A stretch of 64,000 bases of DNA, from positions 62,001 to 126,000 of the forward strand of contig NZ_JAWDKB010000001.1 of NCBI RefSeq assembly GCF_032714495.1, written 5' to 3'. The notes under the pieces were generated by a model that was not told the DNA's origin, searched no databases, and saw nothing but the letters and a program-made list of their open reading frames with translations. The position numbers and the translations under genes were made by a program. Shown here piece by piece: positions 1 through 64,000 of the stretch. Source of the DNA: Methanorbis rubei (lineage in GTDB: Archaea > Halobacteriota > Methanomicrobia > Methanomicrobiales > Methanocorpusculaceae). Position 1 is the stretch's first letter. The number at the start of each line of letters is the position of its first letter.

Positions 1-1
1 T

Positions 2-139
2 GTGCTTGGCAAGGTTCGCGGTATTTCTGAGAAGATGATCGCTGACTCCAAGACCGGTCTTGCAGCAGTTGTTCCGGCATCTGAAGAGCGGGATCTGATC
101 TTTGAGATGGTGGACTTCTTTATTACGAGAGGGTACTAA
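2..139 (+). CDS. C-terminal end of an unrecognised protein (5' truncated by window edge)
   Basis: An open frame enters from the left edge and stops at the TAA at 137-139, giving 45 C-terminal residues ending in VDFFITRGY. Codon use is like the neighbouring genes and a strong hairpin follows directly, so this is very probably the end of a real gene. The fragment shows no motif that I recognise, so no function is offered. The sequence to the left of the window is needed to identify it. Confidence 0.7.
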   Translation: MLGKVRGISEKMIADSKTGLAAVVPASEERDLIFEMVDFFITRGY

Positions 140-149
140 CCGACCCGCT

Positions 150-205
150 AAAACCGTAATGTGAGTGTCCGAACGCCATAGGCGTTCGGACACTCACACG
201 GTTTT
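150..205 (+). terminator. Long perfect hairpin downstream of the first gene
   Basis: The arms 161-177 and 181-197 are exact reverse complements (17 bp) around a 3-nt ATA loop. An outer stem of 8 bp (150-157 with 198-205) extends it, separated only by a 3-nt bulge on the left side. It begins 11 bases after the stop codon at 139. There is no long T-tract directly behind it. This could be a transcription terminator or an mRNA 3'-end stabilising structure; the fold itself is certain, the role is inferred. Confidence 0.7.
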
Positions 206-351
206 ACCGGCGCGGTCCACTCGCTTCGCTCGGTTGTAGTGGTTGACTGGGGACAAGTAATTGTTGTTCTGTTTTTGTTGTGTTGTTTGATTGTTGGATT
301 TTTTTTAATCCCTCTGGTTCATATTGACTGACGGCAATATTTTGTAGAGTT

Positions 352-1002
352 ATGGATCAGGCTGAGATTCTCACCGTTGTTCGCGATCATGTCCGCTCGT
401 GCTCGCTTGGCGAGTCGACCGGTCATGACTGGTGGCATGTGGTTCGTGTCGCCTCCCTTGCGGCAAAGATCAATCAATCAGCCGGAGGAGATCCGATCAA
501 AGTGGAGCTGACCGCTCTGCTGCATGATGTTTTTGATGAAAAGTTCTATGAGGGTAACGTCGCTGATGCTCTTAACGCTCTCATCGATCAGCTTGGTGTT
601 CGTGCGGCGCTTTCGAATGAGATCTGGGACGGCATCATCTTTGATATTCTGCATCTTGGTTTCAAAGGCGGTTTTGATCAAACCCCTCTGTCATTGGAAG
701 GACAGATTGTGCAGGATGCCGACCGGCTGGATGCTATTGGGGCTATCGGCATTGCGCGGGCATTTGCGTACGGAGGGGCAAAGGACCGTGAAATCTACAA
801 CTCTGATGAAGAAGTTGTAGCAGTTGGAACTGCTGCTGAGTACCGGAGCGGCAGCCGTCACACCATCAATCATTTTTACGAAAAACTTCTGCTCCTGCGG
901 GACCGGATGAACACTCCTGAGGGCCGTGCAATCGCAGAGCAGCGACATAAGTATATGGAAGAGTTTCTCGCTGAGTTTTATCGTGAGTGGGAAGGAGAGT
1001 AA
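352..1002 (+). CDS. HD-domain phosphohydrolase (YedJ-like)
   Basis: This 216-residue protein has the metal-binding HD-domain pattern: GHDWWHVVRV at residues 24-33 (His29), the paired His58-Asp59 in ALLHDVFDE, and a later Asp in QDADRLDAIGA. This arrangement, with an aspartate-rich QDADRLD helix, is typical of the YedJ/YpgQ type of soluble HD hydrolases, some of which hydrolyse nucleotides. The physiological substrate cannot be read from sequence. The ATG at 352 is the first in frame. The gene stands alone, followed tail-to-tail by the HepT-like gene on the other strand, with only 3 bases between them. Confidence 0.85.
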   Translation: MDQAEILTVVRDHVRSCSLGESTGHDWWHVVRVASLAAKINQSAGGDPIKVELTALLHDVFDEKFYEGNVADALNALIDQLGVRAALSNEIWDGIIFDILHLGFKGGFDQTPLSLEGQIVQDADRLDAIGAIGIARAFAYGGAKDREIYNSDEEVVAVGTAAEYRSGSRHTINHFYEKLLLLRDRMNTPEGRAIAEQRHKYMEEFLAEFYREWEGE

Positions 1003-1005
1003 CTC

Positions 1006-1350
1006 TTACCATCCCTTCTCTGCTAAGATTTGATCAATACCAATTTTCAGAGCAGGAATATCATTCTGCAAAACATCCCAGACCGTCTTCCAACTCACAT
1101 CATCGTAACTGTGGGTAAGCCGGTCCCGCATTCCTGCAATCAGCCGCCATTCGATTGTATTGTGCTCGTTTTTTGTTGCATCCGAGAGATTCTTGGAAGC
1201 TTCACCGATGATCTCCAGCGCTTTTGTTATCATATGCTGAGCGCGTTTGTCGCTTGTCAGTTCCGCATAGGTAAGATTTTGAAAATTCTCTTCAAGAAAT
1301 TCTATCTCATCATGAATATGGCGAATGTAGACACTGTCATGCCGGCGCAA
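1006..1350 (-). CDS. HepT-like HEPN-domain protein (DUF86), putative toxin
   Basis: A 114-residue helical protein with the HEPN RX4HXY motif, seen as RDRLTHSY near residues 73-80. In the characterised MntA-HepT systems this motif is an RNase active site and its Tyr is AMPylated by the partner nucleotidyltransferase, which silences the toxin. The start overlaps the end of the upstream nucleotidyltransferase gene by 14 bases, the usual two-gene arrangement. The call rests on the motif, the length and the partner. Whether this copy is an active toxin is unknown, but its catalytic R, H and Y are all present. Confidence 0.85.
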   Translation of the reverse strand: MRRHDSVYIRHIHDEIEFLEENFQNLTYAELTSDKRAQHMITKALEIIGEASKNLSDATKNEHNTIEWRLIAGMRDRLTHSYDDVSWKTVWDVLQNDIPALKIGIDQILAEKGW

Positions 1351-1657
1351 TCATAATCACCTCTTCCTCAATAAACGGTCTGAGGTATCTGCTGATTGCA
1401 TCGTCCAAAACCACGTCAACGGATCGTTTTATTTTATCTTCAAGATAATCAGCAAGATGCACTAAGTTCGCGAGCGTATACTCTCCCTCGCGGAATCCGA
1501 CGACAATATCCACATCACTTTCCGGCGTATCCTCTCCTCTGCTTACTGATCCGAACAGACCGATCGTTCGTACGCCGAAATGTTCCTGCATGTACGCCAG
1601 CTCACGCTCAAGCAGTGCCAGTACGTCTTTTTTGATACTCACGTAGGATTGTGTCAT
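1337..1657 (-). CDS. MntA-like minimal nucleotidyltransferase, putative antitoxin
   Basis: A 106-residue nucleotidyltransferase with the signature GSx10DxD: GSVSRGEDTPESDVDIVV, plus the third carboxylate in SVDVVLDD. Characterised homologues transfer AMP groups onto the tyrosine of the partner HEPN toxin. It is transcribed first, then overlaps hepT by 14 bases, so the pair is probably translationally coupled. A TATA-like AAAATATC lies on the minus strand near 1700. The pair sits between the HD hydrolase and the gltX promoter, a typical single-module insertion site. Confidence 0.87.
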   Translation of the reverse strand: MTQSYVSIKKDVLALLERELAYMQEHFGVRTIGLFGSVSRGEDTPESDVDIVVGFREGEYTLANLVHLADYLEDKIKRSVDVVLDDAISRYLRPFIEEEVIMIAPA

Positions 1658-1771
1658 CTTTCTGATGGTTACACAGTAATAGTCTGCCTGAGATAATGAT
1701 ATTTTCTCGAGCCCTGATGGTTAAATGGGAAACAAGTATAAACACCCCGCCCGCCAATATAATTCCCGCAA

Positions 1772-3454
1772 ATGTCCGATACAAATATTCGTGATGATAT
1801 CTTTCTTTTCGCTCTGCAGAACGCAGTAAAACACAAATCGGTTCCAAAAGCCGGTGCAATTCTCGGCTCTGTTATGGGTGCCCACCCTGAACTCCGCAGT
1901 CAGGCCAAAGAGATCAATGCCATGGTTCCTGCAATCCTTGCAGAAGTTGAGGCAATGTCTGTTGAGGAACGTGAGGCAAAACTCACCGCCTTATCGCCTG
2001 AGATGATTGAGAAGATGCATGAGAAAAAGGAACGGGTTCATGAACTTCCCGAGCTGCCCGAGGCCGAAGGCGGCGTTGTCATGCGGTTTGCGCCAAACCC
2101 GTCCGGCCCCCTGCACCTCGGTCACGCCCGTGCATCTGTCTTGAACGACTATTATGTCAGAAAATACGGCGGAAAATACTACTACCGCGTCGAAGACACC
2201 GACCCCAAACGCGTGGACCCGGCAGCCTACGACATGGTCACCGAGGATCTCAAATGGCTCGGCATTGGAATCACCGACATCGTCTACCAGTCCGACCGGT
2301 TCCAGACCTACTATGACTATGCAAGAGAGCTCATCAAACTCGGCGGTGCCTACATGTGCAACTGCAACAACGATGAGTTCCGCGAACTCAAGCTCAAAAA
2401 ACAGCCGTGTCCCTGCCGCAGCATGACCGTCGAGGAAAACCTCGCACGCTTTGACGACATGCTTGCAGGCAAGTATCAGGAAGGCGAAATAACCATGCGG
2501 GTCAAGACCGACATCGCCCACCCTGACCCGGCGGTCCGCGACTTTGCCGCAATGCGTGTTCTCACCTCAACTCCACATCCCCGCCGTCCTGAGATCTTTG
2601 TCTACCCGCTGATGAACTTCTCGGTCGCAATCGATGATCACCTGCTTGGCATGACGCATGTCATCCGCGGAAAAGATCACATCGCCAACACCCGCCGCCA
2701 GGAGTACATCTACCAGTATTTTGGTTGGAAGATGCCCTACTTCTACCATTACGGCAGAATGTCCATCGCAGGACTTGAGCTCTCAACATCAGGGATGCGC
2801 AAAGGAATCAACGAAGGCCTCTACACCGGATGGGACGACATTCATCTCGGAACGCTTCGTGCACTTGCCCGCCGCGGCATTCAGCCGGAAGCCGTCCGTG
2901 CCGCAGTCGTTGACATCGGTATTGGTGATACGGACATCTCCTTCTCATGGGAAAATTTGTTCGCCCAGAACAAAGCTGTCATCGATGCGCCAGCCGACCG
3001 GTACTTCTTTGTCCCTGACGCAGTCGAAGTAACTGTCGCAAACGCTCCGGCAATGGATGCCCATGCACCGATCTATCCAAACATGCCGGAACGCGGGGAA
3101 CGTCTCCTCTCCTTCACTGGAAAAGTTCTCCTGCCAAAGTCAGAGATTGAAGCAGGCCGCATGCTTCGACTGAAGGACCTCTTCAACATCAGAATGACCG
3201 GCGAGACAACCGCAGAGTATGCAGGCGACTCGCTAACTGAAGCAAGAGCGGCGAAGGCACCGATCGTTCAGTGGCTGCCTGCCGGAACGGGCGTTCCATG
3301 TTCCTTCCTGACGCCGGAAGGAACCAGTGAAGGATTCTGTGAAGCTGCTCTTCTTTCGTACGAAGGGAAAATCGTTCAGTTCGAGCGTGTGGGTTTCGCA
3401 AAGATTGACTCGGTGAAGAACGGCAAAGTCACCGCCTACTTCACCCACCGTTAA
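1772..3454 (+). CDS. gltX: Glutamyl-tRNA synthetase (archaeal, probably non-discriminating)
   Basis: A 560-residue class I aminoacyl-tRNA synthetase. The ATP-binding HIGH motif is PSGPLHLGHAR (HLGH at 115-118) after a helical N-terminal extension of about 100 residues, as in archaeal GluRS. The second signature appears as LELSTSGMRKG, a variant of KMSKS. The C-terminal beta-barrel anticodon-binding region follows, as in the GlnRS-like archaeal/eukaryotic branch. It charges tRNA-Glu, and in archaea without GlnRS it also misacylates tRNA-Gln for the GatDE amidotransferase. A TATA-like GTATAAAC at 1736-1743 places transcription start a few bases before the ATG, so the mRNA is probably leaderless. 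Confidence 0.97.
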   Translation: MSDTNIRDDIFLFALQNAVKHKSVPKAGAILGSVMGAHPELRSQAKEINAMVPAILAEVEAMSVEEREAKLTALSPEMIEKMHEKKERVHELPELPEAEGGVVMRFAPNPSGPLHLGHARASVLNDYYVRKYGGKYYYRVEDTDPKRVDPAAYDMVTEDLKWLGIGITDIVYQSDRFQTYYDYARELIKLGGAYMCNCNNDEFRELKLKKQPCPCRSMTVEENLARFDDMLAGKYQEGEITMRVKTDIAHPDPAVRDFAAMRVLTSTPHPRRPEIFVYPLMNFSVAIDDHLLGMTHVIRGKDHIANTRRQEYIYQYFGWKMPYFYHYGRMSIAGLELSTSGMRKGINEGLYTGWDDIHLGTLRALARRGIQPEAVRAAVVDIGIGDTDISFSWENLFAQNKAVIDAPADRYFFVPDAVEVTVANAPAMDAHAPIYPNMPERGERLLSFTGKVLLPKSEIEAGRMLRLKDLFNIRMTGETTAEYAGDSLTEARAAKAPIVQWLPAGTGVPCSFLTPEGTSEGFCEAALLSYEGKIVQFERVGFAKIDSVKNGKVTAYFTHR

Positions 3455-3463
3455 CTTTTTTTT

Positions 3464-4120
3464 ATGTCTGCTGCCGAGGTTTCCACACTGCTTTCATCCG
3501 CAGAGATTCTTCCCGTTCACGTGCGTTATGCAGTGCATCATCTCACCAAACCCGAACGTGCGGTGCTCTATGACGAGACAAGTCCTCTTCATCGTTCGGT
3601 TGTCGGAAAATACTTCGAGGCTCTGGTGTATGAACTGCTGCTTAGCGCTGTGGAAAACTCTGACGCGGTTGTTTCGGTTGTCTCGAAGTTTTCGGATGCC
3701 TGCTTTGTCCCGTACGACAAGTATGCGCCTGACGGACTGTGGTACTCCCGCGACGGAGGAATCCGGTTTAAGGTTGATGGCCGCGTTGCAGCAGAGATGG
3801 ATCTTTTGATCAAGACTGCTGATGGTGTCCGGGTGTTTGGCGAGGTGATCGTAAATCCGTCGAGTGTTCGCGGGTTCCGCAGCGAAATCGCTGCAAAAAA
3901 ACAGTTGCTGTCCGAACTCTACGGAGATCCCGTAGAGTTTCTCATGGTACTTGCGTCTCCTCCCGCCGAGGGCGGTCTTCGCTGTCTTGAAGGACAGGAT
4001 TCTCATGCGGTTGTTTTGAATGGCGATTCATCCTACGCAATGGTGCATCCGGGCGAAGTCATGAAACGAAAGCTCACACCGTCTGCAAGCAGAAAAAGGA
4101 TTGACGGAAAAAACTGGTAA
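3464..4120 (+). CDS. Uncharacterised protein, possible PD-(D/E)XK nuclease-like fold
   Basis: A 218-residue protein starting 9 bases after the gltX stop, so probably co-transcribed. I do not recognise a named family. The middle part reads like a restriction-endonuclease-like core: an early helix with Glu52 (KYFEALVYELL), then AEMDLLIKT (Asp113), a turn, VFGEVIVN (Glu127) and a lysine-containing helix (AAKKQLL, 144-150). The lysine normally two residues after the glutamate is absent and may have moved to that helix, as happens in some family members. The nuclease idea is an inference from pattern only. The C-terminus is basic (RKLTPSASRKRIDGKNW), compatible with nucleic-acid contact. Confidence 0.7.
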   Translation: MSAAEVSTLLSSAEILPVHVRYAVHHLTKPERAVLYDETSPLHRSVVGKYFEALVYELLLSAVENSDAVVSVVSKFSDACFVPYDKYAPDGLWYSRDGGIRFKVDGRVAAEMDLLIKTADGVRVFGEVIVNPSSVRGFRSEIAAKKQLLSELYGDPVEFLMVLASPPAEGGLRCLEGQDSHAVVLNGDSSYAMVHPGEVMKRKLTPSASRKRIDGKNW

Positions 4121-4122
4121 AA

Positions 4123-4845
4123 TTATGCCGGGAAGTACGGGCAGTTTGCCTTGACACAATCACGGTTTCTTTTTGTATATTTGCAACGGATCTTCTCGGG
4201 TATGTCCATAGGGACATTGTAGTATTTTTCAGAGTTCTGTGCGGTAACACTGATAGCAGTAAACGTACAGCGTTTGCAGCAACATGGTCCTTCGATCTCA
4301 CTGATCTTTGTCATACATTCCGCTACTATCATTGCTCCTTCGGCCCATCCTTCCTTGTTATGGATGTTCATGCCGGTGAGGACCGAATGGAAAATTCCTG
4401 CACTCATCGCTCCACCGCTGGTTCCGGTCTCCAACTGGATCTTATAGGGGATGTGTGTCCCTCGCTTTATGATTTCCATGAGGGATGCCTTGAAGTCGTC
4501 AACGTTTCCTCCGTTGTTTTTGTATGCAGTGAGGAGTGAGGCGGCAACAATACTGTGATGCTCCTGCTGCCGGAACGCAATTACCGGGCTGCTCATGATC
4601 TCAGTGGCAATTTCAATAGGATTTTTTGATGTACTCCGTACGCAGATGGATCGGATCATCTCTTTGCCTGGGTCTTTTCTACAGTGCTCGCAGATGTAAT
4701 GTCCTTCTTTGCAGAGCACAACGTCAGTGTATTTTCTTCCGCAAATAGCACAATGCATTGTTTGTGCCGGATGAACAACTTTGATTGGTGCACCGCAAAG
4801 GATGCATGTGTCTGGATTATTTTTCCCACCACTCATTTTGATCAC
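4123..4845 (-). CDS. Cysteine-rich DUF5714-family protein
   Basis: A 240-residue protein with an N-terminal zinc-finger-like region (CILCGAPI, HCAICGRKY, YICEHCRKD) and further cysteines near the C-terminus (GPCCCKRCTF, CVKANCPYF). The glycine-rich LETGTSGGAMSAGIF segment lies between. The pattern matches the DUF5714 proteins of methanogens, of unknown function; metal or Fe-S binding is likely from the cysteines. The gene converges on the 3464-4120 gene with a 2-base gap. On the minus strand, TTTTAAGTAAAAA near 4870-4882 could be its TATA box. Confidence 0.8.
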   Translation of the reverse strand: MIKMSGGKNNPDTCILCGAPIKVVHPAQTMHCAICGRKYTDVVLCKEGHYICEHCRKDPGKEMIRSICVRSTSKNPIEIATEIMSSPVIAFRQQEHHSIVAASLLTAYKNNGGNVDDFKASLMEIIKRGTHIPYKIQLETGTSGGAMSAGIFHSVLTGMNIHNKEGWAEGAMIVAECMTKISEIEGPCCCKRCTFTAISVTAQNSEKYYNVPMDIPEKIRCKYTKRNRDCVKANCPYFPA

Positions 4846-5220
4846 ACTCTCATCATCAATGATCTGGGTTTTTACTTAAAACAGTCATTTAGCACTGTTC
4901 ATCGCAAAAGTATCGTGCAGCTGTTATTTCGTAAATTTTCCCAGTCTAGCATCTCAATTATATGTTCTCACCATATATATTTGTGCCGAGAAAGTATTTC
5001 TTTTGCAATACTATCATTCGACTATGTCACATACTCCACGGTGGTTTCGATTGCGAAATGTACCGAATTTTCAGCATCGTCGCCTGTTTACTTCCTTATT
5101 TTTGCAAGACAGCTCGACATCAGCAGGCTCCCATCTCTCCCATCCTTTACAGTCCGAAGACTGATCTCTGGGGCAATGAGTGATAAATTCCTATACTCAC
5201 TGCCTTGCTACTCTCGCGGT
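4846..5220. other. Gene-free stretch between DUF5714 gene and dys
   Basis: About 375 bp of relatively AT-rich DNA. It contains the likely promoter of the DUF5714 gene at its left end and a TATA-like ATATATATTT at 4974-4983. A plus-strand reading frame crosses it, but it also runs antisense through both neighbouring genes and has no start signal or recognisable domain. I see no RNA gene, and none of the intergenic repeat families of this window. Confidence 0.6.
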
Positions 5221-6183
5221 TCATTTTCTCACTGCCCCTGATGCCAGCAGTGCAGACACGATGATCGGAAGGGCAATGGTGATGTCGCAGAAGCACTGGA
5301 GCTTCTTTGACTCAGGTTTCTCTTTTCCCCAGCTCACCGCCTCTTCAAAGGTACAGCCTGAGAGTCCTCCCCAGTGCGGTGCATCGGTGGTGTACTGAAT
5401 CGCATACGTGTGCCCGCCGATGTAGTTCTTGCTGTTTCTTGGAGGGATAACTTCTGTCTGCTGAATAAAGTTCTTCGGTGTTCCGCCGCCAAGGTAGATG
5501 ACACCCGTCTGCTTTGCATCCTCAACAAATGCGGCGAGTTCACTTGCGTCTGCTATCTGGTCGATGATGAGCTCTGCCCCACTGCGGTGCGCGTTCACGA
5601 GTCCGATGCCAATTGCCGAGTCTGCAAGGGCAGGGACATGTACCGGCACATGATTTTTTGTGCAGGCTGCAAGTAAGCTTCTTCCCTCCGGACGGTCAGA
5701 GATGATTTTTTCTCCGAGGAGATTGAGAAACGCTCTGCTGCTCAATCTTGCATCCCCAAGGGTCTTTGCAAAATTTCCTATGTACTGCTCCACATTCTGA
5801 AATTCTTTTTCCACTGCAAAGACATCGTATATCCTGTCAATTCCTTGTTGATACAGCTCGGCATCATTTACCAGATGCGATCCCTTGTAGTGCCTGACAC
5901 CGAGGTGTTCGCAGACGTCATGAAAGATGTTTGCACCTGTTGAAACGATTGCGTCCACAAACCGGTGTTCCACCAGCTGGATGAGGCATTCCTGCATTCC
6001 GGCAGGAATCATGGCGCCGGAGAGTCCAAGGATGATGGTGACATCAGGGGTTTCAACCATCTCCTTCCATATCTGGTAACTTTCGCCAAGTTTTCCTCCC
6101 TGAAAACCTGTGCGGCTCATTCGATCCAACAGTTCGTCCACCGATGCTGCCGGATGCATGGGGTTCGTGGGATTATTCAGCAT
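5221..6183 (-). CDS. dys: Deoxyhypusine synthase
   Basis: A 320-residue NAD-dependent enzyme that transfers the aminobutyl group of spermidine to a lysine of translation factor aIF5A, the first step of hypusine (or deoxyhypusine) formation. Diagnostic features are the NAD-binding ILGLSGAMIPAG (51-62), STGANIFHD (81-89), and the catalytic lysine Lys237 in YLGGGTPKNFIQQTEV. The length is close to archaeal family members. On the minus strand a TATA-like GGTATAAACC near 6211-6220 lies about 30 bases before the ATG. The aIF5A gene itself is not in the window. Confidence 0.96.
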   Translation of the reverse strand: MLNNPTNPMHPAASVDELLDRMSRTGFQGGKLGESYQIWKEMVETPDVTIILGLSGAMIPAGMQECLIQLVEHRFVDAIVSTGANIFHDVCEHLGVRHYKGSHLVNDAELYQQGIDRIYDVFAVEKEFQNVEQYIGNFAKTLGDARLSSRAFLNLLGEKIISDRPEGRSLLAACTKNHVPVHVPALADSAIGIGLVNAHRSGAELIIDQIADASELAAFVEDAKQTGVIYLGGGTPKNFIQQTEVIPPRNSKNYIGGHTYAIQYTTDAPHWGGLSGCTFEEAVSWGKEKPESKKLQCFCDITIALPIIVSALLASGAVRK

Positions 6184-6255
6184 AGTTCTATAATTTTATG
6201 TCGGCAGGGTTTATACCAATGACGAATCTGACGACTTTGTATTTTGTTCATGAAT

Positions 6256-6375
6256 CTCACAAAAAGATTTAGCTGTTTTCTTCTGAAAAATGTTGAACGA
6301 AAGAGTGGTGGATTTTTCCAAGTAAAACCACATTCGCCACTTATCCACTTACTTTTTTTCAGAAAAAAATAGATT
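6256..6375. repeat. Intergenic inverted repeat, GATTTAG/GAAAAAAAT family
   Basis: The left part reads CACAAAAAGATTTAGCTG followed by TTCTTCTGAAAAA (about 6258-6290). The right part reads CCACTTATCCACTTAC then TTTTTTTCAGAAAAAAAT (about 6335-6370). The two outer parts are imperfect complements of each other and closely match the middle arms of the large element at 17163-17408. This is a degenerate single copy of that family, placed 11 bases beyond the stop of the CBS gene at 6386 and upstream of dys. Confidence 0.7.
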
Positions 6376-6385
6376 GAGAATATAT

Positions 6386-7159
6386 TCAGATTGCGTCAAT
6401 CAGTGACTTGCGTGTTGCAAATCCAACTATCTTCTCGCCGTCTGCAATCGGAATTGTACTGATGTTTTTGGACAACATCGTCTCAACCACTTTCGTTACC
6501 GGCGTTTTTGCCGGCATCGTGATAATGGGGCTTGACATGATGTCTGATGCGGTGACGTTTCGAAGCGCGTTTTCGAAATGTTTGTCAATCTCGCTCTTGA
6601 GTTTCACAAGAATTTTTGCAATGTCGGTCTCGGTCACAATACCGACCGGTTTGTGTCCGTCCATCACCACAAATCTCGTTGCACCGTCCCCAACCATGCG
6701 GCGGTGAAGCTGGACCACGCGGTCGTCCAATGCAATGCGTGGTGCAAGCTCTATCATGGTCTCAATTGTTCCCTCGGGCTTTACTATTTTCAGAAGATCA
6801 CCGGTGGTTACCTGTCCGATCAACCGGTGTTCCTCATCCCAGACTACAACAATTTTGTATCTCTGGAGCAGCGGGATCAACAGATCCACATCCTGATCCT
6901 GGTAAACCGAGGTGAAGTCTTCGCGGGTTACGCTTGCAACACGGATCTGTGATGCAGGAATGTTTCCGGTTTTTTTGCTTCCCATCTTCTCTGCGATGGT
7001 ACGGCGAGACGCGGTTCCAACAACCACACGGTCGTTGGTGACTACAATCGGATCGATTCCTTCAGCAAGCATTTTGTCAAGTGCTTCAGGGATTAACGCT
7101 GACTTTGCAATTGACACTGGTTTAGACATTACATCCTTTACGGTTAACTTCGGTTTCAT
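6386..7159 (-). CDS. Four-CBS-domain protein
   Basis: A 257-residue protein made of two CBS pairs: VKDVMSKPVSIAKSALI starts the first, RNVTASDIMSSPIITMP starts the fourth, with VTTGDLLKIVKP and VTETDIAKILV marking the ends of the middle domains. CBS pairs bind adenosyl ligands such as AMP, ATP or SAM and act as energy or metabolite sensors. No enzyme domain is attached, so it may regulate a partner. It has a good Shine-Dalgarno GGAGG 9-12 bases before the ATG. It is the last of three CBS genes in a row and is separated from the preceding one by a 162-base gap containing a hairpin. Confidence 0.93.
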   Translation of the reverse strand: MKPKLTVKDVMSKPVSIAKSALIPEALDKMLAEGIDPIVVTNDRVVVGTASRRTIAEKMGSKKTGNIPASQIRVASVTREDFTSVYQDQDVDLLIPLLQRYKIVVVWDEEHRLIGQVTTGDLLKIVKPEGTIETMIELAPRIALDDRVVQLHRRMVGDGATRFVVMDGHKPVGIVTETDIAKILVKLKSEIDKHFENALRNVTASDIMSSPIITMPAKTPVTKVVETMLSKNISTIPIADGEKIVGFATRKSLIDAI

Positions 7160-7270
7160 TTTGCTGCCTCCTTTTTTTTGTTTTTTGTGGTATTCTACGA
7201 TTTTTCTACAGGTTCATACAGCCCTGTGATTCCTGTATGAGGAAGTCCTGAATGCGTTTGTTTCGTATTG

Positions 7271-7312
7271 GCACCGGTCGGATCATCCGTTTTTTTAGGA
7301 GCCGTCCGGTGC
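7271..7312 (-). other. Hairpin between two CBS genes
   Basis: GCACCGG (7271-7277) and CCGGTGC (7306-7312) are complementary, and inner bases add further partial pairing around a T-run. It lies 9 bases beyond the stop of the 7322-8242 gene. It may terminate or process the upstream two-gene transcript and so make expression of the third CBS gene partly independent. The pairing is seen; the role is inferred. Confidence 0.45.
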
Positions 7313-7321
7313 ATGGTGGGT

Positions 7322-8242
7322 TCACATATCTTCTGCGAGAGCTTTTACCAGATCGAACTCGGTCACAATACCGGTGAGTTTGCCGTTGTCGATCACCGGG
7401 AATGCGCCAATACCGAACTCAAGCATCTCGCGGGCGACCTCGTCGATTCTTTTGCCCGGGGTCATCGTGCGGATGTTTGTCGCTGCCATAAGTTCCCGCA
7501 CCGGCAGGTTCAGAACTTCGTCGACTGAACCCGTGTTCATGTTGGAGAAGACTTTGCCTCCGCCGATGTATCCCATGATATCGGTTGCCGTGATCATACC
7601 GATGAGGAGATCATCCTTTACCACCGGAAGACGGCGGTAGTCATGATCAACCATCTGCTTGGTGACATGGCTGATGGGAACGTTCGGTGCGACAACCTTC
7701 GGCCGCTTGGTCATGATCTCATCAACCGTCAGGTCAGAGACCGTGTTCGCAAGCATTCTCATGATATCGTACTCGGTGACAATTCCTGCAATCGTGTTGT
7801 CAGGGTTGGTGATCGGGAAACTTCCGTGTCCGCTCTCAACCAGCAGACAAATAGCATCCTGTATCGAGGTTGCCGGCGTTAAGCAGTCCACTTTTTCGGA
7901 TGCGATCGCACGGATTTCATCGTTGAGTGCTGAGAGCAGGGAACCTTTGTGACGTTTGGTGACAAGGTTGTACCTGCTACCGCCTCCCATCATGTTGATG
8001 ACGTCGGTGATGGTGACGATGCCGAGAAGTTTTTTGTTTCCCGGATCAGTGATCGGCAGTCTGCGGAAGCTGTGTTTGCTCATCATCTCGACGCCTTCGA
8101 TGATGCTCATGGTGGGAGGTACGGATATTACGTTCGTTGTTGCGATAGCGAGAAGGTTACTCTTCTTTTCCGAGATCTTTGACTTTCCTTCTGTTCCGGG
8201 TATTTGTCGCTGTCCCTTTGATGATTTTGTGATATTTGACAT
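7322..8242 (-). CDS. Four-CBS-domain protein with charged N-terminal tail
   Basis: A 306-residue protein. After a 30-residue lysine- and serine-rich N-terminal tail come four CBS motifs, seen as VTITDVINMMGG, VTEYDIMRMLANT, ITATDIMGYIGGG and VTEFDLVKALAEDM at domain ends, with paired MTKRPKVVAP and LMAATNIRTMTPG starts. It is predicted to be a soluble nucleotide-binding sensor. It follows the CBS-zinc-ribbon gene with a 30-base gap, so the two are probably one transcript. No clear Shine-Dalgarno precedes the ATG, which suggests coupling to the upstream gene. The output partner is unknown. Confidence 0.93.
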   Translation of the reverse strand: MSNITKSSKGQRQIPGTEGKSKISEKKSNLLAIATTNVISVPPTMSIIEGVEMMSKHSFRRLPITDPGNKKLLGIVTITDVINMMGGGSRYNLVTKRHKGSLLSALNDEIRAIASEKVDCLTPATSIQDAICLLVESGHGSFPITNPDNTIAGIVTEYDIMRMLANTVSDLTVDEIMTKRPKVVAPNVPISHVTKQMVDHDYRRLPVVKDDLLIGMITATDIMGYIGGGKVFSNMNTGSVDEVLNLPVRELMAATNIRTMTPGKRIDEVAREMLEFGIGAFPVIDNGKLTGIVTEFDLVKALAEDM

Positions 8243-8272
8243 AGGTATCGTGCATGTAAAGTGATCGATGAG

Positions 8273-8833
8273 TTAGATACGTTCCTGCTCACGGCAGTTT
8301 TGGCAGACTAAGTTGCCGTCGATTGGCACGAGGTCTGCGGCCATTGCACCGCATACGGCACAAGTCCCGAATCTGTCGTCCGGACGGTTGATTACGAGAA
8401 GTTCAGACATGATCTCGTTGATCTCGTTCGTGACGCCAAGAAGGTCGCGGACGGTTACCATGCCGGTGACAGTTCCTTTGGCGTTCGTGACCGGCAGTCT
8501 TCTCACTTTATGTGCAATCATTTTTTTCGCGGCTTCAGACACCGTCATCTCCTCGCTGACGGTTATCAGGGGAGAACTCATGACGTCTTCCACGCGAACG
8601 GAACCGGGCAGCAGGTTTTTGGCCATGACTTTACAGTTGAAGTCCTGCTCGGTTACGATTCCCTTGGGTATTCCGCTTTGGGTTACAATGCAGCTGCCGA
8701 CGTCGTCGCAGCACATGAGTGCTGCTGCTTTGTCGGTTGTTGAACCCACAGATATTGTTGTCGGGTTCGGCTGCATGATATCAATAAGTCGTATTCCTCT
8801 CCGGTTTTCCGGAATTTCAGTATTTGTTCTCAT
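8273..8833 (-). CDS. CBS-pair protein with C-terminal zinc ribbon
   Basis: A 186-residue protein: one CBS pair (LIDIMQPNPTTISVG at the start of the first, VEDVMSSPLITVSEEMT at the second, VTVRDLLGVTNEI at the end) followed by a compact C-terminal zinc ribbon, CAVCGAMAADL and CQNCREQERI. This combination is common in archaea and suggests a ligand-sensing unit that contacts nucleic acid or protein through the ribbon. It is the first gene of the three-gene CBS run. A Shine-Dalgarno CAGGAGGTG lies about 11 bases before the ATG, and a palindrome overlaps its promoter at 8879-8895. Confidence 0.92.
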   Translation of the reverse strand: MRTNTEIPENRRGIRLIDIMQPNPTTISVGSTTDKAAALMCCDDVGSCIVTQSGIPKGIVTEQDFNCKVMAKNLLPGSVRVEDVMSSPLITVSEEMTVSEAAKKMIAHKVRRLPVTNAKGTVTGMVTVRDLLGVTNEINEIMSELLVINRPDDRFGTCAVCGAMAADLVPIDGNLVCQNCREQERI

Positions 8834-9164
8834 CAGACTTTTTTCACCTCCTGAGTCATTTCTGGTGATTAGTGAGTAATACTCTGTCAGAGTATAAATT
8901 CATTATCTTTTGAGCTATTTTTAGAAATGACGCGCGAATATATCTCTATTTATTGTGACAATTTCGTTTTGATTCTGGCGATTTTTGAAATTTCTCAGGA
9001 TGTTTATATACTCACGGGGGAATGTATTTTATAGATGTGACCGGTATAAGTAGAAAGTATTGAGATTCGGGTTCGTCAGACGCTCTTTTGTTTTTCGTTT
9101 CGTAACATGAATGTTTATATTCCTTTACAACTGAAATATAACATATTCCAATTTAGGTGTTTTC
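8834..9164. other. Divergent promoter region (CBS genes / Era-like operon)
   Basis: About 330 bp hold the promoters of the leftward CBS genes and the rightward GTPase operon. The CBS promoter has TTTATA on the minus strand at about 8894-8900, overlapping the palindrome listed separately. For the rightward operon, GTTTATATTC at 9113-9122 or GAAATATAAC at 9132-9141 can serve as TATA boxes, and TTAGGTG ends 6 bases before the ATG at 9165. I see no gene in the rest. Confidence 0.6.
8879..8895. promoter_or_regulatory. Palindromic operator candidate in the CBS promoter
   Basis: ATACTCTG-T-CAGAGTAT is a perfect 17-bp inverted repeat with one central base. It lies 46 bases upstream of the first CBS start codon and its left-hand bases are part of the minus-strand TATA element TTTATACTCTG. 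A dimeric repressor bound here would block TBP. No regulator gene adjoins, so the binding protein is unknown. Confidence 0.6.
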
Positions 9165-9791
9165 ATGGCAGTTATGATGCGTATAAAAGGCTTTTTCTCA
9201 AAGCTGTTCGGCAAAAAACGCTCGCGTGTTGGTATTTATGGTCCACCAAACGCCGGAAAGACCACCCTTGCAAACCGTATCGTCCGTGATGTTACAGGCG
9301 AGGCAATCGGTCCAGTGAGTGAGGTTCCGCATGAGACCCGCCGCGCCCGAAGAAAAGAGGGCGTTGAGATCAACAGCGGCGGAAGCAAACTTCTGATTGA
9401 TATTGTCGATACTCCGGGAGTTACAACCAAGATCGATTATCATGAGTTCCTTGAGTACGGTATGGATCAGGATGAGGCTGTTGCCCGTGCACGCGAGGCG
9501 ACGGAAGGTGTTGCGGAAGCAATGCACTGGCTTCGCGAGGACATCGACGGCGTCATCTATGTGCTTGACAGTACACAGGATCCGTTCATGCATGTCAACA
9601 TTATGATGATCGGTATTATCGAGTCCCGCAAACTGCCGGTTATTATCGTTGCAAACAAGATCGATCTGCCAGACGCAGCTCCGCAGCGGATCAAGAGTGC
9701 ATTCCCGCAGCATCCTGTGGTGATGATCTCAGGTCTTGAAGGAAACAATATGGATGATCTGTATGGAAAGATCTCCGAGGTATTCAGGTGA
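9165..9791 (+). CDS. Era-like GTP-binding protein
   Basis: A 208-residue P-loop GTPase. G1 is GPPNAGKT (26-33), G3 is DTPG after LLIDIV, and G4 is NKID in VIIVANKIDLPD. A basic, phenylalanine-rich N-terminus (MMRIKGFFSKLFGKKRS) could touch RNA or membrane. The protein belongs to the archaeal Era-like family that is regularly encoded beside a DUF2073 protein and a small zinc-ribbon protein, as here. The downstream gene starts 10 bases after this stop. The cellular role of the three-gene set is not established; a ribosome or RNA link is an inference from Era. Confidence 0.93.
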   Translation: MAVMMRIKGFFSKLFGKKRSRVGIYGPPNAGKTTLANRIVRDVTGEAIGPVSEVPHETRRARRKEGVEINSGGSKLLIDIVDTPGVTTKIDYHEFLEYGMDQDEAVARAREATEGVAEAMHWLREDIDGVIYVLDSTQDPFMHVNIMMIGIIESRKLPVIIVANKIDLPDAAPQRIKSAFPQHPVVMISGLEGNNMDDLYGKISEVFR

Positions 9792-9801
9792 GGTGAAGAA
9801 A

Positions 9802-10176
9802 ATGATTCAGGGCGTTCAGATTGATATGCTGTCAAGCGACCGTCTCAGCAGGATGACTTCGATGGAGAAGATCCGGCTTATTCTGGATGATGTCCGCCAG
9901 GGCTACATTGTTGTTCTGGAGAAGGGCCTCACCCCGGAAGAGCAGGGCAAGCTCCTTGAGTCAACGATGATGGAGATCTCTCCCGGAGGTTTTTCCGGTA
10001 TTGAGATCGAGACGTATCCGTCCACTTCCGGCTCGGAAGGCGGCCTGTTCTCCAAGCTGTTCGGCGGAGGAAAGGCACCTGCCGGCAGGCTGATGGTTAT
10101 CGGTCCGGTTGATCAGTTGAAGATGCTTACCCGCGAGAAGGACCGCCTTATCGCCTGGGCATCTGCTGCACAGTAA
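9802..10176 (+). CDS. DUF2073 family protein
   Basis: A 124-residue archaeal protein of unknown function. I start it at the ATG at 9802 because GAGGTGA lies 6 bases before it; an in-frame upstream ATG at 9736 would lie deep in the GTPase gene. A helical N-terminal part (LSRMTSMEKIRLILDDVRQG) is followed by a flexible glycine-rich loop with GGLFSKLFGGGK near residues 85-96, which resembles the FSKLFGKK segment of the adjacent GTPase. The C-terminus (RLMVIGPVDQLKML) is strand-helix. It is the middle gene of a conserved three-gene archaeal cluster. Confidence 0.9.
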   Translation: MIQGVQIDMLSSDRLSRMTSMEKIRLILDDVRQGYIVVLEKGLTPEEQGKLLESTMMEISPGGFSGIEIETYPSTSGSEGGLFSKLFGGGKAPAGRLMVIGPVDQLKMLTREKDRLIAWASAAQ

Positions 10177-10206
10177 ACACCACTACAAAACGGTTCGTAA
10201 ACAGCC

Positions 10207-10593
10207 ATGCCACATAAATGTACCCAGTGCGGTCGCGAGTTCCGCGATGGTTCGGTGGAGATTCTCCGCGGATGTCCCAGTTGCGGCGGAAAGAAGTTCC
10301 TCTACGTGAGTGACCGCGTGCGCAATGCGGATGTGCTGGAAGAGAAGAGTATCACCGACATTGCGCAGGAGACCAAGCAGGAGGTCCTTGAGGTAAAAAG
10401 TCAGGGACCTGCGTCCCGGCCCACTGATATTTTAGAGAGAGTGGAAAGTGTCCGCATCGTTAGCAAAGGAAAGTACGAGCTGAACCTTGAACGGCTGGCC
10501 GAGTCGCAGGATATTATCATCGGGGTTGATGAGGGCAAGTATATGCTGGATCTTCCGTCGATGTCGAAGAAAAAACGTCGATCGAAAAAATAA
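10207..10593 (+). CDS. Zinc-ribbon protein (OapC/COG3364-like)
   Basis: A 128-residue protein with an N-terminal zinc ribbon (CTQCGREF and CPSCGGKKF, residues 5-29), a variable linker, and a C-terminal domain with repeated strand patterns (VRIVSKGKYELNLERL, IIIGVDEGKYMLDLPS) ending in a basic tail KKKRRSKK. It is the third gene of the GTPase/DUF2073 operon, 30 bases after its neighbour. The Zn ribbon and the basic tail fit RNA or nucleoprotein binding, but the function is unknown. Confidence 0.9.
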   Translation: MPHKCTQCGREFRDGSVEILRGCPSCGGKKFLYVSDRVRNADVLEEKSITDIAQETKQEVLEVKSQGPASRPTDILERVESVRIVSKGKYELNLERLAESQDIIIGVDEGKYMLDLPSMSKKKRRSKK

Positions 10594-15877
<5,284 letters not shown>

Positions 15878-15944
15878 TCTTCTCCTCTGATTTTTTTGAA
15901 AAAAATTTTTTTTGTGGTTTTAGTGGTGTTGTCCATTAACCTCT

Positions 15945-16100
15945 CCCTCCCACGGAAAAACGGAAAACACAGAAATAAAAACATCACGGAGCAGACGTGA
16001 ACACCACTGAATCCGAAAACAATTCATTTCCGTGATGTTCTCGTCTGCTCCGTGATATTTTTCTGTGAAATATCCGTGTGGTCCGTGTTTTCCGTGGGCG
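15945..16100. repeat. Intergenic inverted repeat between gyrA and nitroreductase
   Basis: ATCACGGAGCAGACG (15983-15997) is exactly complementary to 16042-16056. Further out, CCCACGGAAAAACGG-like and CCGTGTTTTCCGTGGG-like segments pair imperfectly. It shares the CACGGAA/TTCCGTG vocabulary of the 10832 element with a different core. It sits between two convergent genes, so it could end both transcripts. Confidence 0.85.
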
Positions 16101-16160
16101 GAGCAATGAACAATGCCGAGCAGTGTTTGCCAATAAACGAATTTATAGGCAAAATTGGTT

Positions 16161-16991
16161 TTAGTTCCAGATGATCTCAGGAGTTTCTCTTGGCGGAATC
16201 TGTGAGAATGCAACACCCTGATATCCAACAAGCATGGCGTACTGCGGTGTCCAGTTATCCGGTATGCCGAGAATTTTTCCAAGGTCTGGCTTGAGGTTGA
16301 GCATCAGCATGACGTAGCCTACCCAGCAGGTGCCGATTTTTAGTGAAGGAGCAAAGATGTCGATGTAGGAGAGGGCGATGATGCTGTCGATGAGTCCGAA
16401 GTCCTGACCTGATTCAGATGCTGCGATCAAGAGTGCGGGAGCATTTCGGCAGATCGGGTCGCCTCCGGCATCAGCTCCGGCGATGAGCATTTGTGCAATT
16501 CCTGCTGCGGGATGATCTGCGGGAAGGGTTTTGAGGTATGCGACCGAGGCTTTGGCGAATTCCTGTACTTTTTTCGGATCTGCTGTGACCGCCCATTTGA
16601 CCGGATGGATGTTCGCAGCAGATGGGGCGTATGCGGCGATGTCAAGGAGGCGGTCGAGATCCTCTTTTGCTACCGGCTTATCTTTCCATGTTCTGATCGA
16701 GCGGCGGCTTTTGAGGTACTGTGCGAGGATGTCTGCGTCAAGCCCGGAGTGGTATGCTTCGATGTTTTCCGGTGAGGTGAAGGTCTTGGTGCTGGTTGAG
16801 AGTGCGTTTGCGGGACATACTGCGATGCAGTGGCCGCAGGAGATGCAGGGGCCTGCATTGTTGATGTCAGGATTTTTTCCTTTTTCACCGGTGATTTTTC
16901 TTGTGGTGCATATGGTTGCGCAGAGGCCGCAGGAGGTGCAGGCGTCCGTGTCGCAGATGATTGTGAGAGGTGAGGAGAGAGCTGATTTCAT
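16161..16991 (-). CDS. Ferredoxin-nitroreductase fusion protein
   Basis: A 276-residue flavoprotein. The N-terminal 65 residues are a two-cluster ferredoxin: CTSCGLCATIC and CISCGHCIAVCPANAL, each a CxxCxxC motif with the fourth cysteine nearby. The rest is a nitroreductase domain, with SRRSIRTWKDKPV for FMN binding and the C-terminal GTCWVGYVMLML region. Such fusions are common in anaerobes and probably pass electrons from clusters to FMN to reduce an unknown acceptor. It starts from the ATG at 16989-16991. Large repeats flank it on both sides, and it seems to be a single-gene unit. Confidence 0.94.
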   Translation of the reverse strand: MKSALSSPLTIICDTDACTSCGLCATICTTRKITGEKGKNPDINNAGPCISCGHCIAVCPANALSTSTKTFTSPENIEAYHSGLDADILAQYLKSRRSIRTWKDKPVAKEDLDRLLDIAAYAPSAANIHPVKWAVTADPKKVQEFAKASVAYLKTLPADHPAAGIAQMLIAGADAGGDPICRNAPALLIAASESGQDFGLIDSIIALSYIDIFAPSLKIGTCWVGYVMLMLNLKPDLGKILGIPDNWTPQYAMLVGYQGVAFSQIPPRETPEIIWN

Positions 16992-17040
16992 TGATTGTTA
17001 GTTAGGGATTTGGTGGTAAAAAGAGCTTTGTGTATGGTGA

Positions 17041-17555
17041 TGTTTTTTGGGGGTTGATAATGGCGGATTGTATAAGGAGATGGGATTTTTCTGTTTTTGG
17101 CCTTGTTTGGGGTAACCACGGAACACACTGAACACACGGAATTCCACGGAAAAATGTACTCTCACAAAAAGATTTAGTCGATTTTTTTCTGGAAAAAGTA
17201 AGTGGGTAAGTGGCGAGTGGGCATGATGAGAAAAGAAAACCGCAAATCCGCGCAAATCTCGCCCTTCGGGCTCCACAAATGCGATTTGCTGAGCGAGCAT
17301 CAGCGAGCGAGATTTGCGTGGATTTGCGGTTTTTTTTCAAGCGAAACCACGCTCACCACTTATCCGATTACTTTTTTCCAGAAAAAAATCGACTAAATCT
17401 TTTCGTGGTATCACACGTATACCCCGTACTCTTAGTCTTTCCGTGTTTTCCGTAAGCGAAGCGGTATTCGGTGTTTTTTTCGTGGAATTCCGTGGAATTC
17501 CGTGTGTTCCGTGGTTACTCCAAGCGAAACGTCACAGGAACCCCCCACCTCCTTA
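17041..17555. repeat. Nested mosaic inverted repeat (three arm pairs)
   Basis: This gap is one giant nested palindrome. The outer pair is GGTAACCACGGAACACACTG (from 17111) with GTGTGTTCCGTGGTTAC (17501-17517). The middle pair is GATTTAGTCGATTTTTTTC (17171-17189) with GAAAAAAATCGACTAAATC (17381-17399), exact over these 19 bases and extending through the GTAAGTGGG/CCACTTATC segment. The inner pair is AAACCGCAAATCCGCGCAAA (from 17237) with TTTGCGTGGATTTGCGGTTT (17313-17332), one mismatch, and includes a small GCCCTTCGGGC hairpin. CCGTAAGCGAAGCGG (17450-17464) repeats a segment of the 10832 arms. It fills 16992-17668 between two leftward genes; no gene seen. Confidence 0.93.
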
Positions 17556-17668
17556 TACTACTATCCCGTTTTTCGCGTTTACTCCAAAAACAAAATCACA
17601 TACAAAAATTCCTAAAAACGAAAATTATTTTTTTTTTGAAAAATTCCTGTTCACAATTTCAAAATTTT

Positions 17669-18640
17669 TCAAATGCTCTCAGCAGTCTCTACAAACTCTT
17701 TCGCACAGGAAACCCGTCCGAAAAGTTTGAGCATCCATTTCTCCTTCCAGCCGTAGGTGAAGCTTCCGCCGGATGCGTTTGGATGGCCGCCGCCGTTGAA
17801 CTTTTTTGCGATGAGGTGACTTAATGGCTCAACGCTTCTGAGAGAGAACTTTCCATTGTCAAAGACCAGAACTTCCATGGTGCAGCCGAGCTCTTTTCGT
17901 GCGGCGGCTGCCGTTTCACTGGGGTAGCCGTAGGCAGGCATCACGGCAATGACATGTTTTCCGCGGAATATTTTTGCATGTCTGATGCTTTTTTTGATGC
18001 AGGCATTCTTGTCGCGTTCGATTCCTTCGAAGATCTTTTCGACCTCTTCATCGATGATTACGCCTTCGACGAACTTGTCGCGGATGAGTTCGAGGTTTTC
18101 GCGTTTGGATGTCACCATTCCGAGAACTGCCGAGCTGGGATATTCATGCTTCCAGAGATCGTAGTCGCAGACAACTCTGGCAACTTCCGCTGCGGTGGAG
18201 TTATTTTTTGCGAGTGCTTCTGCTACAACGCCTGTTGCACAGCGGCTCGTGTCGACCTCAAGGGATACGACGAAGGGCCGGACACGGTTCATTTCCTCTT
18301 CGGTCCATTTGTGGTGGTCGTACCACTGAATTTTCCAGCCTGCTGCATGGGCTTTTCTGATAGTATCCTCAATGCCGTTCTGGTAGCCGAGGTCTGAGAT
18401 TATGAGGGTGTCTTCTTTTCCGTTGCATCCTCCAACCTGTGAGACGAACCAGCCGAACCGGTTGACCGAGGAGAAGAGAGTGAGAATATCGTTTCCGTGA
18501 ACCATCCGGCAGACAGCATCTGAGCCTGCGGCATCGAGATCGTTGTGGGTGAGGTGCACGATTGATGTGGTTCGCGCGACAATTTTTTCCTGAAGAGCCG
18601 GTTTTACCTTGGTAGACTTTTTGCGGAAAGAGAAGGGCAT
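17669..18640 (-). CDS. DHH-superfamily phosphoesterase (DHHA1 domain)
   Basis: A 323-residue predicted phosphoesterase. DHH-domain motifs are HLTHNDLDAAGSDAV, IISDLGYQ, WYDHHKW and CDYDLWKH; the C-terminal DHHA1 motif is GGGHPNASGG. The closest functional relatives are nanoRNases, oligoribonucleases and RecJ-like enzymes, so cleavage of short oligonucleotides or cyclic dinucleotide products is plausible but unproven. An in-frame ATG at 18694 would add 18 residues, but the only good minus-strand TATA (18701-18710) would start transcription near 18680, inside that extension. I therefore prefer the ATG at 18640. Confidence 0.88.
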   Translation of the reverse strand: MPFSFRKKSTKVKPALQEKIVARTTSIVHLTHNDLDAAGSDAVCRMVHGNDILTLFSSVNRFGWFVSQVGGCNGKEDTLIISDLGYQNGIEDTIRKAHAAGWKIQWYDHHKWTEEEMNRVRPFVVSLEVDTSRCATGVVAEALAKNNSTAAEVARVVCDYDLWKHEYPSSAVLGMVTSKRENLELIRDKFVEGVIIDEEVEKIFEGIERDKNACIKKSIRHAKIFRGKHVIAVMPAYGYPSETAAAARKELGCTMEVLVFDNGKFSLRSVEPLSHLIAKKFNGGGHPNASGGSFTYGWKEKWMLKLFGRVSCAKEFVETAESI

Positions 18641-18700
18641 TGGATAGTATGTTGGCTGTTTGACGAGATAAGATGAAAGGGATGGTGAAATCATAACTCT

Positions 18701-18708
18701 TATATAAT
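18701..18708 (+). promoter_or_regulatory. TATA box of tRNA-Phe
   Basis: TATATAAT lies about 30 bases before the first base of the tRNA-Phe gene, the expected spacing for archaeal TBP/TFB. Read on the other strand, the same AT stretch is also a plausible TATA for the leftward DHH gene, so the two may share one TBP site. Confidence 0.65.
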
Positions 18709-18735
18709 TTTCAGGACAACATTATTGGCACACAG

Positions 18736-18808
18736 GCCTTTATAGCTCAGTTGGGAGAGCACCAGACTGAAGATCTGGTTGTCCCCGGTTCAAGTCCGGG
18801 TGAAGGCA
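18736..18808 (+). tRNA. tRNA-Phe (anticodon GAA)
   Basis: A 73-base cloverleaf. The acceptor GCCTTTA pairs with TGAAGGC (one G-U pair) and is followed by discriminator A. The D arm is GCTC-AGTTGGGA-GAGC; the anticodon arm CCAGA-CTGAAGA-TCTGG gives anticodon GAA for phenylalanine; the T arm is CCCGG-TTCAAGT-CCGGG. There is no intron, and no CCA is encoded (TCC follows). All stems are fully paired. Confidence 0.98.
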
Positions 18809-18960
18809 TCCTTTTTGGGTTTATTTTTTTGTTGTTTGTGATGTTTTTTTATGTGTGATTGATCATTTTTGTTTCGCCCGTGCGGAGGAATATCAATTGA
18901 ATGAGTAAGCGACAGATATAATATTTCAAAAGTATAGGATTTACTTAGAGGATATATCTA

Positions 18961-19944
18961 TTGAGACTTCCACATTCACGATATTGGACTCGAAAATTTT
19001 TTCAGGAGTCATCAGAGGAAAAACATGCTGAGCTCAGCTATACTGTCTATCTTGAGAAGTATCACTCTATTTATAATGAAATTAATACTCTGAGGACAAA
19101 AACAGCGATTATATTAGGTTTTCTTGGAGTAATATTCACTCTGTTGTTCACATCATATTATGAAAATTCATCAAAGATCATTGATTCTGAAAGTCTGACT
19201 GCATCTGGCGATAATTTCATGTTGACTTTCCTATACATTCTCATTCTTATTTATGTACTGGTGGGTTTGGCGTACTTTCTTATATTCTGTCATCTTCATT
19301 TAATTTCTCCCATCTTTGATCCAACTCCACAAAATAAACAAATCAATGATGATAAGCTTGACCATAATGGTGATATTGATGTGTTTGATTTCCAGAATTT
19401 ATCCGAATATTTGAAAAATATGATTCCAGATATCCTGAATACACGGAAATTTTATTCAGTGGTTACTGGTTGTCTTGATGTTGTATTTTTGTTATGTTTT
19501 GCAATGACTATTGTCGGTGCCAGCAAGATTATTGGCTTTAAACCATCCGGATTTAATGATGGAGATATTGTATGTTTCGCGATAGTTTCAGCGTTGATAC
19601 TTTCTATGTGTATCTTTTTTACATTTCTTTTACTCTTTGGTTTTAGCTCATCTGCCAAATCATATTATTTGTCCGGTAGAAAGGGAATTATTCGTGATGG
19701 TATTATTACGTGCCTTCTTTTTTGGTGTACCTGTGCATACATCTGTATTTGGCCGTTTATTCTCTCCAAAATTGCGGAAGTCACTCCACAGGCCTTTATT
19801 GATGCATATCCATCGATTGTTCCGATCGTAGTCATCACAATTGTGGTGGTAATACCAGTTTTATTTGTGATATTATCTCTTGTCTCATATTACTGCTATT
19901 TCATTAAACCGTGGATGAAACGTTCGCCCTCTCCGATGATTTAA
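18961..19944 (+). CDS. Orphan multi-pass membrane protein beside tRNA-Phe
   Basis: A 327-residue protein of unknown family. The first 45 residues are polar and basic, and then about six hydrophobic segments follow: around 52-71 (TAIILGFLGVIF), 88-112 (LTFLYILILIYVLVGLAY), 165-190, 200-225, 240-262 and 275-300. The loops near 118-145 are rich in Asp and Asn. It starts at a TTG with GAGG about 10 bases upstream. Base and codon use is clearly AT-richer than its neighbours (many ATT, TTT, AAT codons). Together with its place next to a tRNA gene, this suggests recent acquisition. No transposase or integrase accompanies it. Confidence 0.75.
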   Translation: MRLPHSRYWTRKFFQESSEEKHAELSYTVYLEKYHSIYNEINTLRTKTAIILGFLGVIFTLLFTSYYENSSKIIDSESLTASGDNFMLTFLYILILIYVLVGLAYFLIFCHLHLISPIFDPTPQNKQINDDKLDHNGDIDVFDFQNLSEYLKNMIPDILNTRKFYSVVTGCLDVVFLLCFAMTIVGASKIIGFKPSGFNDGDIVCFAIVSALILSMCIFFTFLLLFGFSSSAKSYYLSGRKGIIRDGIITCLLFWCTCAYICIWPFILSKIAEVTPQAFIDAYPSIVPIVVITIVVVIPVLFVILSLVSYYCYFIKPWMKRSPSPMI

Positions 19945-20038
19945 TCTATTTTTAATCGAGTTTCTGATCGGGAATTAATGACGTATCTATAATAAAAAAA
20001 TATTGGGAGGTGCCAGAGAGACATCCCTCTTCCAAATA

Positions 20039-20644
20039 TTACTCCACAAGCAGCAGCATGACGGTCGTCATCGGCTTATTCAGAACCGTCCCGCCTTCCA
20101 CCTGCGTGCACTCCAGAACCTCAAGTTCCCATCCGGCATTTTTGCAGGTTGCATACACATCGATGCCTGCCGCCTCCATACTGGGCCGCATCTTCCTGCG
20201 GTTCTTGCAGTCCGTGATAACTGCGTTCTCCTCCTTTGCACAGCACTTTGCGCACCAGCCGCATTGATGGCCGGTGTAGCTGAAGGCCTTGTAAAAGCCG
20301 TCATGAAATGCCATCTCTTCAAGCTCATGCATCAGGGTTTGCACATACCGCGTCATCTCACGGGAGACCAGCCGCTCAGGAGTCGTTTCCCCCACATCCC
20401 CCTCGAAGCGGACAAGCAGGGCATCGGTGTAGCAGTCAAGCGCGGCCCGCGTCTCCGACGGCGTCGGCGTGTAAGGGGGGCAGGAGAAACGTCTGCCGAA
20501 CCCGTTGCAGCCAAACAGGCATTTCATCCTGACCCACTCGCCGGTGATCACTTTCTCTGCTGGAATGCGTACCGCATCCCCGCCGTTCTTTTTCACGAAC
20601 TCGGTCAGCCGCTGAACTTCCTCGTCTGTAGAATACTTTGTCAT
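20039..20644 (-). CDS. DUF2284 predicted metal-binding protein
   Basis: A 201-residue cysteine-rich protein: KCLFGCNGFGRRFSCPPYTP near residues 38-57 and the cluster HQCGWCAKCCAKEENAV with a later DCKNRRKMRPSMEAAGID. This matches the DUF2284 family, small metal or Fe-S binding proteins of anaerobes whose function is unknown. Its ATG overlaps the stop of the RibL gene by 4 bases (ATGA), so it is the last gene of a tightly coupled three-gene operon with the JAMM protein and FAD synthase. Confidence 0.9.
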   Translation of the reverse strand: MTKYSTDEEVQRLTEFVKKNGGDAVRIPAEKVITGEWVRMKCLFGCNGFGRRFSCPPYTPTPSETRAALDCYTDALLVRFEGDVGETTPERLVSREMTRYVQTLMHELEEMAFHDGFYKAFSYTGHQCGWCAKCCAKEENAVITDCKNRRKMRPSMEAAGIDVYATCKNAGWELEVLECTQVEGGTVLNKPMTTVMLLLVE

Positions 20645-21066
20645 TTCTCACATCTCCGTTTCACAGCCTCGTCGATAATCGTTGTTGAAGAGTTGAATTT
20701 GCATCCGGAAAAGTCTCCGATACGCATGATCTCAGCGCGAATGTTTCGCTTTCGCATCTCTGTAATCAGCTTCTCCTCGGAAAACTTCTGATTGAATCCG
20801 AGTGTGATAATGTCAGGATCAATCTCTGCAATTGGGCGGTACATATCGACCGTGTCGCCGAGGACTGCGTGGTCAACGCAGCGCAGACCCTGAATCATCT
20901 TCAGGCGCTGCTCTTCCGGAACAATCGGGAGAGGTTTGTGCTTAATGTTCTGTTCTCTTGCAACGATCACCCAAAGTTCGTCGCCGAGCTTTTTTGACTC
21001 TTCGAGATAGAAGAGGTGGCCGGGATGCAGAATATCAAATGTGCCGGTTGCAACGATCCTCTTCAC
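20641..21066 (-). CDS. ribL: FAD synthase, archaeal RibL type
   Basis: A 141-residue cytidylyltransferase-like enzyme that adenylates FMN to FAD. The nucleotide-binding HxGH motif is HPGH at 14-17 in TFDILHPGHLFYLEESK, and the C-terminal FNSSTTIIDEAVKRR corresponds to the second nucleotide-binding motif. The length matches the archaeal RibL of Methanocaldococcus, unlike bifunctional bacterial RibF. The start is a GTG overlapping the stop of the JAMM gene (GTGA). Coupling with DUF2284 and JAMM genes is notable, but the functional link is unclear. Confidence 0.93.
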   Translation of the reverse strand: MKRIVATGTFDILHPGHLFYLEESKKLGDELWVIVAREQNIKHKPLPIVPEEQRLKMIQGLRCVDHAVLGDTVDMYRPIAEIDPDIITLGFNQKFSEEKLITEMRKRNIRAEIMRIGDFSGCKFNSSTTIIDEAVKRRCEK

Positions 21067-21434
21067 CCGATTACCTCCAGTGTCCGCTCGCGTCCTTCGC
21101 GGTCGAAACAGCGCCAGCTGTCCGGTTCATAGGGGTCGCCGACGATGATGTGGCACTGACCGGTCTCGGCAAAGGTCTGCAGGTCGGCATCCGAAGGCCA
21201 GAGTGCGCCGTTCGGATGGCTGTGTGCGGTCCCTGCTATCTGCATGCCGAGCGGTATCATGTCCATGAAGATTGTGGCGCTTGCACTCGTGACCGTTGTT
21301 CCCGCAATCGGATACACCGTGGTGATAACGCCTTTTTCTGCGCCGGTCATAACGATGAACTCATTGGGGGCGCTGGATCTGCCCATCTCAAGCAGAAGAT
21401 CCAGAACCTCACGGTCAATTGCGCGCACTAACAT
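21063..21434 (-). CDS. JAMM/MPN+ metalloprotease-like protein
   Basis: A 123-residue Mov34/MPN-domain protein with a complete JAMM zinc site: Glu25, His71-x-His73, seven residues, Ser81-x-x-Asp84 (HSHPNGALWPSDAD). JAMM enzymes hydrolyse isopeptide bonds; archaeal members remove SAMP ubiquitin-like modifiers from proteins or process sulfur carriers. Either role is possible here. It is the first gene of the operon with ribL and the DUF2284 gene. Its start is divergent from the YgjP-like gene, 42 bases away, and both are probably near-leaderless. Confidence 0.93.
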   Translation of the reverse strand: MLVRAIDREVLDLLLEMGRSSAPNEFIVMTGAEKGVITTVYPIAGTTVTSASATIFMDMIPLGMQIAGTAHSHPNGALWPSDADLQTFAETGQCHIIVGDPYEPDSWRCFDREGRERTLEVIG

Positions 21435-21476
21435 ATTCTATTTATGTTAGCGTGACGGAGAGATAATTATTCACAT

Positions 21477-22214
21477 ATGCGCTCAGAGGAGGTTACGGGC
21501 TTTGGTTCGGTGGTTTGGGAAGGGGAGTCGATCAGCTACACGGTTGTCTACAGCAGCCGGAGGAGGTCGTGGGCTGTTGAGGTGAAGCCTGACGGCTGTG
21601 TTATTGTGCGGATGCCCCAGCAGGTGCCGCCCGAGAAGGTGCGAATGCTTGTGGAGGAGAAGGCTGAGTGGATATTTACTCAGGTGAAGAAGTACGGGTC
21701 CCGGGTCGGCATCGTCCGCAATTATATCGATGGGGAGATGCTGCCGTTTTTTGGTGTTGAGTATCCGGTTGTGCGAAAGGCTGGAGCAGTTGCAAAGGCT
21801 GAGTTTCTGGACGACTGTTTTGTGGTGACGGTGCCCGAAGGATTTTCTCCTGATGCGTCCCGGGACGTTGCGAAAGATATGATTGTGCTGCTGTTTCGGC
21901 GGATCGGGTTTTCGCCGCTTGAGGAGATTATTGGCAAGTATGCTCCGCTCGCAGGGGTTGAGCCGCCGCAGCTTCGAATACGGCTTCAGGAACGGAAGTG
22001 GGGATGCTGCACGCCGAAGAATGGTATTATTGTAAATGCCCGCGTGCTTCTCGGCCCAAAGATTGTTGCCGAGTATATTGTTGTTCACGAGCTTGCGCAT
22101 CAGCGGTACCGGCATCATCAGAAGAGTTTCTGGGATGAGGTGGAGCGGCTGATGCCGAACTATCAGGAAGCTGAGAGGATTTTAAAAACAGACGGCTGGA
22201 AGTTTGTGTTTTAA
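21477..22214 (+). CDS. YgjP-like (DUF45) zinc metalloprotein
   Basis: A 245-residue protein with the M48-like zinc motif HELAH in YIVVHELAHQRYRHHQKSFW near the C-terminus, the third ligand histidine falling in HHQKSFW. The region RKWGCCTPKNGIIVNARVLLGP just before it is the family signature. YgjP/DUF45 proteins are often found in bacteria and archaea, sometimes with restriction systems; function is not established, although a peptidase is expected from the motif. The ATG at 21477 is the first in frame and close to the divergent JAMM gene. Confidence 0.9.
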   Translation: MRSEEVTGFGSVVWEGESISYTVVYSSRRRSWAVEVKPDGCVIVRMPQQVPPEKVRMLVEEKAEWIFTQVKKYGSRVGIVRNYIDGEMLPFFGVEYPVVRKAGAVAKAEFLDDCFVVTVPEGFSPDASRDVAKDMIVLLFRRIGFSPLEEIIGKYAPLAGVEPPQLRIRLQERKWGCCTPKNGIIVNARVLLGPKIVAEYIVVHELAHQRYRHHQKSFWDEVERLMPNYQEAERILKTDGWKFVF

Positions 22215-22216
22215 AT

Positions 22217-22545
22217 ATGACTTATACGACGATGAGTTTCATTTTTTGGGATTTTCCTGCCATTGGTCTTGCTCAAAGTAACCACGTATCGCATGCCTTT
22301 GGCCTGCTCACCGCTTCGCGGGAACACACTGAACCCACGGAGTTTCACGGAAAACAACTTCGTAAAAAATGCACGGAGAACGCCTGCGGCGCCGGAATGC
22401 ACGGAAGAACCAAGGTGATGGGCGACTTCCTTATCTTTTTCCGTGCATTCCGGCGCCGCAGGCGTTCTCCGTGCATTTTGATATTTTCCGTGAAGCTCTG
22501 TGTACTCCGTGCATTCCGTGGTTATTCCAAGTGAAATCGCATACC
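22217..22545. repeat. Mosaic inverted repeat with perfect 40-bp arms
   Basis: The core arms 22366-22405 and 22440-22479 are exact reverse complements (40 bp; GAACGCCTGCGGCGCCGG inside) around a 34-nt loop. Outside are the GTAACCACG / GTTATTCC ends and the leader phrase GATGAGTTTCATTTTTTGGG. The same 39-bp core occurs at 33262-33393. The element occupies all of the gap between two convergent genes, the YgjP-like gene and glnK. A separate GC-rich module interrupts its left arm (next entry). Confidence 0.95.
22287..22321 (-). repeat. Short GC-rich module inserted in a repeat arm
   Basis: In other copies CCACG is followed directly by GAACACACTGAAC. Here about 35 bases, beginning TATCGCATGCCTTTGGCC and ending CTTCGCGG, separate the two halves. 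Its reverse complement closely matches 10988-11019 and 49977-50009. This is the clearest sign that the modules move or are exchanged independently. Confidence 0.8.
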
Positions 22546-22588
22546 GAAAAACCACACCATGCAAATCCTATTAAAAAATATGAATGGG

Positions 22589-22921
22589 TCAGTCGATGAT
22601 GAGCTCATCAGTGCGGACCCATGCCGCTGCCTCGACCGGCAGGACAAAGATTCGTCCGTCTCCTTTTTTGCCGGTGCGTGCATATTCGCGGATGGTTTTG
22701 ATGGTTGTCTCGACATCTTTGTCAGGGATAACGATCTCGAGTTTCGTCTTTGGGAGCGTGTGGATCTGCATCTTTCCTGCACGGTACTGCAGACAGATTC
22801 CTCTCTGTTCACCGCGTCCGCGGACGTCGGTGATGGTGACTCCCGGTATGTTCTGTGCTTCAAGGGCATCTACTACGTCATCCACCTTCTCCGGGCGGAT
22901 GATTGCAACGATCATTTTCAT
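22589..22921 (-). CDS. glnK: PII nitrogen regulatory protein (GlnK)
   Basis: A 110-residue PII trimer subunit. The C-terminal signature is ARTGKKGDGRIFVLPVE and the core start is MKMIVAIIRPEKVDDVVDAL. The T-loop reads VRGRGEQRGICLQYRAGKMQ, which lacks the usual tyrosine of the uridylylation site of bacterial GlnB, as in many archaeal GlnK. It senses ATP/ADP and 2-oxoglutarate and plugs the ammonium channel. It lies 20 bases downstream of amtB with a strong Shine-Dalgarno AGAGGAGA, so they form one transcript. Confidence 0.95.
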   Translation of the reverse strand: MKMIVAIIRPEKVDDVVDALEAQNIPGVTITDVRGRGEQRGICLQYRAGKMQIHTLPKTKLEIVIPDKDVETTIKTIREYARTGKKGDGRIFVLPVEAAAWVRTDELIID

Positions 22922-22941
22922 GGTAAATGTTCTCCTCTGAT

Positions 22942-24141
22942 TTAGTTTACTACCTCGCCGTGCTGGGCGATATCCAAGCCGACATACTCTTCGTCATCGG
23001 TGACCCGCAGGCCGATGATCTTGTCGATCACCCATGCGATGAGGAAGGTAACGCCGAATGCGTAGATGACTGCAACACATGCATCGAGTATCTGGATGCC
23101 GAACTGCGTGATGTTTCCTTCGATGAGTCCGCCGACTCCGCCGATTGCGGTGATTGCGAAGACTCCGGTGAGGATTGCTCCGGCAAATCCTCCCATTCCA
23201 TGTACTGCCCATGCGTCAAGGGAGTCGTCAAGTCCTTTCTTGATTCTCCAGGTAAGGGCTGCATAGCAGACTATTGCGGTGATGATACCGATTGCAAGAG
23301 CGCCGCCGACGTTGACAAATCCTGCTGCGGGAGTGATTCCGACAAGTCCTGCGATAGCTCCGGTGATGAATCCAAGGGAACTTGGCTTTCCGCTCTTCCA
23401 TGATATCGCCATCCAGGTGAGGGCCCCTGCAGCACAGGCGACTGCGGTTACGAGGAATGCACTTGCGGCAATGTTGTTTGCGGCGAGCGCACTTCCTGCG
23501 TTAAATCCGAACCATCCAAGGATGAGGAATACTCCGCCGATGAGGGTGAGCGGGATGTTGTGCGGGTTCATGACCTGATTTCCGTAGCCGAGGCGTCTGC
23601 CGATTACGACGGCGAGTGCGAGTGCTGCAAATCCGGAACTGATGTGAACGACTGTTCCGCCAGCAAAGTCAAGGGCTCCAAGCTGGCCTGCCCATCCTCC
23701 GCCCCAGGCCCAGTGGGCGAGCGGGGCGTAGACGATTGTGAGCCAGATTGCACCGAAGATGAGGTATGCCGACATTTTAATTCTGCCAACGACTCCGGAG
23801 GAGAGGATTGCAAGTGCCAGACATGCGAACATCATCTGGAAGCAGATGAAGAGCATCTCCGGAATTTCCCCGGTTACTCCGTCGATTGAGACGTTGTTGA
23901 GTCCGAGGAACTCAAGGTTTCCTATGAGGCCGCCAATATCACTGCCGAACGCAAGGGTGTATCCGATGATGATCCATTGGATTACGCCGAGGGCGAGGGC
24001 TGTAAGAGACAGCATCATGGTTGCGATGACGTTCTTTTTTCTTACCATTCCACCGTAGAACAGGCCTACTGCGGGCACCATCAGCAGTACTAATGCGGCT
24101 GAAATCAGTACCCAGGCTGTCGCACCAGTATCAATATCCAT
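22942..24141 (-). CDS. amtB: Ammonium transporter AmtB
   Basis: A 399-residue integral membrane ammonium channel with about eleven transmembrane helices. The pore twin histidines are His166 (GGTVVHISSG) and His314 (WAVHGMGGFAG). MVRKKNVIATMM in the first loop and GFNAGSALAANN are family landmarks. No signal peptide is seen, as usual for archaeal members, and the C-terminal tail is short (DDEEYVGLDIAQHGEVVN). It is transcribed with glnK. The upstream region has a TATA-distal hairpin at 24221-24272 that may be a nitrogen-control site. Confidence 0.97.
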   Translation of the reverse strand: MDIDTGATAWVLISAALVLLMVPAVGLFYGGMVRKKNVIATMMLSLTALALGVIQWIIIGYTLAFGSDIGGLIGNLEFLGLNNVSIDGVTGEIPEMLFICFQMMFACLALAILSSGVVGRIKMSAYLIFGAIWLTIVYAPLAHWAWGGGWAGQLGALDFAGGTVVHISSGFAALALAVVIGRRLGYGNQVMNPHNIPLTLIGGVFLILGWFGFNAGSALAANNIAASAFLVTAVACAAGALTWMAISWKSGKPSSLGFITGAIAGLVGITPAAGFVNVGGALAIGIITAIVCYAALTWRIKKGLDDSLDAWAVHGMGGFAGAILTGVFAITAIGGVGGLIEGNITQFGIQILDACVAVIYAFGVTFLIAWVIDKIIGLRVTDDEEYVGLDIAQHGEVVN

Positions 24142-24220
24142 AGTAATTCACCGTTTTGTTGGCACAACAATGCAAAAAACATCTGAAAAAGAGCCCCAAT
24201 CTTCCCCTGCGGTGACGGAC

Positions 24221-24272
24221 ACCACAGGTTTAAGGGACCTCCCTTTTCAAAACCTTTTGTGGTGTGTTGTGC
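24221..24272. promoter_or_regulatory. Palindromic region between amtB and the sugar nucleotidyltransferase
   Basis: AAGGGA-CC-TCCCTT (24232-24245) is a short inverted repeat nested between ACCACAGGTT (from 24221) and AACCTTTTGTGGT (to about 24263), which also pair with a small bulge. It lies about 90 bases upstream of amtB and 180 upstream of the rightward gene. It does not match the GGAA-N6-TTCC consensus of the methanogen repressor NrpR, so a different regulator or an RNA structure must be considered. Confidence 0.5.
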
Positions 24273-24425
24273 TATTACTGATGTTGATCTTGAGGTGATA
24301 TAAAAACAAATGTCTCGTGCTAACTTGTGTCATGCTAACGTTTGTATTTTATGGGCTTTGTGGTGCTGCCGCGCATGAGTGGGGGATACAACCAATAGAT
24401 ACGAGTGCATAATAGTAGAGATAAT

Positions 24426-25604
24426 ATGAAAGCCTGCATTATGTGCGGCGGCGAGGGTACGCGTCTTCGCCCGTTGACTTTTGAGCGGCCGAAGCCGTGT
24501 ATTCCGATTGCGAACAGTCCGTCTATTGTTCACTTAGTGACGCATCTTGCAAATCTTGGTTTTACGGATATTGTTATTACGATCGGTTATCTTGGTGATG
24601 AGATTCAGAAGGCTCTGGGCGATGGGTCGCTGTACGGTGCGACGATTACGTATGTGCCGGAGAAGGTGAAGCTGGGAACGGCAGGGTCGGTGAAGAATGC
24701 GGAGGAGTATCTGAATGATGCGCCGTTCCTTGTTGTGGGCGGGGATCATATGACGGATCTGAATGTTCTTGAGTTTTACCGCGAGCACATGAATTCGTCG
24801 GCGATTACGTCGATCGGGCTGATCAGTATCGAGGATCCGCGCGAGTTTGGTATTGCGGAGATTGATGCGTCGCTTCGTATCCGCAGGTTCCGCGAGAAGC
24901 CTTCTCCGGGAGAAATTTTTTCCAATCTTGCGAGCACGGGCATTTATGTGTGCGATCCGCGGATTTTTGAGTTTATTCCGTCCGGTGTGAAGTTTGATTT
25001 TGCGAAGGATCTGTTCCCGCTTCTGATGGAGAGGGGGTATCAGCTGAACGGGTGGCTTGCCCGCGGGAACTGGACTGATGTGGGTAATCCTGTGATGCTG
25101 CGTGCGGCAGAGAAGTGGAAGCTGCAGGAGAATGCGTTGACGAGTGTGTCCGGTACGCTGAATGTGAAGGATGCGCATATTACGGGCCCGGTGCGGTTTG
25201 GTGATGGTATTACGCTTGGTGCAGGGTCGCGTGTGGTTGGTCCGGTGTTTATCGGGTCAGGGGCTATGATCGGGGAGAATGTGATTATCGGTCCGTACAC
25301 GAGTATCGGTGAGAATGTGATGATTAAGAGTAATGCGAAGATCTTTTCTTCGTCGATTTACAATGGTGTGGTTGTTGGGGCGAATACGACGATTTCTGGG
25401 AGTATTATTGATATTGATACGACGATCGGTGATAACTGCTCAATTGAGCATAATACGGTTGTGGGTCCGCGGTCGGTTCTGCGGAATGGGGTGACGATTC
25501 ATTCAGGCACACGACTGTGGCCTGAGGTTATTGTTCCCGAGCGGTCGGTTGTGACAGAACACATGCTGAATGATAAGTTCGATACGCGTTACGAAGGTTC
25601 GTGA
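24426..25604 (+). CDS. Sugar-1-phosphate nucleotidylyltransferase with beta-helix domain
   Basis: A 392-residue enzyme that activates a sugar 1-phosphate with an NTP. The N-terminal domain begins MKACIMCGGEGTRLRPLTF, the NTP-binding signature GGxGTRLRPLT, and includes VVGGDHMTDLN. From about residue 240, hexapeptide repeats form a left-handed beta-helix (MIGENVIIGPYTSIGENVMI). This matches archaeal mannose-1-phosphate guanylyltransferase or glucose-1-phosphate thymidylyltransferase-like proteins; the true sugar and base cannot be told. I use the ATG at 24426, where the domain begins, not an in-frame ATG 21 bases upstream. A U-tailed hairpin follows the gene. Confidence 0.93.
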   Translation: MKACIMCGGEGTRLRPLTFERPKPCIPIANSPSIVHLVTHLANLGFTDIVITIGYLGDEIQKALGDGSLYGATITYVPEKVKLGTAGSVKNAEEYLNDAPFLVVGGDHMTDLNVLEFYREHMNSSAITSIGLISIEDPREFGIAEIDASLRIRRFREKPSPGEIFSNLASTGIYVCDPRIFEFIPSGVKFDFAKDLFPLLMERGYQLNGWLARGNWTDVGNPVMLRAAEKWKLQENALTSVSGTLNVKDAHITGPVRFGDGITLGAGSRVVGPVFIGSGAMIGENVIIGPYTSIGENVMIKSNAKIFSSSIYNGVVVGANTTISGSIIDIDTTIGDNCSIEHNTVVGPRSVLRNGVTIHSGTRLWPEVIVPERSVVTEHMLNDKFDTRYEGS

Positions 25605-25616
25605 ACGTGAGGGAAA

Positions 25617-25651
25617 GCCGGAGGCAGCGGGACGCTGCGTCCGGCTTTTTT
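25617..25651 (+). terminator. Hairpin with T-tract after nucleotidyltransferase gene
   Basis: GCCGGAGGCAGC and GCTGCGTCCGGC pair over 11 of 12 positions around a short loop, and six T residues follow directly (25646-25651). It starts 12 bases after the stop. This looks like a bacterial-type intrinsic terminator. Confidence 0.8.
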
Positions 25652-25673
25652 GATGATCTTTTTTTGATTGGGT

Positions 25674-25831
25674 GATGTGTGGCTCTCGCTTTCCTCTGTA
25701 TTCACATACTACCATCGACGCACATCATTACGCAAAAAAAATCAGTCATGGAGATGTGTGGCTCTCGCTTTCCTCTGTATTCACATACTACCATCGACGC
25801 ACATCATTACGCAAAAAAAATCAGTCGTGGA
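25674..25831. repeat. Exact 79-bp tandem duplication downstream of hisE
   Basis: The unit that begins GATGTGTGGCTCTCG (25674-25752) is repeated directly at 25753-25831 with a single difference near its end (ATCAGTCATGG versus ATCAGTCGTGG). The second copy runs into the last codons of the leftward hisE gene (stop at 25821-25823), so a short piece of the hisE 3' end and its downstream flank were duplicated. The near identity indicates a recent event or ongoing slippage. Confidence 0.95.
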
Positions 25832-26138
25832 GATGCATGCCGGCCCGCCGGACCTCAAGCTCCTCTTCCACTTTTCTAAAATCCACATCAGCCGCCTTCA
25901 GCGCAACCATCACATGAAACAGCAGATCAGCTGCCTCTCCGACGATCTCCTCCTCACGGCCGTTCTTCACCGCAAGCACAAACTCAAAGGCCTCCTCACC
26001 TACTTTCTCAAGCGGCTTATCAATCCCCTTCTCATGAAACAGCAGATGCCGCACATACGACTTCTTCCCTGGATCAACATCCGCACGCTCGCAGATAATC
26101 TCCCAAAGCTCATCAAACACCAAAGCATCAGCCATCAC
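25821..26138 (-). CDS. hisE: Phosphoribosyl-ATP pyrophosphatase
   Basis: A 105-residue MazG-like enzyme for the second step of histidine biosynthesis, splitting pyrophosphate from PR-ATP. The metal-binding EKVGEEAFEF (43-52) and EAADLLFHV (67-75) motifs are those of HisE. A strong Shine-Dalgarno GGAGGAGGA precedes two possible starts, the GTG at 26138 and the ATG directly after it. The gene overlaps nusA by 4 bases, an unexpected coupling of a histidine gene to a transcription-factor gene. No other his gene is in the window. Confidence 0.93.
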   Translation of the reverse strand: MMADALVFDELWEIICERADVDPGKKSYVRHLLFHEKGIDKPLEKVGEEAFEFVLAVKNGREEEIVGEAADLLFHVMVALKAADVDFRKVEEELEVRRAGMHLHD

Positions 26139-26605
26139 AAATCCTCCTCCTCAGGAATCGCAATATCGTCAACCTCTTTCCCATAGAACCTCTGGACAAG
26201 CTGGCGTGCCTTCTCAATCGTAGAACCGTTCTTCCCGATTGCAATACCAACATCGCCCTTCTCAGGAACAATCACCGTTACCGGCTCATCATCCGCACCA
26301 AACTGCACCGCAGAAACCTCCGCAGGCTTGAACATATTCGCAACAAACTGCTCGCGGTTCTCCGCAAACTCCACCATCTCAATTCGTTTCCCGAGAACAC
26401 GCGACATCTTCTTGATATTATCGCCGTTCTTCCCAATCGCAAGACCCATATCTCCCGGCTTAATCACATAAATAATCCGTTCAAACCGGTCATCGATCAG
26501 ACAGTCGAACGCCGTCGCCCTCGTTAAAATTCTGAGCTCCTCAATATACCGGCGTTCCTTGAACCCGATAGTCCGCTCCATTGCATATTTGTCGATAGAA
26601 TCCAT
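26135..26605 (-). CDS. nusA: Archaeal NusA-like transcription factor
   Basis: A 156-residue protein with two KH domains, each with an IGKNG loop: LAIGKNGDNIKKMSRVLGKR and VGIAIGKNGSTIEKARQLV. It lacks the N-terminal and S1 domains of bacterial NusA, as in all archaea. It binds RNA and is thought to act in transcription elongation, termination or rRNA synthesis. It lies 66 bases downstream of proS and overlaps hisE by 4 bases, so the three may share a transcript. The C-terminal acidic DDIAIPEEEDL is unremarkable. Confidence 0.95.
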   Translation of the reverse strand: MDSIDKYAMERTIGFKERRYIEELRILTRATAFDCLIDDRFERIIYVIKPGDMGLAIGKNGDNIKKMSRVLGKRIEMVEFAENREQFVANMFKPAEVSAVQFGADDEPVTVIVPEKGDVGIAIGKNGSTIEKARQLVQRFYGKEVDDIAIPEEEDL

Positions 26606-26671
26606 AAATATCAGAAATTTCTCTATTGAAATAATTGAATGCGGGAAAAATCCCGCAGTATTCGGAAATGA

Positions 26672-28105
26672 TTAATAGGATCTGCCCACAAGAGCAGCCG
26701 TTCCGGGCTTACCGCAGATAATGCAGGTGCCCTCATCATTCTTTACATACTGGCTTCGAACCTCTGTTCCAAGAAGGCTCGAGTTCGTCAGCTCCTCAAG
26801 CTTGTCCGCACACTCGCGGCAGCCGCACCAGTGCACAACCACCACATTGCCGTCCAGCTTCTCATTACACTCCTCCGGAGTTACAGCCGTCATCAGATGG
26901 CTCTCAAGATGACTCTCCGCACGCTCAAGAATCTGATCATGCGCCTCATCAAGAAGCTTCTTCACCGACTCTGCCGCCCCATCGCGCGGGACAACCGTCT
27001 TCACGCCGAGGCGGTTCACGCAGACCAGCTGCTTGTTGTCGAGATCGCGGGGACCAAGCTCCACGCGGAGCGGGACGCCGTGCAGCTCCCAGTGATAGTA
27101 CTTCGCACCGGGCCGCATGTCGCGGGCATCCGTCTTCACGCGAATACCTGCTGCCTTCAACTCCTTCTCAAGATCTTTTACTGCCGCAAGAATCTCATCG
27201 CCGCGTTTTCCGACAATCACCGGAATGATCACAACCTGGGTTGGTGCAACCGTTGCCGGAAGGATCAGACCCTTGTCATCGCCGTGAACACCGATCACCG
27301 CAGCAATGCACCGCTCAGAGATACCATAACAGGTCTGTGAACCGAACTGCTGCTCGCCGTTCACATCCTCATACGTGATGCCGAACGTTCTCGAGAAGTG
27401 ATCGCCGAGATGATGGACCGTCCCAATCTGAAGCGTCCTGCCGTCCGGCATCACCGCATCAACCGCCATCGTAAAGTCCGCGCCCGGGAACTTGTCCCAG
27501 TCTGGCCGCTTTGAGATGATGATCGGGACACCGAGGTCGCGGTAGAACTCCTGCGACAGGCCAAGTTCATACTCGACCTGCTCGTTTGCTTCATCCCAGG
27601 TTGCGTGAACGGTGTGGGACTCCATAAACGAGGTGATCTCGCGAAGCCGGATCAACGGTCTGGTGTGTTTTGTCTCGTACCGGAACGTGTTCACAACCTG
27701 ATACAGTTTCAGCGGGAGGTCAGCATGAGATCTGATCCAGAGCGCATACATCGGGTAAATTGCCGTCTCTGAAGTCGGGCGCAGTGCGAGCTTGACATCA
27801 AGCGGTGAGAGACCGCCGTGCGTAACCCAGTACACCTCGTCCTCAAAGCCCTTGATGTGCTCAGCCTCTTTCATGAACTCAGTCTCGGGGATCAGAAGCG
27901 GAAACAATGTTTCTTCATGATCCCGGTTTAAGAGGGTGCGCAGAAGCGTGTAGGTATGGTTGCGGAGTGCAAATCCGAACGGATACCACACATATAGTCC
28001 TTTGACCGGATAGCGGACATCCATGATCTCCGCACGCCGGATAACCTCATTATACCACGCGCTGAAATCATTCCGCGGCGGTAATCCTTCCGTTTCATCT
28101 GCCAT
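26672..28105 (-). CDS. proS: Prolyl-tRNA synthetase (archaeal/eukaryotic type)
   Basis: A 477-residue class II synthetase that charges tRNA-Pro. The catalytic core has the class II motifs, with [12 protein letters not shown] and [23 protein letters not shown]. There is no bacterial editing insertion. The C-terminal zinc-binding domain of the archaeal type is present ([14 protein letters not shown] and CIICGKPG) and the chain ends in tyrosine, as in that type. A minus-strand TATA-like ATCTTAATAC at about 28149-28158 gives a leader of some 20 bases; GTATATAC at 28109-28116 is too close to the ATG to direct it. Confidence 0.97.
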
Positions 28106-28254
28106 GTTGTATATACACCTGAAGCAGTAGATCTATGCGCCGAAAGAGTATTAAGATAACCAACCGTTTTTGCATTTTTCAGTATGCAGTAGAACACGGA
28201 TGCCACCTCGTCAGGAAACACGAGTCGCCCACAAAAAAACGGAACGCATGCTCG

Positions 28255-28485
28255 CAACTTCGCGGAAAAAACACTAAATACATGGAATTCAACTAAACAA
28301 TGTACTTTCAGAAAAAGATTTAGTTGGCTTTTTTTTCTGAAAAGCGCAAGTTGGTATGAAATCGCATAAGAAAAAGGGATTCTCTGTCCTTGGTTTTATA
28401 TGGGGCAACCACGGAACACACTGAATACACGGAATTCCGTGTGTTCAGTGTGTTCCGTGGTTACTCCAAGCGAGACCACCTACAG
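28255..28485. repeat. Mosaic repeats: 56-bp near-perfect palindrome plus flanking modules
   Basis: AACCACGGAACACACTGAAT (from 28407) and its right-hand partner (28435-28462) form a 28+28 bp palindrome with no loop, centred on GAATTC at 28434/28435, with one mismatched pair. To the left are GAAAAAGATTTAGTTGGC (28311-28328), a copy of the GATTTAG family, and GGTATGAAATCGCATAAG (28354-28371), which recurs at 60882. This fills most of the 418-bp gap between proS and the M24 peptidase gene, both leftward. No gene seen. Confidence 0.92.
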
Positions 28486-28523
28486 AAAAAAAGAAATGAT
28501 TTTTTTAGTAGTGAGAAACCCGC

Positions 28524-29726
28524 TCACAGCTCAATAACACTTCGTCCGCCGCCGGTGATGCACTCCCCGCCGCCAGGCCTGACCACATAGGTGTCCTCAA
28601 CGCCAACCGTCCCGACTCCCGCAACACCTGCCTTCGGCTCAAGAGCGATGACCATGTTCTCTGCAAGCGGCGCATCAAATCCTCGTGCGATCACCGGCCA
28701 CTCGTTCACCACGAGGCCGATGCCGTGGCCGAGGAAGGAAACACTGCGCTCTTTGTATCCCATGAAGTTCTCTGCAAGTGCAGGGCTTAGACTCGCGACA
28801 ATTTCTGCATAGATCTCTGAAGGAATGTTTCCGGGTGCAAGAAGTGCGGCAGCGTCCCTCTGAACCCTGATGCACTCCTCATGCAGTTCGAGGGCATGTT
28901 CAGGCAGCCGTCCGCCAAAGGAGTAGACCTGCGTCTTGTCGGTGTGGTAACCGCCGATACCGTAGCCAATGTCAACAAACACCATATCCCCTTTTCCAAG
29001 AACCCGTCTGCGGCTTCCAACCGAAGGAATCGCAGCAGACATGCCGCCCATGCCGCCTGGTCCGTCGAAGTTGGTCGGCTCAAGTGTCTGCGTGCCAAAA
29101 GCAATCTGGCCGATCTGCATCTCAGTCCCAAACCCGGAGAACCGCACAATTCCCTGATAGTTCATATCCATCATCGCACGGTAGAGCTCGCCAAACATCT
29201 GTGCCTCGTTCATTCCTTCGTACACAATCTCAGGAACAACTTCCATGAAGAGTTTGTCATGCTCGCGGCCGGCTTCCCGCAGGAACGTGAGTTCATACTG
29301 ACTTTTCACTGCCCGCAGGTTCAGAAGAACTGCGTCCAGAGGTAAAATATTTTCAAAGGAAAAGTACTTCCGCAGCCGTTCCATCATTGCAAGCGGCACC
29401 TGCTCGGTCTCAACAAATGTTTTTCCAAGGTCCTGCGGCAGATGCTCCCGCATCTCGCGGTAGCTCTTCATCGGATAAATTTCCTCAACCGGCGACTCAG
29501 ACCTCGCCCGCTCAAAACTGCGCCGCACAAAAAACTGCCCATCCCCATCCCGCCGCAGAACGAGAACTCCGTCCTGAATGGTGCCGGTCAGATAATACTG
29601 ACTTACTCTGCTGAAAACAAGTGCCGTGTCCCAGCCCATGCCGGAGGAGTCAAGCGCCGAAATAAGATTGGATATCCTGTTCTTCGACTCGGATTTGGGA
29701 AGTGTCTGGTCCATCAAAATCTTCAT
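28524..29726 (-). CDS. M24-family aminopeptidase (Xaa-Pro peptidase type)
   Basis: A 400-residue protein with an N-terminal creatinase-like domain (about 1-150) and a C-terminal pita-bread metallopeptidase domain. Metal ligands are visible: two Asp in FVDIGYGIGGYHTDKTQ, His in FLGHGIGLVVNEWPV, and Glu in VIALEPKAGVAG and VGVEDTYVV. This suits cleavage of Xaa-Pro dipeptides or N-terminal residues. The exact substrate is unknown. It is a single gene flanked by repeats; CTTAAAAC on the minus strand about 25 bases before the ATG suggests a leaderless mRNA. Confidence 0.93.
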   Translation of the reverse strand: MKILMDQTLPKSESKNRISNLISALDSSGMGWDTALVFSRVSQYYLTGTIQDGVLVLRRDGDGQFFVRRSFERARSESPVEEIYPMKSYREMREHLPQDLGKTFVETEQVPLAMMERLRKYFSFENILPLDAVLLNLRAVKSQYELTFLREAGREHDKLFMEVVPEIVYEGMNEAQMFGELYRAMMDMNYQGIVRFSGFGTEMQIGQIAFGTQTLEPTNFDGPGGMGGMSAAIPSVGSRRRVLGKGDMVFVDIGYGIGGYHTDKTQVYSFGGRLPEHALELHEECIRVQRDAAALLAPGNIPSEIYAEIVASLSPALAENFMGYKERSVSFLGHGIGLVVNEWPVIARGFDAPLAENMVIALEPKAGVAGVGTVGVEDTYVVRPGGGECITGGGRSVIEL

Positions 29727-29824
29727 ACAGGTTTGTTCTTTCCGGTTTTAAGATTGCGGGTTGTTGAATGGTTTTGCACCAAATATCTGAAAACCCTTCG
29801 TACTCTATGAGAGATATGGGTCTT

Positions 29825-30085
29825 TGACGTGTGGTCTTGTTTTGAATAATCACGTGATGCACGGAATTAGACGGAGCTTCACTGAAAATGTACTCTCACA
29901 AAAAGATTTAGTCGATTTTTTTCTGGAAAAAAGTAAGTGGGTAAGCGGCGAGTGGGCATGATGAGAAAAGGAAACCGCAAATCCACGCTCACCACTTACC
30001 CTCTTACTTTTTCCAGAAAAAAAATCGACTAAATCATTTTGTGGTATCACAGTGTTTTGTGCACTCCGTGGCTGCTTCTAGAGAA
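29825..30085. repeat. Mosaic inverted repeat with GATTTAGTCGATTTT arms
   Basis: CACAAAAAGATTTAGTCGAT (from 29898) through TCTGGAAAAAAGTAAGTGGG pairs with ACTTTTTCCAGAAAAAAAAT through CGACTAAATCATTTTGTGG (about 30006-30044). Between them is GAAACCGCAAATCCACG, a shortened version of the inner arm at 17237. The outer ends (TGCACGGAATTAGACGG and GTGCACTCCGTGGC) are degenerate. It lies in the 406-bp gap between the spoIIM-like gene and the upstream M24 gene. No gene seen in this gap. Confidence 0.9.
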
Positions 30086-30132
30086 ACCAAGGACACAAAA
30101 TCCCAAACAAATTCCTGATCGTCCAGCACACA

Positions 30133-30711
30133 TCACAACCAATCAAGCACCATCCCCGAAATCACCGGCGTTGCAAACGTCTCCACAAGAGCCGCGACTA
30201 CCAAAAGCGGCAGAACAACCAGTAAAAACCGCGTGCCGTACCAAAGGCATGTAGTCCCTGCATTATCCCTGCCCTGCGCATCAAGATACAGTGACCTGCC
30301 CATCTGCAATCCGAGGGCCGACGCCATCAGCATCGCGGCAATCTCAAAAATACCATGGGGAACAATCGTCGCCGCAAACACCGACAGATCATATCCGCGA
30401 AGCATAACGCCTGAAATATTGCCGATAACATACCCGTTTGAGACCAGCACAAACAGCGTCACCGCACCAAATGTCACCCCTCCGATGAAAAGAATCAGGC
30501 AGACCTTCACATTATTAAAAAAAATCTGCCAGGACAACAGGGCCGGAGCCTCCGTATCCAGCTCCGTAGTTGAGCTCTGAAATGTTCCTACAATATCGTC
30601 AGCCGCGTCCGGCTCACTGATGGACGACACGTATCCGTAGCAGCAGGTCCCAAAGAACAGGGCCGCTACTACCGCGAGTGCGATCAGATACATGCGCCGA
30701 TCAGACATCAT
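30133..30711 (-). CDS. SpoIIM-family (DUF95) membrane protein
   Basis: A 192-residue protein with about five transmembrane helices: one at 8-28, one near 62-92 (FFNNVKVCLILFIGGVTFGA), one around 110-135 (HGIFEIAAMLMASALGLQMG) and a C-terminal pair (LLVVLPLLVVAALVETF). The FFNN and PHGIFEI motifs are typical of the Stage II sporulation protein M family, which is widespread in non-sporulating archaea and of unknown function. Its ATG shares one base with the stop of the DUF63 gene, so the two membrane proteins are coupled. Confidence 0.9.
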   Translation of the reverse strand: MMSDRRMYLIALAVVAALFFGTCCYGYVSSISEPDAADDIVGTFQSSTTELDTEAPALLSWQIFFNNVKVCLILFIGGVTFGAVTLFVLVSNGYVIGNISGVMLRGYDLSVFAATIVPHGIFEIAAMLMASALGLQMGRSLYLDAQGRDNAGTTCLWYGTRFLLVVLPLLVVAALVETFATPVISGMVLDWL

Positions 30712-31568
30712 CAGATGAAGAGCACCATCCTTAAAATATCCCGCACGCCCGGCGCAAACCCGACCGTAATCATCGCAAGCAGCACCAGATGCCAGATCTC
30801 ATCCATCCCTTCCTCGTTCCGGAACTTCTCCAGAATCCAGATCGCAGGAAGCAGCACAACAACCTTCAGCGGAAACATCACAAACGCAGTTCCCGTCAGC
30901 TGAATCAGCCCGTCGCCGAGAACATGCTGCTCAATATAATGCATCGGATGCAGCTCCAGCGCAAAACTTGTCGCAGACGCGTCCAGCAGCTGACCGAATA
31001 TCAGAATCTTGTAAAGCGGATGCGTCACATACTCCCAGTTCAACCCGTAGCGCACCAAGGCCCAGAAAATCAGGGACACGGCCGCCGCCATCGCAAGAAT
31101 ACATCCCGCAACCCAGAGGGCAAGCTCAGTCTGCGTCAGTCCCCACCAGCACAGAAACGCCAACGTCACAAGATTTGACGCAACACCAATCCAGAAGTAC
31201 GGCTTTGCATACGACTCAACAACCCCGTGCGTCTCAAGAGACCGGGAGATAATCAGCACGAAAATCGTGTACAGCAGCACAACGAAAAATATCGGCGGCG
31301 TAACAAACAGCACCCACCATGGCTCAGGGATGCAGCCGGTATCCTCAACAACACGAAGCACGCCGCCGAAAACCACAAACGGCATCGTCGCAACAATCAG
31401 CTGCGTATCAACCTTGATGTTATTTGCCCGCGTCCAGCGGTAAAGAAGATAAAGGGTGACGAGCAACAAGATTGCACACGTGATCGTCAAGTAAATATTA
31501 TACGGCTGATCCTCCAGGACTGCATCGATATAATATTTTTGTATGAACGCATTTATTCCAATAAACAT
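30711..31568 (-). CDS. DUF63 archaeal membrane protein
   Basis: A 285-residue protein with about eight hydrophobic helices, including NIYLTITCAILLLVTLYLLY near the N-terminus, PWWVLFVTPPIFFVVLLYTI, and the conserved LDASATSFALELHPMHYIEQHV, a characteristic DUF63 segment. The function is unknown. It precedes the SpoIIM-like gene in the same transcript. Its start codon is only 14 bases from the divergent start of egsA, so their promoters must overlap each other's coding sequences or leaders. Confidence 0.9.
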   Translation of the reverse strand: MFIGINAFIQKYYIDAVLEDQPYNIYLTITCAILLLVTLYLLYRWTRANNIKVDTQLIVATMPFVVFGGVLRVVEDTGCIPEPWWVLFVTPPIFFVVLLYTIFVLIISRSLETHGVVESYAKPYFWIGVASNLVTLAFLCWWGLTQTELALWVAGCILAMAAAVSLIFWALVRYGLNWEYVTHPLYKILIFGQLLDASATSFALELHPMHYIEQHVLGDGLIQLTGTAFVMFPLKVVVLLPAIWILEKFRNEEGMDEIWHLVLLAMITVGFAPGVRDILRMVLFI

Positions 31569-31582
31569 GTGGGGCCCTGACC

Positions 31583-32671
31583 GTGAACGTAGAAAATAAT
31601 AGGATACTAAAGGATAAAACCTTTGACAAATCCCGATGGATTCAGATGCCGCGCAACGTGATCGTTGGTCACGACGCTCTTCTCCAGATTCCGGGCATTA
31701 TTGCAGACCTTGGGATTAACGGTCCGATCATGCTGCTGTCAGGAGACACCACCATGAAAACCGTCGGAACAAAAGTGCAGAATCTGCTGCAGGAACAAGG
31801 CTTTGACCTTGTTACAGGCATTGTAGGCCGCATCACGTATGATGAGATCAAGCGCATCGAAACCGTTGTGCAAAAAGCACACGCTGTCCTGATCGTTGCC
31901 GTCGGCGGCGGCCGTGTGATTGACACCGCCAAAGTGGTCTCCTACAATCTTGACATCCAGTTTATCAGCGTCCCAACCGCCGCGTCCCATGACGGCATCG
32001 CGTCCTCCCGCGCCTCGGTTGTAACAGAAGCAGGCAACGTCAGTGTTGCAGCCCAGCCCCCGCTTGCAATCGTTGCCGACACCGGCGTTATTGCAACCGC
32101 ACCGCACCGGCTCCTTGCCGCAGGATGCGCAGACATCATCGCAAACTACACCGCAATTCTTGACTGGGAACTGTCCCACCGCCTTACTGGGGAGCCGATC
32201 AGCGAGTATGCCCTGACGCTCTCAAAGATCACCGCAGAAATTCTCGTGAAAAATGCGAGCCTCATCGCCCATTATGATGAGACCGCTGTCTGGATCGTGG
32301 TCAAGGCCCTCTTCTCCTCAGGAATTGCGATGAGCATTGCCGGAAGCTCAAGACCTGCCTCAGGCGGCGAACACAAGTTCGCGCATATGCTTGAACGGCT
32401 TGCCCCGGGCGCAGCACTTCACGGCGAGGCCTGTGGTATTGGAACGATCCTCGGCATGTACCTGCACGGCGGCGACTGGAAATCGATCCGCCACTCACTC
32501 CGACTGATCGGCGCACCAACCACTCCGAGTGATCTCGGCATTAGCGACGAAGTCTGTCTGCAGGCGGTCCTTCGGGCGCGCGAGATTCGGCCTGAGCGGT
32601 TCACCATCTTTGACACCGGCGTCACCCGCGAGGCTGCGGAAGCGGCAGTCAAAGCTCTCTACGAGGTGTAA
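31583..32671 (+). CDS. egsA: sn-Glycerol-1-phosphate dehydrogenase
   Basis: A 362-residue NAD(P)H-dependent enzyme that reduces dihydroxyacetone phosphate to sn-glycerol 1-phosphate, the step that fixes the stereochemistry of archaeal membrane lipids. The nucleotide-binding VAVGGGRVIDTAKVV, the SHDGIASSRASV segment, and zinc-binding His in SGGEHKFAHML and LHGEACGIGT are the family features. The start is a GTG; TATA-like ATATAATA near 31530 gives a short leader. UPF0179 follows 7 bases after its stop. Confidence 0.97.
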   Translation: MNVENNRILKDKTFDKSRWIQMPRNVIVGHDALLQIPGIIADLGINGPIMLLSGDTTMKTVGTKVQNLLQEQGFDLVTGIVGRITYDEIKRIETVVQKAHAVLIVAVGGGRVIDTAKVVSYNLDIQFISVPTAASHDGIASSRASVVTEAGNVSVAAQPPLAIVADTGVIATAPHRLLAAGCADIIANYTAILDWELSHRLTGEPISEYALTLSKITAEILVKNASLIAHYDETAVWIVVKALFSSGIAMSIAGSSRPASGGEHKFAHMLERLAPGAALHGEACGIGTILGMYLHGGDWKSIRHSLRLIGAPTTPSDLGISDEVCLQAVLRAREIRPERFTIFDTGVTREAAEAAVKALYEV

Positions 32672-32678
32672 ATAAATC

Positions 32679-33140
32679 ATGGACGAAACTGAAAAGATTG
32701 TAACAATCGTTGGGTCCATCCTTGCCCACGAAGGCGCAGAGTTTGTCTACGCTGGCAAAGCCGCGGAATGCGGCAGCTGTAAAGTTGCTAAAGTCTGCCA
32801 CAATGCAAAGCTCAAGGAAGGCCGCAGGTACCGCGTTGTTGCGGTCAGACCAACAAAGCATGAATGTCTGGTTCACCTTGGCGGCTCTGTCGCTGTTGAA
32901 GTGTCCGAGTGTGAGATAACCGCGGTCATCCCGACCAGTCAGGCAACACGGCGCACCCGCATCACCTACACGCCGGTCTGCGACGACCGGTTCTGTAAAG
33001 GATATGGATTCTGCCACCCTGACGGCATGACCGACAAAGGCAGATATGTGGTGCTGGAGGTTCTCGGCTCCTACAATGAGATGTGCCCGAAAGGAAAAAA
33101 GAATCTCAAACTTGTTGAGCTGCGGCACGTACCAACGTAA
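32679..33140 (+). CDS. UPF0179 family protein
   Basis: A 153-residue archaeal protein with many cysteines: CGSCKVAKVC near 31-40, CDDRFCKGYGFCHPDGM near 105-121, and CPKGKK near the end. They could bind zinc or an Fe-S cluster. The family is restricted to archaea and has no assigned function. It starts 7 bases after egsA and is likely co-transcribed with it. Confidence 0.93.
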   Translation: MDETEKIVTIVGSILAHEGAEFVYAGKAAECGSCKVAKVCHNAKLKEGRRYRVVAVRPTKHECLVHLGGSVAVEVSECEITAVIPTSQATRRTRITYTPVCDDRFCKGYGFCHPDGMTDKGRYVVLEVLGSYNEMCPKGKKNLKLVELRHVPT

Positions 33141-33155
33141 TTTTTTTTTGGGATG

Positions 33156-33456
33156 AGAGTTACGCGGTGATGAGTTTCATTGTTTGGGATTTTTCTGTCA
33201 TTGACCTCACTCGGAGTAACCACGGAATGCACAGAGTACACAGAGCTTCACGGAAAAAATGAAATGCACGGAGAACGCCTGCGGCGCCGGAATGCACGGA
33301 ATATATTTTCATATTTTGAGAGAGTAAAAGAGAATAAATTGTCTCGGTAATTTTTCCGTGCATTCCGGCGCCGCAGGCGTTCTCCGTGCATTTTTGCAAT
33401 GCAATTTTATTTTTTCAGTGAAACTCCGTGATATTTCCGTGCATTCTGTGGTTACC
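33156..33456. repeat. Mosaic inverted repeat with perfect 39-bp arms
   Basis: The arms 33262-33300 and 33355-33393 are exact reverse complements and have the same sequence as the core at 22366-22479 (GCCTGCGGCGCCGG inside), with a different 54-nt loop. The left flank has GATGAGTTTCATTGTTTGGG and GAGTAACCACGG, the right flank CTGTGGTTACCTC, as in the other ACGGAA-family elements. It fills the 316-bp gap between two convergent genes. No gene seen. Confidence 0.95.
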
Positions 33457-34329
33457 TCAAGAGAAGCCAAAACGTGCAACACATATTATCTCCGCCGCCG
33501 CACTCACCCGCTCGCTGATCAGAATCATCTCCCTCCACTCTTTTGGAACATCCTCCACTCCATAATAAACGCCCGCAAGTCCTCCGGCGATCGCGGCAAT
33601 AGTGTCCGCATCGCCGCCAAGAGAAGCCGCCTGCTCGACTACATCCCGCATTGAGCTCCCTTCCATAAAACAGAACACCGCACATCGCGTCGCCTCCACC
33701 GCATCGATAGAGGGTATGAGCTCCCCGGACATAACATCGCGCCCTGCAGCACGAACTCCGGCATCATATGCCTCTTCCTTGCTTCCTCCCGCGAGAAGCA
33801 CGGACGTCATCACTGAAACCAGAGCGCAGCAGTCACCCGCCGCCGGATCAAAGTGCGTGAATGCAGACACCCTCCGTGCCTCTGCCGCCGCATTCTCTTG
33901 GGGACAGAGCAGACCGACCGGCAGGGTCCGCATCACACTGCCGTCCGTCCTGCTCCCGAAGATCATATCCACCGCTTTCGTTGTGGCATCTGCAAAGCAT
34001 CCCTGCTCCAGAAGAGAGCACAGCATCTTTGTCGTCCTCCCAAATGTCTGCGGCTCCTCAGCAACCGTCAGAATCATCGCTTGAAGAAACAGGTCGCGGT
34101 CGAACCTTCCGGTTTTCCAGGACTCCGCGAGCGCAAGCATCATCAGCGTATCATCAGTCGCCGCACCTTTCACCAGATGAAACTGTCCGCCGCCCGTAAC
34201 ACTCAGGTTGCGGCGGGGTGCGGGCATCATCCCCTCAAACGTAAGACCGACCGCGTCTCCTGCTGCCGCACCAAACATTCCGCCATAGATCCGATCATTC
34301 TCAGATATAAATCTCATCCAAAGCCTCAT
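33457..34329 (-). CDS. ADP-ribosylglycohydrolase family protein
   Basis: A 290-residue all-helical hydrolase of the DraG/ARH family, which removes ADP-ribose from proteins or small molecules. Mg-binding signatures are present: GGMFGAAAGDAVGLTFEG, GAATDDTLMMLALA, and SLGGDADTIAAIAGGLAGVYYG near the C-terminus. Nitrogenase-associated DraG is one possible relation, but no nif or draT gene is here. An alternative start 12 bases downstream (MRFISENDRIYGG) is equally possible. Confidence 0.93.
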   Translation of the reverse strand: MRLWMRFISENDRIYGGMFGAAAGDAVGLTFEGMMPAPRRNLSVTGGGQFHLVKGAATDDTLMMLALAESWKTGRFDRDLFLQAMILTVAEEPQTFGRTTKMLCSLLEQGCFADATTKAVDMIFGSRTDGSVMRTLPVGLLCPQENAAAEARRVSAFTHFDPAAGDCCALVSVMTSVLLAGGSKEEAYDAGVRAAGRDVMSGELIPSIDAVEATRCAVFCFMEGSSMRDVVEQAASLGGDADTIAAIAGGLAGVYYGVEDVPKEWREMILISERVSAAAEIICVARFGFS

Positions 34330-34530
34330 ATGGGCGCAGGTGTTCCTGACGGCGCTCTCTCATTCGCACGGTTTATTTGTCGAAATAAGCCGTTATATGC
34401 AGTTGAACTCACCGTGCTACAGTGTGTTTTCCGGTCCCGCAACTTCTCAGATATAAACGTCACCAATAACCTATATCTGTAAATGAGCAGACAAATGTAA
34501 GTAATCTTTTGATACGAGGTGTTTTGAAAT

Positions 34531-34794
34531 ATGCAGAAAGAAGAGTTGCTCCATTTACATATGCTCATGGTTCAGATTAAGAAATATTACGAATCAGTTT
34601 CCGGAAATACCGTATCTACAGCGGAATACGACGCTCTGCAGATATCACCTATCCACATCCACAAAAACAAAAACCTCCACCGTGTAGCCCTTCTTGCGCT
34701 CGGCGACGAGATTGTTACCGAGATGGATGCACACAAAAAACCTCAGACCTCGTTTCCTCAGGACTCCGGCACCAGTGTCGTTGCGGAACACTAA
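34531..34794 (+). CDS. UPF0058 family protein
   Basis: An 87-residue archaeal protein with the typical start MQKEELLHLHMLMVQIKKYYE and the central ISPIHIHKNKNLHRVALLALG. The many histidines (LHLHM, IHIHK) suggest metal binding; the function is unknown. A good Shine-Dalgarno GAGGTG lies 9 bases before the ATG. Its stop is 20 bases before elp3, the first gene of a long same-strand cluster. Confidence 0.92.
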   Translation: MQKEELLHLHMLMVQIKKYYESVSGNTVSTAEYDALQISPIHIHKNKNLHRVALLALGDEIVTEMDAHKKPQTSFPQDSGTSVVAEH

Positions 34795-34813
34795 ACTCGT
34801 CCCCAATATAGCA

Positions 34814-36376
34814 ATGGACGAGCACGATATTTTCCGGGAAATAATTTCCCTCATTTTTTCCTCGCCCAATCCCGACATTCAGAGCATCAAGCTTGCCGTA
34901 TGCCGCAAGTACTCACTTGACGTAATGCCGAAGAATTCAGCAGTCCTTGCGGCAGCAGAGCCTGATGAGTACGAACGGGTCAGAACTGTTCTTCTGGTAA
35001 AGCCGACGCGGACACTTTCCGGTGTTGCGCCGGTTGCTGTTATGACCTCGCCGTGCGCATGCCCGCACGGCAAATGCCTTCCCTGCCCGGGCGGACCTGA
35101 CCATATCTTCCAGTCTCCGCAGAGCTACACCGGCGAAGAGCCTGCCGCACTTCGCGCCCGTCAGAACGAGTACGATCCCTACCGTCAGGTGATCGCCCGC
35201 CTCGGACAGTTCAAACTGCTCGGCCACCATACCGACAAGGTCGAGCTCATCGTCATGGGCGGAACCATGACCGCCCGCGAGCCGTCTTACCAGGAATGGT
35301 TCGTCTCCGAATGCCTGAGAGGCATGAACGAGTTTTCGGGGCAAACGTCCCATGCATCAGATTTTGCAGAGCTGATGGTCGAAAACGAGAGTTCAGACGT
35401 CCGCTGCATCGCAACCACCTTTGAGACCAGGCCTGACTGGTGCCGCGAGGATCACATCAACCGGATGCTTGACCTCGGCGTTACCAAGGTCGAGCTCGGC
35501 TTTCAGCACACCGATGATGAACTGCTTCTCGCAAACAAGCGCGGGCACACGGTCGCTGACAGTGTTGAAGCGAACCGTCTGCTGCGCGACGCAGGCATCA
35601 AGGTCGGGTTCCACGTCATGCCGAACCTCTACATGAGTACGATCGAGCGCGACCGGCAGATGTTTGACACCCTCTTCACCGACCCAAGGTTCTGCCCTGA
35701 CTTCCTCAAAATCTATCCGACACTCGTGACCCCGGGAGCAGAGCTTGAAGAGCTCTGGAAAGCAGGGGTATACCAGACCTATGACGAGGACGAGCTTGTT
35801 GACCTCCTCGCTTATGCAAAAGAGCGGCTGCCTGAGTACGTGCGCCTTCAAAGAATCCAGCGTGACATCCCGGCAAAGCTGATCGTGTCCGGCTCCATCC
35901 ACGGCCACATCCGCCAGATGGCACAGAAGCGTCTCGCGGAGAACAAAAAACAGTGTCACTGTATCCGGTGCCGCGAGATCGGACGACGTCCGAGCCGCGC
36001 AGTCGAAGAGGACAAGACTCAAGTCTATGAATGCTGCGGCGGAACCGAACACTTCCTCTCAACAACCGCGGGCGATGCCCTGATCGGGTTTGTCAGGCTC
36101 CGCTATCCGGGACAGGTGTTCCGCTCTGAACTTGACGGCGCGGCACTCGTTCGCGAGCTCCATGTCTACGGAAGCATTGTGCCGCTCGGCGAACACGGCG
36201 AGGGCGACGACCGTCAGCACCGGTCATACGGCCAGAACCTTCTTTCCCGCGCCGAACAGACCGCAAAAGACGCAGGCTACTCCCGTATCGCTGTCATGAG
36301 CGGTGTCGGGGTTCGGCCCTACTATCGTAAACAGGGATATCTGCGTTCAGGTCCATATATGATCAAGACTCTATGA
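34814..36376 (+). CDS. elp3: tRNA uridine(34) acetyltransferase Elp3
   Basis: A 520-residue radical SAM/GNAT enzyme that modifies the wobble uridine of tRNAs (cm5U-type). The Fe-S binding cysteines are in PCACPHGKCLPCPGG (81-94, CX4CX2C from Cys83). A central radical SAM barrel contains KVELGFQHTDDELL, and the C-terminal GNAT acetyl-CoA domain runs from about 390 with RELHVYGSIVPLG and YGQNLLSRAEQTAKDAGY. I start at the ATG at 34814; upstream in-frame ATGs overlap the UPF0058 gene. The stop overlaps priS by 4 bases (ATGA). Confidence 0.96.
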   Translation: MDEHDIFREIISLIFSSPNPDIQSIKLAVCRKYSLDVMPKNSAVLAAAEPDEYERVRTVLLVKPTRTLSGVAPVAVMTSPCACPHGKCLPCPGGPDHIFQSPQSYTGEEPAALRARQNEYDPYRQVIARLGQFKLLGHHTDKVELIVMGGTMTAREPSYQEWFVSECLRGMNEFSGQTSHASDFAELMVENESSDVRCIATTFETRPDWCREDHINRMLDLGVTKVELGFQHTDDELLLANKRGHTVADSVEANRLLRDAGIKVGFHVMPNLYMSTIERDRQMFDTLFTDPRFCPDFLKIYPTLVTPGAELEELWKAGVYQTYDEDELVDLLAYAKERLPEYVRLQRIQRDIPAKLIVSGSIHGHIRQMAQKRLAENKKQCHCIRCREIGRRPSRAVEEDKTQVYECCGGTEHFLSTTAGDALIGFVRLRYPGQVFRSELDGAALVRELHVYGSIVPLGEHGEGDDRQHRSYGQNLLSRAEQTAKDAGYSRIAVMSGVGVRPYYRKQGYLRSGPYMIKTL

Positions 36377-37521
36377 AACCGGCGACCTATGAGTTTCTCA
36401 GGCAGCGTTTCTCTGCCTACTATAACGGAGAAGTCCAGGGAGCCGGAGCGGTGTATGTTCCTGAAGCGCTCGGCGAGCGCGAATGGGGTTTCATTTTCTT
36501 CTCAAACGCCGCAAAACCTGCCGGCATGCGCAGACACCTGTCCTTCAGCTCGCCTGATGAGGTGCACACCTACCTCAAGACCATGACGCCTGCGCATGTC
36601 TACTACTCGACCGCCTACTATGCTCATCCGGGCGCCGCCCAGATGAGCGACAAAGGATGGCTCGGGGCTGATCTCATCTTTGATCTGGACGCTGATCACA
36701 TCGTTCGGGGGCCGTATGATGTCATGCTTGCACGGGTCAAAGAAGAGCTCTTCAAGCTCATCGACATGCTTACTTCTGAACTCGGATTTCTTGAGCGTGA
36801 CCTGAAAATCAACTTCTCCGGCGGTCGCGGCTACCATATCCATATCCCAACCCTTGCCGTCCGCAGCTGGGACAGCGCCGAACGCCGCGAGCTGGTGAAC
36901 TATGTCTCAGGAACCGGCCTGTCTGCTGAAAGCATGCTCACCGGTCCCGCGATTCATGGTCGCGGCTGGCAGAAACGCTACCGGTCTGCACTCACCGCAG
37001 AACTCGACCGCATTGCATCTCTGGATGAGCTGGAACAGACCGAGTATCTCACCGGCCTTCGGGGAATTTCCGACAAGTTCGCCGCAGGATTTGTGAAAAA
37101 TCTTGATGCAACCCGCACAACAACAGCGACCGACCCGGAAAAACTTCTGGAAAACAAGGTCATCCGCGCAATAGCTGACGCTGAGAACAAACCGTTTCAG
37201 GAGAGAATTCTCAGCTATGCTGCGCAGGCTGATGAGCCGGTCACAACCGACATCAAACGACTCATCCGCCACCCGGGCTCTCTGCACGGAGGGTCCGGTA
37301 TGCGGGTAACTCCGCTTGAGATCTCCCGTCTCGACTCCTTTGATCCTCTGATCGATGCGGTCGTGTTCGGTGAGCGGCAGGTTTCGGTCGAGTGCTCCTT
37401 TGCTCTTTCCATGCCGATTCTCGGCACCCGCTACGACCTGAAGGCAGGGTCCAACACCGTTCCCGAAGCTCTTGCGGTATTTCTCTGCTCCCGCGGCATT
37501 GCAGAGATCGGAGGTGCGTAA
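36373..37521 (+). CDS. priS: DNA primase small (catalytic) subunit
   Basis: A 382-residue archaeo-eukaryotic primase. The catalytic acidic motif is LIFDLDADH (Asp104, Asp106), and INFSGGRGYHIHIPT carries the SGGRGxH motif with its nucleotide-contacting histidine. It makes primers at forks with PriL, whose gene is at 56382. It overlaps elp3 by 4 bases and is directly followed by the GINS gene, an order conserved in many euryarchaea. Confidence 0.97.
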   Translation: MKPATYEFLRQRFSAYYNGEVQGAGAVYVPEALGEREWGFIFFSNAAKPAGMRRHLSFSSPDEVHTYLKTMTPAHVYYSTAYYAHPGAAQMSDKGWLGADLIFDLDADHIVRGPYDVMLARVKEELFKLIDMLTSELGFLERDLKINFSGGRGYHIHIPTLAVRSWDSAERRELVNYVSGTGLSAESMLTGPAIHGRGWQKRYRSALTAELDRIASLDELEQTEYLTGLRGISDKFAAGFVKNLDATRTTTATDPEKLLENKVIRAIADAENKPFQERILSYAAQADEPVTTDIKRLIRHPGSLHGGSGMRVTPLEISRLDSFDPLIDAVVFGERQVSVECSFALSMPILGTRYDLKAGSNTVPEALAVFLCSRGIAEIGGA

Positions 37522-38223
37522 ATGCCTGATCGGATCAGCATCTCTGAGCTGCACGGCTACTTAATCGACGAGCGCAACAGCGGTTCGTTAACTGATATTC
37601 CTGCTTCGCTCTACGAGGACGTTCATACAGCGCTCACTGCCCTCACCACCGAAGCCCGCAGCATGGGAGACCCCTTTGGCGAAGGAGTACAGATTCTCTT
37701 AAAGGAACGTGAAAGTCTGCGCGAGTACATCCGCGACCTGTATGCGGAGCGGACCAGGAAAATTTTCTCCCTTGCCCTTGCCAAAGCAACCGGTGAGGAG
37801 ATCAACCGCGAAGAGCTCCGCTGCATGGTTTCCGGTGAGCGATCTCTGTATGAAGTTGTTGCAGACTCAGCCACTTCATGCAGAAAGGCTCTTCTTGACG
37901 GCAAACAGATATTAGATACCACAACCGCATTCCACTTTACTCCGGCGCCTGCCGTCTCGGCAGCAAACGAGCCGCTTTTAGTGGACGAGGTCTCATTTGT
38001 GGACGCGCATGCAGATGAAGTGTTCCAGAATGGAAACGCCGATGCAGAAACTGCTCCCGAATCGTACCGCGTTATCATGGTACAACAAAAAGTCGAGGAA
38101 TTTCAAGATTACAGCGGACGGTGCTATGCTCTTTCGCCAGGAGATATCGTTTCGCTGCCACAACCCATGGCAGAAATTCTTTGCAACCGCAACATAGCAT
38201 TAAATATCAGGCTTCGCAAATAA
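37522..38223 (+). CDS. GINS complex subunit (Gins51/15 type)
   Basis: A 233-residue helical protein starting on the base after the priS stop. It has the GINS A-domain helices ([32 protein letters not shown] is the landmark region, residues 52-83) and a small C-terminal beta B-domain with [23 protein letters not shown]. The A-then-B order is that of Gins51. It bridges MCM helicase and RecJ-like Cdc45 at replication forks. The acidic linker between the domains is variable. Confidence 0.9.
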
Positions 38224-38264
38224 GTATGGTATTCGGTATCCTTGATTTAGAGGGGACAATAATT

Positions 38265-38543
38265 ATGAAAAGACCAGTAAAATTCAACACCTACTGCCCG
38301 TTTTGCCGGAAGCATACTGAGCACGAGGTAGAAAAGGTAAAGAAGGGTAAGACAACCGGCCTCCACTGGATTGACCGGCAGAAGGCACGCCGCAGCTCCG
38401 TTGGAAACCGCGGTAAGTTCGGCAAGGTTCCGGGAGGAGACAAGCCGACCAAGAAGATCAACGTGCGCTACCGGTGCAAAGAGTGCGGCAAGGCACACCT
38501 GAGAGCAGGATACCGCGCTGGCAAATTCGAACTTACGGAGTGA
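38265..38543 (+). CDS. rpl44e: Ribosomal protein eL44
   Basis: A 92-residue zinc-binding protein of the large subunit, near the E site. Zinc cysteines are in [11 protein letters not shown] and [10 protein letters not shown]. The start is the ATG at 38265, with GAGGGG 10 bases upstream, giving the standard [11 protein letters not shown]-terminus. It is followed 7 bases later by eS27. Confidence 0.97.
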
Positions 38544-38550
38544 GAACAAA

Positions 38551-38739
38551 ATGGTAAAAGCAATCCGCGAAACCCGGAGCAAGTTTCTGAAGGTAAAGTG
38601 TCCGGACTGCGAGCATGAACAGCTCGTGTTCGACAAAGCATCCTCCAAAGTAGAGTGCATCGTCTGCGGACGTGTCCTTGCAGAGCCTACCGGCGGCAAG
38701 GCAAGCATCAAAGCCGATGTCGTAGCCTCCTACGAATAA
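38551..38739 (+). CDS. rps27e: Ribosomal protein eS27
   Basis: A 62-residue zinc-ribbon protein of the small subunit: [10 protein letters not shown] and [10 protein letters not shown] give the C4 site, followed by the standard EPTGGKA segment. It lies between eL44 and aIF2-alpha in the usual archaeal order. Confidence 0.97.
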
Positions 38740-38757
38740 ATTTTGGAAATCTAATCA

Positions 38758-39531
38758 ATGAGTGAAAGAGACTGGCCAATAGAAGGAGAACTTGTCGTCT
38801 GCAGCGTTACAGAGGTCAAGGACTTTGCGGCATTCGTTGCCCTGGATGAGTATGAAGGACGTCAGGGTTTAATCCCGATTGCGGAGATTGCCCGTGGATG
38901 GATTAAGTACATCCGGGACTATATTCGTGAAGGACAGAAAGTTGTCTGTAAAGTTCTTCACGTGGACGCAAACCGCGGCCATATCGATCTTTCCCTCAAA
39001 GATGTGAATGAACACCAGCGCCGTGAAAAGATTCAGGACTGGAAGAACGAGCAGAAAGCTCACAAGTGGATAGGTTTCGCTTCTGCAGACAGTAAAGTTG
39101 CAGAAAAGGAGATCGAGGATGCGATGTACAAGGAGTTCTCCTCCCTGTATGCAGCATTTGAGGACATCGTCGTCTACGGCGATGCAACCATGGAAAAGTT
39201 CGTACTTCCTGACTCTGCGAAGTCCGCGCTGATGAAGGTTGCATCAGAAAACGTAAAAGTTCCAAAAGTTACGGTTTCTGCTGTCCTTGAACTTACGTCC
39301 AGCAAACCCGACGGTGTGAATGTGATCCGCCGCGCTCTTCGTTCAGCCGAGCCGAAGGTTGACGGAGCCGAGATCGAAATTCTGTACCTGGGTGCACCAA
39401 AATACCGGGTAAAGGTAGTTGCACCTGATTACAAGACCGCAGAAAAAGTTCTGGAAAAAGCTGCAGATGCCGCAATCGGTGTTCTGGAGCGGGCTGACGG
39501 TACCGGGAAACTGGTGCGTAAGCAGAAGTAA
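38758..39531 (+). CDS. eif2a: Translation initiation factor aIF2 subunit alpha
   Basis: A 257-residue subunit of the aIF2 heterotrimer that brings initiator tRNA to the ribosome. The N-terminal S1 domain includes GELVVCSVTEVKDFAAFV and ends NRGHIDLSLKDVNEHQRREK, followed by a helical domain and a C-terminal alpha-beta domain that binds the gamma subunit. It follows eS27 by 18 bases and is followed by nop10 after 13 bases. Confidence 0.97.
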   Translation: MSERDWPIEGELVVCSVTEVKDFAAFVALDEYEGRQGLIPIAEIARGWIKYIRDYIREGQKVVCKVLHVDANRGHIDLSLKDVNEHQRREKIQDWKNEQKAHKWIGFASADSKVAEKEIEDAMYKEFSSLYAAFEDIVVYGDATMEKFVLPDSAKSALMKVASENVKVPKVTVSAVLELTSSKPDGVNVIRRALRSAEPKVDGAEIEILYLGAPKYRVKVVAPDYKTAEKVLEKAADAAIGVLERADGTGKLVRKQK

Positions 39532-39544
39532 TTTCGGAGTTATT

Positions 39545-39706
39545 ATGACTGGTCATATCCGGCAATGCCCGAATGATCACACCTATACTCTTTTGAACGT
39601 CTGTCCCAAATGCGGGACTGAGACGGTAAGTGTGCATCCTGCCCGCTACTCTGTGCAGGACCGGTATGGAAAGTACCGGAGACTGGTGCGCGAATGGAGC
39701 AGGTAA
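39545..39706 (+). CDS. nop10: H/ACA RNP protein Nop10
   Basis: A 53-residue protein of H/ACA ribonucleoproteins that guide rRNA pseudouridylation with Cbf5. It reads MTGHIRQCPNDHTYTLLNV..., with the zinc site CPNDHTYTL and CPKCGTET, and ends in the basic KYRRLVREWSR helix that contacts Cbf5. Its last 13 bases overlap the PAC2-like gene in another frame. It is too short for many gene finders, but the family match is clear. Confidence 0.96.
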   Translation: MTGHIRQCPNDHTYTLLNVCPKCGTETVSVHPARYSVQDRYGKYRRLVREWSR

Positions 39707-40455
39707 ACGTCCGCTGGTATGTGGAGGACGTGTCCGTTCACTCAAGTACCGTCGCAGTCGCAGGGCTTCCGGGCGTGGGGCATGTTGGAAAGCTGGTGGT
39801 GGATCATCTCATCCGTGCACTCTCCGCAGTAAAAGTTGCTGAAATAACGTCAACGCTGTTTCCTCCGCAGATGTATCTGTCCGAGGACTCGGTTCTGAGG
39901 CTGCCGAGGAATGAGATATTTTTTGTGCCTGAGACAGAAGATCATCAGGCTCTGCTCTTTCTTGCAGGCGATTGTCAGAGCACGACACCCGATGGCCATT
40001 ACACGCTTGCAGAGGCATACCTGCGGGTGTTTGATCTCCTGAACGTCAGGAAAGTTTACACTCTCGGCGGCTACGGTGTTGGGAGAATGGTGGAGCATCC
40101 GCGTGTTCTTTCTGCTCTGAGCTCATCAAAACTCAAGGAGGAAGTTATCGCAGCAGGCGCTGTGATCAATTCTGAGGAACCGGTCGGTGGAATCATCGGT
40201 GCGGCAGGATTGTTAATCACGCTCGGACGGCTGCACGGAATGGATGGAGTCGCGCTTCTCGGCGAGACTTCAGGATATCTGGTGGATCCGGTCAGTTCGA
40301 CTGCGGTGCTTGATGTGCTGGAGAAGCTGGTTCACCTCCATGCTGACCGCACGGAGCTGACGGATCTTGCGGAACAGATGATGACTGATGTTGCGGCAGC
40401 AACAGCGTCTGCCGCCGGCTCCCGCCCGCCGGACGATCTCAGTTACATTGGGTGA
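39694..40455 (+). CDS. PAC2-family protein (proteasome assembly chaperone-like)
   Basis: A 253-residue protein with the family start VAVAGLPGVGHVGKLVVDHL and the region TLGGYGVGRMVEHPRV and GGIIGAAGLLITLGRLHGMDGVAL. Archaeal members are called proteasome assembly chaperones from remote similarity to eukaryotic PAC2; direct evidence of the role is limited. The start overlaps nop10 by 13 bases. The order aIF2-alpha, nop10, PAC2-like is a conserved archaeal string. Confidence 0.93.
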   Translation: MEQVNVRWYVEDVSVHSSTVAVAGLPGVGHVGKLVVDHLIRALSAVKVAEITSTLFPPQMYLSEDSVLRLPRNEIFFVPETEDHQALLFLAGDCQSTTPDGHYTLAEAYLRVFDLLNVRKVYTLGGYGVGRMVEHPRVLSALSSSKLKEEVIAAGAVINSEEPVGGIIGAAGLLITLGRLHGMDGVALLGETSGYLVDPVSSTAVLDVLEKLVHLHADRTELTDLAEQMMTDVAAATASAAGSRPPDDLSYIG

Positions 40456-40459
40456 TTTC

Positions 40460-41578
40460 ATGCAGAAAAATACTGATCTTCATCTTCACTCCTGTTTTTC
40501 GATGGCAACGTCACCTGATATGCTGCCGGAAAATATTCTTTCAGGCTGCAGGACCAAAGGAATTCATGTGATTGGCAGCGGGGACGCGCTGCACCCTGAG
40601 TGGCGGAGGATGTGGAAGCCGTTTGTGGAGAATGCCTACGGCATTACGGTGGTGCCGCAGACCGAGGTTGAGGACTCATCCCGCGTGCATCATGTTATTC
40701 TGGCGGAGACGTTTGATCAGTTTGCCGAGCTGCAGGAGCTTTTTACTCCTGCCTGCACGCATCTTACAACATCCGGCAGACCGCATCTGCATATGAACGG
40801 CGAAGCTGTTGCCTCAGCCGTGCATGAGGTCGGAGGCATCATCGGCCCGGCACATGCGTTCACGCCGTGGACGTCTCTCTTTGCCGCGTACTCTGCGCCG
40901 TCCGAGTGTTACGGCGAGGAAAGTTTTGAGTTCTGCGAACTTGGTCTTTCGGCAGACTCAACATATGGTGCAGGAATCGCAGAGTTTGCTGATGTTCCTT
41001 TTCTGACGAACTCGGATGCCCACAGCCCGACGCCGGTGAAACTCGGCCGCGAGTTTACGCGGATGGAGGTCGCGGGCGACACGCCCAAGGCGGTCCTTAC
41101 AGCAATCCGCGATAATGCGGTTGTGCTGAATGCAGGATTTTTCCCTGAGGAGGGGAAGTACAACCACACAGCATGCACCCGCTGCTATGCGCAGTTTTCC
41201 CTTGCTGAAGCCGAGGCCCTTCACTGGAAGTGTCCGCACGACAAGGGGAGGATTAAACTTGGCGTGCGCGAGCGTGCAGAGAAGCTTTCGACGCTGGCGG
41301 AGCCGACAGTTCGGCCGCGGTATGTGAAGATGATTCCGCTTGGCGAGGTGATTGCCCGCGTGCTTGATGTGTCTTCCCCGAACACGAAAAAGTGTGCGGC
41401 GATGTACTGCAGATTCATCGAGGCGTTTGATAATGAAATCGCTGTACTGCTGGAGGTCCCGTTCGCTGATCTCTGTTCGGTGTCGCCCGAGGTTGCCGAG
41501 GCTGTTGTGAAGATGCGTGAGGGGCGCGTCACACTGATTCCCGGCGGCGGCGGCAAGTACGGATCATTTGAATTTTGA
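40460..41578 (+). CDS. Endonuclease Q-like PHP-domain protein
   Basis: A 372-residue protein with an N-terminal PHP metal site: NTDLHLHSCFSMATSPDM, GSGDALHPEW, and later histidine-rich GPAHAFTPW and NSDAHSPTP. A cysteine-rich zinc finger (CTRCYAQFSLAEAEALHWKCP) begins near residue 236. This matches the TIGR00375/EndoQ family, whose Pyrococcus member cleaves DNA 5' of deoxyuridine, hypoxanthine and abasic sites. I begin at the ATG at 40460, where the conserved domain starts. Its place after the replication and translation cluster fits a repair role, but activity is inferred. Confidence 0.9.
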   Translation: MQKNTDLHLHSCFSMATSPDMLPENILSGCRTKGIHVIGSGDALHPEWRRMWKPFVENAYGITVVPQTEVEDSSRVHHVILAETFDQFAELQELFTPACTHLTTSGRPHLHMNGEAVASAVHEVGGIIGPAHAFTPWTSLFAAYSAPSECYGEESFEFCELGLSADSTYGAGIAEFADVPFLTNSDAHSPTPVKLGREFTRMEVAGDTPKAVLTAIRDNAVVLNAGFFPEEGKYNHTACTRCYAQFSLAEAEALHWKCPHDKGRIKLGVRERAEKLSTLAEPTVRPRYVKMIPLGEVIARVLDVSSPNTKKCAAMYCRFIEAFDNEIAVLLEVPFADLCSVSPEVAEAVVKMREGRVTLIPGGGGKYGSFEF

Positions 41579-41587
41579 AATTAATTT

Positions 41588-41763
41588 TGAAACGCGAATA
41601 GCGCGAATAAAAAATCGCCAATGGCGATTTTTCAAAATAAAAAAAATTTACGTTTTTTTTTCTGAACAGAGGAAATCGTCTAAAAATATATTACTATGAT
41701 AACTCCATAAAAATCGCCATTGGCGATTTTTTTATTCGCGCTATTTGCGTTATTCGCGTTTCA
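41588..41763. repeat. Palindromic intergenic element, ATCGCCA-A-TGGCGAT family
   Basis: GAAACGCGAATAGCGCGAAT then AAAATCGCCAATGGCGATTT (41589-41630) is mirrored by AAAATCGCCATTGGCGATTT then ATTCGCGCTATTTGCG and ATTCGCGTTTC (41709-41762). Each side carries its own small 15-bp palindrome, and the whole forms one large inverted repeat with an 80-nt AT-rich centre. It lies between two convergent genes and could terminate both. Confidence 0.93.
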
Positions 41764-41770
41764 AAAAAAA

Positions 41771-43312
41771 TTACGCGAGAAATGCGCAGCGCGACTCATC
41801 AAGCACCTGCACATCAGACAACGTCCGCAGATGCATGTTCCGTGCCGTTTTTTCGATGCCGAGCTCCTCTTCGAGTTTGATGTCGATGATGTACGCATCA
41901 AGCTCCTTCAGACGCATTCTGTTCGCCGCAACCGCACGGTGATGTCCGTCGATAAGGATCAGCTTTCCCTGTCTCCGCACAACAATCAGCGGCTCTGCAA
42001 GACCCTTCGTAATCTCGTAACTTCGTCCGTCCAGCTCATCCATATACACTTTTGACTGTGTCGGCATCAGCCGGCTGACCGGCACCATGCCCGATGAAAG
42101 CACCGGTTGTACACCGTAGAGCGTCTTCAGTGTCTGGATGTAGTCAAAGACCTTTTCGGGCGTCACTTTCTCAATCTGGGAGCGGATTACATCCGCATTC
42201 GTGATGATGCCGATAAGCTGGTCATGATGATTGATCACCGGCAGCTTCTGGATGCAGAACCGGAACATTTTCCGCGCAACATCCGTCATTCCGCTGTCAG
42301 GATAGATCTTCAACAGCACCTTTTCCATTTTTGACGCGACAGAATCTATTGCTGCTGCACCGACGATGTCACGGGCTGCAATAAAACCGACGACCTTTGA
42401 CGCCTCGTCCACAACCGGAAAACCGTCATGGGTGGTCTCCCGTATCAACCGGATCACATCCTTCACCGTTCCTGAGACCGGCACGCTGAACACATTGATC
42501 GTCATGTATTCGGAGACCAGTTTCTTCTCAGACGGTATCAGGCCGGGGTGCGTCGGACCTACCAAGGAGTGCTCAGGACTGTCGTCGACCTTCACATCCG
42601 CAAGAGAGTAAATGCCCATCGAGTGGGCAGTCTTTTCAAGGCCAAGCTCGATGTCTGCATCAATACTGACAACATATGCATCAAGTTCAGGAAGGCTCAG
42701 GCGCTGCGCCGCGACCGCGCGATGATGGCCGTCCACCAGAATCAGCCGATCACGGAAACTCACCGCGATCACCGGTTCTGCAAGATGCATCTTCAGCTCA
42801 TACATCCTGCCTTCAAGCTCGTCCTGATATACGCAGGATTGGGTCGGCTGAATATCTTTTATTGGCACTGTTCCGCGCTTCAGATGGGTATTGACGCCGT
42901 AGAGCGTATGAAGCGTGCTCATAAAATTGAAAACTTTTTCCGGCGTTACCCGCTCGATCTGGGAACGGATCACGTCCACATTGGAAACGATACCGATCAG
43001 GGCATTGCTTTCATCAACAACCGGCAGCTTCTGAATGCCTGACCGGAAAATTCTGCGGGCAACTTCGGTGATCGTCAGATCTGATGTGGCTTTGATTGGG
43101 TGGCGCGACATCTTCTGATCCACGGTTGTCAGCGGGTGTTCGCCGATGATGTCGCGTGCGGAAATATAGCCGACCACTTTGTTTCGCCGCACGACCGGAA
43201 ACCCGTCGTGACGCGTTGTGCGGATCAGTCGGATCACATCACCGATGGTCTCGCCCGCTTCAACGCTGATGACGTCATGCGTCATGTAGTCCCGGACCTG
43301 CTTCTTTTCCAT
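41771..43312 (-). CDS. Duplicated CBS-CBS-ParB/SerK-fold protein
   Basis: A 513-residue protein built of two tandem copies of a roughly 260-residue unit. Each unit has a CBS pair (YMTHDVISVEAGETIGDVIR; YMTINVFSVPVSGTVKDVIR) and then a ParB/sulfiredoxin-like domain with the nucleotide-binding DGHHRA motif at 194-199 and again at 455-460, an offset of 261. The flanking text is nearly the same in both halves (VTPEKVF, TLYGV, PTQS, DELEGR/DELDGR, LDAY). Characterised relatives with this DGHHR fold include free serine kinases (SerK, SbnI). A kinase controlled by adenylate binding is therefore plausible, not shown. Both active-site motifs are intact. Confidence 0.93.
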   Translation of the reverse strand: MEKKQVRDYMTHDVISVEAGETIGDVIRLIRTTRHDGFPVVRRNKVVGYISARDIIGEHPLTTVDQKMSRHPIKATSDLTITEVARRIFRSGIQKLPVVDESNALIGIVSNVDVIRSQIERVTPEKVFNFMSTLHTLYGVNTHLKRGTVPIKDIQPTQSCVYQDELEGRMYELKMHLAEPVIAVSFRDRLILVDGHHRAVAAQRLSLPELDAYVVSIDADIELGLEKTAHSMGIYSLADVKVDDSPEHSLVGPTHPGLIPSEKKLVSEYMTINVFSVPVSGTVKDVIRLIRETTHDGFPVVDEASKVVGFIAARDIVGAAAIDSVASKMEKVLLKIYPDSGMTDVARKMFRFCIQKLPVINHHDQLIGIITNADVIRSQIEKVTPEKVFDYIQTLKTLYGVQPVLSSGMVPVSRLMPTQSKVYMDELDGRSYEITKGLAEPLIVVRRQGKLILIDGHHRAVAANRMRLKELDAYIIDIKLEEELGIEKTARNMHLRTLSDVQVLDESRCAFLA

Positions 43313-43435
43313 GGCTTGAAGTAGTTATTCGCGGCTGAACATCATCAATGCATCGAACTAAAAAAAGAGGGGAATATTTTCGTATACTATTGGGATCGAA
43401 ATATTGCTGCCTGCAGAATGTGAGGGGGTTTTGCC

Positions 43436-43924
43436 TTATTCAATGCAGATTGAGACTCCTTCCTCGGCAGGTTTTTTCTGTAAGGTTATTTCCATTACGC
43501 CGTTTTTGAAGCTTGCCTTGGCACATTCGGTGAGCACTTCTGCCGGCAGGCGGATGGTTCTCTGCATGCTGCCCATCTTTCTTTCACGCAGGTGATAGGT
43601 TCCGGCGTCATCGGTCTCTTCGATTTCTGCACGCTGCTCGGTTTTGATGAGCAATGTTTCCGGGTTCAAAAGCCGGACGGTGATATCTTCCTTCTCAATT
43701 CCCGGAAGGTCGGTGACAACGATTACCTCGTTCTCATTTTCGCAGAGATCTACATGGAAGTCGTTGCCGAACACACAAAGGTTTCCGCTTTTTACTGCGG
43801 CAGGAAGGCCTGCTGCTCCCGACTGGTTCATGATGGCTGTTGCGCGTGCTTCCATCTCGGCAAAGAGTGAGTCGATTTCTCCTCCAAGGGAGCTGAAACT
43901 GAACTGGTATGGTTTGAGTTGCAT
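43436..43924 (-). CDS. hsp20: Hsp20/alpha-crystallin small heat-shock protein
   Basis: A 162-residue ATP-independent chaperone. The alpha-crystallin domain runs from about 50 to 150: NEVIVVTDLPGIEKEDITVRL at its start, TIRLPAEVLTECAKASFKNGVMEITL at its end, followed by a short tail ending SICIE. It holds unfolding proteins in soluble oligomers. It is divergent from a membrane FKBP gene and shares with it a 150-bp promoter region containing a palindrome, so a common stress response is possible. Confidence 0.95.
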   Translation of the reverse strand: MQLKPYQFSFSSLGGEIDSLFAEMEARATAIMNQSGAAGLPAAVKSGNLCVFGNDFHVDLCENENEVIVVTDLPGIEKEDITVRLLNPETLLIKTEQRAEIEETDDAGTYHLRERKMGSMQRTIRLPAEVLTECAKASFKNGVMEITLQKKPAEEGVSICIE

Positions 43925-43973
43925 GATATTTACCTCGCAATGGTCACTCGAACTGGGTGTGGTTCATTGTGAT

Positions 43974-43986
43974 TTACTAATAGTAA
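43974..43986. promoter_or_regulatory. Palindrome in the hsp20/FKBP divergent promoter
   Basis: TTACTA-A-TAGTAA is a perfect 13-bp inverted repeat; with one mismatch it extends to TGA...TCA over 21 bp. It lies 50 bases from the hsp20 start and directly beside the shared TATA region, the position of a repressor operator. The regulator is unknown. Confidence 0.55.
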
Positions 43987-43994
43987 GTCATAAT

Positions 43995-44006
43995 TTTATA
44001 TAAATA
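43995..44006 (+). promoter_or_regulatory. TATA box region shared by FKBP and hsp20 genes
   Basis: TTTATATAAATA is a strong TATA element and reads as one on both strands. For the rightward gene it predicts a start site near 44026, which supports the ATG at 44075 over the upstream in-frame start. Confidence 0.65.
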
Positions 44007-44074
44007 TTCTCTTGTTGGTAGTCGCCGGGCACAGCAACTACTTTATGAGGCATCCCTTCCCATACTATAGAGAA

Positions 44075-44785
44075 ATGGCAGTACAGACGAAGAGTAACTC
44101 AGGCGATAAGCCTCAGAAAAAAGACATCAACTGGACCCAGGTAGGCGTTGTCTGCTTTTGTGTCCTGATTGTTGTAATGTGTATTGTTTCGTTCTCAGGT
44201 CTGAGCACGATTTTTAATCAAAACGGCAACGTAACGCCGACCGGCGGCGTCGTTGAAGCAGGCAATCTTGTTGAGGTCGAATATACCATGTACATCAATA
44301 ATACTCCTATGGTGACCTCCTCCATTGATGTCTTCAACGCATCCTCTGTAGACAAACTCCCGGCTGTAACCCAGAATCTGGGAGTCATTGCAGGCCAGCA
44401 GGTGGATGTCGTGAACGGCACGGCAATTCTCATCAACTCTTCGTACGAGTATCCCTTCCGGATGCTGAATCAGGAGTACAATCAGATTGCCTCAGGCGTT
44501 GTAGGCCTTGGTGCAGGTCAGTCCCGCACTGTTCAGTCGACCGGCGACTTCTTCAAGACGACCTATGATAAGGAAACCGCAAAAGAGATGGGTATTGATT
44601 ATGCGAACTGGACCGTTGGTACCATGGGCATTATGAACTTCCCGACGGAAGACGCAACCGGCAACTTGACCATGGCAATCCGCCCGGCTCTTGTGACCAG
44701 CAAGACCGATGAAGAGATGGTTCTTCAGTATGGTTATGACACCATTGAGATGAAGGTCATTCAGGCATACACAACAACTGCCTGA
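44075..44785 (+). CDS. Membrane-anchored FKBP-type peptidyl-prolyl isomerase
   Basis: A 236-residue protein with one N-terminal transmembrane anchor (about 22-42, VGVVCFCVLIVVMCIVSF) preceded by a polar cytosolic tail. The outer part starts VVEAGNLVEVEYTMYINNTP, resembling the FKBP strand GDxVxVxYT, and has VVGLGAGQSRTV, resembling the GMxxGExR turn. A long insert separates them, as in archaeal FKBPs with an insert-in-flap domain. NXT/NXS sites are frequent. It probably folds extracytoplasmic proteins. It is divergent from hsp20. Isomerase activity is inferred from family similarity. Confidence 0.78.
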   Translation: MAVQTKSNSGDKPQKKDINWTQVGVVCFCVLIVVMCIVSFSGLSTIFNQNGNVTPTGGVVEAGNLVEVEYTMYINNTPMVTSSIDVFNASSVDKLPAVTQNLGVIAGQQVDVVNGTAILINSSYEYPFRMLNQEYNQIASGVVGLGAGQSRTVQSTGDFFKTTYDKETAKEMGIDYANWTVGTMGIMNFPTEDATGNLTMAIRPALVTSKTDEEMVLQYGYDTIEMKVIQAYTTTA

Positions 44786-44866
44786 AAATACTTTTTTTTA
44801 GATTCTCTGAATGTTCTTTGATGTTTGCATTACTGCGCAATGCGGTTGTGAACTTTAAAAAAAGGA

Positions 44867-45454
44867 TTATGATCGTTCGCCGTAGATGCGTTTGATCTCA
44901 CGTGCCTGAGCGAATTTATCCTTTCGCTCGATCACGTTTCCTTTCCGCAGTTTGATTCTGGTGACGCGGAACTGTTTTCCGCCGATGCTGGTGATGTGGT
45001 CTACGGTGTAGACTGTGTCCCCAGGCACCTGTTCATAGAGAGGAATGGTGAGGGCGCCTTTGTTGAGTGATGCACGGATGATGACCTTGTCCACCAGACG
45101 TGTCCAGAGGACATCGATCTTTTCTGCCGGAAGTTTTGCCCTGCGTGCATCGTTCTGCTCAATTGACATGACCTCAACGCCGTAGGACTCGTCACCCACC
45201 TCTGCAACCAGCAGGTCGCCAACTGCACAGATATCTCCTTCCATCAACTCGATGGTTCCGGTATGCGACTCGGTGCCGTAACTGATGATTGTTTTGATGG
45301 TATAGATCTTCGGCTCTTTTAAGGTGATGCGCATGGTGTGTCCGCACTCTGTGCATCGGACGACTGCTTCCGGCGGCTCTTTGAGGATTTCAAAATCCAT
45401 CTCCTCGCCGCAGACCGGGCAGTCAAGAATTATCAGATCATTATTGTTATCCAT
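44867..45454 (-). CDS. HVO_0476-like zinc-finger protein
   Basis: A 195-residue protein. The N-terminus is a zinc ribbon (LDCPVCGEEMDF and VRCTECGHTMRI, about residues 10-41), followed by a beta-rich domain (IELMEGDICAVGDLLVAEV; IRASLNKGALTIPLYEQVPGD) and a basic C-terminus (RKDKFAQAREIKRIYGERS). It matches a family of archaeal zinc-finger proteins without assigned role. RNA or ribosome association is possible from the fold, but this is inference. Confidence 0.85.
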   Translation of the reverse strand: MDNNNDLIILDCPVCGEEMDFEILKEPPEAVVRCTECGHTMRITLKEPKIYTIKTIISYGTESHTGTIELMEGDICAVGDLLVAEVGDESYGVEVMSIEQNDARRAKLPAEKIDVLWTRLVDKVIIRASLNKGALTIPLYEQVPGDTVYTVDHITSIGGKQFRVTRIKLRKGNVIERKDKFAQAREIKRIYGERS

Positions 45455-45508
45455 TGTGCTGATTATGTTGCTTTCCCAGATAGTTAAGCTACTGATACAG
45501 AAAATGGT

Positions 45509-45988
45509 GTGGTGAAAATCAGCAATCTATTTGTCCACACAGACCACATTCTAGCAAAAGCAATGGAGATCATTGAGACCATTCACTGCCGCGGCCATAA
45601 AAATGTCCGTGCACTGCACAAAAGTACGTTTGAGATTACCAAAGAGACCGATCTCTCGCCAAACGGTGACTGCATCATTGCGGTCGGTGCTGATAAAGGC
45701 GCAGCTGATCTCTCGCCCGAACTGCGTCGGGCACTTGGGAACTCCGGCACAATTCTTACGACAACCCTGTCCTGCGGCGGCGTGACTGCTGTCATACGCT
45801 CTGAAGGATTTTCCGGGATCACTCTCACGCATGAGACCGATCTTGTCTGGCGGCGCAGCACCTTTGTCTGTTCGAGGACCATCTCAGTCTACAGCGATCA
45901 TACTGCGTACCAGCTGCCGCGCGAGCTGGTTGAAAAGCTGCAGAATGAAGAGGAGATGACTGTTACTCTTCGGGCTGAACTTCCGTGA
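45509..45988 (+). CDS. DUF371 family protein
   Basis: A 159-residue archaeal protein of unknown function. Recognisable family parts are ETIHCRGHKNVRALHKSTFEI, LSPNGDCIIAVGADKGAADLS and VCSRTISVYSDHTAYQLPREL. Two adjacent GTG codons at 45509 and 45512 can start it; there is no ATG before the conserved region. Its last 26 bases overlap the end of xseB on the opposite strand. Confidence 0.9.
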   Translation: MVKISNLFVHTDHILAKAMEIIETIHCRGHKNVRALHKSTFEITKETDLSPNGDCIIAVGADKGAADLSPELRRALGNSGTILTTTLSCGGVTAVIRSEGFSGITLTHETDLVWRRSTFVCSRTISVYSDHTAYQLPRELVEKLQNEEEMTVTLRAELP

Positions 45989-46163
45989 TAGAAAGCTCTG
46001 CCTTCTGTAAAAACTCCTCGCAGTTCTGAATGAGTGATAACCCGCGCTGGTGCAGGCGGACTGCATCCTCGATCGAGGTCTCCGGATCATCAAGCTGTTT
46101 TGCGATCGCCTTTAACTCGGTGATCATGGATTCATAGGTTTGGTTCTGTGGTGTTTCTGTCAT
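45963..46163 (-). CDS. xseB: Exonuclease VII small subunit
   Basis: A 66-residue helical protein with the XseB pattern: SMITELKAIAKQLDDPETSIEDAVRLHQRGLSLIQ..., in which a helical hairpin binds the large subunit. I start at the ATG at 46163; an in-frame ATG 18 bases upstream is possible. It overlaps the xseA end by about 32 bases, so translation is coupled. Exonuclease VII degrades single-stranded DNA from both ends. It is a bacterial system that is uncommon in archaea. Confidence 0.9.
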   Translation of the reverse strand: MTETPQNQTYESMITELKAIAKQLDDPETSIEDAVRLHQRGLSLIQNCEEFLQKAELSITEVQPEE

Positions 46164-47565
46164 ATCTGATCTTCTCCACAACCGCGGTCACCTCTCCATC
46201 CACAAGCTGGAGGCTGAGCTGATCGCAGTCGTTAATGTTTGCAGCAGTCCGAATGAGTTTTCCCTCTTTCCAGACAAGCGCATACCCGAGTTCGAGCGGT
46301 TTGTAGGGATTTCTTCCCTGGATGACTTCTTTTTGCGCCAGAAGTTCCAGTCGTGCGGTGGAAATTTTTGTCCGCGTCAGTCGCGCGATAGTTTCTTTGA
46401 GGGTTTTGCAGGTCTCGCGCTCTGAAGAAATTCTTCGGGACAGGGCAGTTGTGATCCGCTCGGCAAAGTCTGCGGTCTGCTGCAGCATCTGATCCAGTTT
46501 TCGCGCAAGCCGGATCGGGTCCACCCGTCCGCGAAGTTCTGAGAGTGTGGTCTTCTCGTTTGAAAATCGTTCCGTGAGGTTGTCGCGGATGGCTCTTCGC
46601 ATCTCCTCAAGCTGCTGCAGAAGTACCGTCCGGTCCGGAACAACTGTTTCCGCCGCCGCCGACGGTGTCGGCACGCGGCGGTCTGCAGCAAAGTCTGCAA
46701 GTGTTGTGTCGGTCTCGTGACCGATCGCGCTGATGACCGGGACTGCTGACCCTGCGATTGCCCGCACCACATCAGGGTGGTTGAACTCAAACAGGTCCTC
46801 AAAGCTTCCGCCGCCGCGTGCTACAATGATCACATCCGCCTTTCCCTGTAAGGAGGCAATTGCCGCTGCAATCTGGAGATGTGCTCCATCGCCCTGAACT
46901 GCTGTGTGCGCAAGCAGGATCTTCAGAGGATAGCGTCTGCCGATTACATTGCGAATGTCCTGCAGTACTGCTCCGGTACGTGAGGTTACAACACCGATCG
47001 TTGTCGGAAACAGGGGCGGGCATCTGCGTGCGGCTTCACTCCGGGGGATGGTGCCCTCATCGGTCAGCTGCTTTTTCCACTGCTCCTTTAACAGGTACAG
47101 GCCGGTCTTTCCGGAGATAGCAGGCTCAAGTTTTTTTATGACAAACTGCATCTTGCCGTACGGCGGATAAAAGTCGACATAACCGGTTGCCTGAACCAGT
47201 GCTCCGTCCTTCACCGGAAATGCTACAGTTTTTGCGGCATACTTCCACATCACGCAGGGCATCGTTGCTGATTCATCCCCGTGTTCGGAGAGTGAGAAGT
47301 AGAGATGGCCTGAGGAATGGGGGCGGTATCCGGTGATCTCGCCCTGAACGCAGACATTTGTCAGTAGCGGGGTGTCGATGACATCGCGTATTCGCTCGGC
47401 AAGCTCAGACACGCTGAGGACTGCCGGCTCTTTCGGCTCTTTTACTTCCTGCACATTTGCATCAAGCGTGGAGTTTTCCTTCACCGGTGCAATGATGTTT
47501 GAGGTCGGGCAGTCGGTCTCCGCTGTATCAAATGTCAGCTGCGTCTGCTGTCCCTTTCCTGCCAT
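46132..47565 (-). CDS. xseA: Exonuclease VII large subunit
   Basis: A 477-residue nuclease subunit. After an acidic 50-residue extension comes the OB-fold (NVCVQGEITGYRPHSSGHLY), then the catalytic domain with VVTSRTGAVLQDIRNVIGRR, DVIIVARGGGSFEDLFEFN, PVISAIGHETDTTLADFAAD and RRVPTPSAAAE, all standard XseA motifs, followed by a coiled-coil region and the C-terminal RGYALV-like ELGYALVWKEGKLI. The N-terminal extension is longer than in bacteria. It works with XseB in DNA repair and degradation of single strands. Confidence 0.95.
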   Translation of the reverse strand: MAGKGQQTQLTFDTAETDCPTSNIIAPVKENSTLDANVQEVKEPKEPAVLSVSELAERIRDVIDTPLLTNVCVQGEITGYRPHSSGHLYFSLSEHGDESATMPCVMWKYAAKTVAFPVKDGALVQATGYVDFYPPYGKMQFVIKKLEPAISGKTGLYLLKEQWKKQLTDEGTIPRSEAARRCPPLFPTTIGVVTSRTGAVLQDIRNVIGRRYPLKILLAHTAVQGDGAHLQIAAAIASLQGKADVIIVARGGGSFEDLFEFNHPDVVRAIAGSAVPVISAIGHETDTTLADFAADRRVPTPSAAAETVVPDRTVLLQQLEEMRRAIRDNLTERFSNEKTTLSELRGRVDPIRLARKLDQMLQQTADFAERITTALSRRISSERETCKTLKETIARLTRTKISTARLELLAQKEVIQGRNPYKPLELGYALVWKEGKLIRTAANINDCDQLSLQLVDGEVTAVVEKIRYDRNTTEPNL

Positions 47566-47609
47566 GATAGATAGGTTGGTATTTGAACGAAAGAAATGTA
47601 GCGATTACA

Positions 47610-48434
47610 ATGATCCGTCTTGGCGCGTCCAGTATGTTTTTTCATGAGTATCAGCCTGCAGAGATTTTTTCTGGTTTAGAGAAAGCAGGTCTGGATTATG
47701 TGGAGTTCTGGATGGAAACTCCTGAGTTCTGGATGCGCGGCGCTGACCCTGTCGAGTTGTCGAATCTGAAGCAGCAGTTCTCTTTTCCCAAACTTCTTGC
47801 AATGCATGCTCCGATTTTTGACTTGAATCCCTGTTCGTTCAATCCCGGGGTCGCGGCATTGTCCATTGAGTACACCTGTCGGTCCATTGCGATGATGAAC
47901 TCTCTTGGCGGCGGCGTGGTCACGATTCATCCGGGAAAGCGTACTGCGAAGCGTCCAATAGGTCCGCTGGATCGTGCGCGCCTTACTGCCTATCTTGACG
48001 CTGTCGGGAACGCTGCGTTCGGCAGCTCGGTCACGGTTGCGATTGAGAACATGCCGCCTGCGGTGAATGCACAGATGGTGACTCCTGCTGCTGTCAGGAA
48101 AATTCTTGATGAGTACTCATGGCTTTCGTTTACCTGGGACTATGCGCATGCCACTGCTGCGGCTCCTGCTGATCCCTTTGCATTTCTTTTTGAGTGTGGG
48201 GATCGAATGGTGAACATTCACGCGAGTTCGGGTAAGGCTTCTTCCATGCACACGACTCTCGCCGGAACTGAGGAAGGAGTTTCCCTTATCACTGAACTGA
48301 AGAAGTTCGGGTACTCGGGTCTGGTGACTTTTGAGCTGGAGGATATGAACTTCGGGCGGGGTCTTGGGTATGAGGATAAGATTGCTATTCTTACGAAGGA
48401 GATGGAATGGTTTTCTGATCTCCGATTACTTTAA
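47610..48434 (+). CDS. Sugar-phosphate isomerase/epimerase-like TIM-barrel protein
   Basis: A 274-residue AP-endonuclease-2 family TIM barrel. Metal-site segments are FWMETPEFW near the start, TIHPGKR, VAIENMPP, FTWDYAHATAA, NIHASSG and TFELEDMN, which place Glu, His and Asp residues at strand ends as in xylose isomerase-like enzymes. The substrate is unknown. I start at the ATG at 47610 (MIRLGASSMFFHEY), where the barrel begins; a TTG at 47583 would add nine residues. It is divergent from xseA. Confidence 0.85.
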   Translation: MIRLGASSMFFHEYQPAEIFSGLEKAGLDYVEFWMETPEFWMRGADPVELSNLKQQFSFPKLLAMHAPIFDLNPCSFNPGVAALSIEYTCRSIAMMNSLGGGVVTIHPGKRTAKRPIGPLDRARLTAYLDAVGNAAFGSSVTVAIENMPPAVNAQMVTPAAVRKILDEYSWLSFTWDYAHATAAAPADPFAFLFECGDRMVNIHASSGKASSMHTTLAGTEEGVSLITELKKFGYSGLVTFELEDMNFGRGLGYEDKIAILTKEMEWFSDLRLL

Positions 48435-48530
48435 GCTAAACGATTGACATACCGTATAAAGAGATTCGCAAATGATGACTACTGGTTCAGGCCATAGGAA
48501 TAGATCTGCCGCAGTTGCGGCGTGGACAAT

Positions 48531-49808
48531 ATGATAGAATATCCGAATATCGTTATTTTTATAATCCTGCTGATAATTTCCGCGTTTTTCTCTGCCTCAG
48601 AGGTTGCGCTTGTCGGGATTAGCCGTGCAAAAGTTCGTGCGTTGTCTGACGAGGGCAAGGCAGGAAAGCGTCTTGAAAAACTGAAGAACAATCCTGATCA
48701 CTTCCTGATCACCATTCTCATCGGAAACAATACCGCCAACGTCGGAGCGTCAGCAATTGCGACCGCTGTTGCGTTTACGGCATTCGGGGACGCAGGAGTT
48801 GCGATTGCGACCGGTGTTGTGACACTGCTTTTACTGATCTTTGGCGAGATCGGTCCGAAGACATTTGCGACCCGCAGAATGGAGCGCGTGGCACTTTTTG
48901 TTGCGACGCCGATTTATTATCTGACGCTTATCCTATCACCATTCTTCTGGGTGTACGACCGTGCCCGCAGACTCGGCAAGAACGGGGGCACCAATGTGCA
49001 GGCGGTTACGGAGGAGGAGATCCGCGAGTGGATCGATGTCGGAGAGATGGAAGGGGCAATCGAGGAGGATGAAAAAGAGATGATCTACTCAGTCCTCAGG
49101 TTCAATGATACGACTGCAAAGGAGATCATGACACCCCGGCCGGATGTTGCGGTGATTGAGGATACTGCAACGCTTGAGGAGGCGGTCGCCCACTTCCGCG
49201 ACACCGGTTTTTCCCGTGTTCCGGTGTACCACGGCCATACCGACAACATCGTCGGGACGTTGAACATCAAGGATATCTTCAATGCCTATACGGCAGGAAA
49301 CCACCGCGTGCCGGTGAAGACGCTGATGTTTGATGTCTACTGCGTGCCTGAATCAAAGAAGATCGATGATCTTCTGCGTGAGCTGCAGGTCAGAAGAGTG
49401 CATATGGCAATTATTCTTGATGAGTTCGGCGGATTTTCCGGCGTGGTGACGTTTGAGGATATTTTAGAAGAACTCGTCGGCGACATTATGGATGAGTCGG
49501 ACGGCGATGAGGTCGCTGACATTATTGAGATCGACGGAGGTCTCTACATGGTGGACGCCCAGGCCCGTGTTACCCTCCTGAATGAACACTTCTCAATCGA
49601 TCTTCCTGAAGATCCCGGAAGCTATGAGACGGTCGGCGGACTTGTGTTTTCCCTGCTCGGTCATATCCCCAGACTCGGTGAGTCGGTGACGTTTGCCGAT
49701 CAGCAGATTACAATCGTGGTGACAAAGATGAGGGGGCGACAGATCCTGAAGCTGAAGCTGATTCTTCCGCAGATCTCCGGTGACGAAGAGGATATCAGTG
49801 GCGAGTAA
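48531..49808 (+). CDS. CNNM/CorC-family membrane protein (HlyC/CorC)
   Basis: A 425-residue protein with three parts: an N-terminal DUF21 membrane domain of about four helices (IFIILLIISAFFSASEVALVG and ATGVVTLLLLIFGEIGPKTFA), a cytosolic CBS pair (IMTPRPDVAVIEDTATLEEA and VVTFEDILEELVGDI), and a C-terminal CorC_HlyC domain (LLNEHFSIDLPEDPGSYETVGG). Homologues are linked to Mg2+ or Co2+ efflux with CBS-bound ATP as sensor. The ATG at 48531 is preferred to the GTG at 48522; there is no clear Shine-Dalgarno at either. Confidence 0.93.
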   Translation: MIEYPNIVIFIILLIISAFFSASEVALVGISRAKVRALSDEGKAGKRLEKLKNNPDHFLITILIGNNTANVGASAIATAVAFTAFGDAGVAIATGVVTLLLLIFGEIGPKTFATRRMERVALFVATPIYYLTLILSPFFWVYDRARRLGKNGGTNVQAVTEEEIREWIDVGEMEGAIEEDEKEMIYSVLRFNDTTAKEIMTPRPDVAVIEDTATLEEAVAHFRDTGFSRVPVYHGHTDNIVGTLNIKDIFNAYTAGNHRVPVKTLMFDVYCVPESKKIDDLLRELQVRRVHMAIILDEFGGFSGVVTFEDILEELVGDIMDESDGDEVADIIEIDGGLYMVDAQARVTLLNEHFSIDLPEDPGSYETVGGLVFSLLGHIPRLGESVTFADQQITIVVTKMRGRQILKLKLILPQISGDEEDISGE

Positions 49809-49810
49809 CT

Positions 49811-50055
49811 AATTTTTTTGAAACGCGAATAACGCGAATAAAAAATCGCCAATGGCGATTTTTAAGAAATTTCCAAAATTATTTTTATTGGATATATCTA
49901 TCCATATAGAGGTGTATAGAATTTTTTTATTTGAGCTATTTCGCGAAGCTGCGAAGCAGTGAACACGACGGAACGGCGTGCGAAGCGGTAAGCAGGCTGC
50001 AGGCATGCGATTCGCGTTTCGAAATTTTCGTCACCGCGTAACTCCTATTGGAAAT
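49811..50055. repeat. ATCGCCA-family repeat interrupted by a GC-rich module
   Basis: GAAACGCGAATAACGCGAAT and AAAATCGCCAATGGCGATTT (49820-49861) form the left half. The right half should read CTATTTGCG...ATTCGCGTTTC, but 68 bases (49942-50009) separate CTATTT from ATTCGCGTTTC (50010-50020). This insert contains CGAAGCGGTAAGCAGGCTGC and GGCATGCG, the same module found at 10988 and 22287. CGTCACCGCGTAACTCCTAT (50030-50049) matches the outer end at 61011. It lies in the 461-bp gap between the CorC gene and psmB; the rest is AT-rich and no gene is seen. Confidence 0.88.
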
Positions 50056-50269
50056 ATTTTTCATTTTTTTTTCATGATAGTATCTCCCGAAAAATATTTT
50101 CGTTCCATGACTGTCTCTATTTCTGCATATTTGAGAAACTTTATCTCATCCCACGCTCATTAAAGTAATAGCGCTTTTATCCGTATGCATACCGCAGACG
50201 GTATTACTCATGAACTTTCAGCGTTACTGGCACGGAGTTTTCCCTGCCGGTGTCCTACACGAGGTCTCC

Positions 50270-50917
50270 ATGTCACAGGAATATCAGGACGTTAAAACAG
50301 GAACTACCACAGTCGGTATTGTTTTCCAGGGCGGTGTTGTCCTTGCGACCGAACGGCGTGCCACCATGGGCTCCCTCATCGCCAGCAAAAAGGCAAAAAA
50401 AGTACACAGCATCACTGACCGGATCGGCATGACCATTGCCGGTGGCGTCGGCGATGCCCAGCAGCTTGTCCGCATCATCAACGTAGAGTGCAACCTCTAC
50501 CAGATCCGCCGCGGAAAAGAGATCAGTGTCGGCGCTGCCGCAACCATTCTCTCCAACTATCTGAACCAGAACCGGTTCTCCCCGTACTATGTCCAGCTCC
50601 TCGTCGGCGGCGTTGACATCGGCGGACCCTCGGTCTACTCAGTGGACGCAGCAGGCGGCGCAACCCTTGAGGAAGACTTTGTCTCCACAGGCTCAGGCTC
50701 TCTCACCGCGTACGGTGTCCTTGAAGACCGCTTCAAACCAAACATGACCGAGACTGAAGCAGTTGACCTCGCGGTGCGGGCACTTCGTGCAGCCATGCGG
50801 CGTGACGCAGCATCCGGTGAAGGATATAATGTGGTGGTTATAACCCGGGATAAATTTGAACATGTCCCAGAGGCGAAAATAGCAGGGATGCTCCCGGCAT
50901 CCTCTGTCACACTCTGA
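50270..50917 (+). CDS. psmB: Proteasome subunit beta
   Basis: A 215-residue Ntn hydrolase, the catalytic subunit of the 20S proteasome. An 11-residue propeptide MSQEYQDVKTG is expected to be cut before Thr12 (TTTVGIVFQGG), the nucleophile. Lys and Asp partners are in ATERRATMGSLIASKKAKKV and the Asp of GVDIGGPSVY. I start at the ATG at 50270, whose propeptide length fits archaeal homologues; the in-frame ATG at 50210 would add 20 residues without a ribosome site. The stop is 29 bases before the aCPSF1 gene, a conserved pairing. Confidence 0.95.
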   Translation: MSQEYQDVKTGTTTVGIVFQGGVVLATERRATMGSLIASKKAKKVHSITDRIGMTIAGGVGDAQQLVRIINVECNLYQIRRGKEISVGAAATILSNYLNQNRFSPYYVQLLVGGVDIGGPSVYSVDAAGGATLEEDFVSTGSGSLTAYGVLEDRFKPNMTETEAVDLAVRALRAAMRRDAASGEGYNVVVITRDKFEHVPEAKIAGMLPASSVTL

Positions 50918-50946
50918 TTTTTACACTTTTTTTGGAAACGATTTCT

Positions 50947-52857
50947 ATGCAGGTTGAAGATAGACTCAAAGAACTGAAAGATACTATTAACCGGAAAGTA
51001 CCACGCGGCGTTACCGTAACTGACGTCGAGTACGAAGGCCCGGAGATGGTGATCTACACCGACGATCCAAAGCGTTTTGCCGAGGAACAGGACTTAATCC
51101 GGACCCTCGCCCGCGATTTGCGCAAGCGTATTGTGGTCAGACCCAACATTCTCGGCGACACCGAGCAGGCGTACGACATGATCAAGAGCGTCGTCCCTGA
51201 CACCGCAGGCATCACCGATATTTTCTTCGACACCGACACCGGTGAGGTGCTGATCGAAGCAGAAAAGCCAGGCGTTGTGATCGGCAAGAACGGCGGAACA
51301 CTCCGCGACATCACGATGAAGACCGGCTGGACCCCAAAAGTCGTCCGAACACCGCCGATCCCGTCCACCACCATCAAACAGGTACGTCAGTTCCTTCGCG
51401 AGACCCGCGACGAACGAAAAGAGTTTCTCCGCAGATGCGGCCGCCGCATCCACCGCGACTCAATTTACACGGGCCGCGACAAGGAACAGTGGCTACGCCT
51501 TACGACCCTTGGATGCTGCCGTCAGGTAGGCCGTGCAGCGTTCCTCCTCTCAACCCCTGAAAGCAAAGTTTTGATCGACTGTGGAGAGTCGCCGGGCGCA
51601 ACCGGCAGTGCTTCATCCCCGTTCCTGAATGTACCGGAGATCTATCCGTTCACCACTTTAGACGCAGTTGTCCTGACCCACGCACACCTCGACCACTCGG
51701 CGTACGTTCCGCTGCTCTACCGCTACGGCTATGACGGCCCGGTTTACACCACACCTGCAACCCGCGACACTGCGGCCATGCTGCAGCTGGACTACCTTGA
51801 TGTGAACAACAAGGAGGACAAAGTTCCGCCGTACTCATCCAACGAGATCCGTGAGTTTGTCAAGCACACGATCGCTCTCGGCTATGGTGATGTGACCGAC
51901 ATCGCACCTGATCTGAAGCTGACCCTGCACAACGCAGGCCACATTCTCGGCTCTGCGATCGCTCACTTCAATGTCGGCAACGGTCTTTACAACATTGCGT
52001 TCACCGGCGACTTCTTCTACAGTAAGAGCCGGCTGTTCAACCCTGCGGTCTCCCAGTTCCCGCGTCTTGAGGCTCTGATGATGGAAAGTACCTACGGCGG
52101 ATCCGAGGACTTCTCCCCATCCAGAAAGGAAGCTGAGGAGCGGCTGTATGAGGTCATCAACACGACCGTGACCCGCGGCGGCAAAGTTCTGATTCCGGCG
52201 TTCGCGGTCGGACGTTCGCAGGAGCTGATGCTTGCCCTTGAGGAGGGTTTCAGAAACGGCCTGCTGCCGAAGTGCAAGATCTACCTTGACGGCATGATTA
52301 AGGAAGCAACTGCTCTGCACACGGCATACCCCGAGTATCTGAACAATGATCTCAGAAATCAGATTTTCCGTGACAACTACAACCCGTTCCTTGCCGAGTG
52401 CTTTGAACAGGTTGATTCGCAGGAGAAGCGTCAGCAGATTATTTTCTCAGACGATCCGTGCGTTATCATCTCAACAAGCGGTATGTTAAACGGCGGTCCG
52501 GTCATTGAGTATCTGGGTAATCTCGCAGAGTCGGAAAAGAACATGCTGATCTTTGTCGGATATCAGGGGGACGGTACTTATGGCCGCAGGATTCAGAAGG
52601 GCTGGCGTGAGGTTCCGGTCGGTAAGAAGGGCAGCATTGTCATCAACATGGAGGTCCAGACGGTGGAAGGTTTCTCCGGTCACGCAGATCGCCGTCAGCT
52701 GATGAACTATGTCCAGTATCTGCAGCCGAAGCCGGAACGTGTGTTCACGATCCATGGCGAAGAGTCAAAGACGATCGATCTGGCAAGTTCGATCTACAAG
52801 AAATATCATATCCAGACGGTGGCTCCTCAGAATCTTGAGACCTACCGGCTGGTCTAA
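50947..52857 (+). CDS. fttA: aCPSF1 (FttA) transcription-termination ribonuclease
   Basis: A 636-residue beta-CASP ribonuclease. The N-terminal 140 residues hold two KH domains (with GVVIGKNGGTLRDI in the second). The metallo-beta-lactamase motif is LTHAHLDHSAYVP (HxHxDH), and GHILGSAIAHF, FTGDFFYS and the C-terminal GFSGHADRRQLMNYV complete the zinc site. It is the archaeal CPSF73 homologue, which cuts nascent RNA at U-rich sites to end transcription. The ATG at 50947 gives the usual N-terminus; a TTG 15 bases upstream is less likely. Confidence 0.95.
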   Translation: MQVEDRLKELKDTINRKVPRGVTVTDVEYEGPEMVIYTDDPKRFAEEQDLIRTLARDLRKRIVVRPNILGDTEQAYDMIKSVVPDTAGITDIFFDTDTGEVLIEAEKPGVVIGKNGGTLRDITMKTGWTPKVVRTPPIPSTTIKQVRQFLRETRDERKEFLRRCGRRIHRDSIYTGRDKEQWLRLTTLGCCRQVGRAAFLLSTPESKVLIDCGESPGATGSASSPFLNVPEIYPFTTLDAVVLTHAHLDHSAYVPLLYRYGYDGPVYTTPATRDTAAMLQLDYLDVNNKEDKVPPYSSNEIREFVKHTIALGYGDVTDIAPDLKLTLHNAGHILGSAIAHFNVGNGLYNIAFTGDFFYSKSRLFNPAVSQFPRLEALMMESTYGGSEDFSPSRKEAEERLYEVINTTVTRGGKVLIPAFAVGRSQELMLALEEGFRNGLLPKCKIYLDGMIKEATALHTAYPEYLNNDLRNQIFRDNYNPFLAECFEQVDSQEKRQQIIFSDDPCVIISTSGMLNGGPVIEYLGNLAESEKNMLIFVGYQGDGTYGRRIQKGWREVPVGKKGSIVINMEVQTVEGFSGHADRRQLMNYVQYLQPKPERVFTIHGEESKTIDLASSIYKKYHIQTVAPQNLETYRLV

Positions 52858-52871
52858 ACTTTTTTTTCTGA

Positions 52872-53051
52872 GAAATAAACGCTAATAACGCGAATAAAAA
52901 AATCGCCAATGGCGATTTTTATGGAATTATCAGAGTAATATATTTTTAGACGAATCTCTCTGTTCAGAAAAAAACGCAAACATTTTTTTTTTATTTTGAA
53001 AAATCGCCATTGGCGATTTTTTATTCGCGCTATTCGCGCCATTAGCGTTTC
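52872..53051. repeat. Palindromic intergenic element, ATCGCCA-A-TGGCGAT family
   Basis: AACGCTAATAACGCGAAT then AAAATCGCCAATGGCGATTT (52878-52919) pairs with AAAATCGCCATTGGCGATTT then ATTCGCGCTATTCGCGCC and ATTAGCGTTTC (53001-53051) around an AT-rich centre of about 80 nt. It closely matches the element at 41588, although TAACGC/GCGCCATTAG positions vary. It separates convergent aCPSF1 and HIT genes. Confidence 0.93.
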
Positions 53052-53073
53052 AAATCCGGCATCAGAATGAATA

Positions 53074-53439
53074 TCAATAACTCTGCTTCGCCGCGATCAC
53101 AGCCCGGATACCGCCACGCGGATTTGGCACGTCGCCTGCATAGCGGGGAATCAGATGCAGATGAACATGCATCACCGTCTGGCCCGCGGCAATCCCGCAG
53201 TTGATCCCGACATTGTAGCCGTCAGGTGAATACTTCTCATCCAGCATTTTCTTTGCAGCATCCGCAAGAGCAACAACCGCTGACTGTTCCTCCAGAGTCA
53301 GATCAAACCACGACGCAACATGGCGCTTGGAAATGATCAGTATGTGCCCCAGTGAGACCGGATAGAGATCGAACTTTGCATACGCGAGATCATTTTCGAT
53401 CACCATCTCATCAGGATCACAGAACGGACAGTCAGACAT
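53074..53439 (-). CDS. HIT-family nucleotide hydrolase or transferase
   Basis: A 121-residue histidine-triad protein. The triad is TVMHVHLHLIPRYAGD, and the N-terminus has a CPFCDPDEMVIENDLAYA pattern, typical of the Fhit/HinT-like prokaryotic branch that begins with a cysteine pair. These enzymes split nucleoside phosphoramidates or dinucleoside polyphosphates. It follows the archaeosortase gene by 9 bases and is likely co-transcribed with it. Confidence 0.93.
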   Translation of the reverse strand: MSDCPFCDPDEMVIENDLAYAKFDLYPVSLGHILIISKRHVASWFDLTLEEQSAVVALADAAKKMLDEKYSPDGYNVGINCGIAAGQTVMHVHLHLIPRYAGDVPNPRGGIRAVIAAKQSY

Positions 53440-53448
53440 AAAAAAAAG

Positions 53449-54327
53449 TTACGCGGATTTTTTCCGTCCGAAGATGCTGTCTCGGAGAGCGATCAGATCT
53501 GCATAATACACCTCGCCGATATCGCGAAGTGTCGTTACCATCATCGGATTGAGTTTGAAAAGGGCGAATGCAACACCCACCAGAACCGCAAGCGCGAGAA
53601 GTTCACAGAACACATTGTGTGCCCAGAAGAAACTTGCATACCCGTACATCTCAGGCTCAGGGAACCATTCCTGAAACCAGGGATACCACTGCTGCGTGTA
53701 TGCCGTGATAACGTAGGCATTTCGGAAGATATTCACTGCAAAGATAGGGATCGTGACCAAAAAGAACAGGCCGATCTTTCTCTTCCAGCTCGACGGAATA
53801 ATTGCAACCACACCAAGAAGAATGGCGATCGCCTGAATACCGGTACAGCCGAGAACCACTTCAACGCGGAACCCGAAGTCAAGGCCCGGGATCACCTCTC
53901 CCATGAACGTGTTCCAGTTGTACATCGTAAACGGTACTCCAATTGCCGTCAGAACATCGGCCACGAGAGCCACGACCACACTAATAAGCCAGTTCCCCAG
54001 AGCCGGAATAAACGCAAACGGCGCATAAATCAGATATGCGATGGAAGCTGCATAGGTGAGCCTCCGGACATTGTAATCGTTTGCGAGGAGCCGTTTCACG
54101 GTAATATAGATACAGGGGATCACTACCACTGCAATCAACGGATAGACAAAGTTGCCTTCCGCATAAAACTCAGGCAGCATGAGCAGGAGCACAGCTTCCA
54201 TTGCCACCCATCCGACAATTGCCACATAGTTCTGATGTCTCCCGGGGATCAGGAACAGCAGGAATGCAATACAGGATAAGATGACAACAACTTCGATCAA
54301 TTGCTCCAGCATAAGAACCGGGTACAT
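53449..54327 (-). CDS. artA: Archaeosortase A-like transpeptidase
   Basis: A 292-residue integral membrane protein with about eight helices. The family's catalytic sites are visible: Cys in VEVVLGCTGIQAIAI, Arg in AVNIFRNAYVITAY, and the third position in FFWAHNVFCELLA. Archaeosortase A removes the C-terminal PGF-CTERM signal of surface proteins such as S-layer glycoprotein and links them to lipid. I start at the ATG at 54327 (MYPVLMLEQLIEV); a TTG further upstream is improbable. No PGF-CTERM protein is visible in the window. Confidence 0.87.
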   Translation of the reverse strand: MYPVLMLEQLIEVVVILSCIAFLLFLIPGRHQNYVAIVGWVAMEAVLLLMLPEFYAEGNFVYPLIAVVVIPCIYITVKRLLANDYNVRRLTYAASIAYLIYAPFAFIPALGNWLISVVVALVADVLTAIGVPFTMYNWNTFMGEVIPGLDFGFRVEVVLGCTGIQAIAILLGVVAIIPSSWKRKIGLFFLVTIPIFAVNIFRNAYVITAYTQQWYPWFQEWFPEPEMYGYASFFWAHNVFCELLALAVLVGVAFALFKLNPMMVTTLRDIGEVYYADLIALRDSIFGRKKSA

Positions 54328-54448
54328 ATTTGCCCTGATGGATAAATATGGTTTTGTTGCGGGAATTAATCTCTGGCTCAATGCATTGCAGGCCAAGCCA
54401 AAAATTATCTTCGCAGAATATTATTGGTAGTACCCGAACAGGTCAATG

Positions 54449-54456
54449 ATATATAT
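54449..54456 (+). promoter_or_regulatory. TATA box of the TFS gene
   Basis: ATATATAT about 30 bases before the ATG at 54482 predicts transcription starting a few bases before that codon, so the mRNA is nearly leaderless and the longer reading frame from 54446 is excluded. Confidence 0.65.
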
Positions 54457-54481
54457 GGTTACAACACCAAAATTTAACTCT

Positions 54482-54802
54482 ATGATGTTCTGTCCGAAAT
54501 GCGGGAAATTAATGAAGACCAAAGAAGGGAAACTAAGCTGTGCACAGTGCGGATATGTGGAAGAGATTAGTTCCGCAGAAAAGGAACAGATGAAAAAAGT
54601 CGCCTATATGCAGGAGAATGACATCCTGATTGTTGATGAGGACATGTCCATTGAGACAAAACCAACCTGTGCAGTTAAATGTCCGAACTGTGGTCATGGC
54701 GTTGCCGAGTGGTGGCTTCGTCAGCTCCGCAGTGCTGATGAATCCGAGGTCCGTTTCTTCCGCTGCACCAAATGCAAACACACCTGGCGCGAATACGATT
54801 AA
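54482..54802 (+). CDS. tfs: Transcription factor S (TFS)
   Basis: A 106-residue transcript-cleavage factor of RNA polymerase. The N-terminal ribbon is FCPKCGKLMKTKEGKLSCAQ with CGY, and the C-terminal ribbon is KCPNCGHGVAEWWLRQLRSA with DESEV and CTKCKHTW. RSADE carries the acidic Asp-Glu pair that inserts into the active centre to stimulate RNA cleavage, as in TFIIS. Two consecutive ATGs (54482 and 54485) can start it. Confidence 0.96.
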   Translation: MMFCPKCGKLMKTKEGKLSCAQCGYVEEISSAEKEQMKKVAYMQENDILIVDEDMSIETKPTCAVKCPNCGHGVAEWWLRQLRSADESEVRFFRCTKCKHTWREYD

Positions 54803-54860
54803 TACAATATATATGCGGAGATGTATCTCCGTGCCTTTTTTCGGTACTCATCAACCGAGT

Positions 54861-54870
54861 ATTTAAATAG
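54861..54870 (+). promoter_or_regulatory. TATA box of the TBP gene
   Basis: ATTTAAATAG lies about 26 bases before the predicted transcription start near 54888, only a few bases before the ATG at 54892. It supports that start over the in-frame GTG at 54877. Confidence 0.6.
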
Positions 54871-54891
54871 TTACTTGTGTTAGATATAAAT

Positions 54892-55452
54892 ATGTCAGGT
54901 CTGCCCGATGAATCTTTGAAGATCGAAAATGTGGTCGCATCGACAAAGGTAAATGATAAACTGGATCTCCTTGTGCTCGCGGCACAGATCCCTGGTGCAG
55001 AATATAATAAACAGCGGTTTCCGGGAGTCGTGCTGCGAATGCAGAATCCGAAAATTGCCGCACTGGTTTTTGGCTCAGGAAAAGTTGTACTGACCGGTGC
55101 AAAAAGTATTGACAGTCTTACCAAAGGTCTTGAATATCTGGTCGGCCTTCTGCGCGACCTCAATATTGAAATCGTCGACAACCCTACCTACAGCATCCAG
55201 AATATTGTTACGTCAGCCGACCTTGGCTCGCGCATCAATCTCAACAAAATTGCGATGAGTTTCAACCTCGACAAGATTGAGTATGAACCTGAACAGTTCC
55301 CTGGTCTCGTCTACCGGCTCGATGATCCAAAAGTTGTTGTCTTACTATTCGGCTCAGGCAAACTGATCATCACCGGCGGCAAAAAACCCGAGGACGCAAA
55401 ACGTGCGGTACAGAAGATCTACAAGGATCTCTCAGACATGAAAATGCTCTGA
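54892..55452 (+). CDS. tbp: TATA-binding protein
   Basis: A 186-residue saddle-shaped promoter recognition factor made of two direct repeats: IENVVASTKVNDKLDLLVLA and IQNIVTSADLGSRINLNKIA begin them, FPGVVLRMQNPK and FPGLVYRLDDPK mark the middle, and LVFGSGKVVLTGAK and LLFGSGKLIITGGK the ends. Length and repeats match archaeal TBP. The ATG at 54892 gives the usual N-terminus. TBP bound to its own TATA may self-regulate. Confidence 0.98.
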   Translation: MSGLPDESLKIENVVASTKVNDKLDLLVLAAQIPGAEYNKQRFPGVVLRMQNPKIAALVFGSGKVVLTGAKSIDSLTKGLEYLVGLLRDLNIEIVDNPTYSIQNIVTSADLGSRINLNKIAMSFNLDKIEYEPEQFPGLVYRLDDPKVVVLLFGSGKLIITGGKKPEDAKRAVQKIYKDLSDMKML

Positions 55453-55635
55453 ACCCTTCCTGACAAAAATTCATCCGGGTATTTCATCAACTCTTATTTT
55501 TCCCGCAACAGCGGTGTTGCGGTTATCTTGATTTATTTGTAGAGATACCGGCAATATATATGTGCATAAAACACATAATATTACCACTAAGGACCGTCAC
55601 ACTTTATCTTCCAGTGTGTCAAGGGGTATATACTG

Positions 55636-56379
55636 ATGTTAAAAGCAACAATCGAAGCAGATATTTTCCGGGAGACAATTGACGCAGTCTCTGCACTGGT
55701 GAACGAATGCCGACTTCACGTCGCGGAGAGCGGCATCCGCACAATCACGGTTGATACCTCTAACGTTGCCATGGTCTCTCTTGAGCTCGAAGCAGGAGCA
55801 TTTACCACCTATGCTGCTGAACCTGCAGAGCTCGGACTTGACATTGAAAAGATTCGTGCCATGATGGGTATGATCGGCAAATCCGACATCGTCGCACTCG
55901 AACTTGACGACTCAGGCAAAAAACTGAAGATCAGTTTCGGCGGATACGAATATTCAATAACGCTGCTGGACACCAAAACCATCAGAAAAGATCCGAACGC
56001 ACCCAACCTTGAACTGCCGGCAACCTTTGAAATCTCCGGCGCAATGTTCAATGACTCGATAAAAGCTGCCGCAATGGTCTCTGACAAGATTTCTCTCTCC
56101 GTCAACCCGGATACGAAGGTCTTCACCTTAAACGCAGAAGGCGACAGCGACAGAATCAAACGCGAACTTGCAGGAGACGACGTCCACTATATCACGAGCG
56201 CTGCCGCACGTTCCCTCTTCTCCCTTGACTACTTAAAAGACATGGGCAAGTCGATTGGCAGAGCTGACAAAGTTCAGATCCGTCTCGGCAATGACCATCC
56301 GGTACAGTTCTCCTTTGTCTATGCAGATGGCAAAGGAAAGATCGGCTACCTCCTCGCCCCGAGAATCGAGGCAGACTGA
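55636..56379 (+). CDS. pcn: DNA polymerase sliding clamp (PCNA)
   Basis: A 247-residue PCNA that forms a trimeric ring around DNA. The start MLKATIEADIFRETIDAVSA, the central SKDVDSR-like VTLLD region and the C-terminal IGYLLAPRIEAD are typical. A TATA-like AATATATATG at 55552-55561 lies about 80 bases upstream, with AAGGGGT 8 bases before the ATG. It is followed after 2 bases by priL, joining clamp and primase in one transcript. Confidence 0.97.
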   Translation: MLKATIEADIFRETIDAVSALVNECRLHVAESGIRTITVDTSNVAMVSLELEAGAFTTYAAEPAELGLDIEKIRAMMGMIGKSDIVALELDDSGKKLKISFGGYEYSITLLDTKTIRKDPNAPNLELPATFEISGAMFNDSIKAAAMVSDKISLSVNPDTKVFTLNAEGDSDRIKRELAGDDVHYITSAAARSLFSLDYLKDMGKSIGRADKVQIRLGNDHPVQFSFVYADGKGKIGYLLAPRIEAD

Positions 56380-56381
56380 CC

Positions 56382-57431
56382 ATGCGTCTCGCCGTCGAGC
56401 CGCGCGACTTAACCCATTATCCTTTTTTGAAAGAGTCCCAGGAGTTTCTTGCCGCCCGCGGCATCAAGATGAACGAACTCGCTTCATCGGCTCTCGGGCG
56501 AAAGTATCTTGACTCAGCAGTTGAGCGGGTAAAGTATGCGATCGACGGCAAAGAGATGTACCCTGAGTCACAGGACTTTGTCGCAGACATTGCCACCTAT
56601 GTTCTTGCCCGCGTGTTAGTCTCCTGCGTCAAAGACCGCAACCTCATTGACCGTCTTGCACGAATGGAAGCAAAACGTGCCTACTATTATCTGCAGGAAG
56701 AGGAGAATGCCAAACTGAAAAATCATGTCTGCGAAACGCTCGGCATCAGTTTTGGTACCGGCGCAATGCCGGTCATCAGGTACGTGGAGCTTGCCTCAGC
56801 CGTCCGCGAACCCAAGTGGCGGCTGATCAATCGTGATGTGGAAGCAGGAACGGTGAAGATCTCTGATGATGAGCAGGACATTCTGCTTCGCGAACGAATC
56901 AGAAAAATATTTTCTTCCCAGCTTCCTCTCTCCATCCCGCCGTCGATGGAACATGAGTTCGTGCCATGGTGCGAAAAAATATCAGCGTCTTTGCAGGAAA
57001 GAACGCTCGCCGAGTTTGGCGCAATCGATGAGTCCGCGTATCCACCCTGCATTCAGGCGTTGATCGCAGGGGCATCTGCTGGGGTGAACCTCAGCCACTC
57101 AGGAAGATTTGCCATGACGGCATTTCTGAACAACATCGGCATGACGCCTGCACAGGTTGCAGGAATTTTCGCACGAAGCCCAGATTTTAATCCTGACATG
57201 ACCATATATCAGGTGGATCATATCACCACGCATGAGTACACAACGCCTGCCTGTCAGACGATGCTCACTCACGGCATCTGCGTCAACCGTGACGCACAGT
57301 GCGACAAAGTGTCTCATCCGCTGAATTATTATCGGGCAAAGAAAAAACTTCTCGAAAGAAAACGTCTTCGTGCGGAAGCTGCTGTAAAGGTTGCAAGCGA
57401 AAGCATCCCCGCGGAAAAACAGGACGATTAA
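56382..57431 (+). CDS. priL: DNA primase large subunit
   Basis: A 349-residue primase regulatory subunit. The N-terminal helical domain precedes a C-terminal Fe-S domain with four conserved cysteines: YPPCIQALIAG, then TPACQTMLTHGICVNRDAQC. The cluster domain contacts the template and helps start primers made by PriS. The end is basic (AKKKLLERKRLRAEA) and flexible. It starts 2 bases after pcn. PriS is 20 kb away in another cluster. Confidence 0.96.
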   Translation: MRLAVEPRDLTHYPFLKESQEFLAARGIKMNELASSALGRKYLDSAVERVKYAIDGKEMYPESQDFVADIATYVLARVLVSCVKDRNLIDRLARMEAKRAYYYLQEEENAKLKNHVCETLGISFGTGAMPVIRYVELASAVREPKWRLINRDVEAGTVKISDDEQDILLRERIRKIFSSQLPLSIPPSMEHEFVPWCEKISASLQERTLAEFGAIDESAYPPCIQALIAGASAGVNLSHSGRFAMTAFLNNIGMTPAQVAGIFARSPDFNPDMTIYQVDHITTHEYTTPACQTMLTHGICVNRDAQCDKVSHPLNYYRAKKKLLERKRLRAEAAVKVASESIPAEKQDD

Positions 57432-57506
57432 GGGTATTTTCCGTATATATTTATAGACTCAGCCTGAATTAATTATAGTGAATTGTGTGGTGTACGGAGG
57501 AATAAC

Positions 57507-59195
57507 TTGGCAGTGGTAACTTATGCAGAGGACGTGAAAAAGTCCCTTTATACAATGCTCAAATACGGCTCGGAGCGGGCGGGACGGGACGGTCCGGCTG
57601 TCGCCTACTACGGCCACTATATCAGTTACGGCGAACTGATGGACGATGTTCATGCATGTGCTGCAGGACTCCGTGCCCATGGTGTGCGTGCGGGAGATCA
57701 TGTAACCGTGTTCCTCCCCAACATTCCCCAGTGCGTCATTGCGGTGTATGCGATAAATATGATCGGCGCGGTCTCGAACATGGTGCACCCGCTGTCAACC
57801 ACCGGCGAGATAGGATACGCTGTTGACCTGACCCAGAGCAAACACATTCTCACCTGCGAGATAAACGAAGGTCTCTGTTCAGGAATGGATGTTGAGATCA
57901 TCAGATGCAGGACCCCTTCCTACTTCCCCAAGTCACCGAAAGGATATCTGATGGGCTGGGTCTACCGCCGGGCTGTCAGAAAATATCTCATCGGAGAAAA
58001 TGTCAGAAAAATAACCGAGTGGGAAAGTCTGATGGCCGATGGCCGAGCATCTCTTGCAAGCGACGGACTTCCGGCTCACGCCGGAGAGCCTGAGGACACC
58101 GCTGTTATTATGTACACCGGCGGAACGACCGGTACCTCCAAAGGTGTCATGCTCTCCAACTTCGCGGTCAACACCGTTGCCGTGCAGCTGGTTGTCGGTG
58201 TCGGCGGCGAACTGATCAAAGTCGGCGACGCATTTCTTGCCATCCTTCCGATGTTTCACGCGTTCGGTCTTGCGGTCACCGCACACACTCCGCTCTCTGC
58301 CGGACTCAAGGTTGTCCTTCTGCCGCGGTTTGATGCAAAAGAATGTGCCCACACTATTCTGAAAGAAAAGACTGCGTTCATCGCCGGCGTTCCTGCGATG
58401 TATGAGCGGATGTACACCGAGTTTGATGGAAAAGATCTCTCGTTCATCAAGCTGATCGTTGCCGGCGGTGACAGTGTAGGCGGCAGTCTGATCAACCGGT
58501 ACAACCAGCTTCTGCGACAGGGAAACTGCACCGCAAAGTTCAGGCCCGGCTACGGCCTGACCGAGGCATGCAGTGTGTGCGCCCTGACCGGTGCAGAGTA
58601 TCAGACTATTCCTACCGGCTGTGTCGGTGTTCCCCTGCAGGGCAACCGCATCTGTACGGTTGAGCCGGGAACGACCACCGTCGTCCCGGACGGCGTGGAA
58701 GGAGAACTCTGTCTCTTCAGCGACGCGAACATGACCGGCTACTATCGCAACAAAGAGGCAACCGATGCAGTACTGAAGCTTCATGATGACGGCCGCATCT
58801 GGCTGCACACCGGTGACATCGTCAAAATCGATCCTCCGACCGGCAACATCTGCTTCCGGTCGCGACACAAGCGGATGATAAAAGTCAACGGCTACAATGT
58901 CTACCCCATGATGATCGAAGAGGTGATGCAGACGCATCCTGATGTCAAGGAGGTTTGTGCGATCGGTATTCCCTGGAAGCGTGACACCAGGGTCAAGCTG
59001 TATGTGACGATGAAACATAAGATGGATCCGGCAGATGCTGAGCGGAAACTCATCGAGTACGCAGTTGCCAGACTCAACCGGTGGAGCGTTCCGGCTGTTG
59101 TCGAAGTAGTTGCCGCACTCCCGAGAACCAAAATGGAAAAAACCGACTACCGAGCTTTAGAAGAACTGGAGCTCAAGAAGAACACGTCCCGATAA
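57507..59195 (+). CDS. AMP-forming acyl-CoA synthetase
   Basis: A 562-residue ANL-superfamily enzyme that adenylates a carboxylic acid and transfers it to CoA. Signatures are MYTGGTTGTSKGVMLSN (P-loop-like), RPGYGLTEACSVC, and IWLHTGDIVKIDPPTGNICF followed by the catalytic-lysine region PAVVEVVAALPRTKMEKTDY. It resembles medium- or long-chain fatty acyl-CoA ligases, but the substrate is open. The start is the TTG at 57507 because GGAGG lies 6 bases before it; no ATG is nearby. An insert GYLMGWVYRRAVRKYLIG around residue 150 is hydrophobic-basic and unusual. Confidence 0.92.
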   Translation: MAVVTYAEDVKKSLYTMLKYGSERAGRDGPAVAYYGHYISYGELMDDVHACAAGLRAHGVRAGDHVTVFLPNIPQCVIAVYAINMIGAVSNMVHPLSTTGEIGYAVDLTQSKHILTCEINEGLCSGMDVEIIRCRTPSYFPKSPKGYLMGWVYRRAVRKYLIGENVRKITEWESLMADGRASLASDGLPAHAGEPEDTAVIMYTGGTTGTSKGVMLSNFAVNTVAVQLVVGVGGELIKVGDAFLAILPMFHAFGLAVTAHTPLSAGLKVVLLPRFDAKECAHTILKEKTAFIAGVPAMYERMYTEFDGKDLSFIKLIVAGGDSVGGSLINRYNQLLRQGNCTAKFRPGYGLTEACSVCALTGAEYQTIPTGCVGVPLQGNRICTVEPGTTTVVPDGVEGELCLFSDANMTGYYRNKEATDAVLKLHDDGRIWLHTGDIVKIDPPTGNICFRSRHKRMIKVNGYNVYPMMIEEVMQTHPDVKEVCAIGIPWKRDTRVKLYVTMKHKMDPADAERKLIEYAVARLNRWSVPAVVEVVAALPRTKMEKTDYRALEELELKKNTSR

Positions 59196-59234
59196 GGACG
59201 CTTCAAAAAAAATTATTTTTTTTCTGAAAAAATT

Positions 59235-59414
59235 TCAGGTGATTGAGTTTTTGATAACCGTGAGACCCGCGACCGCAAGGTATGCAATAAAGAGGAGCAG
59301 TGCGCCGATATATCCGTATGCCGCAGGCATCACCATCGGCAGAACGAACAGCAGAATGCCGAACACTATCAGGGCTGATACCCCGACAATGATATCCAGA
59401 AGCCAGACTTTCAT
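59235..59414 (-). CDS. Small two-helix membrane protein
   Basis: A 59-residue protein beginning MKVWLLDIIVGVSALIV and ending GLTVIKNSIT, with two hydrophobic helices (about 3-29 and 36-54) and no charged residue in between except at the ends. It has an ATG and codon use like neighbouring genes, and the gap would otherwise be empty. It resembles other small archaeal membrane proteins, but I know no family. It converges with the acyl-CoA synthetase and is divergent from the HD protein. Confidence 0.6.
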   Translation of the reverse strand: MKVWLLDIIVGVSALIVFGILLFVLPMVMPAAYGYIGALLLFIAYLAVAGLTVIKNSIT

Positions 59415-59469
59415 GATTATATGAATTGGCGTGTGTGCTTTTATGAGTTTTGATAACGCAAGTATATGC

Positions 59470-60021
59470 ATGGAAAAAGATGAGGCTCTTGCACTCATGC
59501 AGTCGCACGTGAAGTCGGACTCTCTTCGCGGCCACTGCATTGCAACAGCTGCCGTAATGAAAGGACTTGCCGAAGAGCTCGGTGAAGACGCCGGACTCTG
59601 GGAGGCGATCGGCATTCTGCATGATATTGATTTTGAGGAGATAGATGAGGACATGACGCGTCACGGTCTTGCAGGATATGATATTCTCAAAAATGCTGGG
59701 GTCGGTGACGAGATAGCTGGTCCCATCCGCCGCCACAATCATATGCTGTTTGGAGACGGCTACACGTCCCCGGTCGAGATATCCTTGCAGGTTGCTGACA
59801 GTGTATCAGGCCTCGTGATCGCCTGCGCGTATGTGAAAGGCGGAAACATCACCGAGGTCTCAACAAAGACCGTCACAAAAAAATACAAGACCGCGTCCTT
59901 TGCCGCAGGTTGTGACCGTGCCCGTATTGCGCTTGGCGACGAGCTTGTTCCCCGCGACCGGATGTATGAGATTGCCATTCGCGAGATATCCCTCGTAAAG
60001 GATCAGCTGGGGCTTGTGTAA
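59470..60021 (+). CDS. HDIG-type HD-domain hydrolase
   Basis: A 183-residue HD phosphohydrolase: SDSLRGHCIATAAVM carries the first His, GILHDIDFEE the HD pair, and TRHGLAGYDIL and IRRHNHMLF further histidines. This arrangement is that of a widespread archaeal and bacterial family sometimes called HDIG-domain hydrolase, substrate unknown. The ATG at 59470 gives the compact form; ATGs at 59443 and 59431 would extend it by 9-13 residues. The ThiN-domain gene starts 2 bases after its stop. Confidence 0.88.
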   Translation: MEKDEALALMQSHVKSDSLRGHCIATAAVMKGLAEELGEDAGLWEAIGILHDIDFEEIDEDMTRHGLAGYDILKNAGVGDEIAGPIRRHNHMLFGDGYTSPVEISLQVADSVSGLVIACAYVKGGNITEVSTKTVTKKYKTASFAAGCDRARIALGDELVPRDRMYEIAIREISLVKDQLGLV

Positions 60022-60023
60022 CC

Positions 60024-60536
60024 ATGTCGGCAGCAGAACAGTCTCAGGTCCTGAAAGCACTCCAGCAGGCACACGGAAAAGTCATGAACCTTTCCCGTTA
60101 CCTCCAGCCCTCGGGCGGCGTCTCCCTTGCATATGCAATCAAAAATCCCCGCGACATCAAAGATGTGGCAGTGATCCGTGGGACGGGAATTGGATTCGGT
60201 ACCGATGATCCGCTTGTCCGCGTACTTCTGACGGTGACGCGGTTTGATCCTGACTGCCGTGCGGTTGGCACCATCCGCTACACCGAAGAGATCGCTCAGG
60301 TTGTCAGGGAAACCATACGGGATGTTGCCGAGTATGATCCGGGAAAGTTTCCCTCAGGTATCATCAGCATGGACTGGGGTATTGCCTCCTGCTGCAAGGA
60401 CGGTGTTCCTCTGGCAATTATCAGCACTGAATCGAAAAATACTGAGCCGATGATCCGCTTCCTTGGTGCAAATCCTGAGAAAGTGGCAAACAGAATGCTT
60501 ATCATATCAGAACGACTTACATATACAGACATCTGA
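60024..60536 (+). CDS. ThiN-domain (thiamine-phosphate synthase-like) protein
   Basis: A 170-residue stand-alone ThiN-like domain. Recognisable parts are LQPSGGVSLAYAIKNPRDIKDVAVIRG, LLTVTRFDPDCRAVGTIRYTEEI and MDWGIASCCKDGVPLAI. ThiN fused to ThiD makes thiamine phosphate in many archaea; stand-alone copies can be enzymes or regulators (ThiR has an added helix-turn-helix, not present here). It is coupled to the HD gene and 10 bases upstream of eS17. Confidence 0.82.
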   Translation: MSAAEQSQVLKALQQAHGKVMNLSRYLQPSGGVSLAYAIKNPRDIKDVAVIRGTGIGFGTDDPLVRVLLTVTRFDPDCRAVGTIRYTEEIAQVVRETIRDVAEYDPGKFPSGIISMDWGIASCCKDGVPLAIISTESKNTEPMIRFLGANPEKVANRMLIISERLTYTDI

Positions 60537-60546
60537 GGAATATCTC

Positions 60547-60741
60547 ATGGGAATTAAGCCAAGCTATATCAAGTCAATGGGCGTCGCCCTTATGGAACAG
60601 CACGGAAAGAGCTTCAACAACAGCTTCGATGACAACAAGAAGGTTGTCTCCGAGATCACCACCATCGAGAGCAAGAGCATCCGCAATCGCGTTGCCGGAT
60701 TCATCACTCGCAAGGTCAATACCCACAACCGCCGCAGGTAA
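60547..60741 (+). CDS. rps17e: Ribosomal protein eS17
   Basis: A 64-residue small-subunit protein with the standard text MGIKPSYIKSMGVALMEQHG at the start and SKSIRNRVAGFITRKV near the end. I use the ATG at 60547; longer in-frame options run back into the ThiN gene. Its place after a ThiN-domain protein is common in Methanomicrobia. Confidence 0.97.
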   Translation: MGIKPSYIKSMGVALMEQHGKSFNNSFDDNKKVVSEITTIESKSIRNRVAGFITRKVNTHNRRR

Positions 60742-60879
60742 AATCCCAAGAGCTCCGGTTCCAAGGGCCGGGGTTGTATGGGTAAATACTTTTTTCATTG
60801 TTGAGCGTTGCATTCTTTTTTGTTTTTAGCTGCGGCTGTTTGTCGCGTCCGAGTCGAAAATAATAGTGTTAGGACTTAT

Positions 60880-61035
60880 GCGGTATGAAATAGCATAAGG
60901 AAAAGAAATCCTCTGCGCTTGGTTTTTTCCGTGGTTCTCCGTGGTTCTCCGTGTGTTCCGTGGTTACTCCAAGCGAGACCATCTACAGAAAAATCCCAAA
61001 CAATGAACCTCATCACCGCGTAACTCCTATAGTGT
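60880..61035. repeat. Right-half copy of the ACGGAA-family element
   Basis: GGTATGAAATAGCATAAGG (from 60882) repeats a segment at 28354. Then come CCGTGGTTCTCCGTGG (from 60939), GTGTTCCGTGGTTACTCC and AAGCGAGACCATCTAC, followed by AATCCCAAACAATGAACC and CACCGCGTAACTCCTAT, which is the reverse complement of the left leader at 33158. The left ACGGAACACAC arm is missing here, so this copy cannot form the main hairpin. It lies in the 343-bp gap before dapA; no gene is seen in the rest. Confidence 0.85.
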
Positions 61036-61084
61036 AAAACCTAAGCGAAGGTACATGTATCAGGCACACTTACGTATAAGTACT

Positions 61085-61978
61085 ATGTTCGAAGGTGTGA
61101 TACCCGCACTCATCACTCCGTTCCGTGATGATGCATCCTATTCGCTTGATATCGAGGGTCTTCGAACCTGTATCGAGCATGTTATCCGCGGAGGAGTGCA
61201 TGGTCTTCTTCCCTGCGGCTCTACGGGTGAGTCTGCAACCATGACGCATGCTGAGCATATCAGTGTCATTGAAGAAGCCGTCTCAGCTGCAAACAACCGC
61301 ATCCCGGTAATTGCCGGAACCGGCTCCAACAACACCGAAGAAGCACTCTTCATGACCCGTGCCGCAAAAGCTACCGGTGCTGACGGTGCACTTCTCATCA
61401 GTCCGTACTACAACAAACCAAATCGCAGCGGTCTCTTGAAGCACTACAAAAAAGTCGCCGACATCGGCCTTCCGGTCGTGGTCTACAACATCCCAGGCAG
61501 GACCGGTCAGAACCTGCCAGCTGATCTGATCATCGAGATGGCCAAGACCATCCCGAACATTGTCGCGGTCAAAGAGGCAAGCGGCAACATCGATCAGATG
61601 ATGGCAATCATTCACGGACTCGAAGGCGTGGACCGCGAGACTCCGTTTGTGCTGACATCCGGTGACGATTCTCTGATGCTTCCTGTACTTTCCATCGGCG
61701 GAAAGGGATGCATCTCGGTCACGGCAAACATTGAACCGAAACGAATGGTTGCCATGTACGATTCATTTGTAAAAGGCGATATGAACGGCGCACGAAAAAT
61801 TCATTATGAACTCATGGAGCTCTCCAAGTCCCTGTTCGTGGATGTAAATCCGGTGCCGGTAAAACGTGCCGCAGAAATCCGAGGACACATCAAATCCGGA
61901 AATGTCCGGCTGCCGCTGGACTCACTCTCAACTGAAATGACTGCCAAATTACGGGAAGTGTTGTCACACTATGACTAA
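61085..61978 (+). CDS. dapA: 4-hydroxy-tetrahydrodipicolinate synthase
   Basis: A 297-residue class I aldolase of lysine/diaminopimelate biosynthesis that condenses pyruvate with aspartate semialdehyde. The catalytic Lys is in VAVKEASGN, the proton-relay Tyr in [13 protein letters not shown], and the pyruvate-binding [11 protein letters not shown] is present. I start at the ATG at 61085, where the family begins ([13 protein letters not shown]). The stop overlaps dapB by 8 bases. Confidence 0.96.
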
Positions 61979-62726
61979 AGTTATGATTTGCGGAGCGATG
62001 GGTCGTATGGGTACGACCATCGCAGGTATGGTTGTCGAAAACCCTGAGCTAGAACTCGTCGGCGGCGTGGACGTCCGGCCCGGAACCATTCTCGGAAAAC
62101 CGGTTGTTGACTCGGCAAACCTTGCAGGTTTCATCGATGAACACAAGCCTGACGTCATGATCGACTTCACCGTCGCTGCGGCAACAATGGTGAACGCAAA
62201 AATCGCGGCATCCAAAGGTGTTGCACTGGTGATCGGCACTACCGGCTTCACTCCTGCAGAGGATGCAGAACTTTTGCATGCGATCAAAAATGTGCCAGTG
62301 GTGAAAACAACCAACTTCAGTGTCGGCGTTAACATCTTCTGGGAGCTGGTCCGCGAAGCAGCAAAACGTCTCGGCGACTATGACATCGAAGTGATCGAGG
62401 CCCACCACCGCCACAAGAAGGATGCACCAAGCGGCACGGCAAAGACCATTCTGAAAGTGATCGAAGAAGAAGTCGGCGTGCGTGATGAGATGTACGGCCG
62501 CTGCGGTATGACCGAACGCAAGAACGAGATCGGTGTCCACGTAATTCGCGGCGGCGATGTTGTCGGTGATCACACCGTGCAGTTCCACCAGAACTACGAA
62601 ACCATTGAGCTGACCCACCGGGCATATGACCGTGCGGTGTTTGCCCGCGGCGCGGTTCGTGCAGCGGCATGGGTGCCGGAAAAAGCACCCGCCGTCTACA
62701 CAATGAAGGAAGTCCTTCATTTATAA
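61971..62726 (+). CDS. dapB: 4-hydroxy-tetrahydrodipicolinate reductase
   Basis: A 251-residue NAD(P)H-dependent enzyme acting directly after DapA. The Rossmann motif is [15 protein letters not shown] at 4-18, and the catalytic DapB signature is [18 protein letters not shown]. Length and domain order are standard. It overlaps dapA by 8 bases. A 10-bp hairpin follows its stop. Confidence 0.96.
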
Positions 62727-62737
62727 TTTGATGTTCA

Positions 62738-62764
62738 GGTCGAAACCTATTTTTGGTTTCGACC
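62738..62764 (+). terminator. Hairpin after dapB
   Basis: GGTCGAAACC and GGTTTCGACC are perfect complements around a 7-nt T-rich loop, 11 bases after the dapB stop and 33 before the ferredoxin ATG. It may end the dapAB transcript or protect its 3' end. Confidence 0.6.
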
Positions 62765-62797
62765 GAAATAAGGTAAGAAGTATTTGAGGTATTTTAA

Positions 62798-62971
62798 ATG
62801 GTAGCAGTAGTTAAGAAAGAAAAATGTACCGGCTGTGCAACATGTGTGGATATCTGCCCGGCAGCAGCTATTGAACTGGTGAACGATATTGCAGTTGTGG
62901 ACGCAAGCGGATGCGTTGACTGTGAGACCTGTGTGGATGAGTGCCCGGAAAGCGCGATTCACATGGAATAA
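62798..62971 (+). CDS. Two-cluster 4Fe-4S ferredoxin
   Basis: A 57-residue ferredoxin with two complete cluster motifs: CTGCATCVDICP (cysteines 10, 13, 16, 20) and CVDCETCVDECP (39, 42, 45, 49). TTGAGGT lies upstream of the ATG at 62798. It is a small soluble electron carrier. Its place after dapAB may be incidental, since no clear redox partner adjoins. Confidence 0.96.
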   Translation: MVAVVKKEKCTGCATCVDICPAAAIELVNDIAVVDASGCVDCETCVDECPESAIHME

Positions 62972-63072
62972 AATCTGTAAATTCGTTTTCTTTTCTTTTT
63001 TTTAAAACTTGATCCGGTTCTTTTGCGTTCGCGATACCAAGACTTTTTGTCTATTTGCGTCAAACTACTACT

Positions 63073-63588
63073 ATGTTACCGCAGAGAAACGAGTACTCCA
63101 ATGAGATAGACTATCTCTATCACAAGTCGTTTATTCTCGAAAATCCATCCGAGATGGACCCGGTGTTATATTTTTACTTCATTGATACGATCGCCCACCT
63201 CGACTACACCCTCAGTGCGCTCGCCTACAATATTGACTCGGTCCGCTGCACGATGACGGCTGAATATCTCAGGCATCGGGTGGACCTCGCCAAAGAAGGG
63301 GACAATGCGCTGTTCCCTGACTTTATGATCTGGCTGCGCGACACCAATCAGGAGATGTTTGAGAGCACGCCAATTCTCTGGCAGCTGGTCTACGACCCGG
63401 ACGACCCGGCACGATATGCAGGATTCAGAATTGTGCTGGATCCTGCGTCGAGACTTCCGCTGCCGCCGACATTCTTCCGTGACATGGCAGATGATCTGTT
63501 TGCCATGCCGCTTCTGCGGAGTTTGTATCCTGCGGGAGCTCTTGGAAAACTTTTCGCCGCGTTCAAAGAAAAACGCTGCACGAGATAA
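63073..63588 (+). CDS. Unrecognised protein upstream of the M20 peptidase gene
   Basis: A 171-residue, mostly helical and acidic protein beginning MLPQRNEYSNEIDYLYHKSF. It has no motif that I recognise. The codon use and the 3-base gap to the following M20 gene indicate that it is real and co-transcribed. An in-frame TTG 18 bases upstream is a less likely start. Function unknown. Confidence 0.75.
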   Translation: MLPQRNEYSNEIDYLYHKSFILENPSEMDPVLYFYFIDTIAHLDYTLSALAYNIDSVRCTMTAEYLRHRVDLAKEGDNALFPDFMIWLRDTNQEMFESTPILWQLVYDPDDPARYAGFRIVLDPASRLPLPPTFFRDMADDLFAMPLLRSLYPAGALGKLFAAFKEKRCTR

Positions 63589-63591
63589 GCG

Positions 63592-64000
63592 ATGGATGTT
63601 GTACGCATCTGTTCGGAACTGATAAAGATCCGGAGTGAAAATCCTCCCGGCGATACCAGAGAGGCCGCAGAGTACATTGCTCTGATCCTTGACTCAATGG
63701 GAATCCGCTCTGATATTACAGAAGGAACGCCCGGGCACTGCAATGTTATCTCACGGGATCAGAGTTCTGCTTTGATGCTGTCCGGCCACATCGATGTGGT
63801 GCCTGCAATGGAGGAAGGCTGGGACATTCCTCCCTATGCCGGCGTCATCGATGACACCTATGTGCACGGTCGCGGCAGCACCGATATGAAGGGCGGATGC
63901 GCAGCAGTCCTTACTGCGGTTGAACGTGCGGTCAACGAGTACGGCGGTGTGCCTGTCTCTCTTGCATTTGTGTGCGATGAAGAGGGCGGCGGTCGGTCCG
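63592..64000 (+). CDS. M20-family metallopeptidase (DapE/ArgE-like), 3' truncated
   Basis: The first 136 codons run to the window edge. Metal-site motifs are intact: SGHIDVVPA (His), GRGSTDMKGGCAAVL (Asp) and VCDEEGGGRS (catalytic Glu pair). The family includes succinyl-diaminopimelate desuccinylase, acetylornithine deacetylase and dipeptidases. Nearness to dapAB suggests DapE, but many methanogens use DapL instead and the specificity cannot be decided from this part. Confidence 0.9.
   Translation, partial: MDVVRICSELIKIRSENPPGDTREAAEYIALILDSMGIRSDITEGTPGHCNVISRDQSSALMLSGHIDVVPAMEEGWDIPPYAGVIDDTYVHGRGSTDMKGGCAAVLTAVERAVNEYGGVPVSLAFVCDEEGGGRS

Follow-up and report, generated by a model that had tools for sequence, protein, structure and literature searches.

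Background

Among the described systems closest to the element analyzed here, REP/REPIN sequences with TnpAREP (RAYT) are found in more than 100 copies of 20–40-base hairpins with GT[A/G]N at their foot and a mid-stem mismatch, have paired hairpins as their mobile unit and leave no target duplication (PMC3116915, PMC8266576, PMC6006769). The tetranucleotide at the hairpin foot of REPs is GT[A/G]G, and IS200/IS605 ends comprise a guide and a final tetranucleotide (PMC6006769); the stems of E. coli REPs require mid-stem mismatches (PMC8266576). IS200/IS605 ends, as in IS608 and ISDra2, contain two hairpins and a final tetranucleotide of their own, lack inverted repeats and duplications, insert 3' of a fixed tetranucleotide, which remains in the left flank, and show variation in the third base of the guide and the first of the cleavage site, the guide/target pairs of IS608 including A+16:T-3 and A+17:T-4 (PMC5934647). 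The GC clusters of yeast mitochondria are GC-rich double hairpins of ~30–45 bp, arranged in nested and shuffled units, rapidly gained and lost between close relatives, with no known enzyme and with flanking AG or ACT duplications; RNA-mediated copying has been proposed for GC42 (PMC4478555).

The 35-bp element M1 resembles REP/REPIN in its number of copies, hairpin size, GT[A/G]N, mid-stem mismatch, paired hairpins and apparent lack of target duplication, and IS200/IS605 ends in its two hairpins, position 3' of a fixed left-flank tetranucleotide, final tetranucleotide, lack of inverted repeats and of an apparent duplication, and variation in guide and cleavage bases. It differs from REP/REPIN in being archaeal, in having two direct, non-inverted hairpins within 35 bp, in its guide (GTRA instead of GTRG), in being nested in other repeats and in belonging to a genus where no Y1 transposase gene was found. 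Unlike IS200/IS605, it has no tnpA or tnpB inside and no left-end guide, its enzyme was not found, and its G12-A1 combination is not a Watson-Crick pair. The double hairpin, nesting and presence/absence polymorphism of yeast GC clusters were also found in M1, while short AG/ACT duplications were not, the flanking tetranucleotide being better read as part of the element, and the genome is that of a cellular archaeon. Small GC-rich double hairpins resembling M1 are also known as the double-hairpin elements (DHE) of fungal mitochondria (Allomyces), and small dispersed repeats of cyanobacteria reportedly described by Elhai in 2008 are, as M1, tiny and inserted in other repeats. M1 appears to work like a REP/IS200 element, whereas in appearance it recalls yeast mitochondrial GC clusters with their nested, shuffled units.

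No earlier description of the M1 repeat was found in a literature search that was thin on subscription journals. If mobile as proposed, M1 would rank with the smallest known mobile DNAs of cells. Filled and empty orthologous sites are available for it in the two sister species, along with a covariation between cleavage site and guide that is readable from sequence, and it provides a natural case for testing the movement of REP-like elements and mitochondrial GC clusters without a visible transposase.

M1 in the window

The window, i.e. the whole stretch of 64,000 nucleotides analyzed, belongs to a genome of 1.83 Mb (G000), which was compared with that of a sister species (G004) whose DNA is 88–95% identical; both, as well as their congeners, carry the genus label Methanocorpusculum in this analysis. 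The original prediction was that a 35-base GC-rich block interrupts a host phrase, and a split of 35 bp was indeed detected at 22287, the phrase being contiguous at 10855, 17121 and 28414 (this last copy ends in GAAT instead of GAAC). The block corresponds to M1 on the reverse strand (22286-22320), composed of a 31-bp core (22290-22320) and the 3' tetranucleotide ATAC (22286-22289), with the target tetranucleotide TTCC (22321-22324, same strand) as a left flank that stays in the host. It is located in a host repeat arm of the TTCCGTGGTTAC type, and the paralogous arm GTGTTCCGTGGTTAC is present without interruption at 11083-11110, 17503-17530 and 28449-28476. For site 22287 a clean G004 ortholog is lacking, since its host repeat coincides with the breakpoint of an inversion. 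A search of the window against Rfam matched only a tRNA.

Sequences matching the core CGAAGCGGTRAGCAGGC were found at 10991-11007 (forward), 22302-22318 (reverse, one mismatch, G for A) and 49981-49997 (forward), for a chance expectation of 0.16, and three copies were reached in none of 100 shuffles. The block predicted at 10988-11019 turned out to have the same core (10989-11019, forward strand), forming with its 3' TTCC an M1 of the GTAA subtype (10989-11023) preceded by the target TTCC (10985-10988). The 68-base block at 49942-50009 does hold the same module, but is not a longer relative: it is an M1 core in which a second element is nested (31 + 33 + 4). This M1 (49942-50013, forward) is divided into two parts (49942-49949 and 49987-50009), followed by 3' ATTC (50010-50013), by the element M2, inserted in hairpin 1 (49950-49986, forward; 33 bp at 49950-49982, then the tetranucleotide AAGC at 49983-49986). 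The host of the first M1 is a palindromic repeat of TTCCGTG units (22215-22540) and that of the second a palindromic repeat with M1 in its loop region (10815-11110), while the M1 carrying M2 lies in a second host family of ATTCGCG units, with arms around AAAAATCGCCATTGGCGATTTTT (49816-50020). As anticipated, a discrete module splits different host repeats, of at least two unrelated families.

Structure of M1

The core consensus of 186 copies from G000 and G004 was [C/T]GCGAAGC[G/A]G T[A/G]A GCAGGCC NNA GGCATGC G, and the ends of the module coincided across these 186 copies. The order of parts is hairpin 1 (CYGC-GAA-GCRG), GT[A/G]A, hairpin 2, a G and a 4-base end, WNNC. In the copy at 22286-22320, the fold predicted for the reverse strand places hairpin 1 (C-CGC-GAA-GCG-G, also backed by covariation) at 22311-22321, its closing C being part of the target TTCC and not of M1, hairpin 2 (GCAGGCC-AAA-GGCATGC, with one G.A mismatch in the middle of the stem) at 22291-22307, and the guide-like tetranucleotide at its foot, GTGA, at 22308-22311. 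Positions 1 and 9 of hairpin 1 changed in a compensatory manner (C-G 128, T-A 35, T-G 19 and C-A 0 copies), which shows that this hairpin is under structural constraint; two well-separated variants of it were recognized. In hairpin 2, a single purine-purine mismatch is retained midway along the stem, and the loop varies freely. M1 has subterminal hairpins with an irregular stem, the mid-stem purine mismatch of hairpin 2 being present in M1, M2 and a third element, M3. Its ends (CGCG.../...TGCG) share 3 bp and are not terminal inverted repeats.

Distribution among genomes

Whole-genome pattern searches allowing up to two mismatches yielded 112 copies in G000 and 108 in G004 (overall estimates of ~112-118 and ~97-108, respectively), while the reversed pattern, used as control, gave 0 matches vs. 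112 for the true pattern in G000. Among 232 genomes of the order, M1 was carried by five (118, 97, 2, 2 and 1 copies) and was absent from the other 227; beyond G000 and G004, the carriers were only three congeners with 1-2 copies each. In bulk, M1 is a repeat of two sister methane-producing archaea, spread through their repeats. Exact-pattern matches in bacteria were discarded as chance, as they shared only a common 19-base word and had unrelated flanks. A half copy of M1, comprising hairpin 1, the guide and the first half of hairpin 2, was found after CTCC on the reverse strand near position 6605 of L031, a metagenome-assembled genome whose label, Methanocalculaceae, places it outside the genus.

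Orthologous filled and empty sites

M1 was present in one species and absent from the other at orthologous loci, in both directions and with a net insertion of exactly 35 bp. Sites filled in G004 were C7:2219 and C9:81383, and those filled in G000 were C5:117405, C1:234578, C3:83316, C2:143623 and C4:24115; the evidence rests on these seven loci, since other paired empty matches were in part paralogous. The best case was C7:2219 of G004, with flanks identical to the empty G000 site at 56/56 positions and 35 additional bases in G004. These sites, together with ends that coincide in ~190 copies, support the mobility proposed in the original prediction. Taken together, the comparisons of copies and sites establish a unit with discrete ends, a net insertion of 35 bp, constraint on hairpin 1 and a 3' tetranucleotide that travels with the element.

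Mode of movement

M1 may be a 35-bp non-autonomous mobile element that moves in the manner of IS200/IS605/REP, as folded single-stranded DNA, directed by a guide and with an enzyme acting in trans, a reading to which we give a probability of about 0.5. The match relies on the lack of duplication and of inverted ends, the hairpins, the guide-like tetranucleotide and the insertion 3' of ATTC/TTCC; against it, M1 has no guide between the target and hairpin 1, where the left ends of IS200/IS605 have one. In such a process, the hairpins of the folded single strand would be recognized by the enzyme supplied in trans, cleavage at the 3' tetranucleotide WNNC would be guided by GT[A/G]A, located at the hairpin 2 foot, and insertion of M1 would occur 3' of a matching target tetranucleotide (TTCC or ATTC) without target duplication. 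Part of the later spread would be due to gene conversion or to mobility of the host repeats.

The main rival is gene conversion over short tracts, from one host repeat to another. It probably helps to spread copies, and it probably multiplies them after founding insertions, since the M1 subtype is tied to host position. In its full form, this alternative holds that most of the spread took place between dispersed host repeats, a filled repeat passing its 35-bp insertion to an empty one by ectopic gene conversion or by microhomology template switching, so that few founders are needed. All M1 copies sit in host repeat families, subtype and tetranucleotide are linked to the insertion position in the host, and the tetranucleotide derives from the donor rather than from the target, all of which would be expected; moreover, template switching is made possible by the short direct repeats (CGCGAA, GCGAAGC) that lie at the junctions of nested elements. 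However, the flanks of C7:2219, identical to the empty ortholog, differ from the nearest filled copies at no fewer than 13 of 56 positions (43/56 identical to the most similar one), so any conversion tract there would be ~35 bp long. Conversion also leaves unexplained the founder insertions into two unrelated host families and the presence of M2 or M3 inside M1. As a full account of the copies, it is possible but rather less than probable.

Origin of the 3' tetranucleotide

The original prediction had raised a possible target-site duplication, and a 31-bp element inserted at a staggered cut, with duplication of 4 bp of target (ATTC, TTCC, AAGC) as in MITEs or yeast mitochondrial GC clusters, would explain why 81 of 186 copies have identical tetranucleotides on both sides, a register that is the clear peak of the register scan. 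That count is confounded, since the repeat units of both hosts already terminate in ATTC or TTCC. AAGC on both sides of the M2 nested in M1 and the sites C3:83316, C5:117405 and C1:234578 are also compatible with a 4-bp duplication.

The dependence of the right tetranucleotide on the element was analyzed in 88 copies with the left flank fixed at TTCC. It began with T in association with A at element position 12 (53:1) and with A in association with G12 (31:3; p=3e-19, or p=2e-12 after collapsing near-identical copies), p-values that describe linkage and do not count independent events, since M1 copies are related by descent. The linkage persisted in copies with TTCC on the left and GTGG in the right flank (18:1 and 8:1), and position 12 carried 0.59 bits of information on the tetranucleotide, while every other position of the module carried <0.1. 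In addition, the right tetranucleotide was unlike the target at three orthologous sites (GTCC/TTCC, the case of C7:2219, as well as TTCT/AATC and TTCT/TCTC). A 4-bp duplication, at first accepted, was rejected because the tetranucleotide tracks position 12 of the element and not the target; with the terminal inverted repeats and exact target-site duplication of MITEs (DDE transposase) both missing from M1, this alternative is improbable.

The tetranucleotide is better read as the 3' end of a 35-bp M1, apparently inserted without duplication. Insertion 3' of a conserved tetranucleotide, an own tetranucleotide at the right end and no duplication were all found, the nested M2, with AAGC on both sides of 49950-49982 as a true 4-bp duplication would have, being an ambiguous exception. 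GTRA is in place, and base 3 of the guide covaries with base 1 of the cleavage tetranucleotide; only the A-T combination is canonical, and a pairing rule for the guide is not demonstrated, as A12-T1 is a Watson-Crick pair and G12-A1 is not. We take the guide of IS608 to be AAAG at +15 to +18; if so, A+17/T-4 is the pair that varies in M1. M2, which has another hairpin 2, mostly obeys the same rule. Linkage between position 12 and the tetranucleotide could also arise if guide, hairpin 2 and tetranucleotide travel as one block.

Search for an enzyme

The Y1 transposase (PF01797) was detected in 0 of 25 congeners, with no match at E<=10 in G000, G004 and G008, whose assemblies are 95-99% complete. 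RAYT/IS200 as the actual mover is unsupported by this search, and M1 was not placed in the Y1 group, since the defining transposase was sought and not found. The enzyme may have been lost, may lie outside the assembled sequence or may belong to an unrecognized kind; that the 35-bp unit undergoes guide-directed single-strand transposition by an enzyme unrelated to Y1, in an archaeal genus without Y1, seems doubtful. Matches to a TnpB-like zinc domain (PF07282) were dismissed as weak and genus-wide, with no link to the carriers (18 matching genomes, below the cut-off in all except G012).

RNA-mediated copying, in which a small structured transcript is reverse-transcribed and then inserted as suggested for yeast GC clusters, would suit the strong structure and the burst in copy number and has a precedent in GC42 (PMC4478555); nevertheless, no reverse transcriptase (RVT_1, PF00078) was found in G000 or G004, on which ground retro-movement was rejected, and the defined 3' tetranucleotide and absent duplication fit it poorly, making it highly improbable. 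Independent origin, to be favored according to the original prediction if the copies shared only the core and their ends failed to coincide, or selection, without movement, for hairpins that serve as terminators or binding sites, would agree with conserved hairpins and copies that appear intergenic, but is scarcely credible given the identical ends, the restriction to few species and the presence/absence at orthologous loci.

Nested modules

M1 is the smallest member of a modular family comprising M1, M2, M3 and nested composites. The hairpin sequences of M2 and M3 are unlike those of M1, yet the plan is common to the family: a first hairpin, a T[A/G]A spacer and a second hairpin whose stem is interrupted midway by a purine mismatch, this second hairpin having a GAA loop in M2 and M3. 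M2 was found free-standing in ATTC and TTCC sites of the genome, as well as inside hairpin 1 of M1, while M3 occupied the hairpin 2 loop except in one case, where it lay within M2. M3 was polymorphic at C3:37049 and C2:221501, where M1 is present in both species and M3 lies inside it only in G000. M1 accounts for a landscape of nested, modular repeats by which the intergenic DNA of this methanogen lineage is being scrambled. Within an open frame of 99 aa (L241:1450-1560; G000 C2:189537), an M2-like sequence was observed whose hairpin 1 differs (CTCAC-GAA-GTGAG).

Host repeats and rearrangements

The host family with ATTCGCG arms was confined to G000 and G004, apart from three one-mismatch matches in G008, and the host family GTCTGCTCCGTGATG was common only in G000 and G004. 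A whole host repeat of ~226 bp with M1, flanked by a 9-bp direct repeat (GTTTGTGTA), was present at C4:199903 of G000 and absent from G004 (L224); judging from the sequences, the host family may itself be mobile. The host palindrome at 22215-22570 coincides with an inversion breakpoint, window positions ~22570-25609 being inverted in G004 (C13:15856-18963). At 10614-11237, the G000 host repeat (10.8-11.1 kb) is replaced in G004 by ~3.8 kb of different DNA (C10:69209-73003), which thus faces the 10988 site. A tandem duplication of 79 bp, with 97% identity, was also observed at window positions 25671-25828.
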